Virus record (IMG/VR): IMGVR_UViG_3300005436_000005
Coordinates: 1-43,833 of that record
Source of the DNA: a virus
Length of the DNA stretch: 43,833 nucleotides
Strand: one strand, 5' to 3'
The position numbers were made by a program, and so were the translations under genes. Positions 1-43,833 of the stretch are shown here, one piece after another. The notes under the pieces were generated by a model. That model made no database searches and had not been told where the DNA came from. It saw only the letters and a list, made by a program, of their open reading frames with translations. Every line of letters starts with the position of its first letter. The stretch's first letter is position 1.

Positions 1-80
1 GTTAGGCATTTATGAATGCGCTATTGAAGAAATGTTTTTTTATCAATATTTACCAATAAAGTTAAGTGGAGGCATGAGTC
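1..80. repeat. Terminal direct repeat (circular join), left copy
   Basis: The first 80 bases are identical to the last 80. Because a reading frame opened near the right end continues in frame through this repeat, the simplest view is that a circular or circularly permuted genome was cut here and the repeat is the assembly overlap. The non-redundant length is then 43,753 bases. A true short terminal redundancy cannot be excluded from sequence alone. Confidence 0.93.
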
Positions 81-601
81 CAATTTATGAAGGCAGGCTA
101 AAACCTTTTGATAAAATAATAGGTGGTGTTTGTTGTGACTATATTGGTGCGTTTGGAGTGAATAAATACATTGAAAGCAATGTTTATATAACAGCAAAAC
201 ACCTATTCCAATTACCAAATTGTGAGTTTAACAGAGCCGGCTGGCATAGCGATGGATTTTTAACAGATGATATAAATTACATTTGGTGTGATAATACTCC
301 AACTACTTTTAATAGTAGCAAATTCACGCTATCCAACGACCATAATAAATCTATGTTAGAAATGAATGTTCAGGCATTACCGACTAATAACGTTAAATAT
401 TCACCTAATGAATTATTAAGGCTTAATCAATATAATATACATAAAGTAACCTCAATAACAGAACCTGGCATGAGAACATTTTTAAAGGTGTCTTTTAGTT
501 TAGAAAAGTATAACCTTATTGGCAATTCTCACAATTATCTTTTAGATTATAAGTGGGATATGAAACCTCGTAGTGTTGAGCGTAACCATCCTGTTAAATA
601 G
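1..601 (+). CDS. Probable 2-oxoglutarate/Fe(II) dioxygenase-like protein (3' part; gene crosses the join)
   Basis: The full gene begins at 43728 and gives a 208-residue protein after the 80-base overlap is removed; position 1 is the third base of codon 9. Full-length numbering shows an HxD pair in GWHSDGF (H91, D93), a distal H156 in YNIHKV and R167 eleven residues later in GMRTFLKVSFS. This is the spacing expected of the 2OG-Fe(II) oxygenase double-stranded beta-helix: two His and one Asp bind iron and the Arg binds the 2OG carboxylate. A segment reading IWCDNTPTTF lies where the sheet core would be. The start overlaps the DUF7352 gene by ATGA, so the two are cotranslated. The substrate is unknown; protein, nucleobase or small-molecule hydroxylation are all possible. 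The family is inferred from motif order only, and no Sec signal or membrane segment is present. An ATG at 32 is an internal methionine, not the start. Confidence 0.7.
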   Translation, partial: LGIYECAIEEMFFYQYLPIKLSGGMSPIYEGRLKPFDKIIGGVCCDYIGAFGVNKYIESNVYITAKHLFQLPNCEFNRAGWHSDGFLTDDINYIWCDNTPTTFNSSKFTLSNDHNKSMLEMNVQALPTNNVKYSPNELLRLNQYNIHKVTSITEPGMRTFLKVSFSLEKYNLIGNSHNYLLDYKWDMKPRSVERNHPVK

Positions 602-637
602 CCCTGTTTAGCACTCCGCTTGCAGGGCTTTATTTTT
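600..637. terminator. Bidirectional intrinsic terminator
   Basis: AGCCCTG (600-606) pairs perfectly with CAGGGCT (623-629) around a 16-base loop, followed by TTATTTTTT on the plus strand. It sits between the converging dioxygenase gene and the membrane-protein genes, where it could stop transcripts from both sides. Confidence 0.85.
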
Positions 638-1002
638 TACCCTAAAGTATCGGTAACTATTTGAGGCACTTTTTTTCTTGTAAAAGTGTAGGTTAATAAG
701 AACAGTACTACATAAAATATAGCGTGTCCCCATCGATCCCAAGTAGTAAGCTTATACATACCTTCAGGTATTTTCATATGCATGACGTAGTAGGCTTCGT
801 ACCTTATCCATAATGCAGGTATTTCAGCGCATATAGCAAGCCCGTAAGTGAAGATGATCAGTATTTGTATTATCCACTCATCAGACTTGTGCATTAACCT
901 CTTAGCACGGTTTATATGCCACCCAAACATAATAGGCAGCCCAAGTAGTATGATTACATTAATTGCCGTTATAACGGCTTTATTCACATCATTTTCATTC
1001 AT
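637..1002 (-). CDS. Polytopic membrane protein, unknown function
   Basis: A 121-residue protein with about three hydrophobic helices (near residues 10-28, 43-62 and 93-110) joined by charged loops, one with the basic stretch HINRAKRLMHK. It is the last gene of the fibre operon, and its start overlaps the preceding gene by 8 bases, so coupled translation is likely. No family is recognised. It has no soluble catalytic domain and does not look like a typical two-helix holin. Together with the next two genes it forms a set of three similar-sized polytopic proteins, possibly a membrane complex. Confidence 0.8.
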   Translation of the reverse strand: MNENDVNKAVITAINVIILLGLPIMFGWHINRAKRLMHKSDEWIIQILIIFTYGLAICAEIPALWIRYEAYYVMHMKIPEGMYKLTTWDRWGHAIFYVVLFLLTYTFTRKKVPQIVTDTLG

Positions 1003-1348
1003 CTGATTTACCTTTCACGAGTGTAGAAAGTGCAGTTCCACCAGTTACAAGCCCGAACCCTAGTGCACCTAAAAATATAGCAGCTTTTACCATTGCATAT
1101 AGCTCAATTTTGAGGCCATAAACCTGAAAATCTAATGCTTCTCTGGAAGTTGGCAATAGCATGATACTATAAGCGACTGTAAATCCCATAGCCAAAACCC
1201 GAATTGTTATTTTGTTTTTAGTGTCGGGCTTGTTAGTTGCCATTCGTATTTGATAATCTATATAAAAGTAGTATGCAGCAATTATAGTTACGCAAATAAC
1301 GACAACTAAAGCTACCTGCGTATAATTGGTGCAATCAACATTCATCAT
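995..1348 (-). CDS. Polytopic membrane protein, unknown function
   Basis: A 117-residue protein with helices near residues 10-30, 48-66 and 85-104; the last is glycine-rich (GALGFGLVTGGTAL). A second methionine directly follows the first, so the start could be one codon later. It overlaps the upstream membrane-protein gene by 14 bases. Function is not recognised; the middle member of three consecutive polytopic proteins placed after the tail-fibre genes. Confidence 0.8.
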   Translation of the reverse strand: MMNVDCTNYTQVALVVVICVTIIAAYYFYIDYQIRMATNKPDTKNKITIRVLAMGFTVAYSIMLLPTSREALDFQVYGLKIELYAMVKAAIFLGALGFGLVTGGTALSTLVKGKSDE

Positions 1349-1709
1349 TGAATAATCCGTGTTGTAACCCGGAGGTTAATATAAAAACACTTGTTATAAA
1401 TATTGCAGCAGCATAAAAGACCATTAAGAATACAGCATCGAATATTTCTGTTACTGTAACCGCAGCCCATATAAAGTTAATAATAAAAGTGAATTTATTT
1501 ATTATGTTAAACTGCCATTGCTTTGTATCTGATATACCATGCCATTCATCTATAACTAAAAATAGTAAAATAGCTGCCATTAAAATATATACACATCCCT
1601 TAAGTATAGTAGGGGGTAAAACGCCCCCATACAAAAGTAACAAGTATATAAAAAACCCTACTCCGTGAATGAGTAGGGCAATAAGGCTTGGTATTCCTGC
1701 TTTTGTCAT
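1335..1709 (-). CDS. Polytopic membrane protein, unknown function
   Basis: A 124-residue protein with four likely membrane helices (about residues 8-28, 34-52, 72-90 and 92-112). The start overlaps the upstream stop as ATGA. First of the three-gene membrane set. No conserved catalytic motif is visible. Holin, superinfection exclusion or envelope modification are all possible, with no sequence evidence to choose between them. Confidence 0.8.
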   Translation of the reverse strand: MTKAGIPSLIALLIHGVGFFIYLLLLYGGVLPPTILKGCVYILMAAILLFLVIDEWHGISDTKQWQFNIINKFTFIINFIWAAVTVTEIFDAVFLMVFYAAAIFITSVFILTSGLQHGLFNDEC

Positions 1710-1936
1710 TGTTTTAACGGGTCTTTAACACACCTTTTTAAAACTGGATCACCAGTATATCCCGGATCACAGTTTGGATAAGTACCACCTTCGGGGCCAC
1801 GATTCGCTTGCTTTTCATCAATCTTAGTTTTGATAATGTCTAAAACATCATCACCATAATGGTCAATAGCCCACAATATTGCTGACCATAACCAATTTAC
1901 CCATCCTGCTTTTTGTTCTTGCTGTTGCTTATTCAT
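1706..1936 (-). CDS. Small protein with amphipathic N-terminus and Cys-pair tail
   Basis: A 76-residue protein. A Gln-rich start is followed by a Trp-rich segment (WVNWLWSAILWAI) that could lie in or on a membrane, then a charged helix, then a Pro/Gly-rich tail with two cysteines in CDPGYTGDPVLKRC. The tail resembles a small disulfide loop and suggests that the C-terminus may be exposed outside the cytoplasm. The gene sits between the fibre-associated genes and the membrane trio, overlapping the next gene by ATGA. Confidence 0.75.
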   Translation of the reverse strand: MNKQQQEQKAGWVNWLWSAILWAIDHYGDDVLDIIKTKIDEKQANRGPEGGTYPNCDPGYTGDPVLKRCVKDPLKQ

Positions 1937-1948
1937 GTTGTTGTTTAT

Positions 1949-2332
1949 TTAGTACCCTTCAACTCGGAGGTCGATGCTCATGCCCGTTAAATTAGTGGCA
2001 AATGTCAGACCAGTAACTGTTTGTAATAATGCTGTAACCTGTGTGCTATTTACTGTAAGTATATTGACCACGATTGCCGTTGCAGATCTGCTTTTCTCTG
2101 TTACAATAGGAATAGCTAACAACGATGTAGTATTTGAAATTGGATTTATCTGTACTGATGTAATAGCCGAAAAACCAGCTTCTGTAATATCAAGAGTATA
2201 ACCATTTGCAGCACTACCTGATAGAGCGAATATCTTAGAGTATATCCGTATATTATTGTTTTGAGGGCCGCCAGCCGTTCCCTTCATCGTTATTGTTGTT
2301 GCGTCTGCCGCAGATGGGTTTGATAATGGCAT
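1949..2332 (-). CDS. Probable virion structural protein (fibre-associated)
   Basis: A 127-residue protein, Thr/Ser/Ala-rich and predicted to be nearly all beta strand (alternating hydrophobic and small polar residues, almost no charge). It starts five bases after the preceding structural gene stops. This composition and context suit a small tail-fibre or head-fibre component; no family is recognised. Confidence 0.65.
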   Translation of the reverse strand: MPLSNPSAADATTITMKGTAGGPQNNNIRIYSKIFALSGSAANGYTLDITEAGFSAITSVQINPISNTTSLLAIPIVTEKSRSATAIVVNILTVNSTQVTALLQTVTGLTFATNLTGMSIDLRVEGY

Positions 2333-2337
2333 GGTGA

Positions 2338-3735
2338 TTAAGTTAATTCTGTAACTAATAATGTCCCTGCTCCAATGGCGGTGATTATACCTGTGTAACC
2401 AAAGGGAACCTCATAATAACCGTTAGTTATTAATCTTGCTGTGAATACCGTAGCGCTTGCTCCAGATCCCAACAGCACCAATATAGTACCTGTGACCGAA
2501 AACATAGTAGCCCCCTTTCGTAATGGGTTAGCCGCTAATACTGTTGTTGTAGTTGCAAGGGTTGTATTACTTACTGTAGTTCCCGTAGCTGGCCTCTGCT
2601 GTAAGTTTGTAAGTAAGTTAAATATAGCCTTTAATAAAGATATTTCGCTTTGCGACCCTGTAACACTTGTTGCTGCTGCATCTGACGGCGTACCCTGATC
2701 GGCGTTAATAGCTTGTAGTTGAGTAAGTATACTTGCTAAGTTACCTCCAGATTCTTTCGCCAACGTACTAACATCGGTTGCAGCCGTAGGATTTGATATT
2801 GTTACCGTACCGCTTACAGGTTGTGTAGCAGGAAAGTTAGATACACTGACTGTATTAACAGGGTTGCTAATGGCAACCGTGCCTGACACTGGAATAGGAT
2901 TACCAACGTCATTAGAAATTTCCGTATTCGCCGGAAAGTTACTTACAGATACTTGTTGAGTAGTCGGAAAAGTAACGTTTGCATTTACAGTCCCCGACAC
3001 TGGTTGAGTCGCAGGAAAATTGCTTACCGCAACGTTAAAAGGCGTAGCTTGGCTGCCGTATGTCTGGTTATTACCATTGACAATCTGTACTTTATTTTGA
3101 CCATTTGTCTGATTAGCTGATGTAGCTAATGCCGATACGTCTGTTGCTGATGAAGGGTTAACCACGTTTACATCTAAACCAAACTTGCTACCTGTTGCAG
3201 TTCCTGTAAGTTCTTTACGTGACCCTGTGGCGTTTTCTTTTGCTTGGTGTGTAACTTTGCTTACCAACGCTAAGTTAGTGTCTGTGATAGCAGTTACTGC
3301 GCTCTGTTGAGTAGGCTGAACATTATTACTTAACCCTATTGCTATCAAAAACTGAGTTTGTGCTGTTGAGCCATTGGTATATGTAAAAGAAAATCCATAG
3401 CCCTTAGCATTAAAAGCAGAGCCGAATGATTTAACTATTGTGGGGTCATACGGCACGTTCGCAGGAACGAACGGCAATTGGTTACCATTTGCATCGTAAT
3501 ACACAACCGAAAAAGCGCCAGGCACATCACTTACTATTTGGTAGTCTACCGCAGTAGTCCCATTGTAATAAATAATACCAGATGACCATACAGCATTTGC
3601 GGCAAGTGGCGATGTAGTAAGCGCAGCCATACCAGCAACTGGTATTGGCACTACACCAGCAGGGGACACGCCTTTCGTTGTTGGATTGAACCCTCCAGTT
3701 TGAGGTGTTATATTGGATTGTGAATTATCAGCCAT
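2338..3735 (-). CDS. Repeat-containing tail fibre or fibre-associated protein
   Basis: A 465-residue, low-charge, Thr/Ser/Val/Asn-rich protein. The middle carries imperfect repeats built from VSNFPA followed by TQPVSGTV, with at least three VSNFPA and three PVSGTV units between roughly residues 230 and 320. Such alternating motifs are common in phage fibre proteins, probably forming a beta shaft. The C-terminal 80 residues (from about TTLATTTTVLAANPLRKG) form a separate hydrophobic beta domain. It lies six bases downstream of the sialidase-like fibre gene, suggesting that both belong to the host-recognition apparatus. The DNA repeats are coding and diverged, not a CRISPR. Confidence 0.7.
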   Translation of the reverse strand: MADNSQSNITPQTGGFNPTTKGVSPAGVVPIPVAGMAALTTSPLAANAVWSSGIIYYNGTTAVDYQIVSDVPGAFSVVYYDANGNQLPFVPANVPYDPTIVKSFGSAFNAKGYGFSFTYTNGSTAQTQFLIAIGLSNNVQPTQQSAVTAITDTNLALVSKVTHQAKENATGSRKELTGTATGSKFGLDVNVVNPSSATDVSALATSANQTNGQNKVQIVNGNNQTYGSQATPFNVAVSNFPATQPVSGTVNANVTFPTTQQVSVSNFPANTEISNDVGNPIPVSGTVAISNPVNTVSVSNFPATQPVSGTVTISNPTAATDVSTLAKESGGNLASILTQLQAINADQGTPSDAAATSVTGSQSEISLLKAIFNLLTNLQQRPATGTTVSNTTLATTTTVLAANPLRKGATMFSVTGTILVLLGSGASATVFTARLITNGYYEVPFGYTGIITAIGAGTLLVTELT

Positions 3736-3740
3736 TATAT

Positions 3741-6176
3741 TTAGAATTTAACTCTGTATTGTGTTCCTGTGCCATAAAATTCATATGTGCTACCTGCTGC
3801 AATATTATATGTTGCTGCGCCATTAACTAATTGCCCTCCAGTACCCTGTACCGTTATTGTACCAGCGCCGTTATTTGCTACTACAAACGTTTGACCAGCA
3901 ACCGATGTTGGTAAGGTAACTGTAAACGTATTGGCGGTACAATCTATGTAATAATCACTTGTTAATGCGGTATAGGTTGCTGTTTTTGCCGTGTATGACT
4001 TAACCATACTTGTCGTAACAGAGTTTTGTACATAAGCTGTTGTGGCTATTTGAGTACTATTCGTGCCCGCTGCTGCCGTTGGTGCCGCAGGAGTTCCCGT
4101 AAACGTAGGGCTAATAGCCTTTACTGGTGTACCTGTACCTGTTGCAGCCATTATGTATTGCTGCTTAGTAGTGGCATCCACCATTAAGAAATTGTTGGTT
4201 GTGAGTACGCTTGTGGGAGTTATATCCCAAAACCAGTTACCAGCCTGTGTGGCGTGCCATAAATAAGCCGTTCCGTTTGTAGATCTAGCCTGAAATATAT
4301 TAGTAGTAGCGCCTGTACCTGCTTCACCTGTCAATTCAAATGTACCAGGATTAATAGGGCTTGTAATTTGAGACAATGGATTATAATATGTTCCTTCTCT
4401 TGGCACTAAAGTAGTAGTTGATGTACCATCAAAATATCTATACCCCTTTACTTGAGCAGGAGGGGGGCTATTTGCATCTGTAGTATAATTATAAACAAAC
4501 GAATATAAACTTTCAAACTCCTTATTTGCATCTACAGTAGGATCATTTTGATAGCCATCTGTAAGAGTACCAATGATGGTGTTATTATCTAAAGCGGCTA
4601 CAGCAGGTTGACCGTATAGATTTCTAAAGTTGGGGACAGGTCTTTGTAATGTTGACCTTTGAGTCCATGCTAGAGAACTTCCAAAAACGTCAGCAGATTT
4701 ATTTACATATACTTGCATGGCATCTGAATAGCGTTGGGATGTTATGCCACTTCTTGCTATGCCAAACAATATGACTTCATCTTTTGATGCGTTGTATAAA
4801 ATAGCAGGACAAGCAGATCGAACACCTACAGGTACATTATAAGTATTGGTTAACCCCTGATCTGTCCAAGTCGAACCGTTGTCCGACGATTTAAATTGGT
4901 AATATGGCCCGTTATCATCGTTACGAGCAACCATGATAAGTTTATTGGAACCTATATAAGCTATTGCGGGTTCGGTAACCTTTTTAGTTAATGTAGATGA
5001 AAAATCGTAAGGCGTGCTTAGTATTGTCCACGTCGAACCATTATCGGTTGATTGTAGTAACCTGCTTATACGGTTTCCAGTATAAGTTATGTGCAGCAAC
5101 TTGCCGTTTGCCTGTATGATTTTACCATACCCTATTGTACCCAATGGCACTAAAGACGGCGCAAGGCTTGTAAACGAACTCCAAGTTGTACCCCCATTAT
5201 CAGAGTATATATAACCCCAATCCTTCTCAGCTACACCTATATAATCGTATTCACGTATAAACACAATTATGCGTCCCGTGCTTGTTATGCTACCTGATAT
5301 GTTCCTGTCATCCCAAGAACTATTAAAAATAGTAGTAACTGCTGAATAGGTTTTGCCGTTATCGGTAGACTTACGCATAACAATACGCCCTGAGTTATCT
5401 AAATGGCCCGCATCTGTACCTATCCTAAAGAAATTATAAACAGTGTTGCTATATGGATCTAAAATTCCCTCGCTTGAATGTTCCGTTGAAACACTATATG
5501 ATGGTGAGGCGCCTGAAATCTGCCAGTTGTTAAGCGAATCGATGTTAGATTTGGTAATTTTTGGAGTATAATTATTGACTACAGACGTGTCAGAGCCCGC
5601 ACCTCCAACTAATGCTATAATACCATCTTTTTGTTGGAATTGAACATTGTTTATAGTAGCGAAAGAGGGTGCTGTAATTCTGATGCCTGTATTAACCCCA
5701 ATACCTAATGTTGTTTGTGAGTTTAGCTGTTTAGCACTTAAGAACTGACCCCTAAAGTCAAGATAACCGCTATTAGTACCTGTACCCGATCCATAATATA
5801 GCATTGTTGTCGTACCATCTACATTTTTAAATGCTACGCCGCCATTCCCAGCACCATCACCATAAAAAGTTGGTGTATATAAAGATGTGTTACCACTAAA
5901 ATTATTATTACCTGACCACGTGTTATTAGCTGCCTTTATGCTATCTATTTTTTGATTAAACGATTTGCCATAGAGTTTATTTATTTCAGTTGCTGTATAC
6001 CACCTATTATATTTACTTCCTGAATAAACCCAAATTTGTTTAAGCGTATCTGCTGCTGTTCCGTAGTATCTAAATTGTGGTGTATAGGCTGTCGTAGGCG
6101 TTGGCAGCGTGGCTGTGCTTTGCGCCATAGCAAACACAGGAGCAAAAAGTAGTGCTATAATTAATCGTTTAAGCAT
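3741..6176 (-). CDS. Sialidase-like beta-propeller tail fibre with N-terminal signal peptide
   Basis: An 811-residue protein when started at the methionine of MLKRLIIALLF; a longer open frame to 6251 has no better start. Residues 1-19 form a classic Sec signal peptide with cleavage predicted after AMA. Residues about 235-530 form a BNR/sialidase propeller. Four Asp-box motifs are visible (S-T-D-N-G-K-T-Y at 270, S-D-N-G-G-T-T-W at 325, and similar at 376 and 430), as is an FRI motif (R251) like the FRIP Arg of sialidases, and a TEP...VARND stretch (E402, R418) matching the Glu/Arg strand of the family. The C-terminal half resembles phage fibre tails, with repeated SPTFTGTPAAP-type linkers. 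It may cleave or bind terminal sugars on the host surface. Enzyme activity is inferred, since a full Arg triad and catalytic Tyr were not aligned. A signal peptide on a virion fibre is odd; secretion as an exported glycan hydrolase is the alternative. Confidence 0.75.
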   Translation of the reverse strand: MLKRLIIALLFAPVFAMAQSTATLPTPTTAYTPQFRYYGTAADTLKQIWVYSGSKYNRWYTATEINKLYGKSFNQKIDSIKAANNTWSGNNNFSGNTSLYTPTFYGDGAGNGGVAFKNVDGTTTMLYYGSGTGTNSGYLDFRGQFLSAKQLNSQTTLGIGVNTGIRITAPSFATINNVQFQQKDGIIALVGGAGSDTSVVNNYTPKITKSNIDSLNNWQISGASPSYSVSTEHSSEGILDPYSNTVYNFFRIGTDAGHLDNSGRIVMRKSTDNGKTYSAVTTIFNSSWDDRNISGSITSTGRIIVFIREYDYIGVAEKDWGYIYSDNGGTTWSSFTSLAPSLVPLGTIGYGKIIQANGKLLHITYTGNRISRLLQSTDNGSTWTILSTPYDFSSTLTKKVTEPAIAYIGSNKLIMVARNDDNGPYYQFKSSDNGSTWTDQGLTNTYNVPVGVRSACPAILYNASKDEVILFGIARSGITSQRYSDAMQVYVNKSADVFGSSLAWTQRSTLQRPVPNFRNLYGQPAVAALDNNTIIGTLTDGYQNDPTVDANKEFESLYSFVYNYTTDANSPPPAQVKGYRYFDGTSTTTLVPREGTYYNPLSQITSPINPGTFELTGEAGTGATTNIFQARSTNGTAYLWHATQAGNWFWDITPTSVLTTNNFLMVDATTKQQYIMAATGTGTPVKAISPTFTGTPAAPTAAAGTNSTQIATTAYVQNSVTTSMVKSYTAKTATYTALTSDYYIDCTANTFTVTLPTSVAGQTFVVANNGAGTITVQGTGGQLVNGAATYNIAAGSTYEFYGTGTQYRVKF

Positions 6177-6201
6177 GCCCCTAAGATAATACGAAAAAGT
6201 T

Positions 6202-6231
6202 TTGATTACAAAAACTATATTGTTACATTTG
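6202..6231 (+). promoter_or_regulatory. Bacteroidota-type promoter for the RNA ligase operon
   Basis: TTG (6202-6204), 19 bases, then TACATTTG (6224-6231), an exact match to the Bacteroidota -7 consensus TAnnTTTG. The first start codon follows 22 bases later. The same spacing recurs at 7007 and 36638. Confidence 0.7.
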
Positions 6232-6253
6232 TCAATAAACAATAAGAACAAAT

Positions 6254-6820
6254 ATGAAGAAAATTAGCACACTATTTAAAAAAGACCCGAGCGATTTAGG
6301 GCGGGTAATTAACGAGATTAACCCTGAAAATAAATGGGCTTTAAGTACTGGTATAGCCACTAGAAAGTACGACGGTACAGCTTGCGCCGTAATAAATGGC
6401 GAATTATACAAACGGTACGACGTAAAGCGAGGCAAAACTGTTCCCAATGGCGCTATCCCATGCCAAGCCCCTGATGAAATAACAGGACATTGGCCGCACT
6501 GGGTAAAATGCGACTCGTCTAATAAAGCCGACAAATGGCATATAGAGGCGTTTGGAAATGAATACCAGAATATTGTTTTTGGCGACGGCACTTATGAACT
6601 TATAGGCGAAAAGATACAAGGCAACCCAGAAAAAATTGGGGGACACGTATTAGTTGAACATGGTAAAGATATTTTAAATCTACCCGACAGGTCATTCGAC
6701 GGCATTAAAGAATATTTAACTAATAACGATATTGAAGGCATAGTTTTTCATGCTAATGATTTGTCAGGTCGTATGTGCAAAATAAGAAAATCTGATTTCG
6801 GTATAAAAAGAAATAACTAA
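6254..6820 (+). CDS. RNA ligase-like nucleotidyltransferase (DUF5565/RNA ligase 1 type)
   Basis: A 188-residue protein with the covalent nucleotidyltransferase signature. The motif I lysine is K38 in RKYDGT, a motif III-like stretch YELIGEK spans residues 114-120, motif IV is EGIVF at 161-165 and motif V is CKIRK at 175-179. This set matches the phage DUF5565 family of compact RNA ligases, which form a ligase-AMP intermediate and seal 5'-phosphate to 3'-OH ends. It is shorter than T4 Rnl1/Rnl2 and has no obvious extra domain. The likely role is RNA repair, for example of host tRNAs cut by an antiviral nuclease; no kinase/phosphatase partner is seen. First gene of a plus-strand operon, directly after a strong promoter match. 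Confidence 0.8.
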   Translation: MKKISTLFKKDPSDLGRVINEINPENKWALSTGIATRKYDGTACAVINGELYKRYDVKRGKTVPNGAIPCQAPDEITGHWPHWVKCDSSNKADKWHIEAFGNEYQNIVFGDGTYELIGEKIQGNPEKIGGHVLVEHGKDILNLPDRSFDGIKEYLTNNDIEGIVFHANDLSGRMCKIRKSDFGIKRNN

Positions 6821-6821
6821 C

Positions 6822-6983
6822 ATGATTAAAACAATTCAGCAGTATGCCATTGAAAAGGGCACATCCCCGCAAAACGTTCGTAACAAAAAGAAACTCTCTA
6901 TAGTTGATCTGGAAATATATGCTTTGCATAAAGGCGTGTATATACCAGTGGGGAAACAGAAATTTGTGGAGGTAGAAAAATAA
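6822..6983 (+). CDS. Small protein, unknown
   Basis: A 53-residue basic protein (MIKTIQQYAI...). The segment QQYAIEKGTSPQNVRNKKK is reminiscent of a short helix-turn-helix in which a helix-breaking Gly precedes a recognition-like helix. The start lies one base after the RNA ligase stop, so it belongs to that operon. A DNA-binding role is possible but weakly supported. Confidence 0.7.
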   Translation: MIKTIQQYAIEKGTSPQNVRNKKKLSIVDLEIYALHKGVYIPVGKQKFVEVEK

Positions 6984-7006
6984 TTTACATTTATTTCATA
7001 TTCCTA

Positions 7007-7036
7007 TTGACAATATAAATAATAGTATTACCTTTA
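7007..7036 (+). promoter_or_regulatory. Bacteroidota-type promoter for the 7.05-9.40 kb small-gene operon
   Basis: TTG (7007-7009), 19 bases, TACCTTTA (7029-7036). Over 30 bases it closely resembles the site at 36638-36667, sharing CTATTGACAATAT and ATTACCTTT, so both early operons probably respond to the same factor. Confidence 0.7.
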
Positions 7037-7050
7037 CATCATAATTAAAA

Positions 7051-7176
7051 ATGAAACGCATTATGAAATCAATTATCAACTTTCAAACAGACAAATGGTA
7101 TGTAGCCGTTGGATTGGCTCTTACACTTGCAGCAGCAATTTTATCAGCTTTACACTTTGGATTACACGTTAAATAA
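7051..7176 (+). CDS. Small single-pass membrane protein
   Basis: A 41-residue protein with a polar start and one strongly hydrophobic helix (about residues 18-36, VAVGLALTLAAAILSAL). A second methionine four codons in is an alternative start. First gene after the 7.0 kb promoter. Function is not recognised. Confidence 0.65.
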   Translation: MKRIMKSIINFQTDKWYVAVGLALTLAAAILSALHFGLHVK

Positions 7177-7178
7177 TT

Positions 7179-7424
7179 ATGACACCCGAAATAACCATAA
7201 CCAACGAAACTAGTAAGTCGGTAACGATTAACATTGAGGGAGACAAAGTAGAGCAGGCTGTAATATTAAAGGCTGACCTTTGCGAATACGTATCAGAGCA
7301 CGGTCTTAACATATTGGAGTTTGTAACGCCAGACTGCGATATTGAGCAAGTTGAACTTGACCCCGCCACGTATTTAAACGATAACCTTTTAGACGTTGTA
7401 AAGGAGTACTATTATGAAAATTAA
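7179..7424 (+). CDS. Small acidic protein, unknown
   Basis: An 81-residue, strongly acidic protein (many Asp/Glu, few Lys/Arg). N-terminal beta-rich half (TPEITITNETSKSVTINIEG), helical C-terminal half ending VVKEYYYEN. Acidic small early proteins are often DNA mimics or enzyme inhibitors, but nothing specific supports that here. Starts three bases after the preceding stop. Confidence 0.75.
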   Translation: MTPEITITNETSKSVTINIEGDKVEQAVILKADLCEYVSEHGLNILEFVTPDCDIEQVELDPATYLNDNLLDVVKEYYYEN

Positions 7425-7539
7425 TTATTACGAATTGGCGATAGCAACTGGACTAAGCCAAGAGGCGGCCAAATTATTTGCAACAGCTATGACACATAGC
7501 GACAAACTGAATATCAACCATTTAATAGTTAAGCCATGA
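7414..7539 (+). CDS. Tiny protein, unknown
   Basis: A 41-residue protein (MKINYYELAIATGLS...). The frame begins 11 bases inside the preceding gene and its stop overlaps the next start as ATGA, the junction style used throughout this operon. YELAIATGLSQEAAKLF could form two short helices. No function is recognised. Confidence 0.65.
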   Translation: MKINYYELAIATGLSQEAAKLFATAMTHSDKLNINHLIVKP

Positions 7540-7724
7540 CAACCGACGAACGAATAGTACAATGCTACAAAGATTTAAAAGCTTCAATAGAAAGAGAAAA
7601 TACGATGCTTAGCCCACATACTAATAATGTTATAAAGATTAACAAACAATACATGCTCGGTAAGTTCGAGTTATGGATGTTTGAAGATCTCGAACGATTA
7701 GACTTAATCAACAACACTAAATAA
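7536..7724 (+). CDS. Small helical protein, unknown
   Basis: A 62-residue charged, mostly helical protein (TTDERIVQCYKDLKASIEREN...). ATGA overlap with the gene before it. No motif is recognised. Confidence 0.75.
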   Translation: MTTDERIVQCYKDLKASIERENTMLSPHTNNVIKINKQYMLGKFELWMFEDLERLDLINNTK

Positions 7725-7730
7725 AGGAAG

Positions 7731-8006
7731 ATGAAAACAGCAAAGTTTAACGGTGTCGTTTACGAAGTAAAATCAACAGGGAATAGACGTGGTAAATCAG
7801 CAAAATCATACACAGACCTTAATGGGTATGAAACCGATAGGCCAAGTACCAAGCGCCAACAGTTAGGCATGTATTTAAACGATAATCTGGTTTATACAAT
7901 AGGTGCCGATGGCAAGTCTATTTATTATGGCGGTTCAAAGCATGGAGAAGTATTTATAAGAGATACAGACTTAGAACTCCTAACCCACTTAATGAATTTA
8001 AAGTAA
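7731..8006 (+). CDS. Small basic protein, unknown
   Basis: A 91-residue basic protein predicted to be mostly beta strands; a Lys/Arg/Ser-rich loop (NRRGKSAKSY) follows the first strands, and a helix closes the C-terminus (ELLTHLMNLK). Six bases separate it from the previous gene. Nucleic-acid binding would suit the charge, but no family is recognised. Confidence 0.75.
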   Translation: MKTAKFNGVVYEVKSTGNRRGKSAKSYTDLNGYETDRPSTKRQQLGMYLNDNLVYTIGADGKSIYYGGSKHGEVFIRDTDLELLTHLMNLK

Positions 8007-8012
8007 GAGATT

Positions 8013-8300
8013 ATGAAAAGAAACTGCGATACCTGCAACAAGGAGTATATTGCCGACATGCGCAACATCAAACGTGGATGGGGTTTGTGTTGTTCCAAAT
8101 CATGTGCAGCAAGTAAACGAGAAAAATCAAATCCAAACTATAGCCCTGAACGTGTTGAACGTAACAACCTAAGGCGTGAAACATGGAATTCGCCAAAACA
8201 TTACGGTTATGGACGTGACGAATTAGGTAACTATGAGGGTATTGGCGCAACGCATGAATTTGACGACATGTACGGTCATTTTAGTAACGAGGATAACTAA
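8013..8300 (+). CDS. Small zinc-ribbon/HNH-like protein
   Basis: A 95-residue protein beginning with CDTCNKEY (CxxC), followed about 19 residues later by CCSKSCAASKR. This four-cysteine arrangement (CxxC...CxxxC) matches the zinc ribbon of phage recruitment or HNH-like proteins. The C-terminal half is polar with no recognisable HNH histidine pair, so a nuclease role is not supported. Probably a zinc-binding nucleic-acid or protein adaptor. Confidence 0.75.
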   Translation: MKRNCDTCNKEYIADMRNIKRGWGLCCSKSCAASKREKSNPNYSPERVERNNLRRETWNSPKHYGYGRDELGNYEGIGATHEFDDMYGHFSNEDN

Positions 8301-8322
8301 CCCATTATAAAGTAACGGAGAT

Positions 8323-8493
8323 ATGAAAAACTGGTATTGCAAAGAAAAATGTAGCAGGCCATTAAACGGACATGAATTAGCATGCCTTGAAGATAGAGAA
8401 TATATGCGCATATATACCGAAATACTTACTGGCTACAAACTAAATGATAAAGAATTAACAGATATGATTAATAAAATTAAAAGGCAACCATAA
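8323..8493 (+). CDS. Small protein with Cys cluster
   Basis: A 56-residue protein with an N-terminal C-x3-C pair (WYCKEKCSR) and a third cysteine at about residue 21, then a helical region. The stop overlaps the next start (TAATG). Possibly zinc-binding; unknown. Confidence 0.65.
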   Translation: MKNWYCKEKCSRPLNGHELACLEDREYMRIYTEILTGYKLNDKELTDMINKIKRQP

Positions 8494-8756
8494 TGAGAGA
8501 AACAGTAAACTTAACTCAATTATATAGAGTATCTGAACCAGAAGTGATAATGGCTACCTGTCTAATATCAAATGACACGGACTACAGGTTTGAGTGTAAA
8601 ATAGATATGCCAATTGAGCATAAAAAACAGTTATGGCAATATGTGTCTGGTAAATGGGAAGGTCTAAAAGCTATTGTTGAGTTTGAAGACGTGTTCCCCC
8701 ATGGTGCGCCAATTAACGCTATAATAAAAGAAGTCCCTGGATTTATGCCAATTTAA
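8493..8756 (+). CDS. Small protein, unknown
   Basis: An 87-residue protein, mixed alpha/beta and acidic, with a repeat-like use of Val/Ile and Pro near the C-terminus (FEDVFPHGAPINAII). Translationally coupled to the previous gene. No family is recognised. Confidence 0.75.
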   Translation: MRETVNLTQLYRVSEPEVIMATCLISNDTDYRFECKIDMPIEHKKQLWQYVSGKWEGLKAIVEFEDVFPHGAPINAIIKEVPGFMPI

Positions 8757-8797
8757 TACATTAAACCCCTCACACTAAACAATTAAATAAAGAAAAG

Positions 8798-8977
8798 ATG
8801 AACAGGTGGAGATCAATATTAAGCATGCCTGATGATGGCAGATATTATCTAACAAGAATAAATGATTATAAAGGGATACGTAACACACAGGAATTGCGAA
8901 AACAAGGCAATCTGTTTTTTGCCAAAGATGGCACTTACGTTTACTACACACCAACAGAATTTTATTACCCATATTAA
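8798..8977 (+). CDS. Small protein, unknown
   Basis: A 59-residue aromatic-rich protein (C-terminus TYVYYTPTEFYYPY, nine Tyr overall). The pattern DGRYYLTRINDYKG...LFFAKDGTYVYY suggests a small antiparallel beta sheet. Unknown function. Confidence 0.65.
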   Translation: MNRWRSILSMPDDGRYYLTRINDYKGIRNTQELRKQGNLFFAKDGTYVYYTPTEFYYPY

Positions 8978-8980
8978 GTC

Positions 8981-9250
8981 ATGAACGAACTTATTTTACA
9001 CTGGAAAGAATTATATACTGAACTGGTAAGCGAAATAAAAAAGATAAAATTTAAAAACTTTAGCTGGATAAGATTTTTACAAGTTATATGCGCCTGTGTG
9101 GTGTTGTTGTTTTTGCTTACTAATCCCTTATCTTTTCTTGATTTACTGTGGACAATAGCAATTATAGCAATAGGTTTTTTGTTACTATTGATATTCTTAG
9201 CCTTTATTCTACTTTTAATATCCTATATATTTCAATCGGATAAATCATGA
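8981..9250 (+). CDS. Small two-helix membrane protein
   Basis: An 89-residue protein. A charged N-terminal 30 residues (Lys-rich, amphipathic) is followed by two hydrophobic helices at about residues 32-52 and 55-83. Topology and size would fit a holin or an inner-membrane anchored early protein, but it lies in an early-type operon far from the lysozyme, so superinfection exclusion is as likely. Confidence 0.75.
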   Translation: MNELILHWKELYTELVSEIKKIKFKNFSWIRFLQVICACVVLLFLLTNPLSFLDLLWTIAIIAIGFLLLLIFLAFILLLISYIFQSDKS

Positions 9251-9399
9251 CAAAGGACACCAGAAGAATTTTAGGCTATCTACTAATATTAGGGTGGATA
9301 TTGAGTATATCTTACATATTTAACATTACACGCATTGAGGCAATAGCTTGGGCTATACTTATATTCATAGCCGAGAATACTTTAGATAGGTCTGCTTAA
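9247..9399 (+). CDS. Small two-helix membrane protein
   Basis: A 50-residue protein with two hydrophobic segments (about residues 8-24 and 31-44) separated by a short polar turn. ATGA overlap with the membrane gene before it suggests that the two proteins act together. Unknown function. Confidence 0.65.
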   Translation: MTKDTRRILGYLLILGWILSISYIFNITRIEAIAWAILIFIAENTLDRSA

Positions 9400-9400
9400 T

Positions 9401-9432
9401 GGCAGCATGCACAGAAGTCGGCTGCCCTTTAT
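9401..9432 (+). terminator. Intrinsic terminator between converging operons
   Basis: GGCAGC (9401-9406) and GCTGCC (9421-9426) form a six-base-pair stem with a 14-base loop, followed by CTTTAT. It ends the plus-strand small-gene operon and lies directly beyond the stop of the converging structural gene. The U tract is short. Confidence 0.55.
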
Positions 9433-10004
9433 AAAGCAGTTATGGTTACATACAAAGGTGGATCCATTTGATGGCCTGTACCATCATCATAGCCAGCAAA
9501 TCGCAACGTTTGTATTGTATTACCTAATTCAGTTGAATTATTTAACATTATTTGCTTAGGTTCAGCATCTAATGCTGGTTCCCTAACATTACCTGACAAA
9601 CACCTATATACCTTAACATTTACGCCATTTTGATAAGCTGAAGATAACGGCCTGTTATATGGGAGTGTATCACCAACTGCTATTACAAATTCAATAAATG
9701 GTAAAGGCGTATAAGTAGGCAACGTCGCTTTAATGCTCCATACGTCTGAAATCTTTTGATAGACATCACCGTTAGATTTAAAATAGATATCGCCGTTTTT
9801 ACCAGACGCATTATCTGGAGTCGTTACCCCGCTCGATACGCCAATAACATAGTTTGTATTAAGATATTCAGAAACAATAGTTATTGGCAACTGAAAGTCT
9901 AAATTATAACCTTCAACTTGAGCTACAAACGATATATCAACACCGCTTTTTAATATCTCAAGGGTTATATCAGGAAGTTCAAATATCTGCTTATCAGTAA
10001 CCAT
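9429..10004 (-). CDS. Probable structural protein (neck/fibre-like)
   Basis: A 191-residue protein when started at the ATG of MVTDKQ; a GTG three codons upstream is the alternative. The centre has GKNGDIYFKSNGDVYQK...W, a glycine-Asp-Ile-Tyr-Phe repeat seen in trimeric phage fibre and baseplate proteins. It overlaps the DUF6712-like gene by 11 bases and is last in the long structural operon. A virion role is inferred from position and from the beta-rich, low-charge sequence. Confidence 0.6.
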   Translation of the reverse strand: MVTDKQIFELPDITLEILKSGVDISFVAQVEGYNLDFQLPITIVSEYLNTNYVIGVSSGVTTPDNASGKNGDIYFKSNGDVYQKISDVWSIKATLPTYTPLPFIEFVIAVGDTLPYNRPLSSAYQNGVNVKVYRCLSGNVREPALDAEPKQIMLNNSTELGNTIQTLRFAGYDDGTGHQMDPPLYVTITAL

Positions 10005-10545
10005 TGGTATCACGGCCTCCGATACCGAATATTTTAGATCTTACATCGCTTCTGCCTTCTATACAACGTTTAAAACCATTGTATAACGGATAAATACCTT
10101 TACCCATAGCATTAATATAGGTATTGGCCTCATTCCAATATGATATGGCAAGGTTTTGGTATTCCACCGCTTTCATAGCTATTGCTTTAACATCAACATG
10201 GTCTGAAAACTCATTTCGTTTCGCCATTACACCATTTGGAGTGATATGTAAGTCAAGAGATTTGATTAACCTGGCAGCAGAGAAATAAACCAAAACAGGT
10301 TTTAATCCCACATAACTATATGTTATATCATCTACTTGATAAGCTTCACCATTAATTAATTTAGCAATGGCCGTTTCGGTGGGGTCTGTTATTGCAGTGT
10401 TATACAAAGCACCGCCCAACAATGGCTGCAAATCAAATGTTTGAGCCTCTAAGATACGAGGGTTTAACTTTACATCTTGTAGGTTAGATGCTACATCAAC
10501 ATAAGGTGCAAAATCTGATTTAGTTATTAATAATGTTACTGCCAT
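9994..10545 (-). CDS. Head-tail adaptor-like protein (DUF6712 type)
   Basis: A 183-residue protein. The helical layout (DFAPYVDVASNL..., long amphipathic helices, AYQVDDITYSYVGLKPVLVYFSAARL) resembles the DUF6712 family that follows the portal gene in many Bacteroidota phages and is thought to act in head completion. It overlaps the portal gene by 26 bases. Call based on resemblance and context. Confidence 0.6.
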   Translation of the reverse strand: MAVTLLITKSDFAPYVDVASNLQDVKLNPRILEAQTFDLQPLLGGALYNTAITDPTETAIAKLINGEAYQVDDITYSYVGLKPVLVYFSAARLIKSLDLHITPNGVMAKRNEFSDHVDVKAIAMKAVEYQNLAISYWNEANTYINAMGKGIYPLYNGFKRCIEGRSDVRSKIFGIGGRDTNGY

Positions 10546-11719
10546 CGCCTGCGCCTTGTGTGTTATTTATAGCAAAACTTTCTTCATTAATGGGGGTAAT
10601 ATCGCAATCTGCTTCAATCCCCATAACTGATAATATAGTACTAAAAGCCCGTTGCATATCAATTCTATCCCGCTCTGTACGGTTATTATATGCCTTTATT
10701 GCTTCAGGTAACTGATTTTGATTGTACCTTCCCTCTGTTAAGTCACTGTGCAAAATAGCATTTTGACCCAATAGACGGTAAATTGTTGAGCGAACTTTAG
10801 TGTCAGTGTAAGCAAATTTCTTGTCGTCAAGCTTGTTCTCAATGGTTTTAAATTCGGGTGCGCTTTCTACGCTGTCCACGTTAGCAACCATTAATTGCGG
10901 CCCGTCCGTACCAACAAATGATCTTGCACGTGCTAAAAACTCATCCTCTTCTAATTGACTTTGCTTTTCGCCTTTTTCTATCCAAAGAACCTTATCACTA
11001 AAGTTATTCTTAATGTTTGATTTAGTTGTCTTGTAGCTTAATATCTCCGCTTCTATGGCATCAATGGCTGCATCTAAGGTATGTAGTGGGTATTTCTTGT
11101 AGGTGCGACCAAACGCAGCTATTTGCCCATTATACGACTTCCACCCACCAGCAGCAGAGACTTGTCTTTTAATCTCAACCGGATCGGGATTAAATATATC
11201 TATAAAATCTGGTTTGTCTGCGGCTTTGTTAAGAGATCCAAAACGGTTGCGTGTCCACCACTTATCATAAACGCCTATTTTACCTTCCTCTTCGTTAATG
11301 CCATACCTGCAATATTCAAATGGCACAATACGCAATTCGACACCAGAGAATAAAGCGTTGTAATTCAAGTGGAAATAAAACTTTCTCCAGTTAGAATAAT
11401 ATTCGCTTGCAATTGCAAGCAAGTCATCGCCCGTTTGACCATCAGAATTAAATACAGTATTCCAAACGCCATCTTCTTTATCTTTACCTTTTTTTGTCTT
11501 CCCGTCACTAACAGCAAAGCCTTGGCCGAATATGAAGTCAGCAAACAATTGTGTTGCCATCTTAGCCGTTGGTGATGCATCTACTAGCGTTTCCATCCTT
11601 TGCGGATAACCATTATCAATATCATATGAGGCCACGTTAAAACGGCCTATATCGACTGGCTGTATCCGCAAAGGCGCGGAAGGTAAATTATCGGATGAAT
11701 AGAAAAGGCGTGTGGCCAT
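10520..11719 (-). CDS. Portal protein
   Basis: A 399-residue protein with features of a phage portal. The N-terminal region carries repeated Trp/Tyr motifs in a clip-like segment (YYSNWRKFYFHLNYN). The long acidic and basic helices of the C-terminal half include a stem-like helix (FKTIENKLDDKKFAYTDTK) and a final conserved-style segment (AYNNRTERDRIDMQRAFSTIL). It would form the dodecameric DNA entry ring. Its start overlaps the preceding stop (TAATG). It is shorter than most HK97-type portals (400-500). Its place after capsid and tail-tube genes, rather than next to terminase, is unusual. Confidence 0.7.
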   Translation of the reverse strand: MATRLFYSSDNLPSAPLRIQPVDIGRFNVASYDIDNGYPQRMETLVDASPTAKMATQLFADFIFGQGFAVSDGKTKKGKDKEDGVWNTVFNSDGQTGDDLLAIASEYYSNWRKFYFHLNYNALFSGVELRIVPFEYCRYGINEEEGKIGVYDKWWTRNRFGSLNKAADKPDFIDIFNPDPVEIKRQVSAAGGWKSYNGQIAAFGRTYKKYPLHTLDAAIDAIEAEILSYKTTKSNIKNNFSDKVLWIEKGEKQSQLEEDEFLARARSFVGTDGPQLMVANVDSVESAPEFKTIENKLDDKKFAYTDTKVRSTIYRLLGQNAILHSDLTEGRYNQNQLPEAIKAYNNRTERDRIDMQRAFSTILSVMGIEADCDITPINEESFAINNTQGAGDGSNIINN

Positions 11720-12198
11720 TATTCAGATTTAGCAGGATCAATTACTGTTTCAGCAGGTACTTCGATTACGTTCTCTTCAGAATCTACATCGGATTCGCTT
11801 CCTTTGCTTTTGCCGCCTTTTTTGCCTTTAGGCTTTTCCTCTTCCAATTCATCAAAGCTGCCATTGAACAAGTTTGCGTTTTCCTTGCTTGCATTTACCA
11901 TAGCAATTGCCACGTCATCAGTAAGATTTTTGTTGGTATAGTGATTATGTTCAAATAACACAAGAGCGTCGTTATCCTTGAAGGTGTACTTTTGATTTTT
12001 CATAATGTTTATTTTTTCTTTTGTTAAGTTAGTCAACTCTGTATATGCCCTTATCCTGCAAGAGTAGCAATCACGCTTCATTGTTGCGCCTAAAGCCTCC
12101 CAATATAGGGTCTTAAGCTCATCTATTGCGCTTTGTTCTCCCTTGCTGATTGCGTATTGCAATTTAGCTAAATTTTGTATTCTTTCGTATAAATCCAT
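11719..12198 (-). CDS. Structural-operon protein with acidic/basic low-complexity tail
   Basis: A 159-residue protein. The N-terminal 75 residues are helical and contain CYSC; residues 75-115 form a mixed domain. The tail alternates acidic and Lys/Gly-rich blocks (EEEKPKGKKGGKSKG) and then an acidic end. It lies between the probable tail tube and the portal, directly after a terminator. A head-tail connector or completion role is possible, but no family is recognised. Confidence 0.65.
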   Translation of the reverse strand: MDLYERIQNLAKLQYAISKGEQSAIDELKTLYWEALGATMKRDCYSCRIRAYTELTNLTKEKINIMKNQKYTFKDNDALVLFEHNHYTNKNLTDDVAIAMVNASKENANLFNGSFDELEEEKPKGKKGGKSKGSESDVDSEENVIEVPAETVIDPAKSE

Positions 12199-12201
12199 AA
12201 T

Positions 12202-12229
12202 AAAAAAGGACGGGCATATTTACCCGCCC
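12202..12229 (-). terminator. Intrinsic terminator downstream of the capsid/tail-tube genes
   Basis: Read on the minus strand, GGGCGGG (12229-12223) pairs with CCCGTCC (12214-12208) with one G-U pair around an eight-base loop, followed by TTTTTT (12207-12202). It lies between the tail-tube-like gene and the gene upstream of portal, so it should lower transcription of the portal genes relative to the major virion proteins. Confidence 0.85.
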
Positions 12230-12256
12230 TCTAAGGATGATTATGAAAAACTAAAC

Positions 12257-12841
12257 CTAAGCAGCGACTGTGAATAAAGCGTCGAACGCAGCCTTTTTAA
12301 CAGCGTATGACGAAGCGGTTGCACCAAAGGTATAAGGAACCTTAGGCTCATTCATATCTTCGTCATTAGTAAATGTACCGCCTACTGTACCTTCATTAGC
12401 CGCTAAGTCACGTGCTAAGTCTGGCATTCTTAAGCCATTTGTACCACCGTAAACCTCAAACACTACGCCTGTTTTCTTAACGTTCTCTACAATGAAGACA
12501 CTATAGCTTTCTGTTAAAGCAGGTATTTGCAATTTGAAATCGTCATCGTAAGTCGGGAATACAGCAGCAATTGAATGCTTGTAGTAAGAACCGAAATCCG
12601 TGTCCTGAGTTTCAAATTTTGGTTTGAAGTTACGTTTGTAAGTTTCAAAACGAAATGCTTTGTCACCATCAGCAAGTGTGATTCCAGTAATGATGTTAGG
12701 GTTGGCTACGTCAAAAACTTTCGTAGCCCTATTCCAAACTTCTACAGGCAAAACTGCCATTACATTCTCCGCACCGCCTACTGGCTTGTCATCGCAATTC
12801 CTTAGTATATCGTCGGTGATCTCACCGCATGATGTTGCCAT
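12257..12841 (-). CDS. Probable major tail tube protein
   Basis: A 194-residue protein. It follows the major capsid gene closely (21 bases) and precedes a strong terminator, the setting of a protein needed in high copy number. It begins ATSCGEITDDILRNC, with two cysteines, followed by long beta strands (FRFETYKRNFKPKFETQDTDFGSYYKHSI), as in tail tube folds. A head decoration protein is the main alternative; no catalytic motif is seen. Confidence 0.5.
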   Translation of the reverse strand: MATSCGEITDDILRNCDDKPVGGAENVMAVLPVEVWNRATKVFDVANPNIITGITLADGDKAFRFETYKRNFKPKFETQDTDFGSYYKHSIAAVFPTYDDDFKLQIPALTESYSVFIVENVKKTGVVFEVYGGTNGLRMPDLARDLAANEGTVGGTFTNDEDMNEPKVPYTFGATASSYAVKKAAFDALFTVAA

Positions 12842-12862
12842 TTTGTTTGTCTCCTATTTTAA

Positions 12863-13933
12863 TTAGTAAGCTACTTGTACTAAATAATCCTCGATAACCT
12901 TAGCATCCAGTTTGTATAAACCTTTGATGTTAGACGTTTCAGTCATTTGGTCAAAGAATACAGCCCAATCTGTAAAGTCGTTTCCGGCTGGCCCATCTAT
13001 ACCAACCTGAATGTTTGATTTAGTGGTGTAAACCGCACGGTGAGGCAACACATAAGTAGTCGTATTTAACAAGTCTGCTTGAATAACCCTATCCCATTGA
13101 TCCACAACATAAACAGGCACGCCCATGATTTGCAGGGTTAATATACCAGTTTCTAAACGTGTGTAAGACATATCAATATTGCTGAATGCCATACGTTCAC
13201 GGATGTACTCGTCTGTTAATGAACGGGTAGAAAGCATAATACCATCCGCACGGCTACGTAAACGTGTATCGGCTTTGAAAATCAAATCCTGGAAGTACTT
13301 AGTAGCTGTTTGAGCAGTTACATCAGATGAATCAAACTGTTGCAATACCTTAGATGCACCTCCATTCTCAGCAATGGTAACACGTTGAGCAGGGTTAGCT
13401 GCGGCAATCGCAAATATTTGTTTCCACAAACCGTTAATTTGGTTATAATCAGGGATTGAACCTGAACCGCCTGCTAAGTCGCCTGCTGCAATGTTTTTGT
13501 TTGCGAACCAAGATATACGAACAATGTCCTCATTTGCGGCATTGTCAACATCCTCTAATAACCATTGAGAGAATATTTCGGTATCAGTTAGGTCTGGTTT
13601 GCGTGTTTTAGCGTGTTCATAGTAAACCATGAAAGTGCCCAAAAAGTCTTTCCAACACATGTTCAACCAAATCTTCAAGTCTGAAGGATCCCAGAACTTT
13701 TCTGACATTGGGATATTTGGCGTGTATTGACCGGTACCACAACCAGCATCTAAGCGGGTGATTTTGTGTAAATGGCCTATTAAAGCAATTTGTTGTTTTG
13801 CTTTAATATTACCAACCACGGTCATGTATTGGTTAAGCGCAGGGTATTCGTAAAGGCTTTCAATAACAGCCTCTGCAAAGCTGCGTACCTCTTTACCGTT
13901 GAAGGTTAAATTAGCTGGGGTAATTATTGCCAT
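12863..13933 (-). CDS. Major capsid protein
   Basis: A 356-residue protein. It directly follows the protease-scaffold gene (2-base gap), which is the usual order for HK97-fold capsids. It shows the expected mixture: an N-terminal arm, a long spine-like helix region, and beta strands with TILQIMGVPVYVVDQWDRV near the P-domain/A-domain boundary. The length is typical for HK97-fold capsids. No N-terminal delta domain is obvious, consistent with the coiled coil of the neighbouring protease serving as scaffold. Confidence 0.75.
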   Translation of the reverse strand: MAIITPANLTFNGKEVRSFAEAVIESLYEYPALNQYMTVVGNIKAKQQIALIGHLHKITRLDAGCGTGQYTPNIPMSEKFWDPSDLKIWLNMCWKDFLGTFMVYYEHAKTRKPDLTDTEIFSQWLLEDVDNAANEDIVRISWFANKNIAAGDLAGGSGSIPDYNQINGLWKQIFAIAAANPAQRVTIAENGGASKVLQQFDSSDVTAQTATKYFQDLIFKADTRLRSRADGIMLSTRSLTDEYIRERMAFSNIDMSYTRLETGILTLQIMGVPVYVVDQWDRVIQADLLNTTTYVLPHRAVYTTKSNIQVGIDGPAGNDFTDWAVFFDQMTETSNIKGLYKLDAKVIEDYLVQVAY

Positions 13934-13935
13934 TG

Positions 13936-14997
13936 TTATTTGTTTTTAGTTGGTTTGATAAATTTTGAACCTGCTTCGTTTGTTGGAGTTGACTTGTCGA
14001 AATCATCGCCTTTAGCAGCTGGCTTGTAGTTAGAACGAACCTCTGCAAGAAGCGTTTTAGTTTCACTCATCATTGCTTTAGCGTCCAATAACGCTTGAGC
14101 GCCTTCGCTTGCTTTTGCTTCAGCGTCTGCAAGCTTGGTTTTTAAGTCTTCATTTTCCTTTTCCAGTTCTTCAGCACTTTTAGCAGGCACTTCTTCGGCT
14201 GGTTTTTCTGTTACTACCTCCTTTGTTTCGGTTTCTGTAACAGTTTCTTCAGGCTTATCCGCTTGCGCTTTTATACCTAAAAAATCTTTTAGTTGAGCAA
14301 AGAGACTCTTGTTCTCTTCGTGTTGCGCTCTTAATTCGGTTATTTCACTCATGTTGCTATTATTTTCGGTTACTTTTAAATTTTTATTAGCCATAGCTAC
14401 CATTAACATCGGTGCTTTTGCGAATGCATTATCAAACAATGAACGGCTTATTGCTGTTGCCTCGATATCTGTTAGGGTATCAATAAATCCTAATTCGTTT
14501 GCCTCTGTACCCGTCATCCATGTTGTTTCAGATAACATTTCTTCAACTTGATTTAATGGCAAGCCTGTTTTTTCTGCGAAAACGTCTGCCTGCATCTTAT
14601 CAAACGCATCTAACTGAGCACCAGTTTCTTCTGCCAATTTTCGCAAATCTTCGGCTGTAAATGTTCCCCACATATCAGCATTAATTCTGCTGTTGTGAAT
14701 CATCATCATCGTGTACTTTGTTGCATATACAGATTTACAAGCAGCGGAAATAAAAGCGGCTGCACTAAAGGCTACTCCATCTATTTGTGCTTTGACATTG
14801 CCATGCTTTTTGATTGCAGCAACAATCTCTAATGCCGCATAGCACGAACCGCCAACGCTGGAAATTCTTAATGTAGTTTCTTGACCTAAAAGAGCTTCGA
14901 TTTGCGAAACGATTGCTTCACCTGAATTGCGACCCATACCAATTACATATTGGTAGCCCCATTCATCTTCGTAATCTTTAAGTATTATCTCTGCCAT
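13936..14997 (-). CDS. ClpP-like prohead protease with C-terminal scaffold domain
   Basis: A 353-residue two-part protein. Residues 1-185 are a ClpP/S49-type serine protease: the nucleophile is S78 in DGVAFSAAAF, the His is H101 in MMMIHNSR, and SSVGGSCYAA at 46-55 resembles the oxyanion strand. Residues 215-353 are a charged coiled coil rich in Glu/Lys/Ala, the kind of region that scaffolds procapsid assembly and is later cleaved. A second start at M216 (MSEITEL) could produce a separate scaffold from an internal site, as lambda does with Nu3 inside C; this is inference. The protein matures the head made by the capsid gene directly downstream. Confidence 0.85.
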   Translation of the reverse strand: MAEIILKDYEDEWGYQYVIGMGRNSGEAIVSQIEALLGQETTLRISSVGGSCYAALEIVAAIKKHGNVKAQIDGVAFSAAAFISAACKSVYATKYTMMMIHNSRINADMWGTFTAEDLRKLAEETGAQLDAFDKMQADVFAEKTGLPLNQVEEMLSETTWMTGTEANELGFIDTLTDIEATAISRSLFDNAFAKAPMLMVAMANKNLKVTENNSNMSEITELRAQHEENKSLFAQLKDFLGIKAQADKPEETVTETETKEVVTEKPAEEVPAKSAEELEKENEDLKTKLADAEAKASEGAQALLDAKAMMSETKTLLAEVRSNYKPAAKGDDFDKSTPTNEAGSKFIKPTKNK

Positions 14998-15035
14998 ATC
15001 TTATGCCCTAAAGATAGATAGGCGTAAAATATATT

Positions 15036-15066
15036 TTGTCTAAGTGTTTTTAGATTGTTATATTTG
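15036..15066 (+). promoter_or_regulatory. Promoter for the three-gene plus-strand island
   Basis: TTG (15036-15038), 20 bases, TATATTTG (15059-15066). The proposed first ATG is only four bases further on, so the transcript would be leaderless or nearly so. Confidence 0.5.
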
Positions 15067-15070
15067 GGAT

Positions 15071-15328
15071 ATGGAAGTAGGACAAAGAATAGATTTACTA
15101 GAATGTATAGATCCCGATTCGGCATGGTCGTGCTATGGACATTCATGGCTGCTAAAAAATAGTTTTGTAAAAGGCAAGCAAGAGCCTCATTTATATTTCG
15201 GTAAAGAGGGCTATTGTGTTTGGAATGCCTATATAAACTCCAGCTACTATTTATTTAAAAAGGGCTATAAGAAAATTGGGACGTTTGTAATAACAAAATT
15301 AAATGAGAAGATTAAAAATAGGAGATAA
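15071..15328 (+). CDS. Small aromatic/Cys-containing protein, unknown
   Basis: An 85-residue protein if started at the ATG; an in-frame GTG 27 bases upstream lies within the promoter and is less likely. It shows a beta-strand pattern with many aromatic residues (SAWSCYGHSWLL, CVWNAYINSSYYLF). First gene of a plus-strand island inside the minus-strand structural block. No family is recognised; a moron-type accessory gene is a reasonable inference. Confidence 0.7.
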   Translation: MEVGQRIDLLECIDPDSAWSCYGHSWLLKNSFVKGKQEPHLYFGKEGYCVWNAYINSSYYLFKKGYKKIGTFVITKLNEKIKNRR

Positions 15329-15500
15329 GTTCATTAAGTCTTTTGGTACATCGATAACAAAGTTTAAAATATATGATGTAAATGAGGCGGGCTACTATTG
15401 TTATGTCGGCTGCTTTTTAGGTATATGGGGTATTGGTAGTAAGTTTTACTTCCCTCATTGGTATTTAGAACAGAGTTCATCGTTTAAATTATTAAAATGA
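15303..15500 (+). CDS. Small beta-rich protein, unknown
   Basis: A 65-residue protein (MRRLKIGDKFIKSFG...). Overlaps the previous gene by 26 bases and its stop overlaps the next start as ATGA. The strand pattern (KFKIYDV, YYCYVGCFLG, KFYFPHWYLE) suggests a small SH3-like or beta-barrel fold. Unknown. Confidence 0.7.
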   Translation: MRRLKIGDKFIKSFGTSITKFKIYDVNEAGYYCYVGCFLGIWGIGSKFYFPHWYLEQSSSFKLLK

Positions 15501-15817
15501 AAATAGTAAAACTACACCACCCTAATGGACACGCATATTGGCAAAAAGGTGAGTATAAAATAGAATTACCAAATGGACAATTTGTTGATTTATCTAAATA
15601 CTCGTCGCATAATCTGTATTCTTATGAAGTATTTGTAGATAGGGATGGTATTTGGTTTACCGACTGCGCCGCTTCATCTGGCACTGGCAAAATTCGGGTA
15701 GATAAACCTATATTAATATTAAGCAGTGCAGAATATGATAAGATTGAATATGTAGGAGAGCCTCTATTAATTCCTGAGACTCTTAAAAATGATTTAGCTA
15801 CTTCCCAAACATCTTAA
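15497..15817 (+). CDS. Small beta-rich protein, unknown
   Basis: A 106-residue protein with many Tyr/Trp residues and strand-forming segments (KIELPNGQFVDLS, EVFVDRDGIWFTDC). Last gene of the island. Its 3' end overlaps the converging gene downstream of the tape measure by 20 bases, so no terminator separates them. Unknown function. Confidence 0.7.
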   Translation: MKIVKLHHPNGHAYWQKGEYKIELPNGQFVDLSKYSSHNLYSYEVFVDRDGIWFTDCAASSGTGKIRVDKPILILSSAEYDKIEYVGEPLLIPETLKNDLATSQTS

Positions 15818-16034
15818 CCACGTTATAAATTGTAGCCCTACACACCCGAAAATTATCCTCAACATCGCTAATAATATCCTTCATCTTAACACCGCTCTTA
15901 CGCTGTGCATCAACATAGTAATACATTTCACGGTCACGTAATATCTTGCATGGCAATAACCCGCCTTGTATCATAGGCTTTAATAACCCCATTTCTTCAG
16001 CCTTATTTACCAGTTCTATATTAGAAATTTGCAT
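15798..16034 (-). CDS. Small protein with helix-turn-helix-like C-terminus
   Basis: A 78-residue protein. The final third (VEDNFRVCRATIYNVVKMFGK) has the pattern of a helix-turn-helix recognition helix (RATIYNVV). Its start lies inside the tape measure's last codons (14-base overlap), so it is coupled to late expression. It could be a late regulator or a small tail-assembly factor; the fold is inferred from a short stretch. Confidence 0.7.
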   Translation of the reverse strand: MQISNIELVNKAEEMGLLKPMIQGGLLPCKILRDREMYYYVDAQRKSGVKMKDIISDVEDNFRVCRATIYNVVKMFGK

Positions 16035-19011
16035 TCTCTACAAGTTTAGTATATTGTGCATCAGCAGATCTTACATCGGTTATTGCTGTATAAATCTTAA
16101 TTCGGCTTATCGCTTCGTTTAGTTGGTTCTGTTGGTACACTTGGTTAACTATGCTGCTATTTGCCTGTTGCAATCCGCTGCCCCCGTATATGCCACCTAA
16201 TGCAAGACCAGGATAAGGATTACCACCATAAGCAACGTTTATTGCACTTAGCAAAGACCTCGTTTGTGGATCTCTTGCTGCCTCGCTAACTACTACTGCT
16301 TCGCCACTTCTAAGATACGCATTTGTATCATCTTTTTTAGCATATCCATTTAAAACTCCACCTTTACCGTCTGATTTATATTCCTGAATGCCGCCTTTAG
16401 CTTTGCCAGTGATGCCTGCAATAGTAGTTGCGGCAACCACGCCTACCTGTATCGCCTCGCTTGCTGTTACCCTTGCTATCTCCGCACCCTGTGCAATTGT
16501 TAATCCAGCTACAGCAGCTACAGCAGCAAATGGTGCGAAAGGGCCAGCCAAAGATGCTGCCAACACAGCTTGGCGTTTTAGTATTTCGTAACGTAAAATT
16601 ATTTCAGATTTTGTTAATTCTGCATTCAGGATTATTTGTTGAATCGCAAATGCTTTTTGAGCTACGAATGCTATTTTTCCTAATAACGTTTGCTTTCCTG
16701 TTAGGTCTCCAATTGACCCTACTAAATCGGCATAACTTTGAGTTATCTGTTGATTGGTTTGTAAACGTTGCTGATTAATATCCTGCTGCCTTTGCAATTG
16801 TTCTAAATCAGCTTGGTAAGCGGCATCCTGCCCTGCTTGTTCAATTTGGCGCAACCGTTCTTGATACTGTTCTGCATAATCCAAACGCTGTTGATTGCCT
16901 ACAGCAGCTAATGCATTGCGCTTTTCTACTTCGCTTTGTATGACAGCTGTTAACCCCTGTTCCCCCAATGCAATTCGAGCGGCTAAAGAACCTATTGCCC
17001 TGTCAGTTTCGGCTAATTGATTTTCATTTGCAAACTGTTGTTGTTCAAACGCTTTCTCCGCACCATCACCTATTAAGGATATTCTAAGTTGAGTTGCTTC
17101 GTTTAGATTAGCACGAATTATACTTAAATCTTGCTTATGGAACTTATCGTTTAATATAAATAGTCTGCTTTGTCTTTCCGTTTCAAGTTGTGTTGTATCT
17201 TGTCCGTACTTTTGGTATAGCTTAATACGCTTATCAATATCAGCGTTTATATTTTGATACTCTACCTGTCTAGCTGTTAATAATCGTTGCGCTGTTGCAA
17301 GTTCAGATTTTATCCTATCATCATTTATCTTTTCAAGTTCTGCGTCTCGTTTTTCTTCTGCTGCCTGCTCCTTTTGTAATAAAGCCTCTCTTTTTTGCTC
17401 GGCTTGCTCGGCTATTTTATCTGCTAAATTCTGTCTTTTCTCAGAACGCTGTGTATACTCTTGTTGTATTTGGGTTTGATCACTAAACGCTTTGGCTAAA
17501 GCCTTAGTTTGTTCATCAGTTACCTTACCCTGTTTTGTGAGATTATTTTGTAGATATAAAGCGTACTCAACACCACGCTGCTGTAGCTGTTCACGTTGAT
17601 ACTTAGTAAGGTTTCCAGTAATAGCAATTGATAAATTCGCTTGTTGTAATTCCCTATCTGCTAATTTCTTTTTTGCAGCCAAATCATCGGCATCTATCTG
17701 TTCTGCTTGCGCTAATAAACGTTGCCTTACCTCAGGTGATAACGTTCTATTCATTGCTTCAACACGCAACTTAGCTATTTCAGCTTGTGCTTTTTGGCTT
17801 TTAACAGATTGATTTAATAGGCTATCTTCCAATGATTGTGCTTGATCTGTTAAAACAGCGGCCTGTATACCGGCAGCCTGCATCCTTTCAGTTAACCCCT
17901 TAAAGTCTAAACTAAAAATAGACCTACCTAACTCATTTACTTGAGCTTTAAGATTGGACATTATCACACTTGTTCCATCTGTAACCGTATCTAGGTTACC
18001 TAAATATGTCACTAACGACCCCACCAAAACTATTAAAGCACCGATACCAGTAGATGTTAAGGCTAAATTTAAGGCTTTTGCACTTGATGTTGCTGCATTA
18101 TTGGCTGCTGCTACCGATGCTGTAGATGCTGCCAACCCACTTTCGGCGGCTATTCGTGCTTCGTCTGCTGCTACCAATTCTAATTGCGTAGCCACCAAAG
18201 CCTCTTCAGCTGCGATTCTTAAACGCTCTTCTGCTACAACAGCTTGTTCCTCTACCGCCAACTGCGCTAATATTGCCGCTTCTCTTTCCTCCGCAGCTAC
18301 TAATTGCAATTCTATTATAGTTCGTTGTCTGTCTGCTTCTGCACGTAGTTCATTGGCTACTATAGCTTGCCTTTCTGCTATGTTTTTAGCTTCTATAGCG
18401 GCTGTCATTGCCGCTTCTGCGGAGCTTGCCGCTTCTGTAGCCACCGTATTTAATTCTGTGGCAATGGTGTTTGCTTCTTGCGCCGCTTTTGCATCTAATA
18501 CTACACCGCTTAAAGCACCAAAAACGTCTTTTATAATGGTAAGGTTATTAAGGAATGGTATTTGGCCTACTACAGAATCATTAATGCCCTTTGTATATTC
18601 TGCAACAGACCGTCTATTATCACCTATTTTGGTTTCCTCTGCTTTTAATTCATCACTTATTGCTTTTGTTTGGATTTGCAATGCTTTACCAGCAATTGTA
18701 TTTTCTTTTTCTTCTTTAGATAAAGCATTCCATTGTGAAGTTAATAAAGATAGTTGCGCCCGTAATTGGTTGTTACTTCCAGCAGATGCATTGGCTATTG
18801 AGATATAAGCTTTTTGTTCCCTATTTAAATCACGTATCTTTTGTTGATTCTCTACGTAGCTAGTAGACGTTTTTTTATTTTCTTTGGCAAGTTGGGCCTG
18901 TATATCCTTTAACTTTTGTAACGATACGCCTATGGCATCACTTTCTTTGCGTGCTTCAGACCCTTGTATCTCAACATCAATAATAATTGTACTTTCCGAA
19001 GATACTGCCAT
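16021..19011 (-). CDS. Tail tape measure protein
   Basis: A 996-residue protein, the largest here. Long charged coiled coils fill residues 20-130, an Ala/Glu-rich helical region spans about 175-310, one hydrophobic segment (STGIGALIVLVGSLVTYL) follows, and Gln/Glu-rich coiled coil covers about 385-780. A second hydrophobic Ala/Gly-rich region (about 800-870) precedes a Gly-rich C-terminal domain. This is the architecture of a tape measure, whose length sets tail length and whose membrane segments act in DNA ejection. At about 1.5 angstrom per residue the tail would be near 150 nm. It is the longest feature supporting a siphovirus. Confidence 0.8.
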   Translation of the reverse strand: MAVSSESTIIIDVEIQGSEARKESDAIGVSLQKLKDIQAQLAKENKKTSTSYVENQQKIRDLNREQKAYISIANASAGSNNQLRAQLSLLTSQWNALSKEEKENTIAGKALQIQTKAISDELKAEETKIGDNRRSVAEYTKGINDSVVGQIPFLNNLTIIKDVFGALSGVVLDAKAAQEANTIATELNTVATEAASSAEAAMTAAIEAKNIAERQAIVANELRAEADRQRTIIELQLVAAEEREAAILAQLAVEEQAVVAEERLRIAAEEALVATQLELVAADEARIAAESGLAASTASVAAANNAATSSAKALNLALTSTGIGALIVLVGSLVTYLGNLDTVTDGTSVIMSNLKAQVNELGRSIFSLDFKGLTERMQAAGIQAAVLTDQAQSLEDSLLNQSVKSQKAQAEIAKLRVEAMNRTLSPEVRQRLLAQAEQIDADDLAAKKKLADRELQQANLSIAITGNLTKYQREQLQQRGVEYALYLQNNLTKQGKVTDEQTKALAKAFSDQTQIQQEYTQRSEKRQNLADKIAEQAEQKREALLQKEQAAEEKRDAELEKINDDRIKSELATAQRLLTARQVEYQNINADIDKRIKLYQKYGQDTTQLETERQSRLFILNDKFHKQDLSIIRANLNEATQLRISLIGDGAEKAFEQQQFANENQLAETDRAIGSLAARIALGEQGLTAVIQSEVEKRNALAAVGNQQRLDYAEQYQERLRQIEQAGQDAAYQADLEQLQRQQDINQQRLQTNQQITQSYADLVGSIGDLTGKQTLLGKIAFVAQKAFAIQQIILNAELTKSEIILRYEILKRQAVLAASLAGPFAPFAAVAAVAGLTIAQGAEIARVTASEAIQVGVVAATTIAGITGKAKGGIQEYKSDGKGGVLNGYAKKDDTNAYLRSGEAVVVSEAARDPQTRSLLSAINVAYGGNPYPGLALGGIYGGSGLQQANSSIVNQVYQQNQLNEAISRIKIYTAITDVRSADAQYTKLVENANF

Positions 19012-19012
19012 T

Positions 19013-20500
19013 TTATATTCTGATTAGCTGAACTTGAGTCTTTTTATTCGGTATAAAGTTACTAATTTGGTTAACATAATAAAACTTACCCTCAATAGCA
19101 TCGTAAACGGGTGTAAAAAAATCAAAATCTTTTACATCGTTTTCTGTTAACACTGCATATCGGGTAATCATACGGGCTTTTTTAAGCATTTTTAACAGCC
19201 CTTTACCCCATGTATCTATATAGTATTGGTAACTTCTAGATGTTGCCACCTGAATGAACGGTGCCACTTGTGATGCAGTAGAGCTTTGAAATGTCCTTGC
19301 GCCGACTACAGCGTTTCCAATATGCAAAACACGTGGTTTAGTATCTTCGGTTGCGGGAACAAGGAAATTAGGCAATGGCGATGTCGCATACTTGCGAATA
19401 CGACCTACAGATACACCTCCCAACTTTGTTGTATTATCTGATCCTGCGAAGATGGACGTAACCAAATCTACATCGCTGTCCAAATTCTCATTGGCTATGG
19501 TGAATGAACCTTTTGCACTAAACATAAACTGTTCTTGACTATCCTCTAAAAACAAAAGTCTATTTAGCTGCGCATAACTACCTATTTCAAACGTATCTGC
19601 TCTATCTTCGTTGACAAACTTTTTAGTCCAATCCTTTGCGTTAGCTTTATTTATATATACCTCATCGTAATTATGAAACACAACAGTCTTTTTGTAATTG
19701 TCTACTACAGGAGTTAAAAAGTAACGCTGCATATAGTCTTTTAAAATGTTTTTTAGCGTAAAGTCTGGCAGGTTTGGTACAATACCAATAGGGCTTAATG
19801 TACCATTTGATGGGTTGCCTAAATAATCTTTTAGTATCGTATCGCTAAATGGTATGAAGTCATCAAATCCTGATGCCCACGCTGCACCGCCTGAAAAAGT
19901 ATACCCAGAAAACTTTTCTATCCTGTTAAATATATCTTTGTAGTAAATGCCAGGGCGCAAATAGGTGATATTAATATTTGATGAATCATCTAATGTATCT
20001 CCATAATCTAAAACGGGCCATAATACCCCCGTGCCACTTTGAGACGCTACAATGGTAGGCAAATCAAAAGAAAAAGGTGGTATATCACTCCAATCCAAAT
20101 CAACTAATTTTGCATCCTCAATGTCTGTAATTATACCATCAACATCATAGATACGCTTCTTTAACGCATCTGCCAAGCCTATAAGACCATATGTTATTTG
20201 GCACTCAAAGCTACTACTAACATTTAATAGTGAAATAGTACCATTTACTATTGTCTCGATCCCATTCTGAACTAATTTGCAATTAAGTTTTGCATATGGC
20301 TGGCTTTGAGTAAACGCATCCGCTTGCGCCTGCCCCCATATCTGTTTGTTATTTGAAGTTAATGGTAGCTTAATTGAGTTTGAGAATGTAGATTGCCTAT
20401 CTTTTAATTCAGCCAAGTTATTAACCTGAAAATTAATAGCCATAGGCGTATCACCCGATAAATCGGCAAGTCTTTCGTTTATGTATAGCTGATTAACCAC
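19013..20500 (-). CDS. Tail protein downstream of the receptor-side tail genes (distal tail/baseplate type)
   Basis: A 495-residue protein. The N-terminus (QLYINERLADLSGDTPMAINFQVN) followed by RQSTFSNSIKLPLTSNN is a pattern recurrent in Bacteroidota phage tail proteins next to the tape measure. The remainder is beta-rich with a recurring FxxVx repeat. The start overlaps the larger upstream tail gene by 8 bases and one base separates it from the tape measure. A baseplate or tail-tip role is inferred from context. Confidence 0.65.
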   Translation of the reverse strand: MVNQLYINERLADLSGDTPMAINFQVNNLAELKDRQSTFSNSIKLPLTSNNKQIWGQAQADAFTQSQPYAKLNCKLVQNGIETIVNGTISLLNVSSSFECQITYGLIGLADALKKRIYDVDGIITDIEDAKLVDLDWSDIPPFSFDLPTIVASQSGTGVLWPVLDYGDTLDDSSNINITYLRPGIYYKDIFNRIEKFSGYTFSGGAAWASGFDDFIPFSDTILKDYLGNPSNGTLSPIGIVPNLPDFTLKNILKDYMQRYFLTPVVDNYKKTVVFHNYDEVYINKANAKDWTKKFVNEDRADTFEIGSYAQLNRLLFLEDSQEQFMFSAKGSFTIANENLDSDVDLVTSIFAGSDNTTKLGGVSVGRIRKYATSPLPNFLVPATEDTKPRVLHIGNAVVGARTFQSSTASQVAPFIQVATSRSYQYYIDTWGKGLLKMLKKARMITRYAVLTENDVKDFDFFTPVYDAIEGKFYYVNQISNFIPNKKTQVQLIRI

Positions 20501-22502
20501 GCTGGCCGTTTAAAGCAGGTAATGTAATGCTTAACTTCACATTACCAATTTTAGACTTTGTGCTACCTTTAGAGAAGTCGCCATCAGGAATAATTACCGT
20601 TTGCCATTTTACAGGGTTTTTAGATACTAACATTTGCACCCTTCGGCTATGCCCCATCCAAGACAAAGCCTCTAATTGCTGTAAATTCAATTGTCCTGCA
20701 ACTAATGTAAGCTTATCATTGCTTTTACGGCTTATAAAGTCCTCAATAGTTTGGTCGTTTTGCCAGTCATTTACAAACCTTTCCACCTGATCGCTTCCGC
20801 TTGTTATGTTGCTGATCCCTTGATTATAACCAAACCTCCAATAATCCCATGCACCCAATTTGTTTATCCATTTAATGTAAACATACGGATCTTCACAAGG
20901 GCATTCTAACTGTATTGGTAAGTCTTGCATAATGTAAACCTTATTCTCACCGTTCAGGTAATAAATATTAGCCTTAATAACATCAGCGCAACAATCGAAC
21001 ACGTCAGGCACCAATACACGGTTAACGCCCAACGCTTCTATAATTGGATAGCCCTGTATATTTGGATTATAAACACGCTCTATAATGAAACGGCTGTTGT
21101 CTGCGTTCAACAGGTATGTTGCATCAGCATTTAACAATAAACCATTGCTACCATCGCCACAATTCGGTAACAACTCAAAGTAAAGTTGTTTATCAATTAT
21201 GTTTTCCGAATATATAAAGCTTAACTCAAAAGGCAACCCACTCCAAAACACAGGTTTATCAAAGCCAGATAAGAATTTAGCCTTTAATGAATTATTAGGC
21301 ACTGTTAAGAAAGGTATATATTGAGCCATGTTGCCGCCATACTTATCACCTAACTGCATTGCAGCGTAAGTATAGTAAAGCGGATATGGCGCACTGAACC
21401 ACTCTGTATTTCCACCGTCCCAAACTTCACGGTATCGTATAGTGTATGAACCACCTAAATTATAGTCTTTATAGTTTGGTGATAAGTAATTGTACGTTTC
21501 ATCTGGTGATAGTAAGCTTTGCAAATATGGTGACAGATCTGCACGGGTATGCCCGTCATTATTGGGTGAATGTTCAGCAACTAATACGTCTTTTTTAATA
21601 GGGTTATTGCCGCTTGTAATCTCGGTTTGCACAAAGAAATTAGGCTTGATTGAGTTGACATTTAAATAGCCTTCGGTATCATCTCCTAAATATAAATAGT
21701 CAAATATAAACCCATCTGTTGGATTATAGGAAACTGGATTCCCGTAATATTCGTATTTAGGAGACTTAAAATAAACGCCATCATTAATGCCTTTATTGAA
21801 TTGATCAGATGTGAGCGTTACCGATGTTTTTACCGCAATCTGGCTACCTAATTGAGAGATACTTACAATGGCAAAGTCTTTGCGCTGGTAGTTAATTACA
21901 ATCGGGTTAAATGCAGCGTTCCACCTTGAAACATTGCCACCAGCAATTGGGACTACTGGCAATTCATTGGTAAAGTTTTGTACTGGATTAGAGTAGGCTA
22001 ATATGCTGAATGGCTGACTAACATCACATTCGTTATTGTCTCTTACATAAGCGGTGTAGTTACCAACCGCTATGTCTGTAAACACATTACTACTTTGGAA
22101 TGTTGACCCGTTTATAGAATATTCTAAGTCTCCATAGCTTGAAGATGCATTAATGACTATCGAACCATCATTAGCACCTGCTGACTGTTCATTTGTTACC
22201 GCTATTGAATTTATAGCAATATCACATCCGCCGCTTGGTGGCGTATATACGCAATCTGGTGAGTTTTCTTGAAGTACAAAAGTAGCGTATGGATAACCTC
22301 CAGTTACAGTTGTAGTAACCTTTGTTGTTGATGGATTGTCTGAGCAGAATGATTTTTGTTCTCCTACTGGTATTGTTGCTCCGCCAGTGGATTGATCTGG
22401 ATGTAACCCTACAATATCGCAAGTAACAGTATTGTTAGATGTATCAAAATATGTGGTATAGCTTGTTGAGTTATATACAAAATGCTGAATGAATACTAAC
22501 AT
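20493..22502 (-). CDS. Large tail protein with SprB-like repeat domain
   Basis: A 669-residue protein. Residues about 92-168 (INSIAVTNEQSAGANDGSI..., GDLEYSINGSTFQ, FTDIAVGNYTAYVRDNNEC) match the SprB repeat, an Ig-like module of Bacteroidota gliding adhesins and secreted surface proteins. The remainder is mixed beta with paired cysteines (PNCGDG, CCADV, CECP-like). It lies before the tape measure in the tail module and probably forms part of the tail tip that contacts the cell. Acquisition of a host-type module is inference; enzyme motifs are not visible. Confidence 0.65.
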   Translation of the reverse strand: MLVFIQHFVYNSTSYTTYFDTSNNTVTCDIVGLHPDQSTGGATIPVGEQKSFCSDNPSTTKVTTTVTGGYPYATFVLQENSPDCVYTPPSGGCDIAINSIAVTNEQSAGANDGSIVINASSSYGDLEYSINGSTFQSSNVFTDIAVGNYTAYVRDNNECDVSQPFSILAYSNPVQNFTNELPVVPIAGGNVSRWNAAFNPIVINYQRKDFAIVSISQLGSQIAVKTSVTLTSDQFNKGINDGVYFKSPKYEYYGNPVSYNPTDGFIFDYLYLGDDTEGYLNVNSIKPNFFVQTEITSGNNPIKKDVLVAEHSPNNDGHTRADLSPYLQSLLSPDETYNYLSPNYKDYNLGGSYTIRYREVWDGGNTEWFSAPYPLYYTYAAMQLGDKYGGNMAQYIPFLTVPNNSLKAKFLSGFDKPVFWSGLPFELSFIYSENIIDKQLYFELLPNCGDGSNGLLLNADATYLLNADNSRFIIERVYNPNIQGYPIIEALGVNRVLVPDVFDCCADVIKANIYYLNGENKVYIMQDLPIQLECPCEDPYVYIKWINKLGAWDYWRFGYNQGISNITSGSDQVERFVNDWQNDQTIEDFISRKSNDKLTLVAGQLNLQQLEALSWMGHSRRVQMLVSKNPVKWQTVIIPDGDFSKGSTKSKIGNVKLSITLPALNGQRG

Positions 22503-22669
22503 AAATTACGACCCCTTTCTTCTAAATCAGGCCAGCAATTTTTATGAAGTATTTTTTTATATCTATTTTTTAAATGCTCATTGTATGCGATTTCAAATAT
22601 TTTAACCCATAGATATTGACACCCATTTAACTTAGAGTGTTGTCGATTAGGCTGGTTTGTGTCTAACAT
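22496..22669 (-). CDS. Small basic protein, unknown
   Basis: A 57-residue Lys/Asn-rich helical protein (MLDTNQPNRQHSK...). Its ATG immediately follows the stop of the frame before it, and its stop overlaps the start of the large tail protein, so it fills what would otherwise be a 290-base gap. Unknown function. Confidence 0.6.
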   Translation of the reverse strand: MLDTNQPNRQHSKLNGCQYLWVKIFEIAYNEHLKNRYKKILHKNCWPDLEERGRNLC

Positions 22670-22831
22670 CTAATTTGCTGATATAAAGTTATGTTCAAAT
22701 ATAACGTGTTTTATACCATTAATCAAAACCTGATAAGGAAGTATTATTACATAGTCGTATGCTATCGATCCGCTTGTGTATTTGTAAAGTAGGTTTTTAT
22801 GCAGCGATAAGGGTTTGAATTTCGGTTTCAA
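22670..22831 (-). CDS. Small protein with non-ATG start, or out-of-frame extension of the preceding tail gene
   Basis: About 53 residues from a TTG inside the end of the HK97-gp10-like gene to a stop abutting the next ATG. The coding quality looks real: hydrophobic strand pattern (YDYVIILPYQVLINGIKHVIF) and tight packing with both neighbours. There is no ATG in frame, so either TTG initiation or a frameshifted extension of the gp10-like protein would be needed. No slippery run is visible there. Confidence 0.45.
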   Translation of the reverse strand: MKPKFKPLSLHKNLLYKYTSGSIAYDYVIILPYQVLINGIKHVIFEHNFISAN

Positions 22832-23243
22832 TCTGTGCTTTATATGACGCTAATATTTTATCGGTAAATCCTTTTATTCTATCTTCGGTTATAATTTCAT
22901 TCAATACATTACGACCTTGTTGCCATAATTTAGTCCCTGCTTCTGCTATTTTCTTAGCAACATTCCACGCCATGCCCCTCGGTAAGCCTCTACTATTAAG
23001 CCAATCTATAATCGCTGATAATGGTGGTAATTTACCTGGCGCACGTCCACGAAATACAAACTCAATATACGGAGCACCGATTAATTGCCCGCTTGTTTGT
23101 GTTGCGTTAACCTGCAATGAACGAACAGACTTACCACTTGCATTCCTGTTTTCACTTTGCATATAGGCAATTAGATCTTCTTGTATAGCACTTAAAAACT
23201 CTGTTATAAGTTCTTGGCCTAGTATGATTGGATTTAATGGCAT
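22797..23243 (-). CDS. Tail completion/neck protein (HK97 gp10-like)
   Basis: A 148-residue protein. N-terminal helix, then FRGRAPGKLPPLSAIIDWLNSRG (near residues 63-86), a pattern like the RxPGKxPP...W segment of HK97 gp10-type proteins, followed by a long helical C-terminus. These proteins join the tail to the connector. Overlaps the tail-terminator-like gene by 10 bases. Confidence 0.65.
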   Translation of the reverse strand: MPLNPIILGQELITEFLSAIQEDLIAYMQSENRNASGKSVRSLQVNATQTSGQLIGAPYIEFVFRGRAPGKLPPLSAIIDWLNSRGLPRGMAWNVAKKIAEAGTKLWQQGRNVLNEIITEDRIKGFTDKILASYKAQIETEIQTLIAA

Positions 23244-23689
23244 ATAACTTCAGGATAAACTAAACTTAAAGGCAATTGCAATTCAACTCCTTGAGCATGG
23301 GCGTCGTATTTATCACGCAACACAATAGCGTTTACTTGTGTCTTCTGACCATTGGTATTAAAATTTAGATTGCTATCATTGATAACAGAATTCAAGAACT
23401 CAGCCGCTAATTGAGCCATAGCTTCAATAACTGGCAGCCTTGCATCTGCTTGCTCTGCAATGTCTGTGCCTTCAGGCAGTAAATCTAAGAACTGAATAAA
23501 TAGTGTTGACTTCTTGCTAATTGTACCAGCCACGTTATCGTATATAAACCCCAAATCATCAGGCTCTAACAATACGATACAAGGGAACAAAGCATAATCT
23601 CCATTGATGTTAAAATCATAGCTTGTGCCATAATTAAAGCGCAAACCCAACTCTGCTGCAATGGCTTCTATGCGGTCTTTGATGGTCAT
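23234..23689 (-). CDS. Tail terminator-like protein
   Basis: A 151-residue protein. A helix (DRIEAIAAELGL), beta strands and a strand-rich end give the usual length and layout of tail terminator or minor tail Z/U-type proteins. It lies directly before the gp10-like gene, a common pairing in siphoviruses. Family assignment is by context. Confidence 0.55.
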   Translation of the reverse strand: MTIKDRIEAIAAELGLRFNYGTSYDFNINGDYALFPCIVLLEPDDLGFIYDNVAGTISKKSTLFIQFLDLLPEGTDIAEQADARLPVIEAMAQLAAEFLNSVINDSNLNFNTNGQKTQVNAIVLRDKYDAHAQGVELQLPLSLVYPEVICH

Positions 23690-23820
23690 GATATAAGACT
23701 AATTAAGGATAGAATTATAGCCAATATTGGCAATGCAAAACCTATAATATTGCGTATGAAATCTCCGTCTATCGGAGTATACGAATAACCGTTTTCTATT
23801 TTTATTTTATAATACCTCAT
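23686..23820 (-). CDS. Small single-pass membrane protein
   Basis: A 44-residue protein started at MRYYKIK: polar beta-like N-terminus then one hydrophobic helix (NIIGFALPILAIILSLISLI). A longer in-frame start at 23871 would overlap the neighbouring membrane peptide and is less likely. ATGA overlaps at both ends. Confidence 0.6.
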   Translation of the reverse strand: MRYYKIKIENGYSYTPIDGDFIRNIIGFALPILAIILSLISLIS

Positions 23821-23954
23821 GCCTGCTCGGGTAAAATCAATAAAAATATGCCAACCAATAACAAGTAACACGCTAAACCAATGTTAGCTGTAAACACAAA
23901 ATAAACCGATGCTATGACGGCTAATAATGCGAGTATGAATTTTAGTGTTTTCAT
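23817..23954 (-). CDS. Small two-helix membrane protein
   Basis: A 45-residue protein (MKTLKFILALLAVIASV...) with two hydrophobic segments separated by a Thr-Ala-Asn turn. Overlaps both neighbours as ATGA. Two consecutive tiny membrane proteins inside a tail module are unusual; an antiholin or envelope role is speculative. Confidence 0.6.
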   Translation of the reverse strand: MKTLKFILALLAVIASVYFVFTANIGLACYLLLVGIFLLILPEQA

Positions 23955-24226
23955 CCTTTTATCGGAGGGTTCCTTATTTCCCACAAGCGTTTATCATAAA
24001 CAGATCTATCATTGTTGTACCGCCTCTTAGTTAATATTACCTCAAACGGCATACCCTTTATTAATTCCCATTTTGTAATGTCACCATTACTAAGCCCCTC
24101 CAATACATTTAACTCGCCATACTTAGTGAAAACATCGATGCCAGCCTGTTCTTCCTCTGCTGAGATTTCAGCTTGGAGTAATCTGTTTTCGGCATCCATA
24201 AGTGGTGCTGCATGTATAAAAAAAAA
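23951..24226 (-). CDS. Tail assembly chaperone, frameshifted T-like part
   Basis: An 82-residue reading from its own ATG (24199). The frame is open up to the T9 run at 24226-24218 in the preceding gene, so a -1 slip would give a fused product of about 263 residues from the 24741 start. It is acidic (AEISAEEEQAGIDVF) then basic at the C-terminus (LTKRRYNND). This is the arrangement of lambda gpG/gpGT, where the T extension contacts the tape measure. Whether the ATG is also used is unknown. Confidence 0.65.
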   Translation of the reverse strand, partial: FFFIHAAPLMDAENRLLQAEISAEEEQAGIDVFTKYGELNVLEGLSNGDITKWELIKGMPFEVILTKRRYNNDRSVYDKRLWEIRNPPIKG

Positions 24227-24741
24227 TCACCCAATTTTATTACGTGTGTAAATGGCAACTCGTTTATTACATCTTCACCGAATTGCTCGGCTTTATATTC
24301 GTCGTATGTTTCAAACTTTGAGTACACGTAATTCGCAACTAAGCTGGTATAGTTTTCGTACTCATTGAATGGCTCTTTACCCATTTGTTTAATCAGGCTT
24401 TTAACCTTTGTCAAAGCCCAATATGGTAGCTTACCTAAGTCCTTATCAAACCTTAACGCCTTGCCTAATATCTTTATTTGAATTTCATTTTCTGGCATTG
24501 GCTTATTAGTTAAGAAGTCCTTTATTTGCTCATCAAATGCCGACATTAATCCAATTACACCAGCCATTTGTCGTTCTGTTTTTGGCGTTCCGTCTAAGTC
24601 ATTAAGGTCAGTATTCAATAACACTTCTAACCTCGATATATCACTACCAGCTTTGACATACTTTAAGAACGAACCATAGCTAAGTTCTTCCAGTTTATCT
24701 GGCATAGTGTATGTTTGGCCGCTTAGTGTGAATTGTAGCAT
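24109..24741 (-). CDS. Tail assembly chaperone, G-like
   Basis: A 210-residue helical protein starting MLQFTLSGQTY. It contains the slippery sequence GA-T-TTT-TTT at codons 172-174, where the zero-frame reading continues as LYMQHHLW and ends 36 codons later. Tail chaperones bind the tape measure during assembly. It starts two bases after the small gene upstream and overlaps the T-like frame by 91 bases. In lambda-like phages this pair lies next to the tape measure; here about 5 kb of other tail genes intervene. Confidence 0.65.
   Translation of the reverse strand: MLQFTLSGQTYTMPDKLEELSYGSFLKYVKAGSDISRLEVLLNTDLNDLDGTPKTERQMAGVIGLMSAFDEQIKDFLTNKPMPENEIQIKILGKALRFDKDLGKLPYWALTKVKSLIKQMGKEPFNEYENYTSLVANYVYSKFETYDEYKAEQFGEDVINELPFTHVIKLGDFFLYMQHHLWMPKTDYSKLKSQQRKNRLASMFSLSMAS
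24218..24226 (-). other. Candidate -1 programmed ribosomal frameshift site (T9)
   Basis: On the minus strand nine consecutive T occur in the phase GAT TTT TTT TTA, giving a canonical X XXY YYZ heptamer of T. After a -1 slip the frame reads ATA CAT GCA and runs into the T-like frame with no stop. Confidence 0.65.
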
Positions 24742-24743
24742 AG

Positions 24744-24926
24744 TCAATCTTCTATAATATGGTATCCATCCCATTGAGTAAACATCGCAACGTAATCGTT
24801 TATAACGCCTTGTTGCAATTCATTCTTAGTCAATCCAAGTGTAAGATGTTCCGAATTGATTTCGATGCCCTTGCAATCAATTACTAATGGATACTCTTCT
24901 GTTTTTAAGTAAACTTTTACTTTCAT
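24744..24926 (-). CDS. Small protein, unknown
   Basis: A 60-residue protein from the ATG; a TTG two codons upstream is an alternative. Alternating beta strands (KVKVYLKTEEYPLVIDCKGIEI) then a helix. It separates the large terminase and tail chaperone genes. Unknown function. Confidence 0.7.
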   Translation of the reverse strand: MKVKVYLKTEEYPLVIDCKGIEINSEHLTLGLTKNELQQGVINDYVAMFTQWDGYHIIED

Positions 24927-24941
24927 AGTCAAATATAGTTA

Positions 24942-26135
24942 TTAAAATGAATATTTAGGACGGGTGACTTTATTTTCAGATAGTTTGTTAAGGGCAACGT
25001 AACGAAGTGGATCTATCAAGTGATTAAATCCATCAATAGGCTTGTTAAGTGTCTTCCCTGTTTTGTCTTTATCCCATGCATACGTTCTTAGCTCCTTAAT
25101 TAAATTTGTGCTATTAGAGGTAACGTTCATCCTATAACGTTGCAATATATCTAAGCCGTTCTTAATGCTATCTGCACCCTTATTAGCAGGCACCACACGC
25201 ATACCTAATCTTTTTAGTTCCTCAATACTTTTTGGCTCTGCACTATCCGCAATAACTTCTTTTCCATATAGGTGAACAAATGACTTATAACGTTTATTAA
25301 TATCTGGATTGGTCATGCCCGTTTCGTATATAAGCTCATTTAGCCATAGTTCTCCATTTTGCATATAAACCTCTAACATACCTGTTGGGTCGTTTGTAAA
25401 GCCAAAATCAAGCCCTATAGCTATTAGTTTTGCATCAACAGGTATTCTATCGCAAATTCTCCAATTGTTTAGTATAACCCCCTCTAGGGCGCCTAATTGT
25501 CCTAATCCGTATACCTTCCACCAGTTTGCCCAATAGTCTGAAGTTTCGGCTTTATCACGAGCCTTTTCTAATTCTTTTACAATAGAATCGGCAAGGGCTT
25601 CATTATCCTTGTATGTTAGCGTTAGCCATTCTGCATCCTCATCGTTGGCTAGTTCAGTATAAGCCCAAAAATCAGCAGATGGGTTAAAGTCTAACCATAT
25701 TTCCCTGTCTGTACGAATTGCTAATTGATGGTAGGTATCAAATCGAATGTTGTTGCACTCGTTTATATATAAAATATTACGGCGTGGACCTCTTACCTTT
25801 TCTTCCTGATCGGCACTAAAGAACTCTATGTAGCTGCCATTAACAAAAGTGTAAGTCATGAACGTCCTGTTAAAGTTGGCATCAATGTAACGACCAGTAG
25901 CCTTCATTATCTTCAGAAAGTCCTTTAATGCTCCTTTGCGCAAATGCGGTACGCTTTCAGACACCACGCTAATTTCGCTTAAGGGAGTATTGATTGCTTT
26001 GTCTATAAGTATTGGAAGTATGCCGTATGTTTTACCAGCACTTGAACCGCCTGGTATTACCTTTATGCGCTTTGTGAGCCTGCGCATTTTCTTTATGCCT
26101 GTAGTGTAGGTAAAACCCTCTACTTTATTTATCAT
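24942..26135 (-). CDS. terL: Terminase large subunit
   Basis: A 397-residue packaging motor with ATPase and nuclease domains. Walker A is GGSSAGKT (29-36); Walker B with catalytic Glu is ILYINE (121-126). The RNase H-like nuclease has acidic residues D243 in GLDFGFTND, D297 in VIADSAEP and D375 in HLIDPLRY. It pumps DNA into the prohead through the portal and cuts the concatemer. It overlaps the small-subunit gene by 11 bases. The length is at the short end for Terminase_3/6-type proteins but all key residues are present. Confidence 0.93.
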   Translation of the reverse strand: MINKVEGFTYTTGIKKMRRLTKRIKVIPGGSSAGKTYGILPILIDKAINTPLSEISVVSESVPHLRKGALKDFLKIMKATGRYIDANFNRTFMTYTFVNGSYIEFFSADQEEKVRGPRRNILYINECNNIRFDTYHQLAIRTDREIWLDFNPSADFWAYTELANDEDAEWLTLTYKDNEALADSIVKELEKARDKAETSDYWANWWKVYGLGQLGALEGVILNNWRICDRIPVDAKLIAIGLDFGFTNDPTGMLEVYMQNGELWLNELIYETGMTNPDINKRYKSFVHLYGKEVIADSAEPKSIEELKRLGMRVVPANKGADSIKNGLDILQRYRMNVTSNSTNLIKELRTYAWDKDKTGKTLNKPIDGFNHLIDPLRYVALNKLSENKVTRPKYSF

Positions 26136-26532
26136 CGCCGAATAGCGGTTGTTCTGATTTTACTGTTAATACGTTGTTGGCTGAGTAAAAGCCTAAATGC
26201 TTGCCGATGTTTTCAAGAGATTTAACAGCGGCATTAGGCTCAAATTTCCACTCCCCTGTAGGATTGCCTTCCCTATCTCTAACTTCTTCTCCTTGCATGC
26301 AACGGGTATGTATTTCGCTAAAAGATAATATTAGCTTTTCGTAAGACCAATCAAGCTTATCGGATATGCGTTTTTGTTTATCGCTTATATATTTTGCAAT
26401 ATCTTCATTATCAAGCAATTGGCTTGCTTGTTGCCTTGCATATGGCTCTGCATAACCAGCCCTTATAGCGGCTTGAGTGCCGTTAAGATCTATAAGGTAT
26501 TCATCTGCAAACATCTTTTGCTGACTGGTCAT
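26125..26532 (-). CDS. terS: Terminase small subunit
   Basis: A 135-residue protein of the Terminase_2 type. N-terminal DNA-binding region (QQKMFADEYLIDLNGTQAAIRAGYAEPYARQQAS, typically LNGTQAAIRAGY), then central helices for oligomerisation and a C-terminal tail. It recognises the packaging site for the large subunit. It is the first gene of the late region, preceded by a promoter match. Confidence 0.9.
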   Translation of the reverse strand: MTSQQKMFADEYLIDLNGTQAAIRAGYAEPYARQQASQLLDNEDIAKYISDKQKRISDKLDWSYEKLILSFSEIHTRCMQGEEVRDREGNPTGEWKFEPNAAVKSLENIGKHLGFYSANNVLTVKSEQPLFGDDK

Positions 26533-26555
26533 TCTGTATAGTTTTGTATAGTTAT

Positions 26556-26587
26556 CAAAGTTAAACTATTATTACTTACAAAACAAA
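26556..26587 (-). promoter_or_regulatory. Probable late promoter upstream of the terminase genes
   Basis: Read on the minus strand, TTTG (26587-26584), 20 bases, then TAACTTTG (26563-26556), an exact TAnnTTTG match. The terS start is 24 bases downstream. The site overlaps the 3' end of a tiny membrane gene. Confidence 0.65.
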
Positions 26588-26730
26588 AAAATGATTAAAG
26601 ATACGATTATTGCTATTATGATTGACCACATAGTAACCATATACATTTCCTTATAGTGTCTGTTTATAGCCTTTAATTGTTCTATATCCTTGCCTATATC
26701 GCCTGTCTTTATAAATATTAATCTTCCCAT
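26572..26730 (-). CDS. Small single-pass membrane protein
   Basis: A 52-residue protein: charged N-terminal 28 residues (helical), then a strongly hydrophobic helix (WSIIIAIIVSLIIFLF) and Cys-Lys end. It lies directly upstream of the late promoter. Unknown function. Confidence 0.65.
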   Translation of the reverse strand: MGRLIFIKTGDIGKDIEQLKAINRHYKEMYMVTMWSIIIAIIVSLIIFLFCK

Positions 26731-26733
26731 TAT

Positions 26734-26898
26734 TTATTTTATTAAACATTTTGGTTCATTATTATAAAAAATCTTTTTTAGCCAATATGTTGACCCATTT
26801 CGCCAAATCTCTTTTACACAGCCGCATTTCGTACAAAGTTTAAATTTGCAAAAATCTGTTCCTTCGCCTTTTGGATGTGGTATGAATTTGTGTTTCAT
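26734..26898 (-). CDS. Small Cys-rich protein, probably zinc-binding
   Basis: A 54-residue basic protein with CKFKLCTKCGCV, giving four to five cysteines within ten residues, and another near the C-terminus. ATGA overlap with the gene before it. A knuckle-type zinc site is likely; function unknown. Confidence 0.6.
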   Translation of the reverse strand: MKHKFIPHPKGEGTDFCKFKLCTKCGCVKEIWRNGSTYWLKKIFYNNEPKCLIK

Positions 26899-27077
26899 AT
26901 TACTTCTACAAATTTTAAATAAGCAGGATCAATATATCTCAAATCTTCGCATTGTACCAAGTTGTCAAATACATTCAATTCAGCCTTTTGGTTTATTTTA
27001 GTTTTTAAGTAAGTTAAACTATCTCTATCTAATAGTTTCTCCGCTAATTCACTTATACCTGTTACTAATATTTTCAT
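26895..27077 (-). CDS. Small protein, unknown
   Basis: A 60-residue mostly helical protein (MKILVTGISELAEKLLDRD...). Overlaps the HNH endonuclease stop by four bases. No family is recognised. Confidence 0.65.
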   Translation of the reverse strand: MKILVTGISELAEKLLDRDSLTYLKTKINQKAELNVFDNLVQCEDLRYIDPAYLKFVEVI

Positions 27078-27664
27078 AACTCAATTTTTAATTCGGTGTT
27101 GGTGAGGTGCTGCCATGACTTACCTCTGCATATTAATGAAACTTGTGTATAATGAATATTAAACCTACGTGCTATTTGGTCATAATTAAATCCACCTTTC
27201 CGTAAGCATTTTATCATTTCAATATCCAATGGAAGCAATTTGCAATTTAAATGTAGCTCGCACTTTCTTCCTTTAAGTGGTCTACAGTTATCTAATAACC
27301 CTGTATCATATGCATGCTGCATATTTTCATTAAATGTAGCCCATTCTAAATTTGAAACAGCATTGTTATGCTTATTTCCGTCAATGTGGTTTACTGTTTT
27401 CTTGTTTAATGGGTTTGGATGGAATGCAGCAGCTACCACTCTATGAACAGGTAATGTTTTGTCTTTGCCATTCGCATCGCACAAATTGCAAAATACATAT
27501 CTATCTTTTACAAAGCATAGCTTCATATTCTTGCCCTTTAAGCGTCTGCCACGATTAGAAACACGATCTAAACTTCTAACGTTGCCATGTGTTGATACCT
27601 GGTATATACCTTCGTAACCAACCACATCTTTCCATTCTTCACTAGCTTTTATTTGTTCGTTCAT
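27074..27664 (-). CDS. HNH homing endonuclease (NUMOD4-HNH-HTH)
   Basis: A 196-residue protein. Residues about 10-35 form a NUMOD4 module (EEWKDVVGYEGIYQVSTHGNVRSL). The HNH_3 core is at about 72-110, with HRVVAAAFHPNP, TVNHIDGNKHNN and NLEWAT. The C-terminal 50 residues contain a helix-turn-helix (YDQIARRFNIHYTQVSLICRG), probably for site recognition. Free-standing HNH enzymes of this layout are selfish genes common in phages. Here it sits among small genes upstream of the terminase and may have been a recent insertion. Confidence 0.88.
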   Translation of the reverse strand: MNEQIKASEEWKDVVGYEGIYQVSTHGNVRSLDRVSNRGRRLKGKNMKLCFVKDRYVFCNLCDANGKDKTLPVHRVVAAAFHPNPLNKKTVNHIDGNKHNNAVSNLEWATFNENMQHAYDTGLLDNCRPLKGRKCELHLNCKLLPLDIEMIKCLRKGGFNYDQIARRFNIHYTQVSLICRGKSWQHLTNTELKIEL

Positions 27665-27676
27665 GGTTAAAGGGGG

Positions 27677-27889
27677 TTAGAGTAATTGTGATTTATTAGA
27701 TTCAAATTTCAAGGGGTCTGATACTCTTAATCTCAAACCCACATCTTCAAGGCAGGACCTTATAACAGATTCTATTTCATATGCTAAAATTAATTCATCG
27801 TTCCCCTTAAAACAAATATCTACCCATGTTTCAAGTTCTTCTGCCAATCTAAATGATAGGTCTTGATCTGTGTATTCTTTCTTTTTCAT
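27677..27889 (-). CDS. Small acidic helical protein, unknown
   Basis: A 70-residue, Glu/Leu-rich helical protein (FRLAEELETWVDICFKGNDE...). No motif is recognised. It lies 12 bases upstream of the HNH gene's start. Confidence 0.7.
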   Translation of the reverse strand: MKKKEYTDQDLSFRLAEELETWVDICFKGNDELILAYEIESVIRSCLEDVGLRLRVSDPLKFESNKSQLL

Positions 27890-27892
27890 GTT

Positions 27893-28099
27893 CTATTTAT
27901 TTTTCACCCCTTTTGGTCGGCCTAGTGGTTTTATGAAATCTACTTCATTTTCTAATAACTCATAAATTACACCATTGAATTCAATTATATAATAAGATCC
28001 ATCAATTGATTTTAAGTTACCAACTGTGGGTATATTCGTTTTTGGGTGGGTAAAGATTATCTTATGTTTCATATCTACTGGTTTGGTGGGTTGGGTCAT
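27893..28099 (-). CDS. Small protein with AT-hook-like tail
   Basis: A 68-residue protein from the ATG that lies one base after the preceding stop; an upstream start overlapping that gene is possible. Beta-strand centre (KIIFTHPK, YYIIEFNGVIYELL). The last residues PLGRPKGVKNK carry the GRP core of an AT-hook flanked by lysines, suggesting minor-groove DNA binding. Function unknown. Confidence 0.65.
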   Translation of the reverse strand: MTQPTKPVDMKHKIIFTHPKTNIPTVGNLKSIDGSYYIIEFNGVIYELLENEVDFIKPLGRPKGVKNK

Positions 28100-28100
28100 G

Positions 28101-28286
28101 TTAAATATAAAACTTTTCTTCTTCATCTTTTATTTGGTCAATAATTTCCGATGCATCTTTCCATTCAGAATAATCCTTTCCATCTGATCCAATTTTAACT
28201 ACATAGGCTTGCATTCTACGTCCTGTGGTGATTCTGTGCTGAATACCTCTTTCATCAAATAATTTTGCTTTATCTACTTTTGTCAT
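28101..28286 (-). CDS. Small protein, unknown
   Basis: A 61-residue charged protein with a basic first half (RGIQHRITTGRRMQAYVVKI) and an acidic second half. No family is recognised. Confidence 0.65.
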   Translation of the reverse strand: MTKVDKAKLFDERGIQHRITTGRRMQAYVVKIGSDGKDYSEWKDASEIIDQIKDEEEKFYI

Positions 28287-28298
28287 ATATTTTTTTAT

Positions 28299-28433
28299 TT
28301 AACATCTAACTGGTATAAGTTTAAAACCACATAATAAGCATTCTGCATGAGTTGCAAAACCTTTACTGTCAAGCTTTATTTCAAAATCGTGTTTACATGT
28401 ATTCAATATTTTAATTTCTATTTCTTTTTTCAT
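28299..28433 (-). CDS. Tiny Cys-containing protein, probably zinc-binding
   Basis: A 44-residue protein with a cysteine/histidine set (CKHDFEIK...HAECLLCGFKL). The CxxC plus upstream CxH suits a small zinc knuckle. It fills part of the 300-base stretch between the methyltransferase and the gene at 28.3 kb. Confidence 0.6.
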   Translation of the reverse strand: MKKEIEIKILNTCKHDFEIKLDSKGFATHAECLLCGFKLIPVRC

Positions 28434-28462
28434 ATCAATTCAAAATGTTGTTTAAAATTTAG

Positions 28463-28576
28463 TTATGTGGTTCCATATTGTTTTAAAGACCAGTATGGGA
28501 AAGGTTTATATTCCTTCCAAAATCTATATGTTAAATGAGTATTTCTATACCGTACTCTCTTAATATTTTTTTTCAT
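28463..28576 (-). CDS. Tiny basic protein, unknown
   Basis: A 37-residue protein rich in Arg/Lys/Tyr (MKKNIKRVRYRNTH...). Starts 12 bases after the methyltransferase stop. Small size limits confidence; it may be an RNA- or DNA-binding peptide. Confidence 0.5.
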   Translation of the reverse strand: MKKNIKRVRYRNTHLTYRFWKEYKPFPYWSLKQYGTT

Positions 28577-28587
28577 TTTATTTAAAT

Positions 28588-29358
28588 TTATAAAAGGTTG
28601 GTAATTCTTTTATTAATAATTTCACAATATTCAGAACTTATTTCGCTACCAATGAATTTTCGGTTAGTTAATTTAGCCATTTTTAAAGTTGTTCCACTTC
28701 CAGCAAATGGATCATATATTAAATCACCCTCATTGCTCCAACTTAAAATATGATCCTCTGCCAATTTCTCAGGAAATATGGCGGGGTGTTTAAATGCTAT
28801 TTTGTCAAGTGAACTTTGCATAAATCCAGTATTATAATCCCATACGTTACTTTTTATTTTAAATTGTTTAATCTTTCCCTTAGAAGATCTATTACTTGTA
28901 TTATCAGAATCTTGCCTCATTGTAGTTGATTTTCTACTTTTCCCAAAATGTTTACATTGTTCCATAATTGGATTAAACGTTTTAGGTTTATCTTTAGAAA
29001 AAACAAACATATACTCAAACTTTTGCTCGTACCTATTATGGGTAAGTGGCGGCTTTTCTGATCTATAAATCATAGTATCATGTAATTTAAATCCACATTG
29101 CATAAAATATAAAGCTTGCTTAAAACTTGTACCTGTTTCGCTTCCTTTTACTGTAGCATCAGATACAACCCATACAAGAACACCTCCTTTTTTAGTTACT
29201 CTATATAATTCTTGTGCTATATATTGAAAGTCAAATGAGTAGCCATTATATTTCCTAATATTGTCATAAGGTGGGGATGTGATTGTTAAGTCTATATAAT
29301 TATCATCCATTCTTCCCATAGTTACTAAACAATTTTCGTTATAGATTTCTTTTTTCAT
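28588..29358 (-). CDS. DNA methyltransferase, amino-type (N4-cytosine/N6-adenine, beta class)
   Basis: A 256-residue protein with catalytic motif IV TSPPY (residues 27-31) at the N-terminus and SAM-binding motif I DPFAGSGTT (216-224) near the C-terminus, which is the beta order. TSPPY is usual for N4-cytosine or some N6-adenine enzymes. It probably methylates phage DNA against restriction. No restriction gene adjoins it, so it is an orphan. The iteron-rich gap lies directly upstream. Confidence 0.85.
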   Translation of the reverse strand: MKKEIYNENCLVTMGRMDDNYIDLTITSPPYDNIRKYNGYSFDFQYIAQELYRVTKKGGVLVWVVSDATVKGSETGTSFKQALYFMQCGFKLHDTMIYRSEKPPLTHNRYEQKFEYMFVFSKDKPKTFNPIMEQCKHFGKSRKSTTMRQDSDNTSNRSSKGKIKQFKIKSNVWDYNTGFMQSSLDKIAFKHPAIFPEKLAEDHILSWSNEGDLIYDPFAGSGTTLKMAKLTNRKFIGSEISSEYCEIINKRITNLL

Positions 29359-29611
29359 TTCGTTACAGGTTTAAATTTGTTGGGTTACAGGTTGAACTCT
29401 CAAACCTGTAACCAGTATATTATTAATTATCAATTAGTTACAGAGCCGGTTTACAGGGTTACAGGGTTTACGGCTTTTTTCCTATAGAGCACCCTGAATA
29501 CCATATATGTGTTATTTGTAGTGCTATATAGATATTAACTTGTAAAACTTGTAAACCTGTAAACTTTATATATAAAAACAGGTCAAAAAGGTTTACAGGT
29601 GGTTTACAGCT
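29359..29611. repeat. Iteron-like repeat array, candidate replication origin
   Basis: This gap contains at least ten copies of a GGTTTACAGG/GGTTACAGG motif. Plus-oriented copies begin near 29362, 29384, 29437, 29448, 29457, 29465, 29590 and 29600; inverted copies lie at 29402-29413 and within 29540-29565. Copies at 29383-29393 and 29403-29413 form an 11-base-pair inverted repeat. AT-rich stretches (ATATAGATATT, TATATATAAAAA) separate the clusters. The array adjoins the helicase gene and overlaps its stop codon, fitting an origin bound by an initiator; this is not proven. Confidence 0.65.
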
Positions 29612-30746
29612 CGACCATAAGGTATACACGTTTAGTAGTTCCTACTATCTTTATATGCTTCTGTTCAAAACCAAGACTTTTAAGCACTAAACCCAATTTT
29701 GTTTGGGAAATACGCACATTTGACCTACTTTGTATAATGCTAAGTACATCAGAGTTAGTATATTCTTTGGTTTCAACTCCAAAATAATCTGGGTGCGGAT
29801 GCCTAAAATATTTATGTATTAATTCTTCCTCTGGCGATGAGCGTTTAAAACGGTCACTACTGCTTTTTAATAACTCAATATCCTCTTTGGTTAGCTCATA
29901 ATTGTAACCGCTACAATACTCTAACCATGCTTCAAAAAACAACAGGTCCTTATTAATTGAATTATATTCCTTGTGATTAATAGCTGATACGCTAATGGGT
30001 AATATACGCCTATTCCCTGTAGGATCGCTTAAAACCTCTTCATCATTAGTAGTACCACAAAGCATAGCTAAACGCTGTAAATCTACTGAAACACGCCCGT
30101 ATGGCTCTCTAATGCTGAATATCTGCTTAGATGTCATTTCCTTTAGTTTTTTATCTTCAGCTTTTGATTTACCGCCCATCTCATCATCCATAATGATAAG
30201 CTTTTTGGTCATTAGAATTTCATCATCCTTACCTAAATCTAACTTGCTTTCAGCGTAATACTTCTGTAGGGATTCAGGCAATAAACGTCTGAACCATTCT
30301 GTTTTGCCAGTATTTTGACCGCCTGTTAGTACAAGCATTAATGGGCTGTGCTTGTAGTGGATAGACGCTATAAGGGATACCACCCATTTTTTAATAAAAA
30401 TACCAGCATTCGGTGTATCGGTTTCAATTGTATTAATCAAAGCATCAATATGACCAGTTGGATTAGGAGGATAATTCTTTTTATCCTGGTAGTGCGCCAA
30501 CAACTCAGCGAATGGGTTATAATCAGAAACGTAATCACTAAATATGATAGCTGTTACAAGATCCTTAGTCGCTTTTTCCACGTGCTGCTTACAAAGGACA
30601 AATATTGAATTTAGCTTTTTATCATCTATTGTAACGCCATTTACCTCAATATTACGGGTAATTTCATTACGTCTGAACTTATAACGTTCAAGGTGCATTT
30701 TAATATCTACTACAATATTTACACCTGTTGATTTATCTTTTGGCAT
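29604..30746 (-). CDS. VapE/VirE-type SF3 helicase (replication ATPase)
   Basis: A 380-residue protein. Walker A is GGQNTGKT (142-149), Walker B is LIIMDDE (183-189), sensor region CGTTND (230-235) and an arginine pair GNRRILP (244-250). This is the virulence-associated E family, a superfamily 3-like helicase used in phage and satellite replication. The first 100 residues lack a primase domain, because that role lies in the separate gene upstream. It probably unwinds DNA at the adjacent iteron region. Starts inside the primase gene (14-base overlap). Confidence 0.9.
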   Translation of the reverse strand: MPKDKSTGVNIVVDIKMHLERYKFRRNEITRNIEVNGVTIDDKKLNSIFVLCKQHVEKATKDLVTAIIFSDYVSDYNPFAELLAHYQDKKNYPPNPTGHIDALINTIETDTPNAGIFIKKWVVSLIASIHYKHSPLMLVLTGGQNTGKTEWFRRLLPESLQKYYAESKLDLGKDDEILMTKKLIIMDDEMGGKSKAEDKKLKEMTSKQIFSIREPYGRVSVDLQRLAMLCGTTNDEEVLSDPTGNRRILPISVSAINHKEYNSINKDLLFFEAWLEYCSGYNYELTKEDIELLKSSSDRFKRSSPEEELIHKYFRHPHPDYFGVETKEYTNSDVLSIIQSRSNVRISQTKLGLVLKSLGFEQKHIKIVGTTKRVYLMVEL

Positions 30747-31560
30747 CGGTAAAGGTTAAAGTTCCAAATCGTTCTGTTTTTTTATAAGCCGATTTTAAGG
30801 CGGCTTCTATCTCGAATAAAGTAAAGTCCGGCTCTTGAAAAGTGGATGCTATGGATAAGGCATAATCTTTATTTACGCCCGCATCATTAAAGGCGGCACA
30901 CAAGATAAACATATTATTATTCCTATTGCCCCCAGCAAGTCCATATTTTTTAACCCACCATTTGAGTAATATTTTCACGGCCTTATCTTCGTTTACTTCT
31001 CCATTATGCTCTAATACTATTGGTGCAAATACAGCGCATTTTTCCCAAACCTTTGAGCTTTCGTTTACCGTCAAATTAGGATCGTAACTTTCAAAGCATA
31101 TACGGCTAAGATTGCAAGACTTAAAATCAAAATACTCGCAATTATAGTATTTGCGCAATTCCTCAAAATATCCTTTATGATTTTCAATTATCGGTGGAAT
31201 TTTTACTATACATTTTAATCCTTTACCTGATGGGCTGGTAAAAACACTATAAGTATATTCATCACCTTCCAAGCTATCACGCCATGACTGCATCAAATCG
31301 GCAGTCGGAAATTTGTCAAAGTCGAGGCAAATAAAGCCACTATGTTTTGTACATGACTTATCGTTTCTGTAAGAAAAAGTTCCGCTAAACAATATTGATG
31401 GGAGTTCTTTTTTTAACTCAATGTCGCCTGTTGATCTTATTTTATATATAAGTTCTTTAGATTTACCATCCCTTATCCTATTAAGCACATAATTAATGCT
31501 CTTAAAGTATTTAGGTGACTTCGGGCTATACTTTTGATATATGGTTACTATACTCATCAT
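30733..31560 (-). CDS. VirE_N (BT4734/BF3469)-type primase-like protein
   Basis: A 275-residue protein. The N-terminal 180 residues match the VirE N-terminal domain seen fused to VapE in Bacteroidota: GFICLDFDK (with catalytic-type acidic residues) and a SPSGKGLKC loop. The C-terminal part (AVKILLKWWVKKYGLAGGNRNNNMFILCAAFNDAGV) resembles a PriCT-type module. Probably the primase partner of the downstream helicase; split into two genes instead of one. The 275 aa length fits the separate VirE_N form. Confidence 0.8.
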   Translation of the reverse strand: MMSIVTIYQKYSPKSPKYFKSINYVLNRIRDGKSKELIYKIRSTGDIELKKELPSILFSGTFSYRNDKSCTKHSGFICLDFDKFPTADLMQSWRDSLEGDEYTYSVFTSPSGKGLKCIVKIPPIIENHKGYFEELRKYYNCEYFDFKSCNLSRICFESYDPNLTVNESSKVWEKCAVFAPIVLEHNGEVNEDKAVKILLKWWVKKYGLAGGNRNNNMFILCAAFNDAGVNKDYALSIASTFQEPDFTLFEIEAALKSAYKKTERFGTLTFTDAKR

Positions 31561-31594
31561 CTATACTTTTGTAAAATGTTTATAGCCAACAAAA

Positions 31595-31774
31595 TCAAGC
31601 TGTTTCATGGTACTCAAATAAATGTTTTAATTCAATTTTGTATTTATCTGGGATGTCGTTAACGTCCTTCACCCACTGATTAACACGACCACGGGTTATT
31701 CCAAGTTTTTTGGCAACCCATGTTTGTTTAATTCCACGTTCGTTAAGTAACCTGATTAGTTCCTCTTTTTCCAT
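31595..31774 (-). CDS. Small helix-turn-helix regulator (Cro/phage-type)
   Basis: A 59-residue protein. Residues about 13-35 read GIKQTWVAKKLGITRGRVNQWV, a clear helix-turn-helix of the XRE/Cro class. The size suits a single-domain Cro-like dimer. A perfect 16-base palindrome starts 22 bases before its start codon and is a likely operator for autoregulation. It precedes the primase and helicase genes and could control them. Confidence 0.8.
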   Translation of the reverse strand: MEKEELIRLLNERGIKQTWVAKKLGITRGRVNQWVKDVNDIPDKYKIELKHLFEYHETA

Positions 31775-31795
31775 TGCTCTAATTTACGATTATAC

Positions 31796-31811
31796 ATTTG
31801 TATTTACAAAT
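31796..31811. promoter_or_regulatory. Palindromic operator upstream of the HTH gene
   Basis: ATTTGTATTTACAAAT is a seven-base inverted repeat (ATTTGTA/TACAAAT) with a two-base spacer. It lies 22 bases upstream of the Cro-like gene, a suitable site for its own dimer. A TATAAT-like sequence between them may be its promoter. Confidence 0.6.
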
Positions 31812-31827
31812 ATTTTCTTTTTCTTTT

Positions 31828-32316
31828 TCACAACCCCATACTACTAAAAAATTCATCGGCTGATGTGGCGTTTCGTTCTGCAAGGGTTGGGGAGTTGAAT
31901 TGGTAATCCTTTTGTATTAGTTCATCACCTATTATGTAAACATCTATCCTGTTTTTCGCCATTTCAAAATTCCAACAAAAATCAGCATAGTACCCATTCC
32001 CCCTCAACTCCTTAATAAAATCATACTGCTCAACATGGTGATCATTCGCCCCCAGTTTCATGGTTCCGTTTTTATTGAACAGGTCATCGTAAGCTCCTTT
32101 TAATTCTAAAAACAAGCCATTATAATATTTAGATGGCTTAATAATTTGAAAGTCTGGGTATCCTCTTTTGTATTGCTGCTTGCTATATACTTGTCTTGCT
32201 ACATAACTGCCCTTATTTGCATCAGCTCCCCCGTCAACCTTGAAAATTACTTTTGGGTATTGAAGGCGCATATATTTAACTATGGCGTTTTGTAGTTCTT
32301 GTTCTTTCCTATTCAT
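31828..32316 (-). CDS. VRR-NUC/PD-(D/E)XK nuclease-like protein
   Basis: A 162-residue protein. N-terminal helix (EQELQNAIVKYMRLQYP), GYPDF at about residues 52-56 and FLELK at about 69-73 give the PD...ExK core of VRR-NUC nucleases, which cut branched or recombination intermediates. Lies among the recombination and replication genes. Probably a Holliday junction-resolving or debranching nuclease that aids packaging. Confidence 0.8.
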   Translation of the reverse strand: MNRKEQELQNAIVKYMRLQYPKVIFKVDGGADANKGSYVARQVYSKQQYKRGYPDFQIIKPSKYYNGLFLELKGAYDDLFNKNGTMKLGANDHHVEQYDFIKELRGNGYYADFCWNFEMAKNRIDVYIIGDELIQKDYQFNSPTLAERNATSADEFFSSMGL

Positions 32317-32485
32317 AGCATAGGTTTTCTAATTTTTGTTCAAAAAAGTCCATCTTTTCTTTGTGGTAATCATAAATTATATACCAATCTAAAATATCTT
32401 CATATATTTCTCGAGCCTCTAAAATGCATTTGTAATGATATTTAATCATATATAGTAGGCTTTTCTTTAGGTGGGCGTGTTTCAT
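32309..32485 (-). CDS. Small helical protein, unknown
   Basis: A 58-residue protein rich in Tyr, Leu and Lys, mostly helical (MKHAHLKKSLLYMIKYHY...). Overlaps the nuclease start (8 bases) and the previous gene's stop (4 bases). Unknown function. Confidence 0.6.
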   Translation of the reverse strand: MKHAHLKKSLLYMIKYHYKCILEAREIYEDILDWYIIYDYHKEKMDFFEQKLENLCYE

Positions 32486-32676
32486 CTCCTTCTTTCTAAT
32501 ATTGCGTTTTTAGTTTCCTCACATACAAACAAGTCAGCTAATAAACAGCTATCCCTATCGTATCTAAGCTTAGTTATAAATGGACTTTCAATGTATGGCT
32601 TTGGAGCTGATTTTTTAGTAGGATTATCCCCTACAAAGCCTGATTCCATATCTGGTGTGAATTTCTTTTTAGGCAT
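32482..32676 (-). CDS. Small basic protein, unknown
   Basis: A 64-residue protein with a basic, proline-containing first half (PKKKFTPDMES..., TKKSAPKPY) and a helical second half. Single-base overlap with the upstream gene. No motif is recognised. Confidence 0.65.
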   Translation of the reverse strand: MPKKKFTPDMESGFVGDNPTKKSAPKPYIESPFITKLRYDRDSCLLADLFVCEETKNAILERRR

Positions 32677-32876
32677 TATAAAAGTTTAGATCTGCTTAAT
32701 ACTACTTTTCTCCTTCCACGTGCTTCACGCCATCTTATTCTGACTTTGATACGTTGCCTCTCATCCCATTCCATAGTTGCAAGGTTTTCTAATAGGCATA
32801 TATCCCTCCATAAATACCAACCTCCAGCTTTATCTATATCTTTTTCGATATTAATTAGTAATTGGCTCTTTCGCAT
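32676..32876 (-). CDS. Small Arg-rich protein, unknown
   Basis: A 66-residue protein with a very basic C-terminal half (QRIKVRIRWREARGRRKVVLSRSKLL) and a helical N-terminus. Nucleic-acid binding is likely from charge, but no domain is recognised. Confidence 0.65.
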   Translation of the reverse strand: MRKSQLLINIEKDIDKAGGWYLWRDICLLENLATMEWDERQRIKVRIRWREARGRRKVVLSRSKLL

Positions 32877-33009
32877 CTTCTATCAATTTAATCACACTTT
32901 CATGCGAAGTTATTTTATCGTTAGTAGCTTGCAATAGTTCTTCGTATTGCTGTTTTCGCTTGTAAAGTTCGGTTAGCGTTTCTTGTAGTAGAGTGGTGGT
33001 TTCTTTCAT
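32851..33009 (-). CDS. Small coiled-coil protein, unknown
   Basis: A 52-residue protein predicted to be one long heptad-patterned helix (LLQETLTELYKRKQQYEELLQ...). Overlaps the methyltransferase stop as ATGA and the next start by 26 bases. Confidence 0.6.
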   Translation of the reverse strand: MKETTTLLQETLTELYKRKQQYEELLQATNDKITSHESVIKLIEDAKEPITN

Positions 33010-33662
33010 AAGAGTGTTATTTGTTCAGCGTGTGTATTAGTTGGTGCGAATAGTTTTTGTTGCGCTATGTGGGTGTTAAAACGCTTGCATGATGCATCGA
33101 AATAGTCTTTGTCTAACTCACAACCATAAAAATCAAAACCTAAATCATAGGCGGCTATACGGGATGAACCAGAACCTAAGTGAGTGTCGAGTATTTTGCA
33201 CCCAATAGAACAATACTGATCCATTATCCACCTATAAAGTTTATAAGGTTTTTGTGTAGGGTGTATCTTACCACCATCCATATTTTGAGGCCGCATTTTA
33301 AATAAACGTGCAACAGTATCTAAACTGCTCCATGCAAATTCACAATCTGCAAAGTCCCTCCCATCGTTTAGTTTGTCCCAGATTAAAAAATGTTTGGTCG
33401 GTGATAATTTATCTATAAAATAATTACCACCCCAAATAATTTGATTTTTACTTACCCTAAATAATTCGTCAAAATATGATTGTTCTGGAGGTTTTGAATC
33501 CCAATCTTTATCCTGATTAAATTTCTTTCTTTTGCCTTTCCCCATGGTCATCTTGCCAGCGCCTATGCCATATTCTGGATCAACTATAGCCAAATCGAAA
33601 AATTTATCAGGATAACGGCTCATCATGGCCATATTATCTTCGTTTGTCACTTCGCTTATCAT
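33006..33662 (-). CDS. DNA adenine methyltransferase-like protein with DPEY motif
   Basis: A 218-residue beta-class enzyme. Motif IV reads DPEYG (28-32) instead of the usual DPPYG; HPTQKP (134-139) and motif I-like DTHLGSGSS (159-167, normally D-x-F-x-G-S-G) follow. The two altered motifs might reduce or change activity, though similar DPEY forms occur in phages. It probably methylates adenines in phage DNA. Unlike the orphan methyltransferase at 28.6 kb it keeps no SPPY. Confidence 0.75.
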   Translation of the reverse strand: MISEVTNEDNMAMMSRYPDKFFDLAIVDPEYGIGAGKMTMGKGKRKKFNQDKDWDSKPPEQSYFDELFRVSKNQIIWGGNYFIDKLSPTKHFLIWDKLNDGRDFADCEFAWSSLDTVARLFKMRPQNMDGGKIHPTQKPYKLYRWIMDQYCSIGCKILDTHLGSGSSRIAAYDLGFDFYGCELDKDYFDASCKRFNTHIAQQKLFAPTNTHAEQITLL

Positions 33663-33850
33663 ATAGACTTAATTGCATAGTTTCTAATCCTAAACTCATC
33701 CAATTTATATGTGTCGTATTTGCCAAATGATATATGCTTTTCATCAATGCTTTGAACTACTCTTTCATCGCAAAAAGACCAATATCCTTCATTCCATATA
33801 CACCATATGACACTGCCATTTTTAAGGGATTTCAATTCTTCTAATTTCAT
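33659..33850 (-). CDS. Small protein, unknown
   Basis: A 63-residue beta-rich protein (SVIWCIWNEGYWSFCDERVVQ...), perhaps SH3- or beta-barrel-like. Its stop overlaps the methyltransferase start as ATGA, so they are cotranslated. Function unknown; a partner of the methyltransferase is possible. Confidence 0.65.
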   Translation of the reverse strand: MKLEELKSLKNGSVIWCIWNEGYWSFCDERVVQSIDEKHISFGKYDTYKLDEFRIRNYAIKSI

Positions 33851-33868
33851 TTTAAATAATGTTTAATT

Positions 33869-34039
33869 TTAATCTTCAGCTATTAATATATATTGGATAG
33901 GAAGTTCGTTGCTACCCTCTATAATGGCTACATGAGATATATTTCCAACAGCTAGTGAATCATTGCATGAATTATCCATAACTATATTTATATTGTCTTC
34001 TAATTCATTTAGAATAACTTTTAACTGTTTAACTGTCAT
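33869..34039 (-). CDS. Small acidic protein, unknown
   Basis: A 56-residue acidic protein (KQLKVILNELEDNINIVMDN...). ATGA overlap with the gene before it. The helix-then-strand pattern recalls a family of small phage proteins, but none is named. Confidence 0.6.
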   Translation of the reverse strand: MTVKQLKVILNELEDNINIVMDNSCNDSLAVGNISHVAIIEGSNELPIQYILIAED

Positions 34040-34245
34040 ATCTGATTAAATAAGTCTATCGGTTTTAATTCAATTATTATCTCTTCTGGCACTGGCTCCT
34101 CCTGCATCTCATCCACCCTACAACTAAACCTATTGCCATCTTTTTCAACTATCGCCACATCCCCATTCGAGGCGACTACTACAACTTCGTCGCCCCGTTT
34201 AGCGTATATGGCATTGCGGCCTTTGTTGGTTTTGAGGAATGGCAT
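34036..34245 (-). CDS. Small beta-barrel-like protein, unknown
   Basis: A 69-residue protein: KRGDEVVVVASNGDVAIVEKDGNRFSCRV has the strand-turn-strand pattern of KOW/SH3-like folds, followed by an acidic tail (EEPVPEEIII). One-base overlap with the SSB-like gene. It may bind nucleic acid or a partner protein. Confidence 0.65.
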   Translation of the reverse strand: MPFLKTNKGRNAIYAKRGDEVVVVASNGDVAIVEKDGNRFSCRVDEMQEEPVPEEIIIELKPIDLFNQI

Positions 34246-34547
34246 TAGAACGGTAAATCGTCGTCGTCTGGTACACTTGCTTCACCTGGACTTAATGGTT
34301 CTGGAATTGCTACACCAATTGGCTTTGCATTTCCAATATAAATTTTACCCTCTGCGTCCCGCATTTCCTTAGTGGAATTAAGCTGAACGGATGCTGTATT
34401 TCCATACTTATCAGGCTCATCGTTAAGCCAAATATTTATGTTAAAATAGATTTTACCATTCTGTGCTTTTGTAAATGCTGAATGACCGATTTTTGCGTTT
34501 GCATTGATGTCTGATAGACAAAGGCTGCCGCCTAAAAGTGTACTCAT
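34245..34547 (-). CDS. Single-stranded DNA-binding protein-like
   Basis: A 100-residue protein if started at MSTLLGGS. Its C-terminus is PDDDDLPF, the acidic, Phe-ending tip that SSB proteins use to recruit partners such as helicases and recombinases. The body is beta-rich (KIYFNINIWLND, ASVQLNS), suiting a small OB fold. It lies next to a Sak4-like recombinase. The tip is a strong clue, whereas the fold is inferred. Confidence 0.7.
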   Translation of the reverse strand: MSTLLGGSLCLSDINANAKIGHSAFTKAQNGKIYFNINIWLNDEPDKYGNTASVQLNSTKEMRDAEGKIYIGNAKPIGVAIPEPLSPGEASVPDDDDLPF

Positions 34548-34560
34548 TTTGATTTGATAT

Positions 34561-34728
34561 TTATTTGTTATTAAAATGTTTATTTGCAACGTATTTTAAC
34601 CAATCTAAAATAACATCAATGCCTTGTTTTAAAGTGTTTGATATAAATTCAATATCACCACTTAATTTAGGTATTTCGATATTTTTAAGATCCTTATATA
34701 ATTTTAATAGTTTGTCTCTATCCGTCAT
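34561..34728 (-). CDS. Small helical protein, unknown
   Basis: A 55-residue protein, Lys/Leu/Ile-rich helices (DKLLKLYKDLKNIEIPK..., GIDVILDWLKYVANK). ATGA overlap with the upstream gene. No family is recognised. Confidence 0.6.
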   Translation of the reverse strand: MTDRDKLLKLYKDLKNIEIPKLSGDIEFISNTLKQGIDVILDWLKYVANKHFNNK

Positions 34729-35231
34729 CTGATAGTTAACTTTAAGCCTTGCTTTTGTAGCTTATTTGGAGGGTATATGGTGTATGTTTCACCTGTGTCT
34801 GTATCTACCATCTCAAAAGGCTTTTTAATAGATTTAAGGAACGTTTCTCGCTCTTTTTGCAACTTTCCATTAGCTTCGTTAAGTGCTGAAAGATTTTCCC
34901 ATTCGGGATCGTTACAAACAGTATAGTCGTACTCGGTTTTGGTCGCCGATTGCTCAATTCCGACATCGTTGGCAGAATATCCTTTTTCTAATTTATCAAG
35001 GTAATTATTTTCTGCTAATGGGCGTAGTTCTTTTTCAAGCTCTGTGAATAATAATTTCCCTTTAGCAGCTAATATTAAACCTTTTAGGCTGTCAACATTC
35101 CCATCTTCTATTTGCTGTTTAATGGTTGAAACCGCTGTTTGGATATTTGATTTTTTTGCATCTAAAAGATGCTCAAATTGAACCCCGCTTTGCTCACGAA
35201 GTTCAATAAATTGTTCGCTACTTTGCCCCAT
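34725..35231 (-). CDS. Recombination-associated protein, unknown family
   Basis: A 168-residue protein with a helical N-terminal half (charged heptad pattern) and a mixed C-terminal half ending TYTIYPPNKLQKQGLKLTIR. It overlaps the Sak4-like gene by 14 bases, so a role with it in homologous recombination or replication is likely. No catalytic motif is visible. Confidence 0.6.
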   Translation of the reverse strand: MGQSSEQFIELREQSGVQFEHLLDAKKSNIQTAVSTIKQQIEDGNVDSLKGLILAAKGKLLFTELEKELRPLAENNYLDKLEKGYSANDVGIEQSATKTEYDYTVCNDPEWENLSALNEANGKLQKERETFLKSIKKPFEMVDTDTGETYTIYPPNKLQKQGLKLTIR

Positions 35232-36060
35232 CTTTTGATAATTTAAGTTTCATATCGTCTTTTACCACCACGTAATCGCTTTTCTGTTCTGGAGTTAAAG
35301 AGTTATATATAGCCTGTAAATCAATTAAATTTTTAGCCGACTTTAATTCTTTTTTAATATCTCTAACGATAGGAGCCACCCCATTTTCACACCACTCTAA
35401 AATTAATTTACCAGTTTCTTCTGTAGGGACAAATTCCGGCTTACCCATAAATAACCCTGTACGGTCTTTCATAGCTGTAGCATTATGCTTCATGTCCAAT
35501 TGCAAATTCGCAGTTAATTCGTATTCGAATCCGTCACGAGTTATTTCTTTTAATCCCCCCTTTTCAATTACAGTTTTACCATTACTATCTTTAGTCATTT
35601 CGTACTCTTGCTTACGCCTTACAGTAGTAATTACATGGCATTTGGATTGCAGTATAGCGTCAATAAACTTTTGGTGGCGTGGGGTCAAAGATGCCCAATT
35701 TGCAAATGAATTACCAGTCATGGCATTGTGTATTTCGAGAATACCACCTTTGCCATCCCATTCATGAGTGATGCTGTCAACTATTATCACCTCCATGCCT
35801 GCATCTTCACAAGTCTTAATTGCTTTGGCATAATTTTCCGGGCTATATGGTGCTTCTAATGGCAGAACGTTATAATCCCCTATGTGGCTATACAAATCAG
35901 CAGATCCGTTCTCTGTATCTATTATAACAACCTTAGAAAGGTCGCCGCCTGCCAGCCCTTTAGCTATTAAAATAGCCGACATTGTTTTACCTCCTCCGCT
36001 AACTGCGGATAAGCCTAATCTAATTTTTGCTTTTTGCCTCGTGGCTTTTCTTAGTTCCAT
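35218..36060 (-). CDS. Sak4-like single-strand annealing/RecA-core ATPase
   Basis: A 280-residue phage nucleotide-binding protein. P-loop SGGGKT (21-26), acidic Walker B-like IIVDSITHEW (94-103), IIDTENGSADLY (45-56) and a Thr/Arg-rich stretch TVRRKQEYEM suit the Sak4 branch of the RecA core, used for phage recombination and repair. The C-terminal 60 residues are helical and may contact the SSB-like protein. The downstream SSB with its acidic tip supports a working pair. Confidence 0.8.
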   Translation of the reverse strand: MELRKATRQKAKIRLGLSAVSGGGKTMSAILIAKGLAGGDLSKVVIIDTENGSADLYSHIGDYNVLPLEAPYSPENYAKAIKTCEDAGMEVIIVDSITHEWDGKGGILEIHNAMTGNSFANWASLTPRHQKFIDAILQSKCHVITTVRRKQEYEMTKDSNGKTVIEKGGLKEITRDGFEYELTANLQLDMKHNATAMKDRTGLFMGKPEFVPTEETGKLILEWCENGVAPIVRDIKKELKSAKNLIDLQAIYNSLTPEQKSDYVVVKDDMKLKLSKDGAK

Positions 36061-36081
36061 TTTTAATTTGTTGTTAATTTG

Positions 36082-36249
36082 TTATTTTTTATCTCCTTTA
36101 CTCAATTTACCCAACACTTCCCCCAACTTACCAAACGGCTTCATGGGTTGTACAGCGTCTTGAAATACTGGCGGGTTTAGTTTTGGTTTGGTGTACTCTC
36201 TGCCAATTGTTTTTTCGAGAATAGTTTGTGGGGTTATTCCGCTAGCCAT
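36082..36249 (-). CDS. Small basic protein, unknown
   Basis: A 55-residue protein with Lys/Pro-rich segments (YTKPKLNPPVF, GKLGEVLGKLSKGDKK). The start overlaps the gene upstream by 16 bases. No family is recognised. Confidence 0.6.
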   Translation of the reverse strand: MASGITPQTILEKTIGREYTKPKLNPPVFQDAVQPMKPFGKLGEVLGKLSKGDKK

Positions 36250-36527
36250 TGGTATAATTCTTTACGTGTGGTGAATACATATAGTTCGTTAACACACACA
36301 TTAGCAATAACCTCTTTTATTGTGGGCTTATTACTGCCTCCATAAAATGTGTTTGGGTGATCTTTGTTTTTTCCTTCTGCTATTAATATACAGCAAAGAT
36401 TATTATTGTTAGTTCCTACTATATACCACTTATCTCCATCATTATCTATTAAGCCGACATGGCTGCTGTTATTTAAGTCAGCAAGTGTTATTTCTTTTTC
36501 TGTCTTTAGTTTCACTTTCGTTTTCAT
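36234..36527 (-). CDS. Small early protein, unknown
   Basis: A 97-residue protein from MKTKVKLK; a longer frame to 36581 would overlap the divergent promoter. A basic start (KTKVKLKTEKE) is followed by a beta-rich region (GDKWYIVGTNNNNLCCILIAEG) and a helical C-terminus (ELYVFTTRKELYQW). Probably the first gene of the minus-strand early operon, divergent from the plus-strand one. Function unknown. Confidence 0.7.
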   Translation of the reverse strand: MKTKVKLKTEKEITLADLNNSSHVGLIDNDGDKWYIVGTNNNNLCCILIAEGKNKDHPNTFYGGSNKPTIKEVIANVCVNELYVFTTRKELYQWLAE

Positions 36528-36578
36528 AATCTCCTTTTTTAAATATGGTGTAAAGTAATGGAATAGGAATGAGATATG

Positions 36579-36611
36579 CAAATTTATTTTGATATTTATT
36601 TATTTTCACAA
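36579..36611 (-). promoter_or_regulatory. Weak promoter for the minus-strand early operon
   Basis: TAAATTTG on the minus strand (36586-36579) is an exact -7 match. The nearest TTG is 22 bases upstream (36611-36609), longer than at the other sites. It would give a leader of about 45 bases. Confidence 0.4.
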
Positions 36612-36637
36612 AAAGAGTAAAATAATTTATTTTGCTA

Positions 36638-36667
36638 TTGACAATATCAAATTAATGATTACCTTTG
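36638..36667 (+). promoter_or_regulatory. Bacteroidota-type promoter for the 36.67-42.00 kb early operon
   Basis: TTG (36638-36640), 19 bases, TACCTTTG (36660-36667), the best consensus match in the window. The first ATG follows four bases later, so the message would begin at or close to its start codon. Shares an extended sequence with the 7007 site. Confidence 0.75.
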
Positions 36668-36671
36668 AATT

Positions 36672-36899
36672 ATGAAAACGATATCAACCTTACAAAAAGA
36701 AGCAAAAAAAGCAGCAAAGTTTATACTTGTAGCTTTTAACAAAACGACTGGTGGTTATGTATATGTATCTAATACATTGGGCATAACAGATAACATTAAA
36801 CATGCTATGAAATATAGCATTGGTTTTGACGATGAGGCGATAAAGGCTAAAGCAATGAGCCTATCAACTGGTTATGAATTTACTGCAATTAACGCTTGA
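36672..36899 (+). CDS. Small basic protein, first gene of the early operon
   Basis: A 75-residue Lys/Ala-rich protein (STLQKEAKKAAKFILVAF). Helical N-terminus, central strands and helical C-terminus. Directly downstream of the strongest promoter match and likely made first after infection. Unknown function; a host-takeover role is a guess from position. Confidence 0.7.
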   Translation: MKTISTLQKEAKKAAKFILVAFNKTTGGYVYVSNTLGITDNIKHAMKYSIGFDDEAIKAKAMSLSTGYEFTAINA

Positions 36900-36901
36900 T
36901 T

Positions 36902-37102
36902 ATGAAAACATATACACCCGCCTTAATCCTCCAAAACGGAAAAGAGGTGTCTTTTAGTTATAAAGGCCTTAAAGTATCTGGTATTGTTGGTAGTACAGAT
37001 AATTCAGGATTCAGGTTACGTTTAACTACGGATTACATTTGTAAAAATGAAGAATGGTACGTGGGAGATTTAAAATATTTTCAATATAATTTAATAGACT
37101 AA
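36902..37102 (+). CDS. Small beta-rich protein, unknown
   Basis: A 66-residue protein from the ATG (ALILQNGKEVSFSYKGLKVSGIVG), all strand-like. It overlaps the start of the methyltransferase-like gene by one base. Unknown. Confidence 0.65.
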   Translation: MKTYTPALILQNGKEVSFSYKGLKVSGIVGSTDNSGFRLRLTTDYICKNEEWYVGDLKYFQYNLID

Positions 37103-37848
37103 TGAAAACATATGGTGTACTAATAGATCTATTTGACCACAGCGGACATGTTGCGGAACCTTATAAACGTAATAACTGGCATGTGTTACAGGTTGACATC
37201 AAAAACGGTATTGATATTTTAGAATGGGATTACAAAGGGTCTATTTTTGATTGGATGTCTACATGCCGTTATAGCGAACCAAATTGCGAATTTGTTTTTG
37301 GCATATTGGCAGCTATACCATGCACACACTATGCATTAAGCGGTGCGGCTCATTTCGCTGAAAAGGACGCGGACGGGAGGACTGAAGAAATGAATAAACT
37401 TTGTGATAAAACTAAAGAAATAATTGATTGGGTTCATAGCCGTTTTAATTTACTATTCTGGAAAGTTGAAAATCCAATGAGTAGAATACATAAATTAAAT
37501 ACGTGGTTAGGTAAAGTTCAGTTTAAGTTTAACCCTTGTGATTTTGCAGGGTACAAAATACTTGAATCTACGAAAGAGTGTCAGTATCTTCTATCTTTAG
37601 GTGATAAAAAAATGATAGATGTGCCTAAATCTGATTTAAAGAAAATAACTGAATTCGGCTTATACAATAAACAAACCTGGCTTTGGGGCAAATTTAATAA
37701 GCCTAATAGGCAATATATTCCGCCAGTTTGGAAAGATAGCCCTATGCATGTTCTTTACGGCGGTAAATCTGAACGCACAAAAGAGTTAAGAAGTGTAGAT
37801 CCAAAAGGATTTGCAGAAGCGTTTTACCAATCTAATAATATAGAATAA
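37102..37848 (+). CDS. C5-cytosine methyltransferase-like protein without target-recognition domain
   Basis: A 248-residue protein. Motif I-like LIDLFDHSGHVAEPYKR (8-22) is degenerate relative to DLFxGxGG; AIPCTHYALSG (71-81) carries the PC dipeptide of C5-methyltransferases with C74 as candidate nucleophile; KVENPMSR (121-128) is the ENV-like stretch. It is much shorter than typical DNA C5-methyltransferases and lacks an evident TRD. It may modify DNA bases with a partner protein, or act on a nucleotide. The reading rests on motif order. Confidence 0.65.
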   Translation: MKTYGVLIDLFDHSGHVAEPYKRNNWHVLQVDIKNGIDILEWDYKGSIFDWMSTCRYSEPNCEFVFGILAAIPCTHYALSGAAHFAEKDADGRTEEMNKLCDKTKEIIDWVHSRFNLLFWKVENPMSRIHKLNTWLGKVQFKFNPCDFAGYKILESTKECQYLLSLGDKKMIDVPKSDLKKITEFGLYNKQTWLWGKFNKPNRQYIPPVWKDSPMHVLYGGKSERTKELRSVDPKGFAEAFYQSNNIE

Positions 37849-37849
37849 C

Positions 37850-38017
37850 ATGACAGATAAAAAAACAAAAAAAGATACAGGACTAACATCGTTCCCTGTT
37901 TATTTGCCACACGCAAAATACAAGCAGTTTAAGGCATTGTGTGAAAGCGATCGTCTGGCTATGACGCGCGTTGCTGAGGCCGAAATAGATAAGTATATCA
38001 AACGTAAAACAGCCTAA
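37850..38017 (+). CDS. Ribbon-helix-helix-like small protein
   Basis: A 55-residue protein. TSFPVYLPHAKYKQFKALCE followed by SDRLAMTRVAEAEIDKYIKR suits a strand then two helices, as in CopG/Arc-type ribbon-helix-helix regulators. Basic overall. Starts two bases after the methyltransferase-like gene. A transcriptional role is inferred. Confidence 0.65.
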   Translation: MTDKKTKKDTGLTSFPVYLPHAKYKQFKALCESDRLAMTRVAEAEIDKYIKRKTA

Positions 38018-38019
38018 TC

Positions 38020-38205
38020 ATGACCCCACGTCGCCTAACAATCGAGACAATCAAATCGCACACTAATGTATACCGAATTTACAAGAGATGCTTATTCTTT
38101 TGGTGGGAGATAGCCGCCTTTGAAAGTGGGCATTTTGTACCTAAATGCGTTAGACGATTAGAGGCGAAGTTTGGGGAGATGGTAATTAAAGATTTAAGGA
38201 AATGA
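38020..38205 (+). CDS. Small basic protein, unknown
   Basis: A 61-residue Arg/Lys-rich protein with a Trp-Trp strand (CLFFWWEIAAFE). Short overlap with the next gene. Unknown function. Confidence 0.65.
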   Translation: MTPRRLTIETIKSHTNVYRIYKRCLFFWWEIAAFESGHFVPKCVRRLEAKFGEMVIKDLRK

Positions 38206-38471
38206 ATAAAGAAGAAGTAATAAACAAGATAAACAACGAACTAAGTGCAGTAGATTTTAAGCCAGAAAACTTACAACCAGCAATTGAAAGGCTTTGCACA
38301 CTTATTTGGAACGCTGCAATAGACGCTGCTGTTGAAAATGTAAATATGGTATACCATGACGGACACACTAAAGAAAACATACCAACAAGCCACCACCAAT
38401 TCGGAGCAGACAATATACAGGTTAACAAATCATCCATCACCTCACTCAAATTTAAGACAGATGAAAAGTAA
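38202..38471 (+). CDS. Small helical protein, unknown
   Basis: An 89-residue mostly helical protein (NKEEVINKINNELSA..., ERLCTLIWNAAIDAAVENV) with a polar, His-containing C-terminal tail. Eleven-base overlap with the next start. No family is recognised. Confidence 0.7.
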   Translation: MNKEEVINKINNELSAVDFKPENLQPAIERLCTLIWNAAIDAAVENVNMVYHDGHTKENIPTSHHQFGADNIQVNKSSITSLKFKTDEK

Positions 38472-38739
38472 AAAGGAAATAAGTGAATTAATAATTAACG
38501 AACTTGATGAGATAGCCAGAAATTACGACCATTACGAATTTGGTTTGCCATTTTTTAACGCAGATGAGGTTTTAAAAATGGATTCCTGTGTGGAACGGGG
38601 CCTTGACGAACACGCCCAAACACTCGCAAAAGAGGTGGTGGATTTATTATGGGAAAAAACAGAATCTGCTTCTTACGAGCAGGCTGACGTATTGAGTGAT
38701 GCCATTAACCTTATCAAACAAAAATTCGATTTGAAATGA
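38461..38739 (+). CDS. Small acidic helical protein, unknown
   Basis: A 92-residue acidic protein started at MKSKKEIS; a longer frame to 38356 runs wholly over the preceding gene. Helices dominate. ATGA overlap with the next gene. Unknown function. Confidence 0.7.
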   Translation: MKSKKEISELIINELDEIARNYDHYEFGLPFFNADEVLKMDSCVERGLDEHAQTLAKEVVDLLWEKTESASYEQADVLSDAINLIKQKFDLK

Positions 38740-39452
38740 AAAAACAACCCCTAACAGGATCGGTAAAAGACGGTATGTTTAAACCGCAAAATCCGTATAG
38801 GCCACAATCTGTAAAATATAATGAATTTGTGGCATTGCACCCCGAGTTACCCATCTTAACCAGCACCAACACCCCTGTAAAAGATACTGAAAAGGTGGAG
38901 GCGGTATTAGTTTGGCAGGTGTCAGCCGATATGAAACAATGGCATACCGTATCAGAAATAGATTATCCAGGCTATGATAATTACGACAAGCGCCAAGTCT
39001 ATATCCTTTTAACCGAAGCACCAAAGGAAAGCGAAGGCTGTGCTTATGAGGAAGAAATGAGCGCCCCTCTATCTGATAAGTCAGATGTGGAGGAAAGAAA
39101 AACTGCACAGGCTCATTTAGATGAAGCTGCAAATAATTGCGGTTACATTGACTTTCAAACGATGCTATCTCTTGAAGAAGAAAGAGTGATTGAGCCAATA
39201 GTATTAAGCAGAATGGAATTGTACGCTACCGATCAGGAGAAGTTAATGCAGGGGGAGATAGATATTAATTGGCGTGATGTATTAAAGAATACGCCAAAAA
39301 TACCCAATAGAAAAATGCTTGTTAAAACAGCTGGTCGGCATTCAGATTACATATTTGGTTACTTATCTATAATGGGGTGGAGTAATTTCGAGACTGAAGA
39401 GCCTATTAATGTCACACATTTTGCCGAAATAAATAGCCCATATAAGAAATAG
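38736..39452 (+). CDS. DUF551-like C-terminal protein, accessory
   Basis: A 238-residue protein. The first half is Pro/Thr-rich and acidic, probably a linker; the C-terminal 70 residues (NRKMLVKTAGRHSDYIFGYLSIMGW...NVTHFAEINSP) resemble the DUF551 fold, which ends in a VTHWMPLP-like motif in many phage proteins of unknown role. A similar end occurs in the gene at 40.1 kb. Confidence 0.5.
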   Translation: MKKQPLTGSVKDGMFKPQNPYRPQSVKYNEFVALHPELPILTSTNTPVKDTEKVEAVLVWQVSADMKQWHTVSEIDYPGYDNYDKRQVYILLTEAPKESEGCAYEEEMSAPLSDKSDVEERKTAQAHLDEAANNCGYIDFQTMLSLEEERVIEPIVLSRMELYATDQEKLMQGEIDINWRDVLKNTPKIPNRKMLVKTAGRHSDYIFGYLSIMGWSNFETEEPINVTHFAEINSPYKK

Positions 39453-39455
39453 CCC

Positions 39456-39704
39456 ATGTTTTATACTATAGCATTTTACAGAGATTTTTGCGGGCATTTG
39501 GTGGGCACTGGCGAAAAGTATTTAAGTGTAAGAATTTACACTACTACGGATAAACTATTTGCTTTAGATCATGCCCGAAGGATGAACAATGAAACTAACG
39601 TAAATATTCAGGTTGAGCATTTCCAAGTTTGGGAAAGTCCTACCCAAAAGTACAGTAAAAAGTCAAAGCTGATTTATCCAACAAATGAAAACTCACTGTT
39701 TTAA
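39456..39704 (+). CDS. Small protein, unknown
   Basis: An 82-residue basic protein with strands then a helix (VRIYTTTDKLFALDHARRMNNETNVNIQVEHFQVWE). Starts three bases after the previous stop. No family is recognised. Confidence 0.7.
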   Translation: MFYTIAFYRDFCGHLVGTGEKYLSVRIYTTTDKLFALDHARRMNNETNVNIQVEHFQVWESPTQKYSKKSKLIYPTNENSLF

Positions 39705-39734
39705 CCCTCCTACGCAACAAACAACAATAAGATA

Positions 39735-40085
39735 ATGAAAAGCACACTTACAGTAAAAGAAGCCTTAGAACAAGGTTACACCCATTACGGATTTGATGGC
39801 GAAGAATACAACCACAAAATATCTAAAATTGATAACGCGTATTTCCCAGATGGTGCGCTATTGGTTGATAAAGATAACTCATATCCTTTCACCATTTCAG
39901 CAAAAAGCATTGAGGAATGGGTTTGCGAAACATTGATAGGGGAGCAGGACGAGGTATCAGACCCTGATGGTGAGCTATCTGAACTTGCATCAGAAGCCGA
40001 CTTTCAAAAACTTGCTGATGACATAAACGAAAGAATGTCAAAAATAAAATACCGCGATTTAACCGATATTGAATTAATACCATAA
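39735..40085 (+). CDS. Small acidic protein, unknown
   Basis: A 116-residue acidic protein (theoretical charge clearly negative). N-terminal KEALEQGYTHYGFDGEEYNHKISKI is a small-domain pattern seen in several Bacteroidota phage proteins. A helical acidic C-terminus ends in YRDLTDIELIP. Unknown function. Confidence 0.7.
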   Translation: MKSTLTVKEALEQGYTHYGFDGEEYNHKISKIDNAYFPDGALLVDKDNSYPFTISAKSIEEWVCETLIGEQDEVSDPDGELSELASEADFQKLADDINERMSKIKYRDLTDIELIP

Positions 40086-40095
40086 CCCTCTAACC

Positions 40096-40881
40096 ATGAA
40101 AGATAACAACACCACCCCCGCTATGAAAGAAGTAGAAAGCGAAGATATACGCAAAGTAGCTTTAATGGCCGCTAAAATTCAAGATGAAAAACTGCCATTT
40201 GAAACCAGTAGGCCGATGGATAATTTCATTAATGGATTTTTTATAGGAGCTCAATACCGTGAAGAAAACCCTGTAAATCCTGTAGCTAAAGAGGGGAAAA
40301 GCATCGACCAGGTGATTGATGAAACAATGACTTTTGTGAACTGTCAAAAGTTTTCAAGAGCAAGTGTTAAACGCATTGTAGAAGCCTACGCAGCCCAATT
40401 AACAGAAGTGAAAGGAGAGGAATGGCAAGGTTATTCTGATCAACATAGCTTAAAAGTTGGGGAAACATCATTTAATAAGGTTCAGTATGGATGGGTTGAG
40501 ATTATAACAAAAAACGAAAGTTGTTGCCTATCCGCTGAAGAAATAGCTGCTTTTAACAAGTTTACAGCAGCCCCCTCTACTCATTCGAGTAGTGAAACCC
40601 CTACACCAAAGCAGGATAAAGAGTGGGTAAGAGTTTGTGACTTGATGCCACCATTTGATAAGCCAATATTATTACGAGGGGTTATGAGTTGGCGAAGCAA
40701 AGACAAAGCCACATATTTTTCAGACATCGTTAAAAATGATTATGAAATTTTAGAGTACGGGTATTCAGGGTATTTACTTGAAAACAATAGTGATTTTCTT
40801 GTTGTAAATCATCATAACCCTGAAGAAGTATGCAGCGAATACATTACTCATTGGAAGTATATAAACGAACCCGAAGCTTAA
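40096..40881 (+). CDS. DUF551-containing accessory protein
   Basis: A 261-residue protein of two parts. The N-terminal 150 residues are helical with an alternating acidic pattern. Residues about 175-260 (EWVRVCDLMPPFDKPILLRG...YITHWKYINEPE) match DUF551 in layout: W-x-V...LMPP near the start and THWKYI..P at the end. DUF551 is common in phages and prophages and of unknown function. Confidence 0.6.
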   Translation: MKDNNTTPAMKEVESEDIRKVALMAAKIQDEKLPFETSRPMDNFINGFFIGAQYREENPVNPVAKEGKSIDQVIDETMTFVNCQKFSRASVKRIVEAYAAQLTEVKGEEWQGYSDQHSLKVGETSFNKVQYGWVEIITKNESCCLSAEEIAAFNKFTAAPSTHSSSETPTPKQDKEWVRVCDLMPPFDKPILLRGVMSWRSKDKATYFSDIVKNDYEILEYGYSGYLLENNSDFLVVNHHNPEEVCSEYITHWKYINEPEA

Positions 40882-40920
40882 CCACCCAAATACGCAACCT
40901 ACTAACTAAGTAAAAAGAGA

Positions 40921-41157
40921 ATGAAAACACTAACGCCCAAGCAAAAGCAAGTTGTGTCGATACTCAAATCCGGGGGGCAAATTATCATTGATGATATAAC
41001 GCAAGACATAGGGCTTTCTGACGAAGATGGCAACTGTTATGCTGTACAACACCGTACAGTAAGAAAACTTTTAGAAATAGGGGCGGTTCGCTTTGGACAC
41101 CCACCCGCATTAGACTTCACAAGAATAATTTTTAACACCCCCTTTGGCACAAATTAA
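40921..41157 (+). CDS. Small winged-helix-like protein
   Basis: A 78-residue protein. TPKQKQVVSILKSGGQIIIDD followed by YAVQHRTVRKLLEIGAVR has the helix-turn-helix and wing pattern of a small DNA-binding domain (VQHRTVRKLLEIGAV as recognition helix). Likely regulatory; inferred from short motif pattern. Confidence 0.65.
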   Translation: MKTLTPKQKQVVSILKSGGQIIIDDITQDIGLSDEDGNCYAVQHRTVRKLLEIGAVRFGHPPALDFTRIIFNTPFGTN

Positions 41158-41165
41158 ACAATAAG

Positions 41166-41384
41166 ATGGAAAAAATCCTCACCGCAATCCTGCTTGTAAT
41201 AGTTATGAGCGGGTGTGAAAGTAAAGTAGAGTTACAGCCAGTTGATAGCTTGCACAGCGAAATACCTAGAAGGTATAGCTATGGCGTAAGCGGATTAAAT
41301 AAAGACACATGTTTAATTGTAAAGCGTGATAACTGGCTGGAAACCTACGAATTTTCAAAAACAGCAATACACCCTAATTATTGA
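41166..41384 (+). CDS. Phage-encoded lipoprotein
   Basis: A 72-residue protein with a type II signal peptide: MEKILTAILLVIVMSGCES gives lipobox MSGC with the lipidated cysteine at 17. The mature part is short, polar and beta-like. Phage lipoproteins of this size commonly block superinfection at the outer membrane or periplasm; that role is inference. The genes just after it encode small membrane proteins. Confidence 0.75.
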   Translation: MEKILTAILLVIVMSGCESKVELQPVDSLHSEIPRRYSYGVSGLNKDTCLIVKRDNWLETYEFSKTAIHPNY

Positions 41385-41410
41385 AAACTATAGCACATTT
41401 AGACCTAATA

Positions 41411-41569
41411 ATGAAAAAGCTCCTCCTATTTCCCCTATACCTAATCGCCCTACCCGGCGCATTACTCGCCACAACAATAGTCTGGTATACATTGCCTAAT
41501 AGGGTAGGTACTTTATGGTATGCGTGGTGTACCGTTATGGATGTTAGTTGGGAGTGGATGAATGAGTAA
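41411..41569 (+). CDS. Small membrane protein, unknown
   Basis: A 52-residue protein from the ATG; an upstream TTG is less likely. One hydrophobic helix (LLLFPLYLIALPGALLATTIVWYTL) then a Trp-rich amphipathic tail. Overlaps the next gene by 8 bases. Confidence 0.65.
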   Translation: MKKLLLFPLYLIALPGALLATTIVWYTLPNRVGTLWYAWCTVMDVSWEWMNE

Positions 41570-41669
41570 AAATATGAAGCTACTTTTACCAATACGATAC
41601 TTTTATATCGGATCAATACGTATAACTCACCCCCATTGGATTGAATTTAAACAGAAAAATTATGTTTGA
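41562..41669 (+). CDS. Tiny basic protein, unknown
   Basis: A 35-residue protein (MSKNMKLLLPIRYFYIGSIR...), strand-like and basic. Its frame overlaps both neighbours in the packed manner of this operon. Confidence is limited by size. Confidence 0.5.
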   Translation: MSKNMKLLLPIRYFYIGSIRITHPHWIEFKQKNYV

Positions 41670-41871
41670 AATAATATTATCAGTTTGTATCTGCTCCATT
41701 ACCACTTATTTTGTTACAAAAGCAAGAATGCAAGAAAAAATAAACGATATTAAGGAAAATGCCAATAACGTTGAAATCCTGTGCCGAGACTTAGCAAGAA
41801 AGGTAGATAACGATAATTTGATGTTAAGCAAGTGTATCGATGCTTGGAGTGATAAAATAAGAAACATTTAA
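41662..41871 (+). CDS. Membrane-anchored coiled-coil protein
   Basis: A 69-residue protein: an N-terminal hydrophobic segment (EIILSVCICSITTYFVT) then a heptad-patterned charged helix (MQEKINDIKENANNVEILCRDL). This topology resembles inner-membrane spanin-type or host-interaction anchors. It lies near, but on the opposite strand from, the lysis genes. Confidence 0.65.
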   Translation: MFEIILSVCICSITTYFVTKARMQEKINDIKENANNVEILCRDLARKVDNDNLMLSKCIDAWSDKIRNI

Positions 41872-41874
41872 ATT

Positions 41875-41997
41875 ATGTTAATAACACTAAAAAATGTTTT
41901 TAATGCCTATATAAAATTTATCAGAAAATGCTATGATGATTTTGGTGATGATGATTACATATGGACGAGGGATGCATTCAGAAGTAAAAATACTTAA
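41875..41997 (+). CDS. Tiny protein, unknown
   Basis: A 40-residue protein with a basic start and an acidic Asp-rich middle (CYDDFGDDDYIW). Its stop overlaps the converging holin-like gene by four bases. Unknown function. Confidence 0.5.
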   Translation: MLITLKNVFNAYIKFIRKCYDDFGDDDYIWTRDAFRSKNT

Positions 41998-42275
41998 TCC
42001 TTATTACCAATATTTACAGTGTCAGCCGATCCAACTGTAGAAGTTCCCGCAGATGCATTATTAGCCATTGTAGCGATAGCTTCGTCCTTGGTGGTAGATG
42101 ATTTAGACGATCCGTAAAAGTAAGTACCTACCAAGAACATGAGGTCAAACAAACGGTTATCTACGGTTTCAGATACTTTGCCGAACACAATTATTAAGCC
42201 CCCGCCTATAAGAATAGTAAATGCTAAATAAGCTTGGGTTTTAGTACCGTGTAGAAAGTCTGCTATTGATTTCAT
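41994..42275 (-). CDS. Holin-like protein
   Basis: A 93-residue protein with two hydrophobic helices (about residues 14-32 and 41-56) and a polar Ser/Thr/Asn-rich tail. Size, topology and position directly after the lysozyme gene (one-base overlap) fit a holin that opens the inner membrane for the endolysin. No named holin family is recognised. Confidence 0.65.
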   Translation of the reverse strand: MKSIADFLHGTKTQAYLAFTILIGGGLIIVFGKVSETVDNRLFDLMFLVGTYFYGSSKSSTTKDEAIATMANNASAGTSTVGSADTVNIGNKD

Positions 42276-42736
42276 TATTTACTATATAAATTATACTCTC
42301 TTACCCTTCTTTCTTTTAATGCTAAGTTAAGTTTACCACCCGCCTTAGACCACATTAAAAAAGCGTCTTTTAGAGGCTGACCAATAACATTAGCGTTAAC
42401 CATCCTATGTACTGTAGACCCTTTAAAACCACCAGTGCCTATGTTGTAACATAAAGATACAAGTGCGTTGAATTGGTGTTGGTTTATGTCGTCTCTAGTT
42501 GTAGAATAAACAGCTAAACAATAAGGTTTAACCATTAACATAAACATATCGTCAGCTTGCTGCATCGTAATAATAGGATCTTGCATTGTGACTTTTTTAC
42601 CAGTTGCAGGGTAGTAAGTCATACCTATTCCAATAGTTGGTATGCCTACACTATCTCTATAAGGGTGCAGAATACAGCCCTCCTCATGCTTCAGAAAGTC
42701 TAAGCCCTCTTTGTCCAGTGTCGTTATTTCTGCCAT
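42275..42736 (-). CDS. GH24 lysozyme (endolysin)
   Basis: A 153-residue T4-type lysozyme. E19 in KHEEG, D28 in YRDSVG and T34 in PTIGIG match E11, D20 and T26 of T4 lysozyme with identical 9 and 6 residue spacings. It cuts the MurNAc-GlcNAc bond of peptidoglycan at the end of infection. No signal-arrest-release segment is present, so it needs the neighbouring holin. Overlaps the DUF5675 gene by 13 bases. Confidence 0.93.
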   Translation of the reverse strand: MAEITTLDKEGLDFLKHEEGCILHPYRDSVGIPTIGIGMTYYPATGKKVTMQDPIITMQQADDMFMLMVKPYCLAVYSTTRDDINQHQFNALVSLCYNIGTGGFKGSTVHRMVNANVIGQPLKDAFLMWSKAGGKLNLALKERRVREYNLYSK

Positions 42737-43104
42737 AAATCCTTAAACGTTATCGTACATTTTTCGCCTGTGTGGTAAGCTTTATAGAAATTGCTTGTAA
42801 ACTCATCAACTGCTATTTTACTGCTTGATATAAAATCACCATCCATATAACCAGCACCAAGTAACAAACAATTTCGTGTATCTTTTGGGTAGTTACCAAT
42901 ATGAACCTCTATAAACCGTTTTGCCATTGAGCCGCCTAGCATAGCTATTTTACCATGTATCGGGCTATTATATGGTATTAATGTGTATGTGCCTGCTGGT
43001 ATTGGATTTTCAGGCTCCATGCCATAGTATTTAATCATGTTGTCAACCTCTACAGTGCTAATAGTAGATTTATTATTCAGTATTCGGTTAACTACTACTT
43101 TCAT
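42724..43104 (-). CDS. DUF5675 family protein
   Basis: A 126-residue protein started at MKVVVNRI; an upstream frame to 43176 would overlap the tiny membrane genes. It has the layout typical of phage DUF5675: NPIPAGTYTLIPYNSPIHGK then VHIGNYPKDTRNCLLLG, with H and D/T residues in the second motif. The family accompanies lysozyme genes in many phages and may act on the cell wall, function unproven. Confidence 0.75.
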   Translation of the reverse strand: MKVVVNRILNNKSTISTVEVDNMIKYYGMEPENPIPAGTYTLIPYNSPIHGKIAMLGGSMAKRFIEVHIGNYPKDTRNCLLLGAGYMDGDFISSSKIAVDEFTSNFYKAYHTGEKCTITFKDLWQK

Positions 43105-43196
43105 CAATATATCGCTAAAATAACCGCCCCTATCAAAGCTAAAATAGCTAAGAGAGTAAGCGCAATGTTTTTCCAAGTATCTAAGAAGTATGGCAT
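43104..43196 (-). CDS. Tiny single-pass membrane peptide
   Basis: A 30-residue peptide: MPYFLDTWKN then a 20-residue hydrophobic helix. It shares a TGATG junction with the DUF5675 gene, so it is cotranslated. Possibly a holin/antiholin-like peptide in the lysis cassette. Confidence 0.55.
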   Translation of the reverse strand: MPYFLDTWKNIALTLLAILALIGAVILAIY

Positions 43197-43279
43197 CCCC
43201 AATAAAGTATAAAAGCCAGCCACGGCAAATACATGACCATGCAGGCAGTTGTTAATGGATAGCGTTCGAGGATGTTCAT
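43181..43279 (-). CDS. Tiny membrane peptide
   Basis: A 32-residue peptide with a hydrophobic C-terminal half (MVMYLPWLAFILYWGC). Overlaps the next tiny gene by 16 bases. First gene of the lysis operon if real; support is positional and from the helix. Confidence 0.5.
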   Translation of the reverse strand: MNILERYPLTTACMVMYLPWLAFILYWGCHTS

Positions 43280-43300
43280 ATTATAAAGTTAAAATAAAAT

Positions 43301-43330
43301 TTGCAAGAAACAAAACTATGTATAACTTAG
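43301..43330 (+). promoter_or_regulatory. Promoter for the DUF7352-dioxygenase operon leader
   Basis: TTG (43301-43303), 19 bases, TAACTTAG (43323-43330), one mismatch from TAnnTTTG. Transcription would begin near 43334-43337, only a few bases before the kissing-loop element. A minus-strand TAGTTTTG at 43318-43311 overlaps it and may serve the lysis operon, but has no -33 TTG at the right distance. Confidence 0.5.
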
Positions 43331-43343
43331 GAAAGTATTAAAC

Positions 43344-43426
43344 GCACCGTGCAGGGTGTAACCAAAAATATTAACGAGCCTTCGTCGGCGGGGATAGACT
43401 GCACTCTTGAACCGCTAACGAGGGCT
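43344..43426 (+). ncRNA. Candidate kissing-loop leader RNA
   Basis: Hairpin 1: GCACC (43344-43348) pairs with GGTGT (43355-43359), with loop GTGCAG. Hairpin 2: 43377-43391 pairs with 43412-43426 over 15 positions with one C-A mismatch and two G-U pairs; the 20-base loop contains CTGCAC (43399-43404). The two loops are perfectly complementary over six bases, and loop 1 is wholly made of that sequence. Hairpin 2 ends eight bases before the start codon of the DUF7352 gene, and a U-containing stretch (TTTATCTTT) follows. It probably controls translation or early termination of the operon. The structure is read by hand, not folded by program. Confidence 0.65.
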
Positions 43427-43434
43427 TTATCTTT

Positions 43435-43731
43435 ATGAAAAAGATATTTAAATATCCCATGCCAGTTCAGGAAAAAATACAACTTGAATTGCCCGTTGGG
43501 GCTAATATTATTAGGGTTTCTGATATTGAGGGCTTATTTTATTTATGGGCTATTGTTGATCCTGAACAAATGGAAACCGAAACCCGTTACATAGAATTTT
43601 ATAAAACTGGTCAGCCTATTGATGGCGAAGACGAGTTAATATACTTAGGTCTATGCCGTCTATTCATTATGCAAGAATTGGGTTTATACACTTTCGAGCG
43701 AGTAACAAAACAAGCACCTTACACAACATGA
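43435..43731 (+). CDS. DUF7352 family protein
   Basis: A 98-residue protein of a compact family widespread in phages (KIFKYPMPVQEKIQLELPVGANIIRV, then FYLWAIVDPE, then EDELIYLGLCRLF). Predicted beta-sandwich; family function is unknown. It overlaps the dioxygenase gene by ATGA, so both come from one message led by the structured RNA. It may act with the dioxygenase. Confidence 0.8.
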   Translation: MKKIFKYPMPVQEKIQLELPVGANIIRVSDIEGLFYLWAIVDPEQMETETRYIEFYKTGQPIDGEDELIYLGLCRLFIMQELGLYTFERVTKQAPYTT

Positions 43732-43833
43732 TATACGGGGAGCTACCAACTTCGTTAGGCATTTATGAATGCGCTATTGAAGAAATGTTTTTTTATCAAT
43801 ATTTACCAATAAAGTTAAGTGGAGGCATGAGTC
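43728..43833 (+). CDS. Probable 2-oxoglutarate/Fe(II) dioxygenase-like protein (5' start; continues at position 1)
   Basis: This is the true beginning of the gene described at the left end. The ATG overlaps the DUF7352 stop. The first residues are MIYGELPTSLGIYECAIEE, then the frame enters the 80-base repeat and is in register with the downstream part. Confidence 0.8.
   Translation, partial: MIYGELPTSLGIYECAIEEMFFYQYLPIKLSGGMS
43754..43833. repeat. Terminal direct repeat (circular join), right copy
   Basis: Identical to positions 1-80; see the left copy. Confidence 0.93.

Follow-up and report, generated by a model that had tools for sequence, protein, structure and literature searches.

Sequence comparison indicates that the leader at positions 43344–43426 of the window and its relatives are one undescribed RNA in phages of Bacteroidota, in which the loop of a 5′ hairpin (P1) is complementary to the apical loop of a second, terminator-like hairpin (P2). 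The window is the whole stretch of DNA analyzed (43,833 nucleotides; positions 1–43,833 of the IMG/VR record IMGVR_UViG_3300005436_000005). The relatives, which comprise dozens of uncultured phage records and two named isolates, show strong covariation, and the view that the kissing-loop leader RNA is real and lies at the 5′ end of a transcript is supported. Its probable role is that of a switch of transcription termination. Little has been written on structured leader RNAs of Bacteroidota phages; the present family is strongly supported by comparison, offers a tertiary contact open to loop-swap tests, and has members in cultured phages.

The features of the leader and of the operon behind it, the genes of which are referred to as cargo genes hereafter, are listed in Table 1. 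Because positions 1–80 are an exact 80-base repeat of 43754–43833, the window genome is circularly closed or permuted, and the cargo operon spans the joint.

Table 1. Positions of the leader RNA, its flanking signals, and the cargo operon in the window
Feature	Position	Strand	Basis or remark
−33 element TTTG, Bacteroidota-type promoter (predicted)	43300..43303	+	consensus match, 19-nt spacer
−7 element TAACTTAG (predicted)	43323..43330	+	consensus TAnnTTTG, 5/6
P1 5′ arm GCACC	43344..43348	+	fold; covariation (helix 1: both-side changes in 4/4 aligned pairs)
P1 loop GUGCAG, kissing helix 5′ half	43349..43354	+	fold; kissing paired in 22/22 sequences
P1 3′ arm GGUGU	43355..43359	+	fold, covariation
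Linker, A-rich, 16 nt	43360..43375	+	15–19 nt in relatives
P2 lower stem 5′ arm	about 43376..43391	+	fold; covariation (helix 3: both-side changes in 13/15 pairs)
Internal loop 5′ side GGAU	43392..43395	+	fold; conserved in one subtype only, also part of search pattern
P2 apical stem 5′ arm AGA	43396..43398	+	fold, covariation (helix 4)
P2 apical loop CUGCAC, kissing helix 3′ half	43399..43404	+	fold, covariation
P2 apical stem 3′ arm UCU	43405..43407	+	fold, covariation
Internal loop 3′ side UGAA	43408..43411	+	fold, alignment
P2 lower stem 3′ arm	about 43412..43427	+	fold, covariation
T-rich tail TTATCTTT of terminator-like P2	43427..43434	+	weak in window, strong in most relatives
DUF7352 gene (PF24043), first cargo gene	43435..43731	+	E 1.8e-17
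Second cargo gene start, PHROG 1843	43728..43833, continuing 1–601 over circular joint	+	no Pfam match
Intrinsic terminator ending cargo operon	600..637	+	d score +5.4

An earlier sequence-only reading had described two hairpins whose loops pair perfectly over six bases, and both the coordinates and the pairing were reproduced in the fold. It had taken the loop of P1 (a 5-bp hairpin) to be exactly these six bases; this proved true of the P2 loop as well, so that the arrangement is neater than had been stated. The second helix, read as 15 positions with a single mismatch, is indeed composed of 9 bp, a C.A mismatch (43386/43417), and 5 bp, which are followed within P2 (43377–43426) by a 4 × 4 internal loop and a 3-bp apical stem. 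The leader folds at −32.9 kcal/mol (z −4.3; none of 200 shuffles equaled it), and none of the other leaders in the window, 70 in all, is as structured (z −4.2, as against a median of 0.03). Six-base loop complementarities occur at chance frequency on the + strand of the window (7, as against 3–14 per shuffle); the pair in question is the strongest on either strand, and it was equaled or exceeded by 2 of approximately 85 shuffled pairs (12 shuffles). Since the complementarity is thus only weakly unusual within the window, the case for the leader RNA rests on its relatives.

The search for relatives required a structure-aware approach, because BLAST fails on these leaders: the window leader against named phages and 50 related records gave nothing useful, and the leaders of three relatives were without match. 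DUF7352 as an anchor brought in at least 40 further loci of this gene, where the leaders that were read proved unrelated; DUF5675 as an anchor yielded distant loci only, and a first loop pattern, GATAGAC-N6-TCTTGAAC, gave 28 chance matches. The pattern CGGGGAT-N12-TGAACCG (the internal loop with its closing stems) retrieved three true homologs among about 120 stretches of IMG/VR, and a two-sequence covariance model together with a second pattern provided about 26 copies beyond the window. When the covariance model was rebuilt on 15 sequences, 28 of 46 records proved to carry copies, most of the records having been chosen for that reason; of 50 other phage records, which no pattern had preselected, 6 did so. 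Ten named Bacteroidota phages were scanned as well, with matches in Flavobacterium phage 11b (E 5e-8), in Croceibacter phage P2559S (E 1.3e-9), and, weakly, in Fpv5, where the match was a plain terminator lacking P1. Most records contain one copy, and two contain two. A sequence-free descriptor, which asks that the P1 loop be able to pair with the apical loop of a hairpin preceding a T-run, gave 49 matches (redundant loci, mostly known members) as against one in the shuffle; on a second set it gave 8, the shuffles averaging 0.2. A looser version was too noisy (51 matches as against 34 in shuffles). In the Bacteroidota chromosomes, the core pattern was found in none of 395 genomes and the model matched none of 198, which, as a positive control was lacking, is weak evidence of absence.

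In Flavobacterium phage 11b (NC_006356.2, 33637–33732; L453), the unannotated family member lies directly before PHG11b_62 with an exact TATATTTG upstream. In P2559S (NC_018276.1, 33955; L452 1056), the annotated TTG start of gp48 falls within P2, and an in-frame ATG just past the T-run is the likelier start; the RNA thus corrects a gene annotation. The descriptor also picked out a divergent candidate missed by the model (L100, about 2190–2300, + strand), where a 5′ hairpin and a terminator hairpin with a 7-base kissing pair, GTAGCAG/CTGCTAC, follow a TATTTTTG motif.

The alignment contains 22 distinct members (14 in the first set), some of which were gathered by patterns in which parts of the core are fixed. 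In all 22, the P1 loop is fully complementary to the P2 apical loop, each of the six positions of the kissing helix being paired; four of the six show double changes. Overall, 24 of the 28 pairs co-vary by changes on both sides, and standard pairs occupy 95.4% of the pair cells, as compared with 65.4% in shuffled alignments and at most 49% when the partners were slid by 1–3 columns. The test named in the sequence-only reading, a covariance model built from DUF7352 leaders, would have failed; one built from the RNA itself was successful. Ten different loop pairs occur among the members. For some of the set, CTGCNC was prescribed by the search patterns, but the 5′ loop was left free throughout, and a covariance model from which the kissing pairs were omitted still yields kissing members with new sequences. 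Pairs unrelated to the patterns among the model-found members are AAGCAG/CTGCTT, AGGCAG/CTGCCT, GTTCAG/CTGAAC, and GTGGAG/CTCCAC, and further ones are GTGGTAG/CTACCAC, GTTACGG/CCGTAAC, and GTTGCGG/CCGCAAC. The internal loop GGAU/UGAA is constant in one subtype, a constancy partly imposed by the search pattern; UAGUAG/CGAAA or other internal loops are seen in the remaining subtypes.

The members share a layout consisting of a TAnnTTTG promoter-like site, P1, an A-rich linker, P2 kissing P1, a T-run, and usually an AUG soon after. The candidate promoter previously placed ahead of the first hairpin corresponds to a promoter-like TTTG-N19-TAACTTAG at 43300–43330, and the −7 consensus of Bacteroidota is TAnnTTTG (PMC7366714). 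An exact TATATTTG is present in relatives at the equivalent place; the −7 motif matches the consensus at 6/6 positions in 12 of 18 members, mostly a few bases 5′ of P1, and it is exact in both named phages. In 14 members parsed by hand, the P2 lower stem is 10–16 bp and the linker 15–19 nt. The window AUG (43435) is located eight bases past P2, as had been read, and in 15 of 18 members an AUG on the same strand occurs 5–14 bases past P2, a distance that leaves no space for another promoter; in two divergent members (L369 and L370), several tens of bases separate the terminator from the gene start. In the ten positions ahead of the AUG (−10 to −1), T makes up a mean fraction of 0.78 in 17 members, as compared with 0.29 in 1235 further genes from these phages; a fraction of at least 0.6 is reached by all 17 members and by 5.8% of the further genes. 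The terminator d score is positive in about half of the members, with stem ends set automatically, and is −6 to −27 for the window tail, so the T-run of the window is on the weak side. No conserved antiterminator helix competing with P2 was found in the alignment of members.

Plain terminators packed before an AUG and lacking P1 are also present in the phages studied. One of them lies in the window itself (about 12200–12260, − strand), directly before the ATG of the − strand gene 11719–12198, and a terminator directly precedes the start codon in 11 of 1670 ORFs of the phage loci scanned, as against none in mid-gene controls. An exact TTTG-N19-TACATTTG promoter-like site was also observed upstream of an RNA ligase 1 family gene (RLIG1, PF17720; window 6254–6820, + strand). 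In another locus (L383, about 2240–2390, + strand), which is possibly a different leader type, a stretch near the promoter (CGCAGAACAATTT) is complementary over 13 bases to the loop region of a terminator-like hairpin.

The sequence-only reading had tied the RNA to a DUF7352-dioxygenase operon. This tie was not supported: the RNA is absent from the other DUF7352 leaders read, and homologous leaders precede at least ten unrelated gene families. The second gene, there called a dioxygenase, belongs to PHROG 1843 and has no Pfam match. According to the Pfam annotation, the genes directly 3′ of the leaders include HNH_3/NUMOD4 endonucleases, Lin1244_N, DUF1376, HTH_36, DUF6291, DnaG-type primase proteins, YopX, DUF7352, and several unknowns. 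Since these downstream genes are unrelated, the link to DUF7352 is incidental. In a relative of the window phage (G470), a leader with 84% identity occupies the equivalent place between equivalent − strand genes, and the operon behind it consists of a homolog of window gene 37102–37848 and another gene in place of DUF7352 and its partner; the leader thus stays while the cargo is exchanged. Replication genes and homing-type endonucleases follow several of the leaders, and the RNA may therefore control when or how strongly early phage genes are expressed in Bacteroidota. The assignment of the hosts to Bacteroidota rests on the promoter type, a BT4734-like primase gene, the kinship of the terminase to those of Flavobacterium phages, and the two named phages.

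Computation shows the fold, the kissing helix, the constant arrangement of promoter-like motif, T-run, and AUG, and the exchange of cargo; from these we infer termination activity, repression, and an effect of kissing on termination efficiency. We have moderate confidence that the leader is a cis-acting 5′ terminator-type RNA of Bacteroidota phages, which would limit read-through and block ribosome loading. Points that count against this reading are the weak tail of the window copy, the d score above zero in only about half of the members, the distant gene starts in L369 and L370, the usual single copy per phage, and the plain terminators lacking P1. Transcription would begin at P1 or slightly ahead of it. 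The first parts to emerge would be P1, the linker, and the apical portion of P2, and the P1 loop would then kiss the P2 apical loop. The complete P2 with the T-run would form an intrinsic terminator directly before the start codon, and a read-through transcript in which P2 is folded would be a poor substrate for ribosome loading, because P2 ends 5–14 bases before the AUG. The module would keep the expression of the following gene low or conditional, acting as a plug-in promoter and leader for exchangeable cargo (replication initiators, HNH endonucleases, and accessory genes). Since conserved antiterminator pairing is lacking, a classical two-state attenuator is not evident, and a switch would act through the loop–loop contact, a protein, or RNA polymerase itself. 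The T-tail of the window copy is weak, and translational blocking may therefore weigh more there. A stronger version, which we put forward tentatively and regard as somewhat doubtful, is that the contact between P1 and the terminator hairpin loop sets termination without a ligand, leader peptide, or antiterminator helix, and that phages reuse the cassette for unrelated genes across Bacteroidota; if true, this would be a new regulatory principle, with a control cassette portable between unrelated genes.

The RNA might instead be a trans-acting phage small RNA of about 90–100 nt, with a promoter, a compact kissing fold, and a terminator, the downstream gene being merely the next one. Its own promoter-like site and terminator-like 3′ end, the usual single copy per phage, the conservation of the leader under changing cargo, and the distance to the next gene in L369 and L370 would suit such a molecule. 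We nevertheless regard it as rather unlikely, since the close same-strand AUG in 15 of 18 members precedes unrelated genes and leaves no space for a separate promoter, and since the loop sequences drift with compensation and are therefore not kept for an outside target.

Another explanation is a nascent antiterminator like the putRNA of phage HK022, in which the 5′ RNA would bind RNA polymerase, as a putRNA-like molecule at the zinc-binding domain of the beta′ subunit, so that pauses and terminators, its own P2 tail included, are ignored. PutRNA is a two-hairpin nascent phage RNA of about 70 nt that acts on RNA polymerase and suppresses termination; it has a V-shaped fold with a triplex, and putL lies just 3′ of an early promoter (PMC9378689). 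The leader resembles it in its position just past an early-type promoter, its size (about 70–90 nt), and its two hairpins, but all members scored retain a T-run, and loop kissing has not been reported for putRNA (PMC9378689), which makes this explanation unlikely. The location before early or replication genes also agrees with it; as compared by description, the two-hairpin nascent RNA is common to both, whereas kissing and a T-run terminator of its own belong to the leader. To our knowledge, putRNA has no T-run terminator of its own.

A riboswitch, in which a small molecule binding at the kissing or internal-loop region controls P2, is quite improbable. The compact pseudoknotted fold coupled to a terminator-like stem and the constancy of GGAU/UGAA in one subtype would be compatible with it, but this constancy derives partly from the search pattern, other subtypes differ, and the downstream genes have no common metabolic theme, so that neither a conserved ligand core nor functionally related genes characterize the family. 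Of the earlier suggestion that the RNA senses a ligand or acts as an attenuator, only the attenuator-like layout, with a T-run after P2 in all members scored, is supported. Chance hairpins or a coding artefact, for which one could cite the chance frequency of six-base loop complementarities in the window and the frame open across the leader (GTG 43349 to TGA 43438), are refuted by the 24 of 28 co-varying pairs and by stem insertions and deletions that would shift any frame.

The leader RNA was also compared with known systems. As the sequence-only reading had supposed, no described class matches: Rfam 15 gave no family at the gathering cut-off in the window, the window leader, L230, and L223 gave chance-level sub-threshold matches only, and L449, L450, L433, and L437 gave none at E ≤ 1. 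A tRNA scan of the window was negative, and a tRNA-like reading was dropped. No description of the leader RNA was found in the literature, subscription journals and preprints being outside the search. Pistol, twister, and other ribozymes were considered too, and there was no Rfam match. Small hairpins with complementary loops are known from the guanidine-II riboswitch and the ColE1 RNAI/RNAII kissing complexes; the leader resembles these, but it has no Rfam match, and its kissing is intramolecular, between a 5′ hairpin and a terminator-like hairpin. With transcription attenuators and riboswitches it shares a structured 5′ leader and a terminator-like hairpin before the first codon, but it has no evident antiterminator pairing, ligand, or leader peptide, and control seems tied to the loop–loop contact with the terminator.

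For the endonuclease cases, the nearest functional relatives are the inhibitory hairpins at the translation starts of I-TevI, mobE, segB, and gene e in T4-like phages, where a stable stem in a phage leader likewise abuts the start codon, in several cases that of a homing endonuclease (PMC3014915). The T4 hairpin sequesters the start region in early transcripts, hides a Shine-Dalgarno site, and is bypassed by a late promoter inside it, whereas in the leader family the promoter-like site of the members precedes the whole structure; the family adds a T-run after the stem and a second hairpin kissing the stem loop. Bacteroidota are largely without Shine-Dalgarno initiation (PMC7366714).

Other structures were seen in front of DUF7352 genes. 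One of them, from another phage group, is a tRNA-like element whose D arm is enlarged (RF00005, 34 bits); it directly precedes the gene (L040, 1209–1302; L042; L043, 4582–4674), and its extra stem co-varies from GCAG/CTGC to TCGG/CCGA. Two further loci (L145 and L148, about 2890–2985) carry a near-identical 85-nt leader, which has no Rfam match and can fold as an H-type pseudoknot, AAAAGCTG/CAGCTTTT with CCACGTCTGCC/GGCAGGTGTGG.
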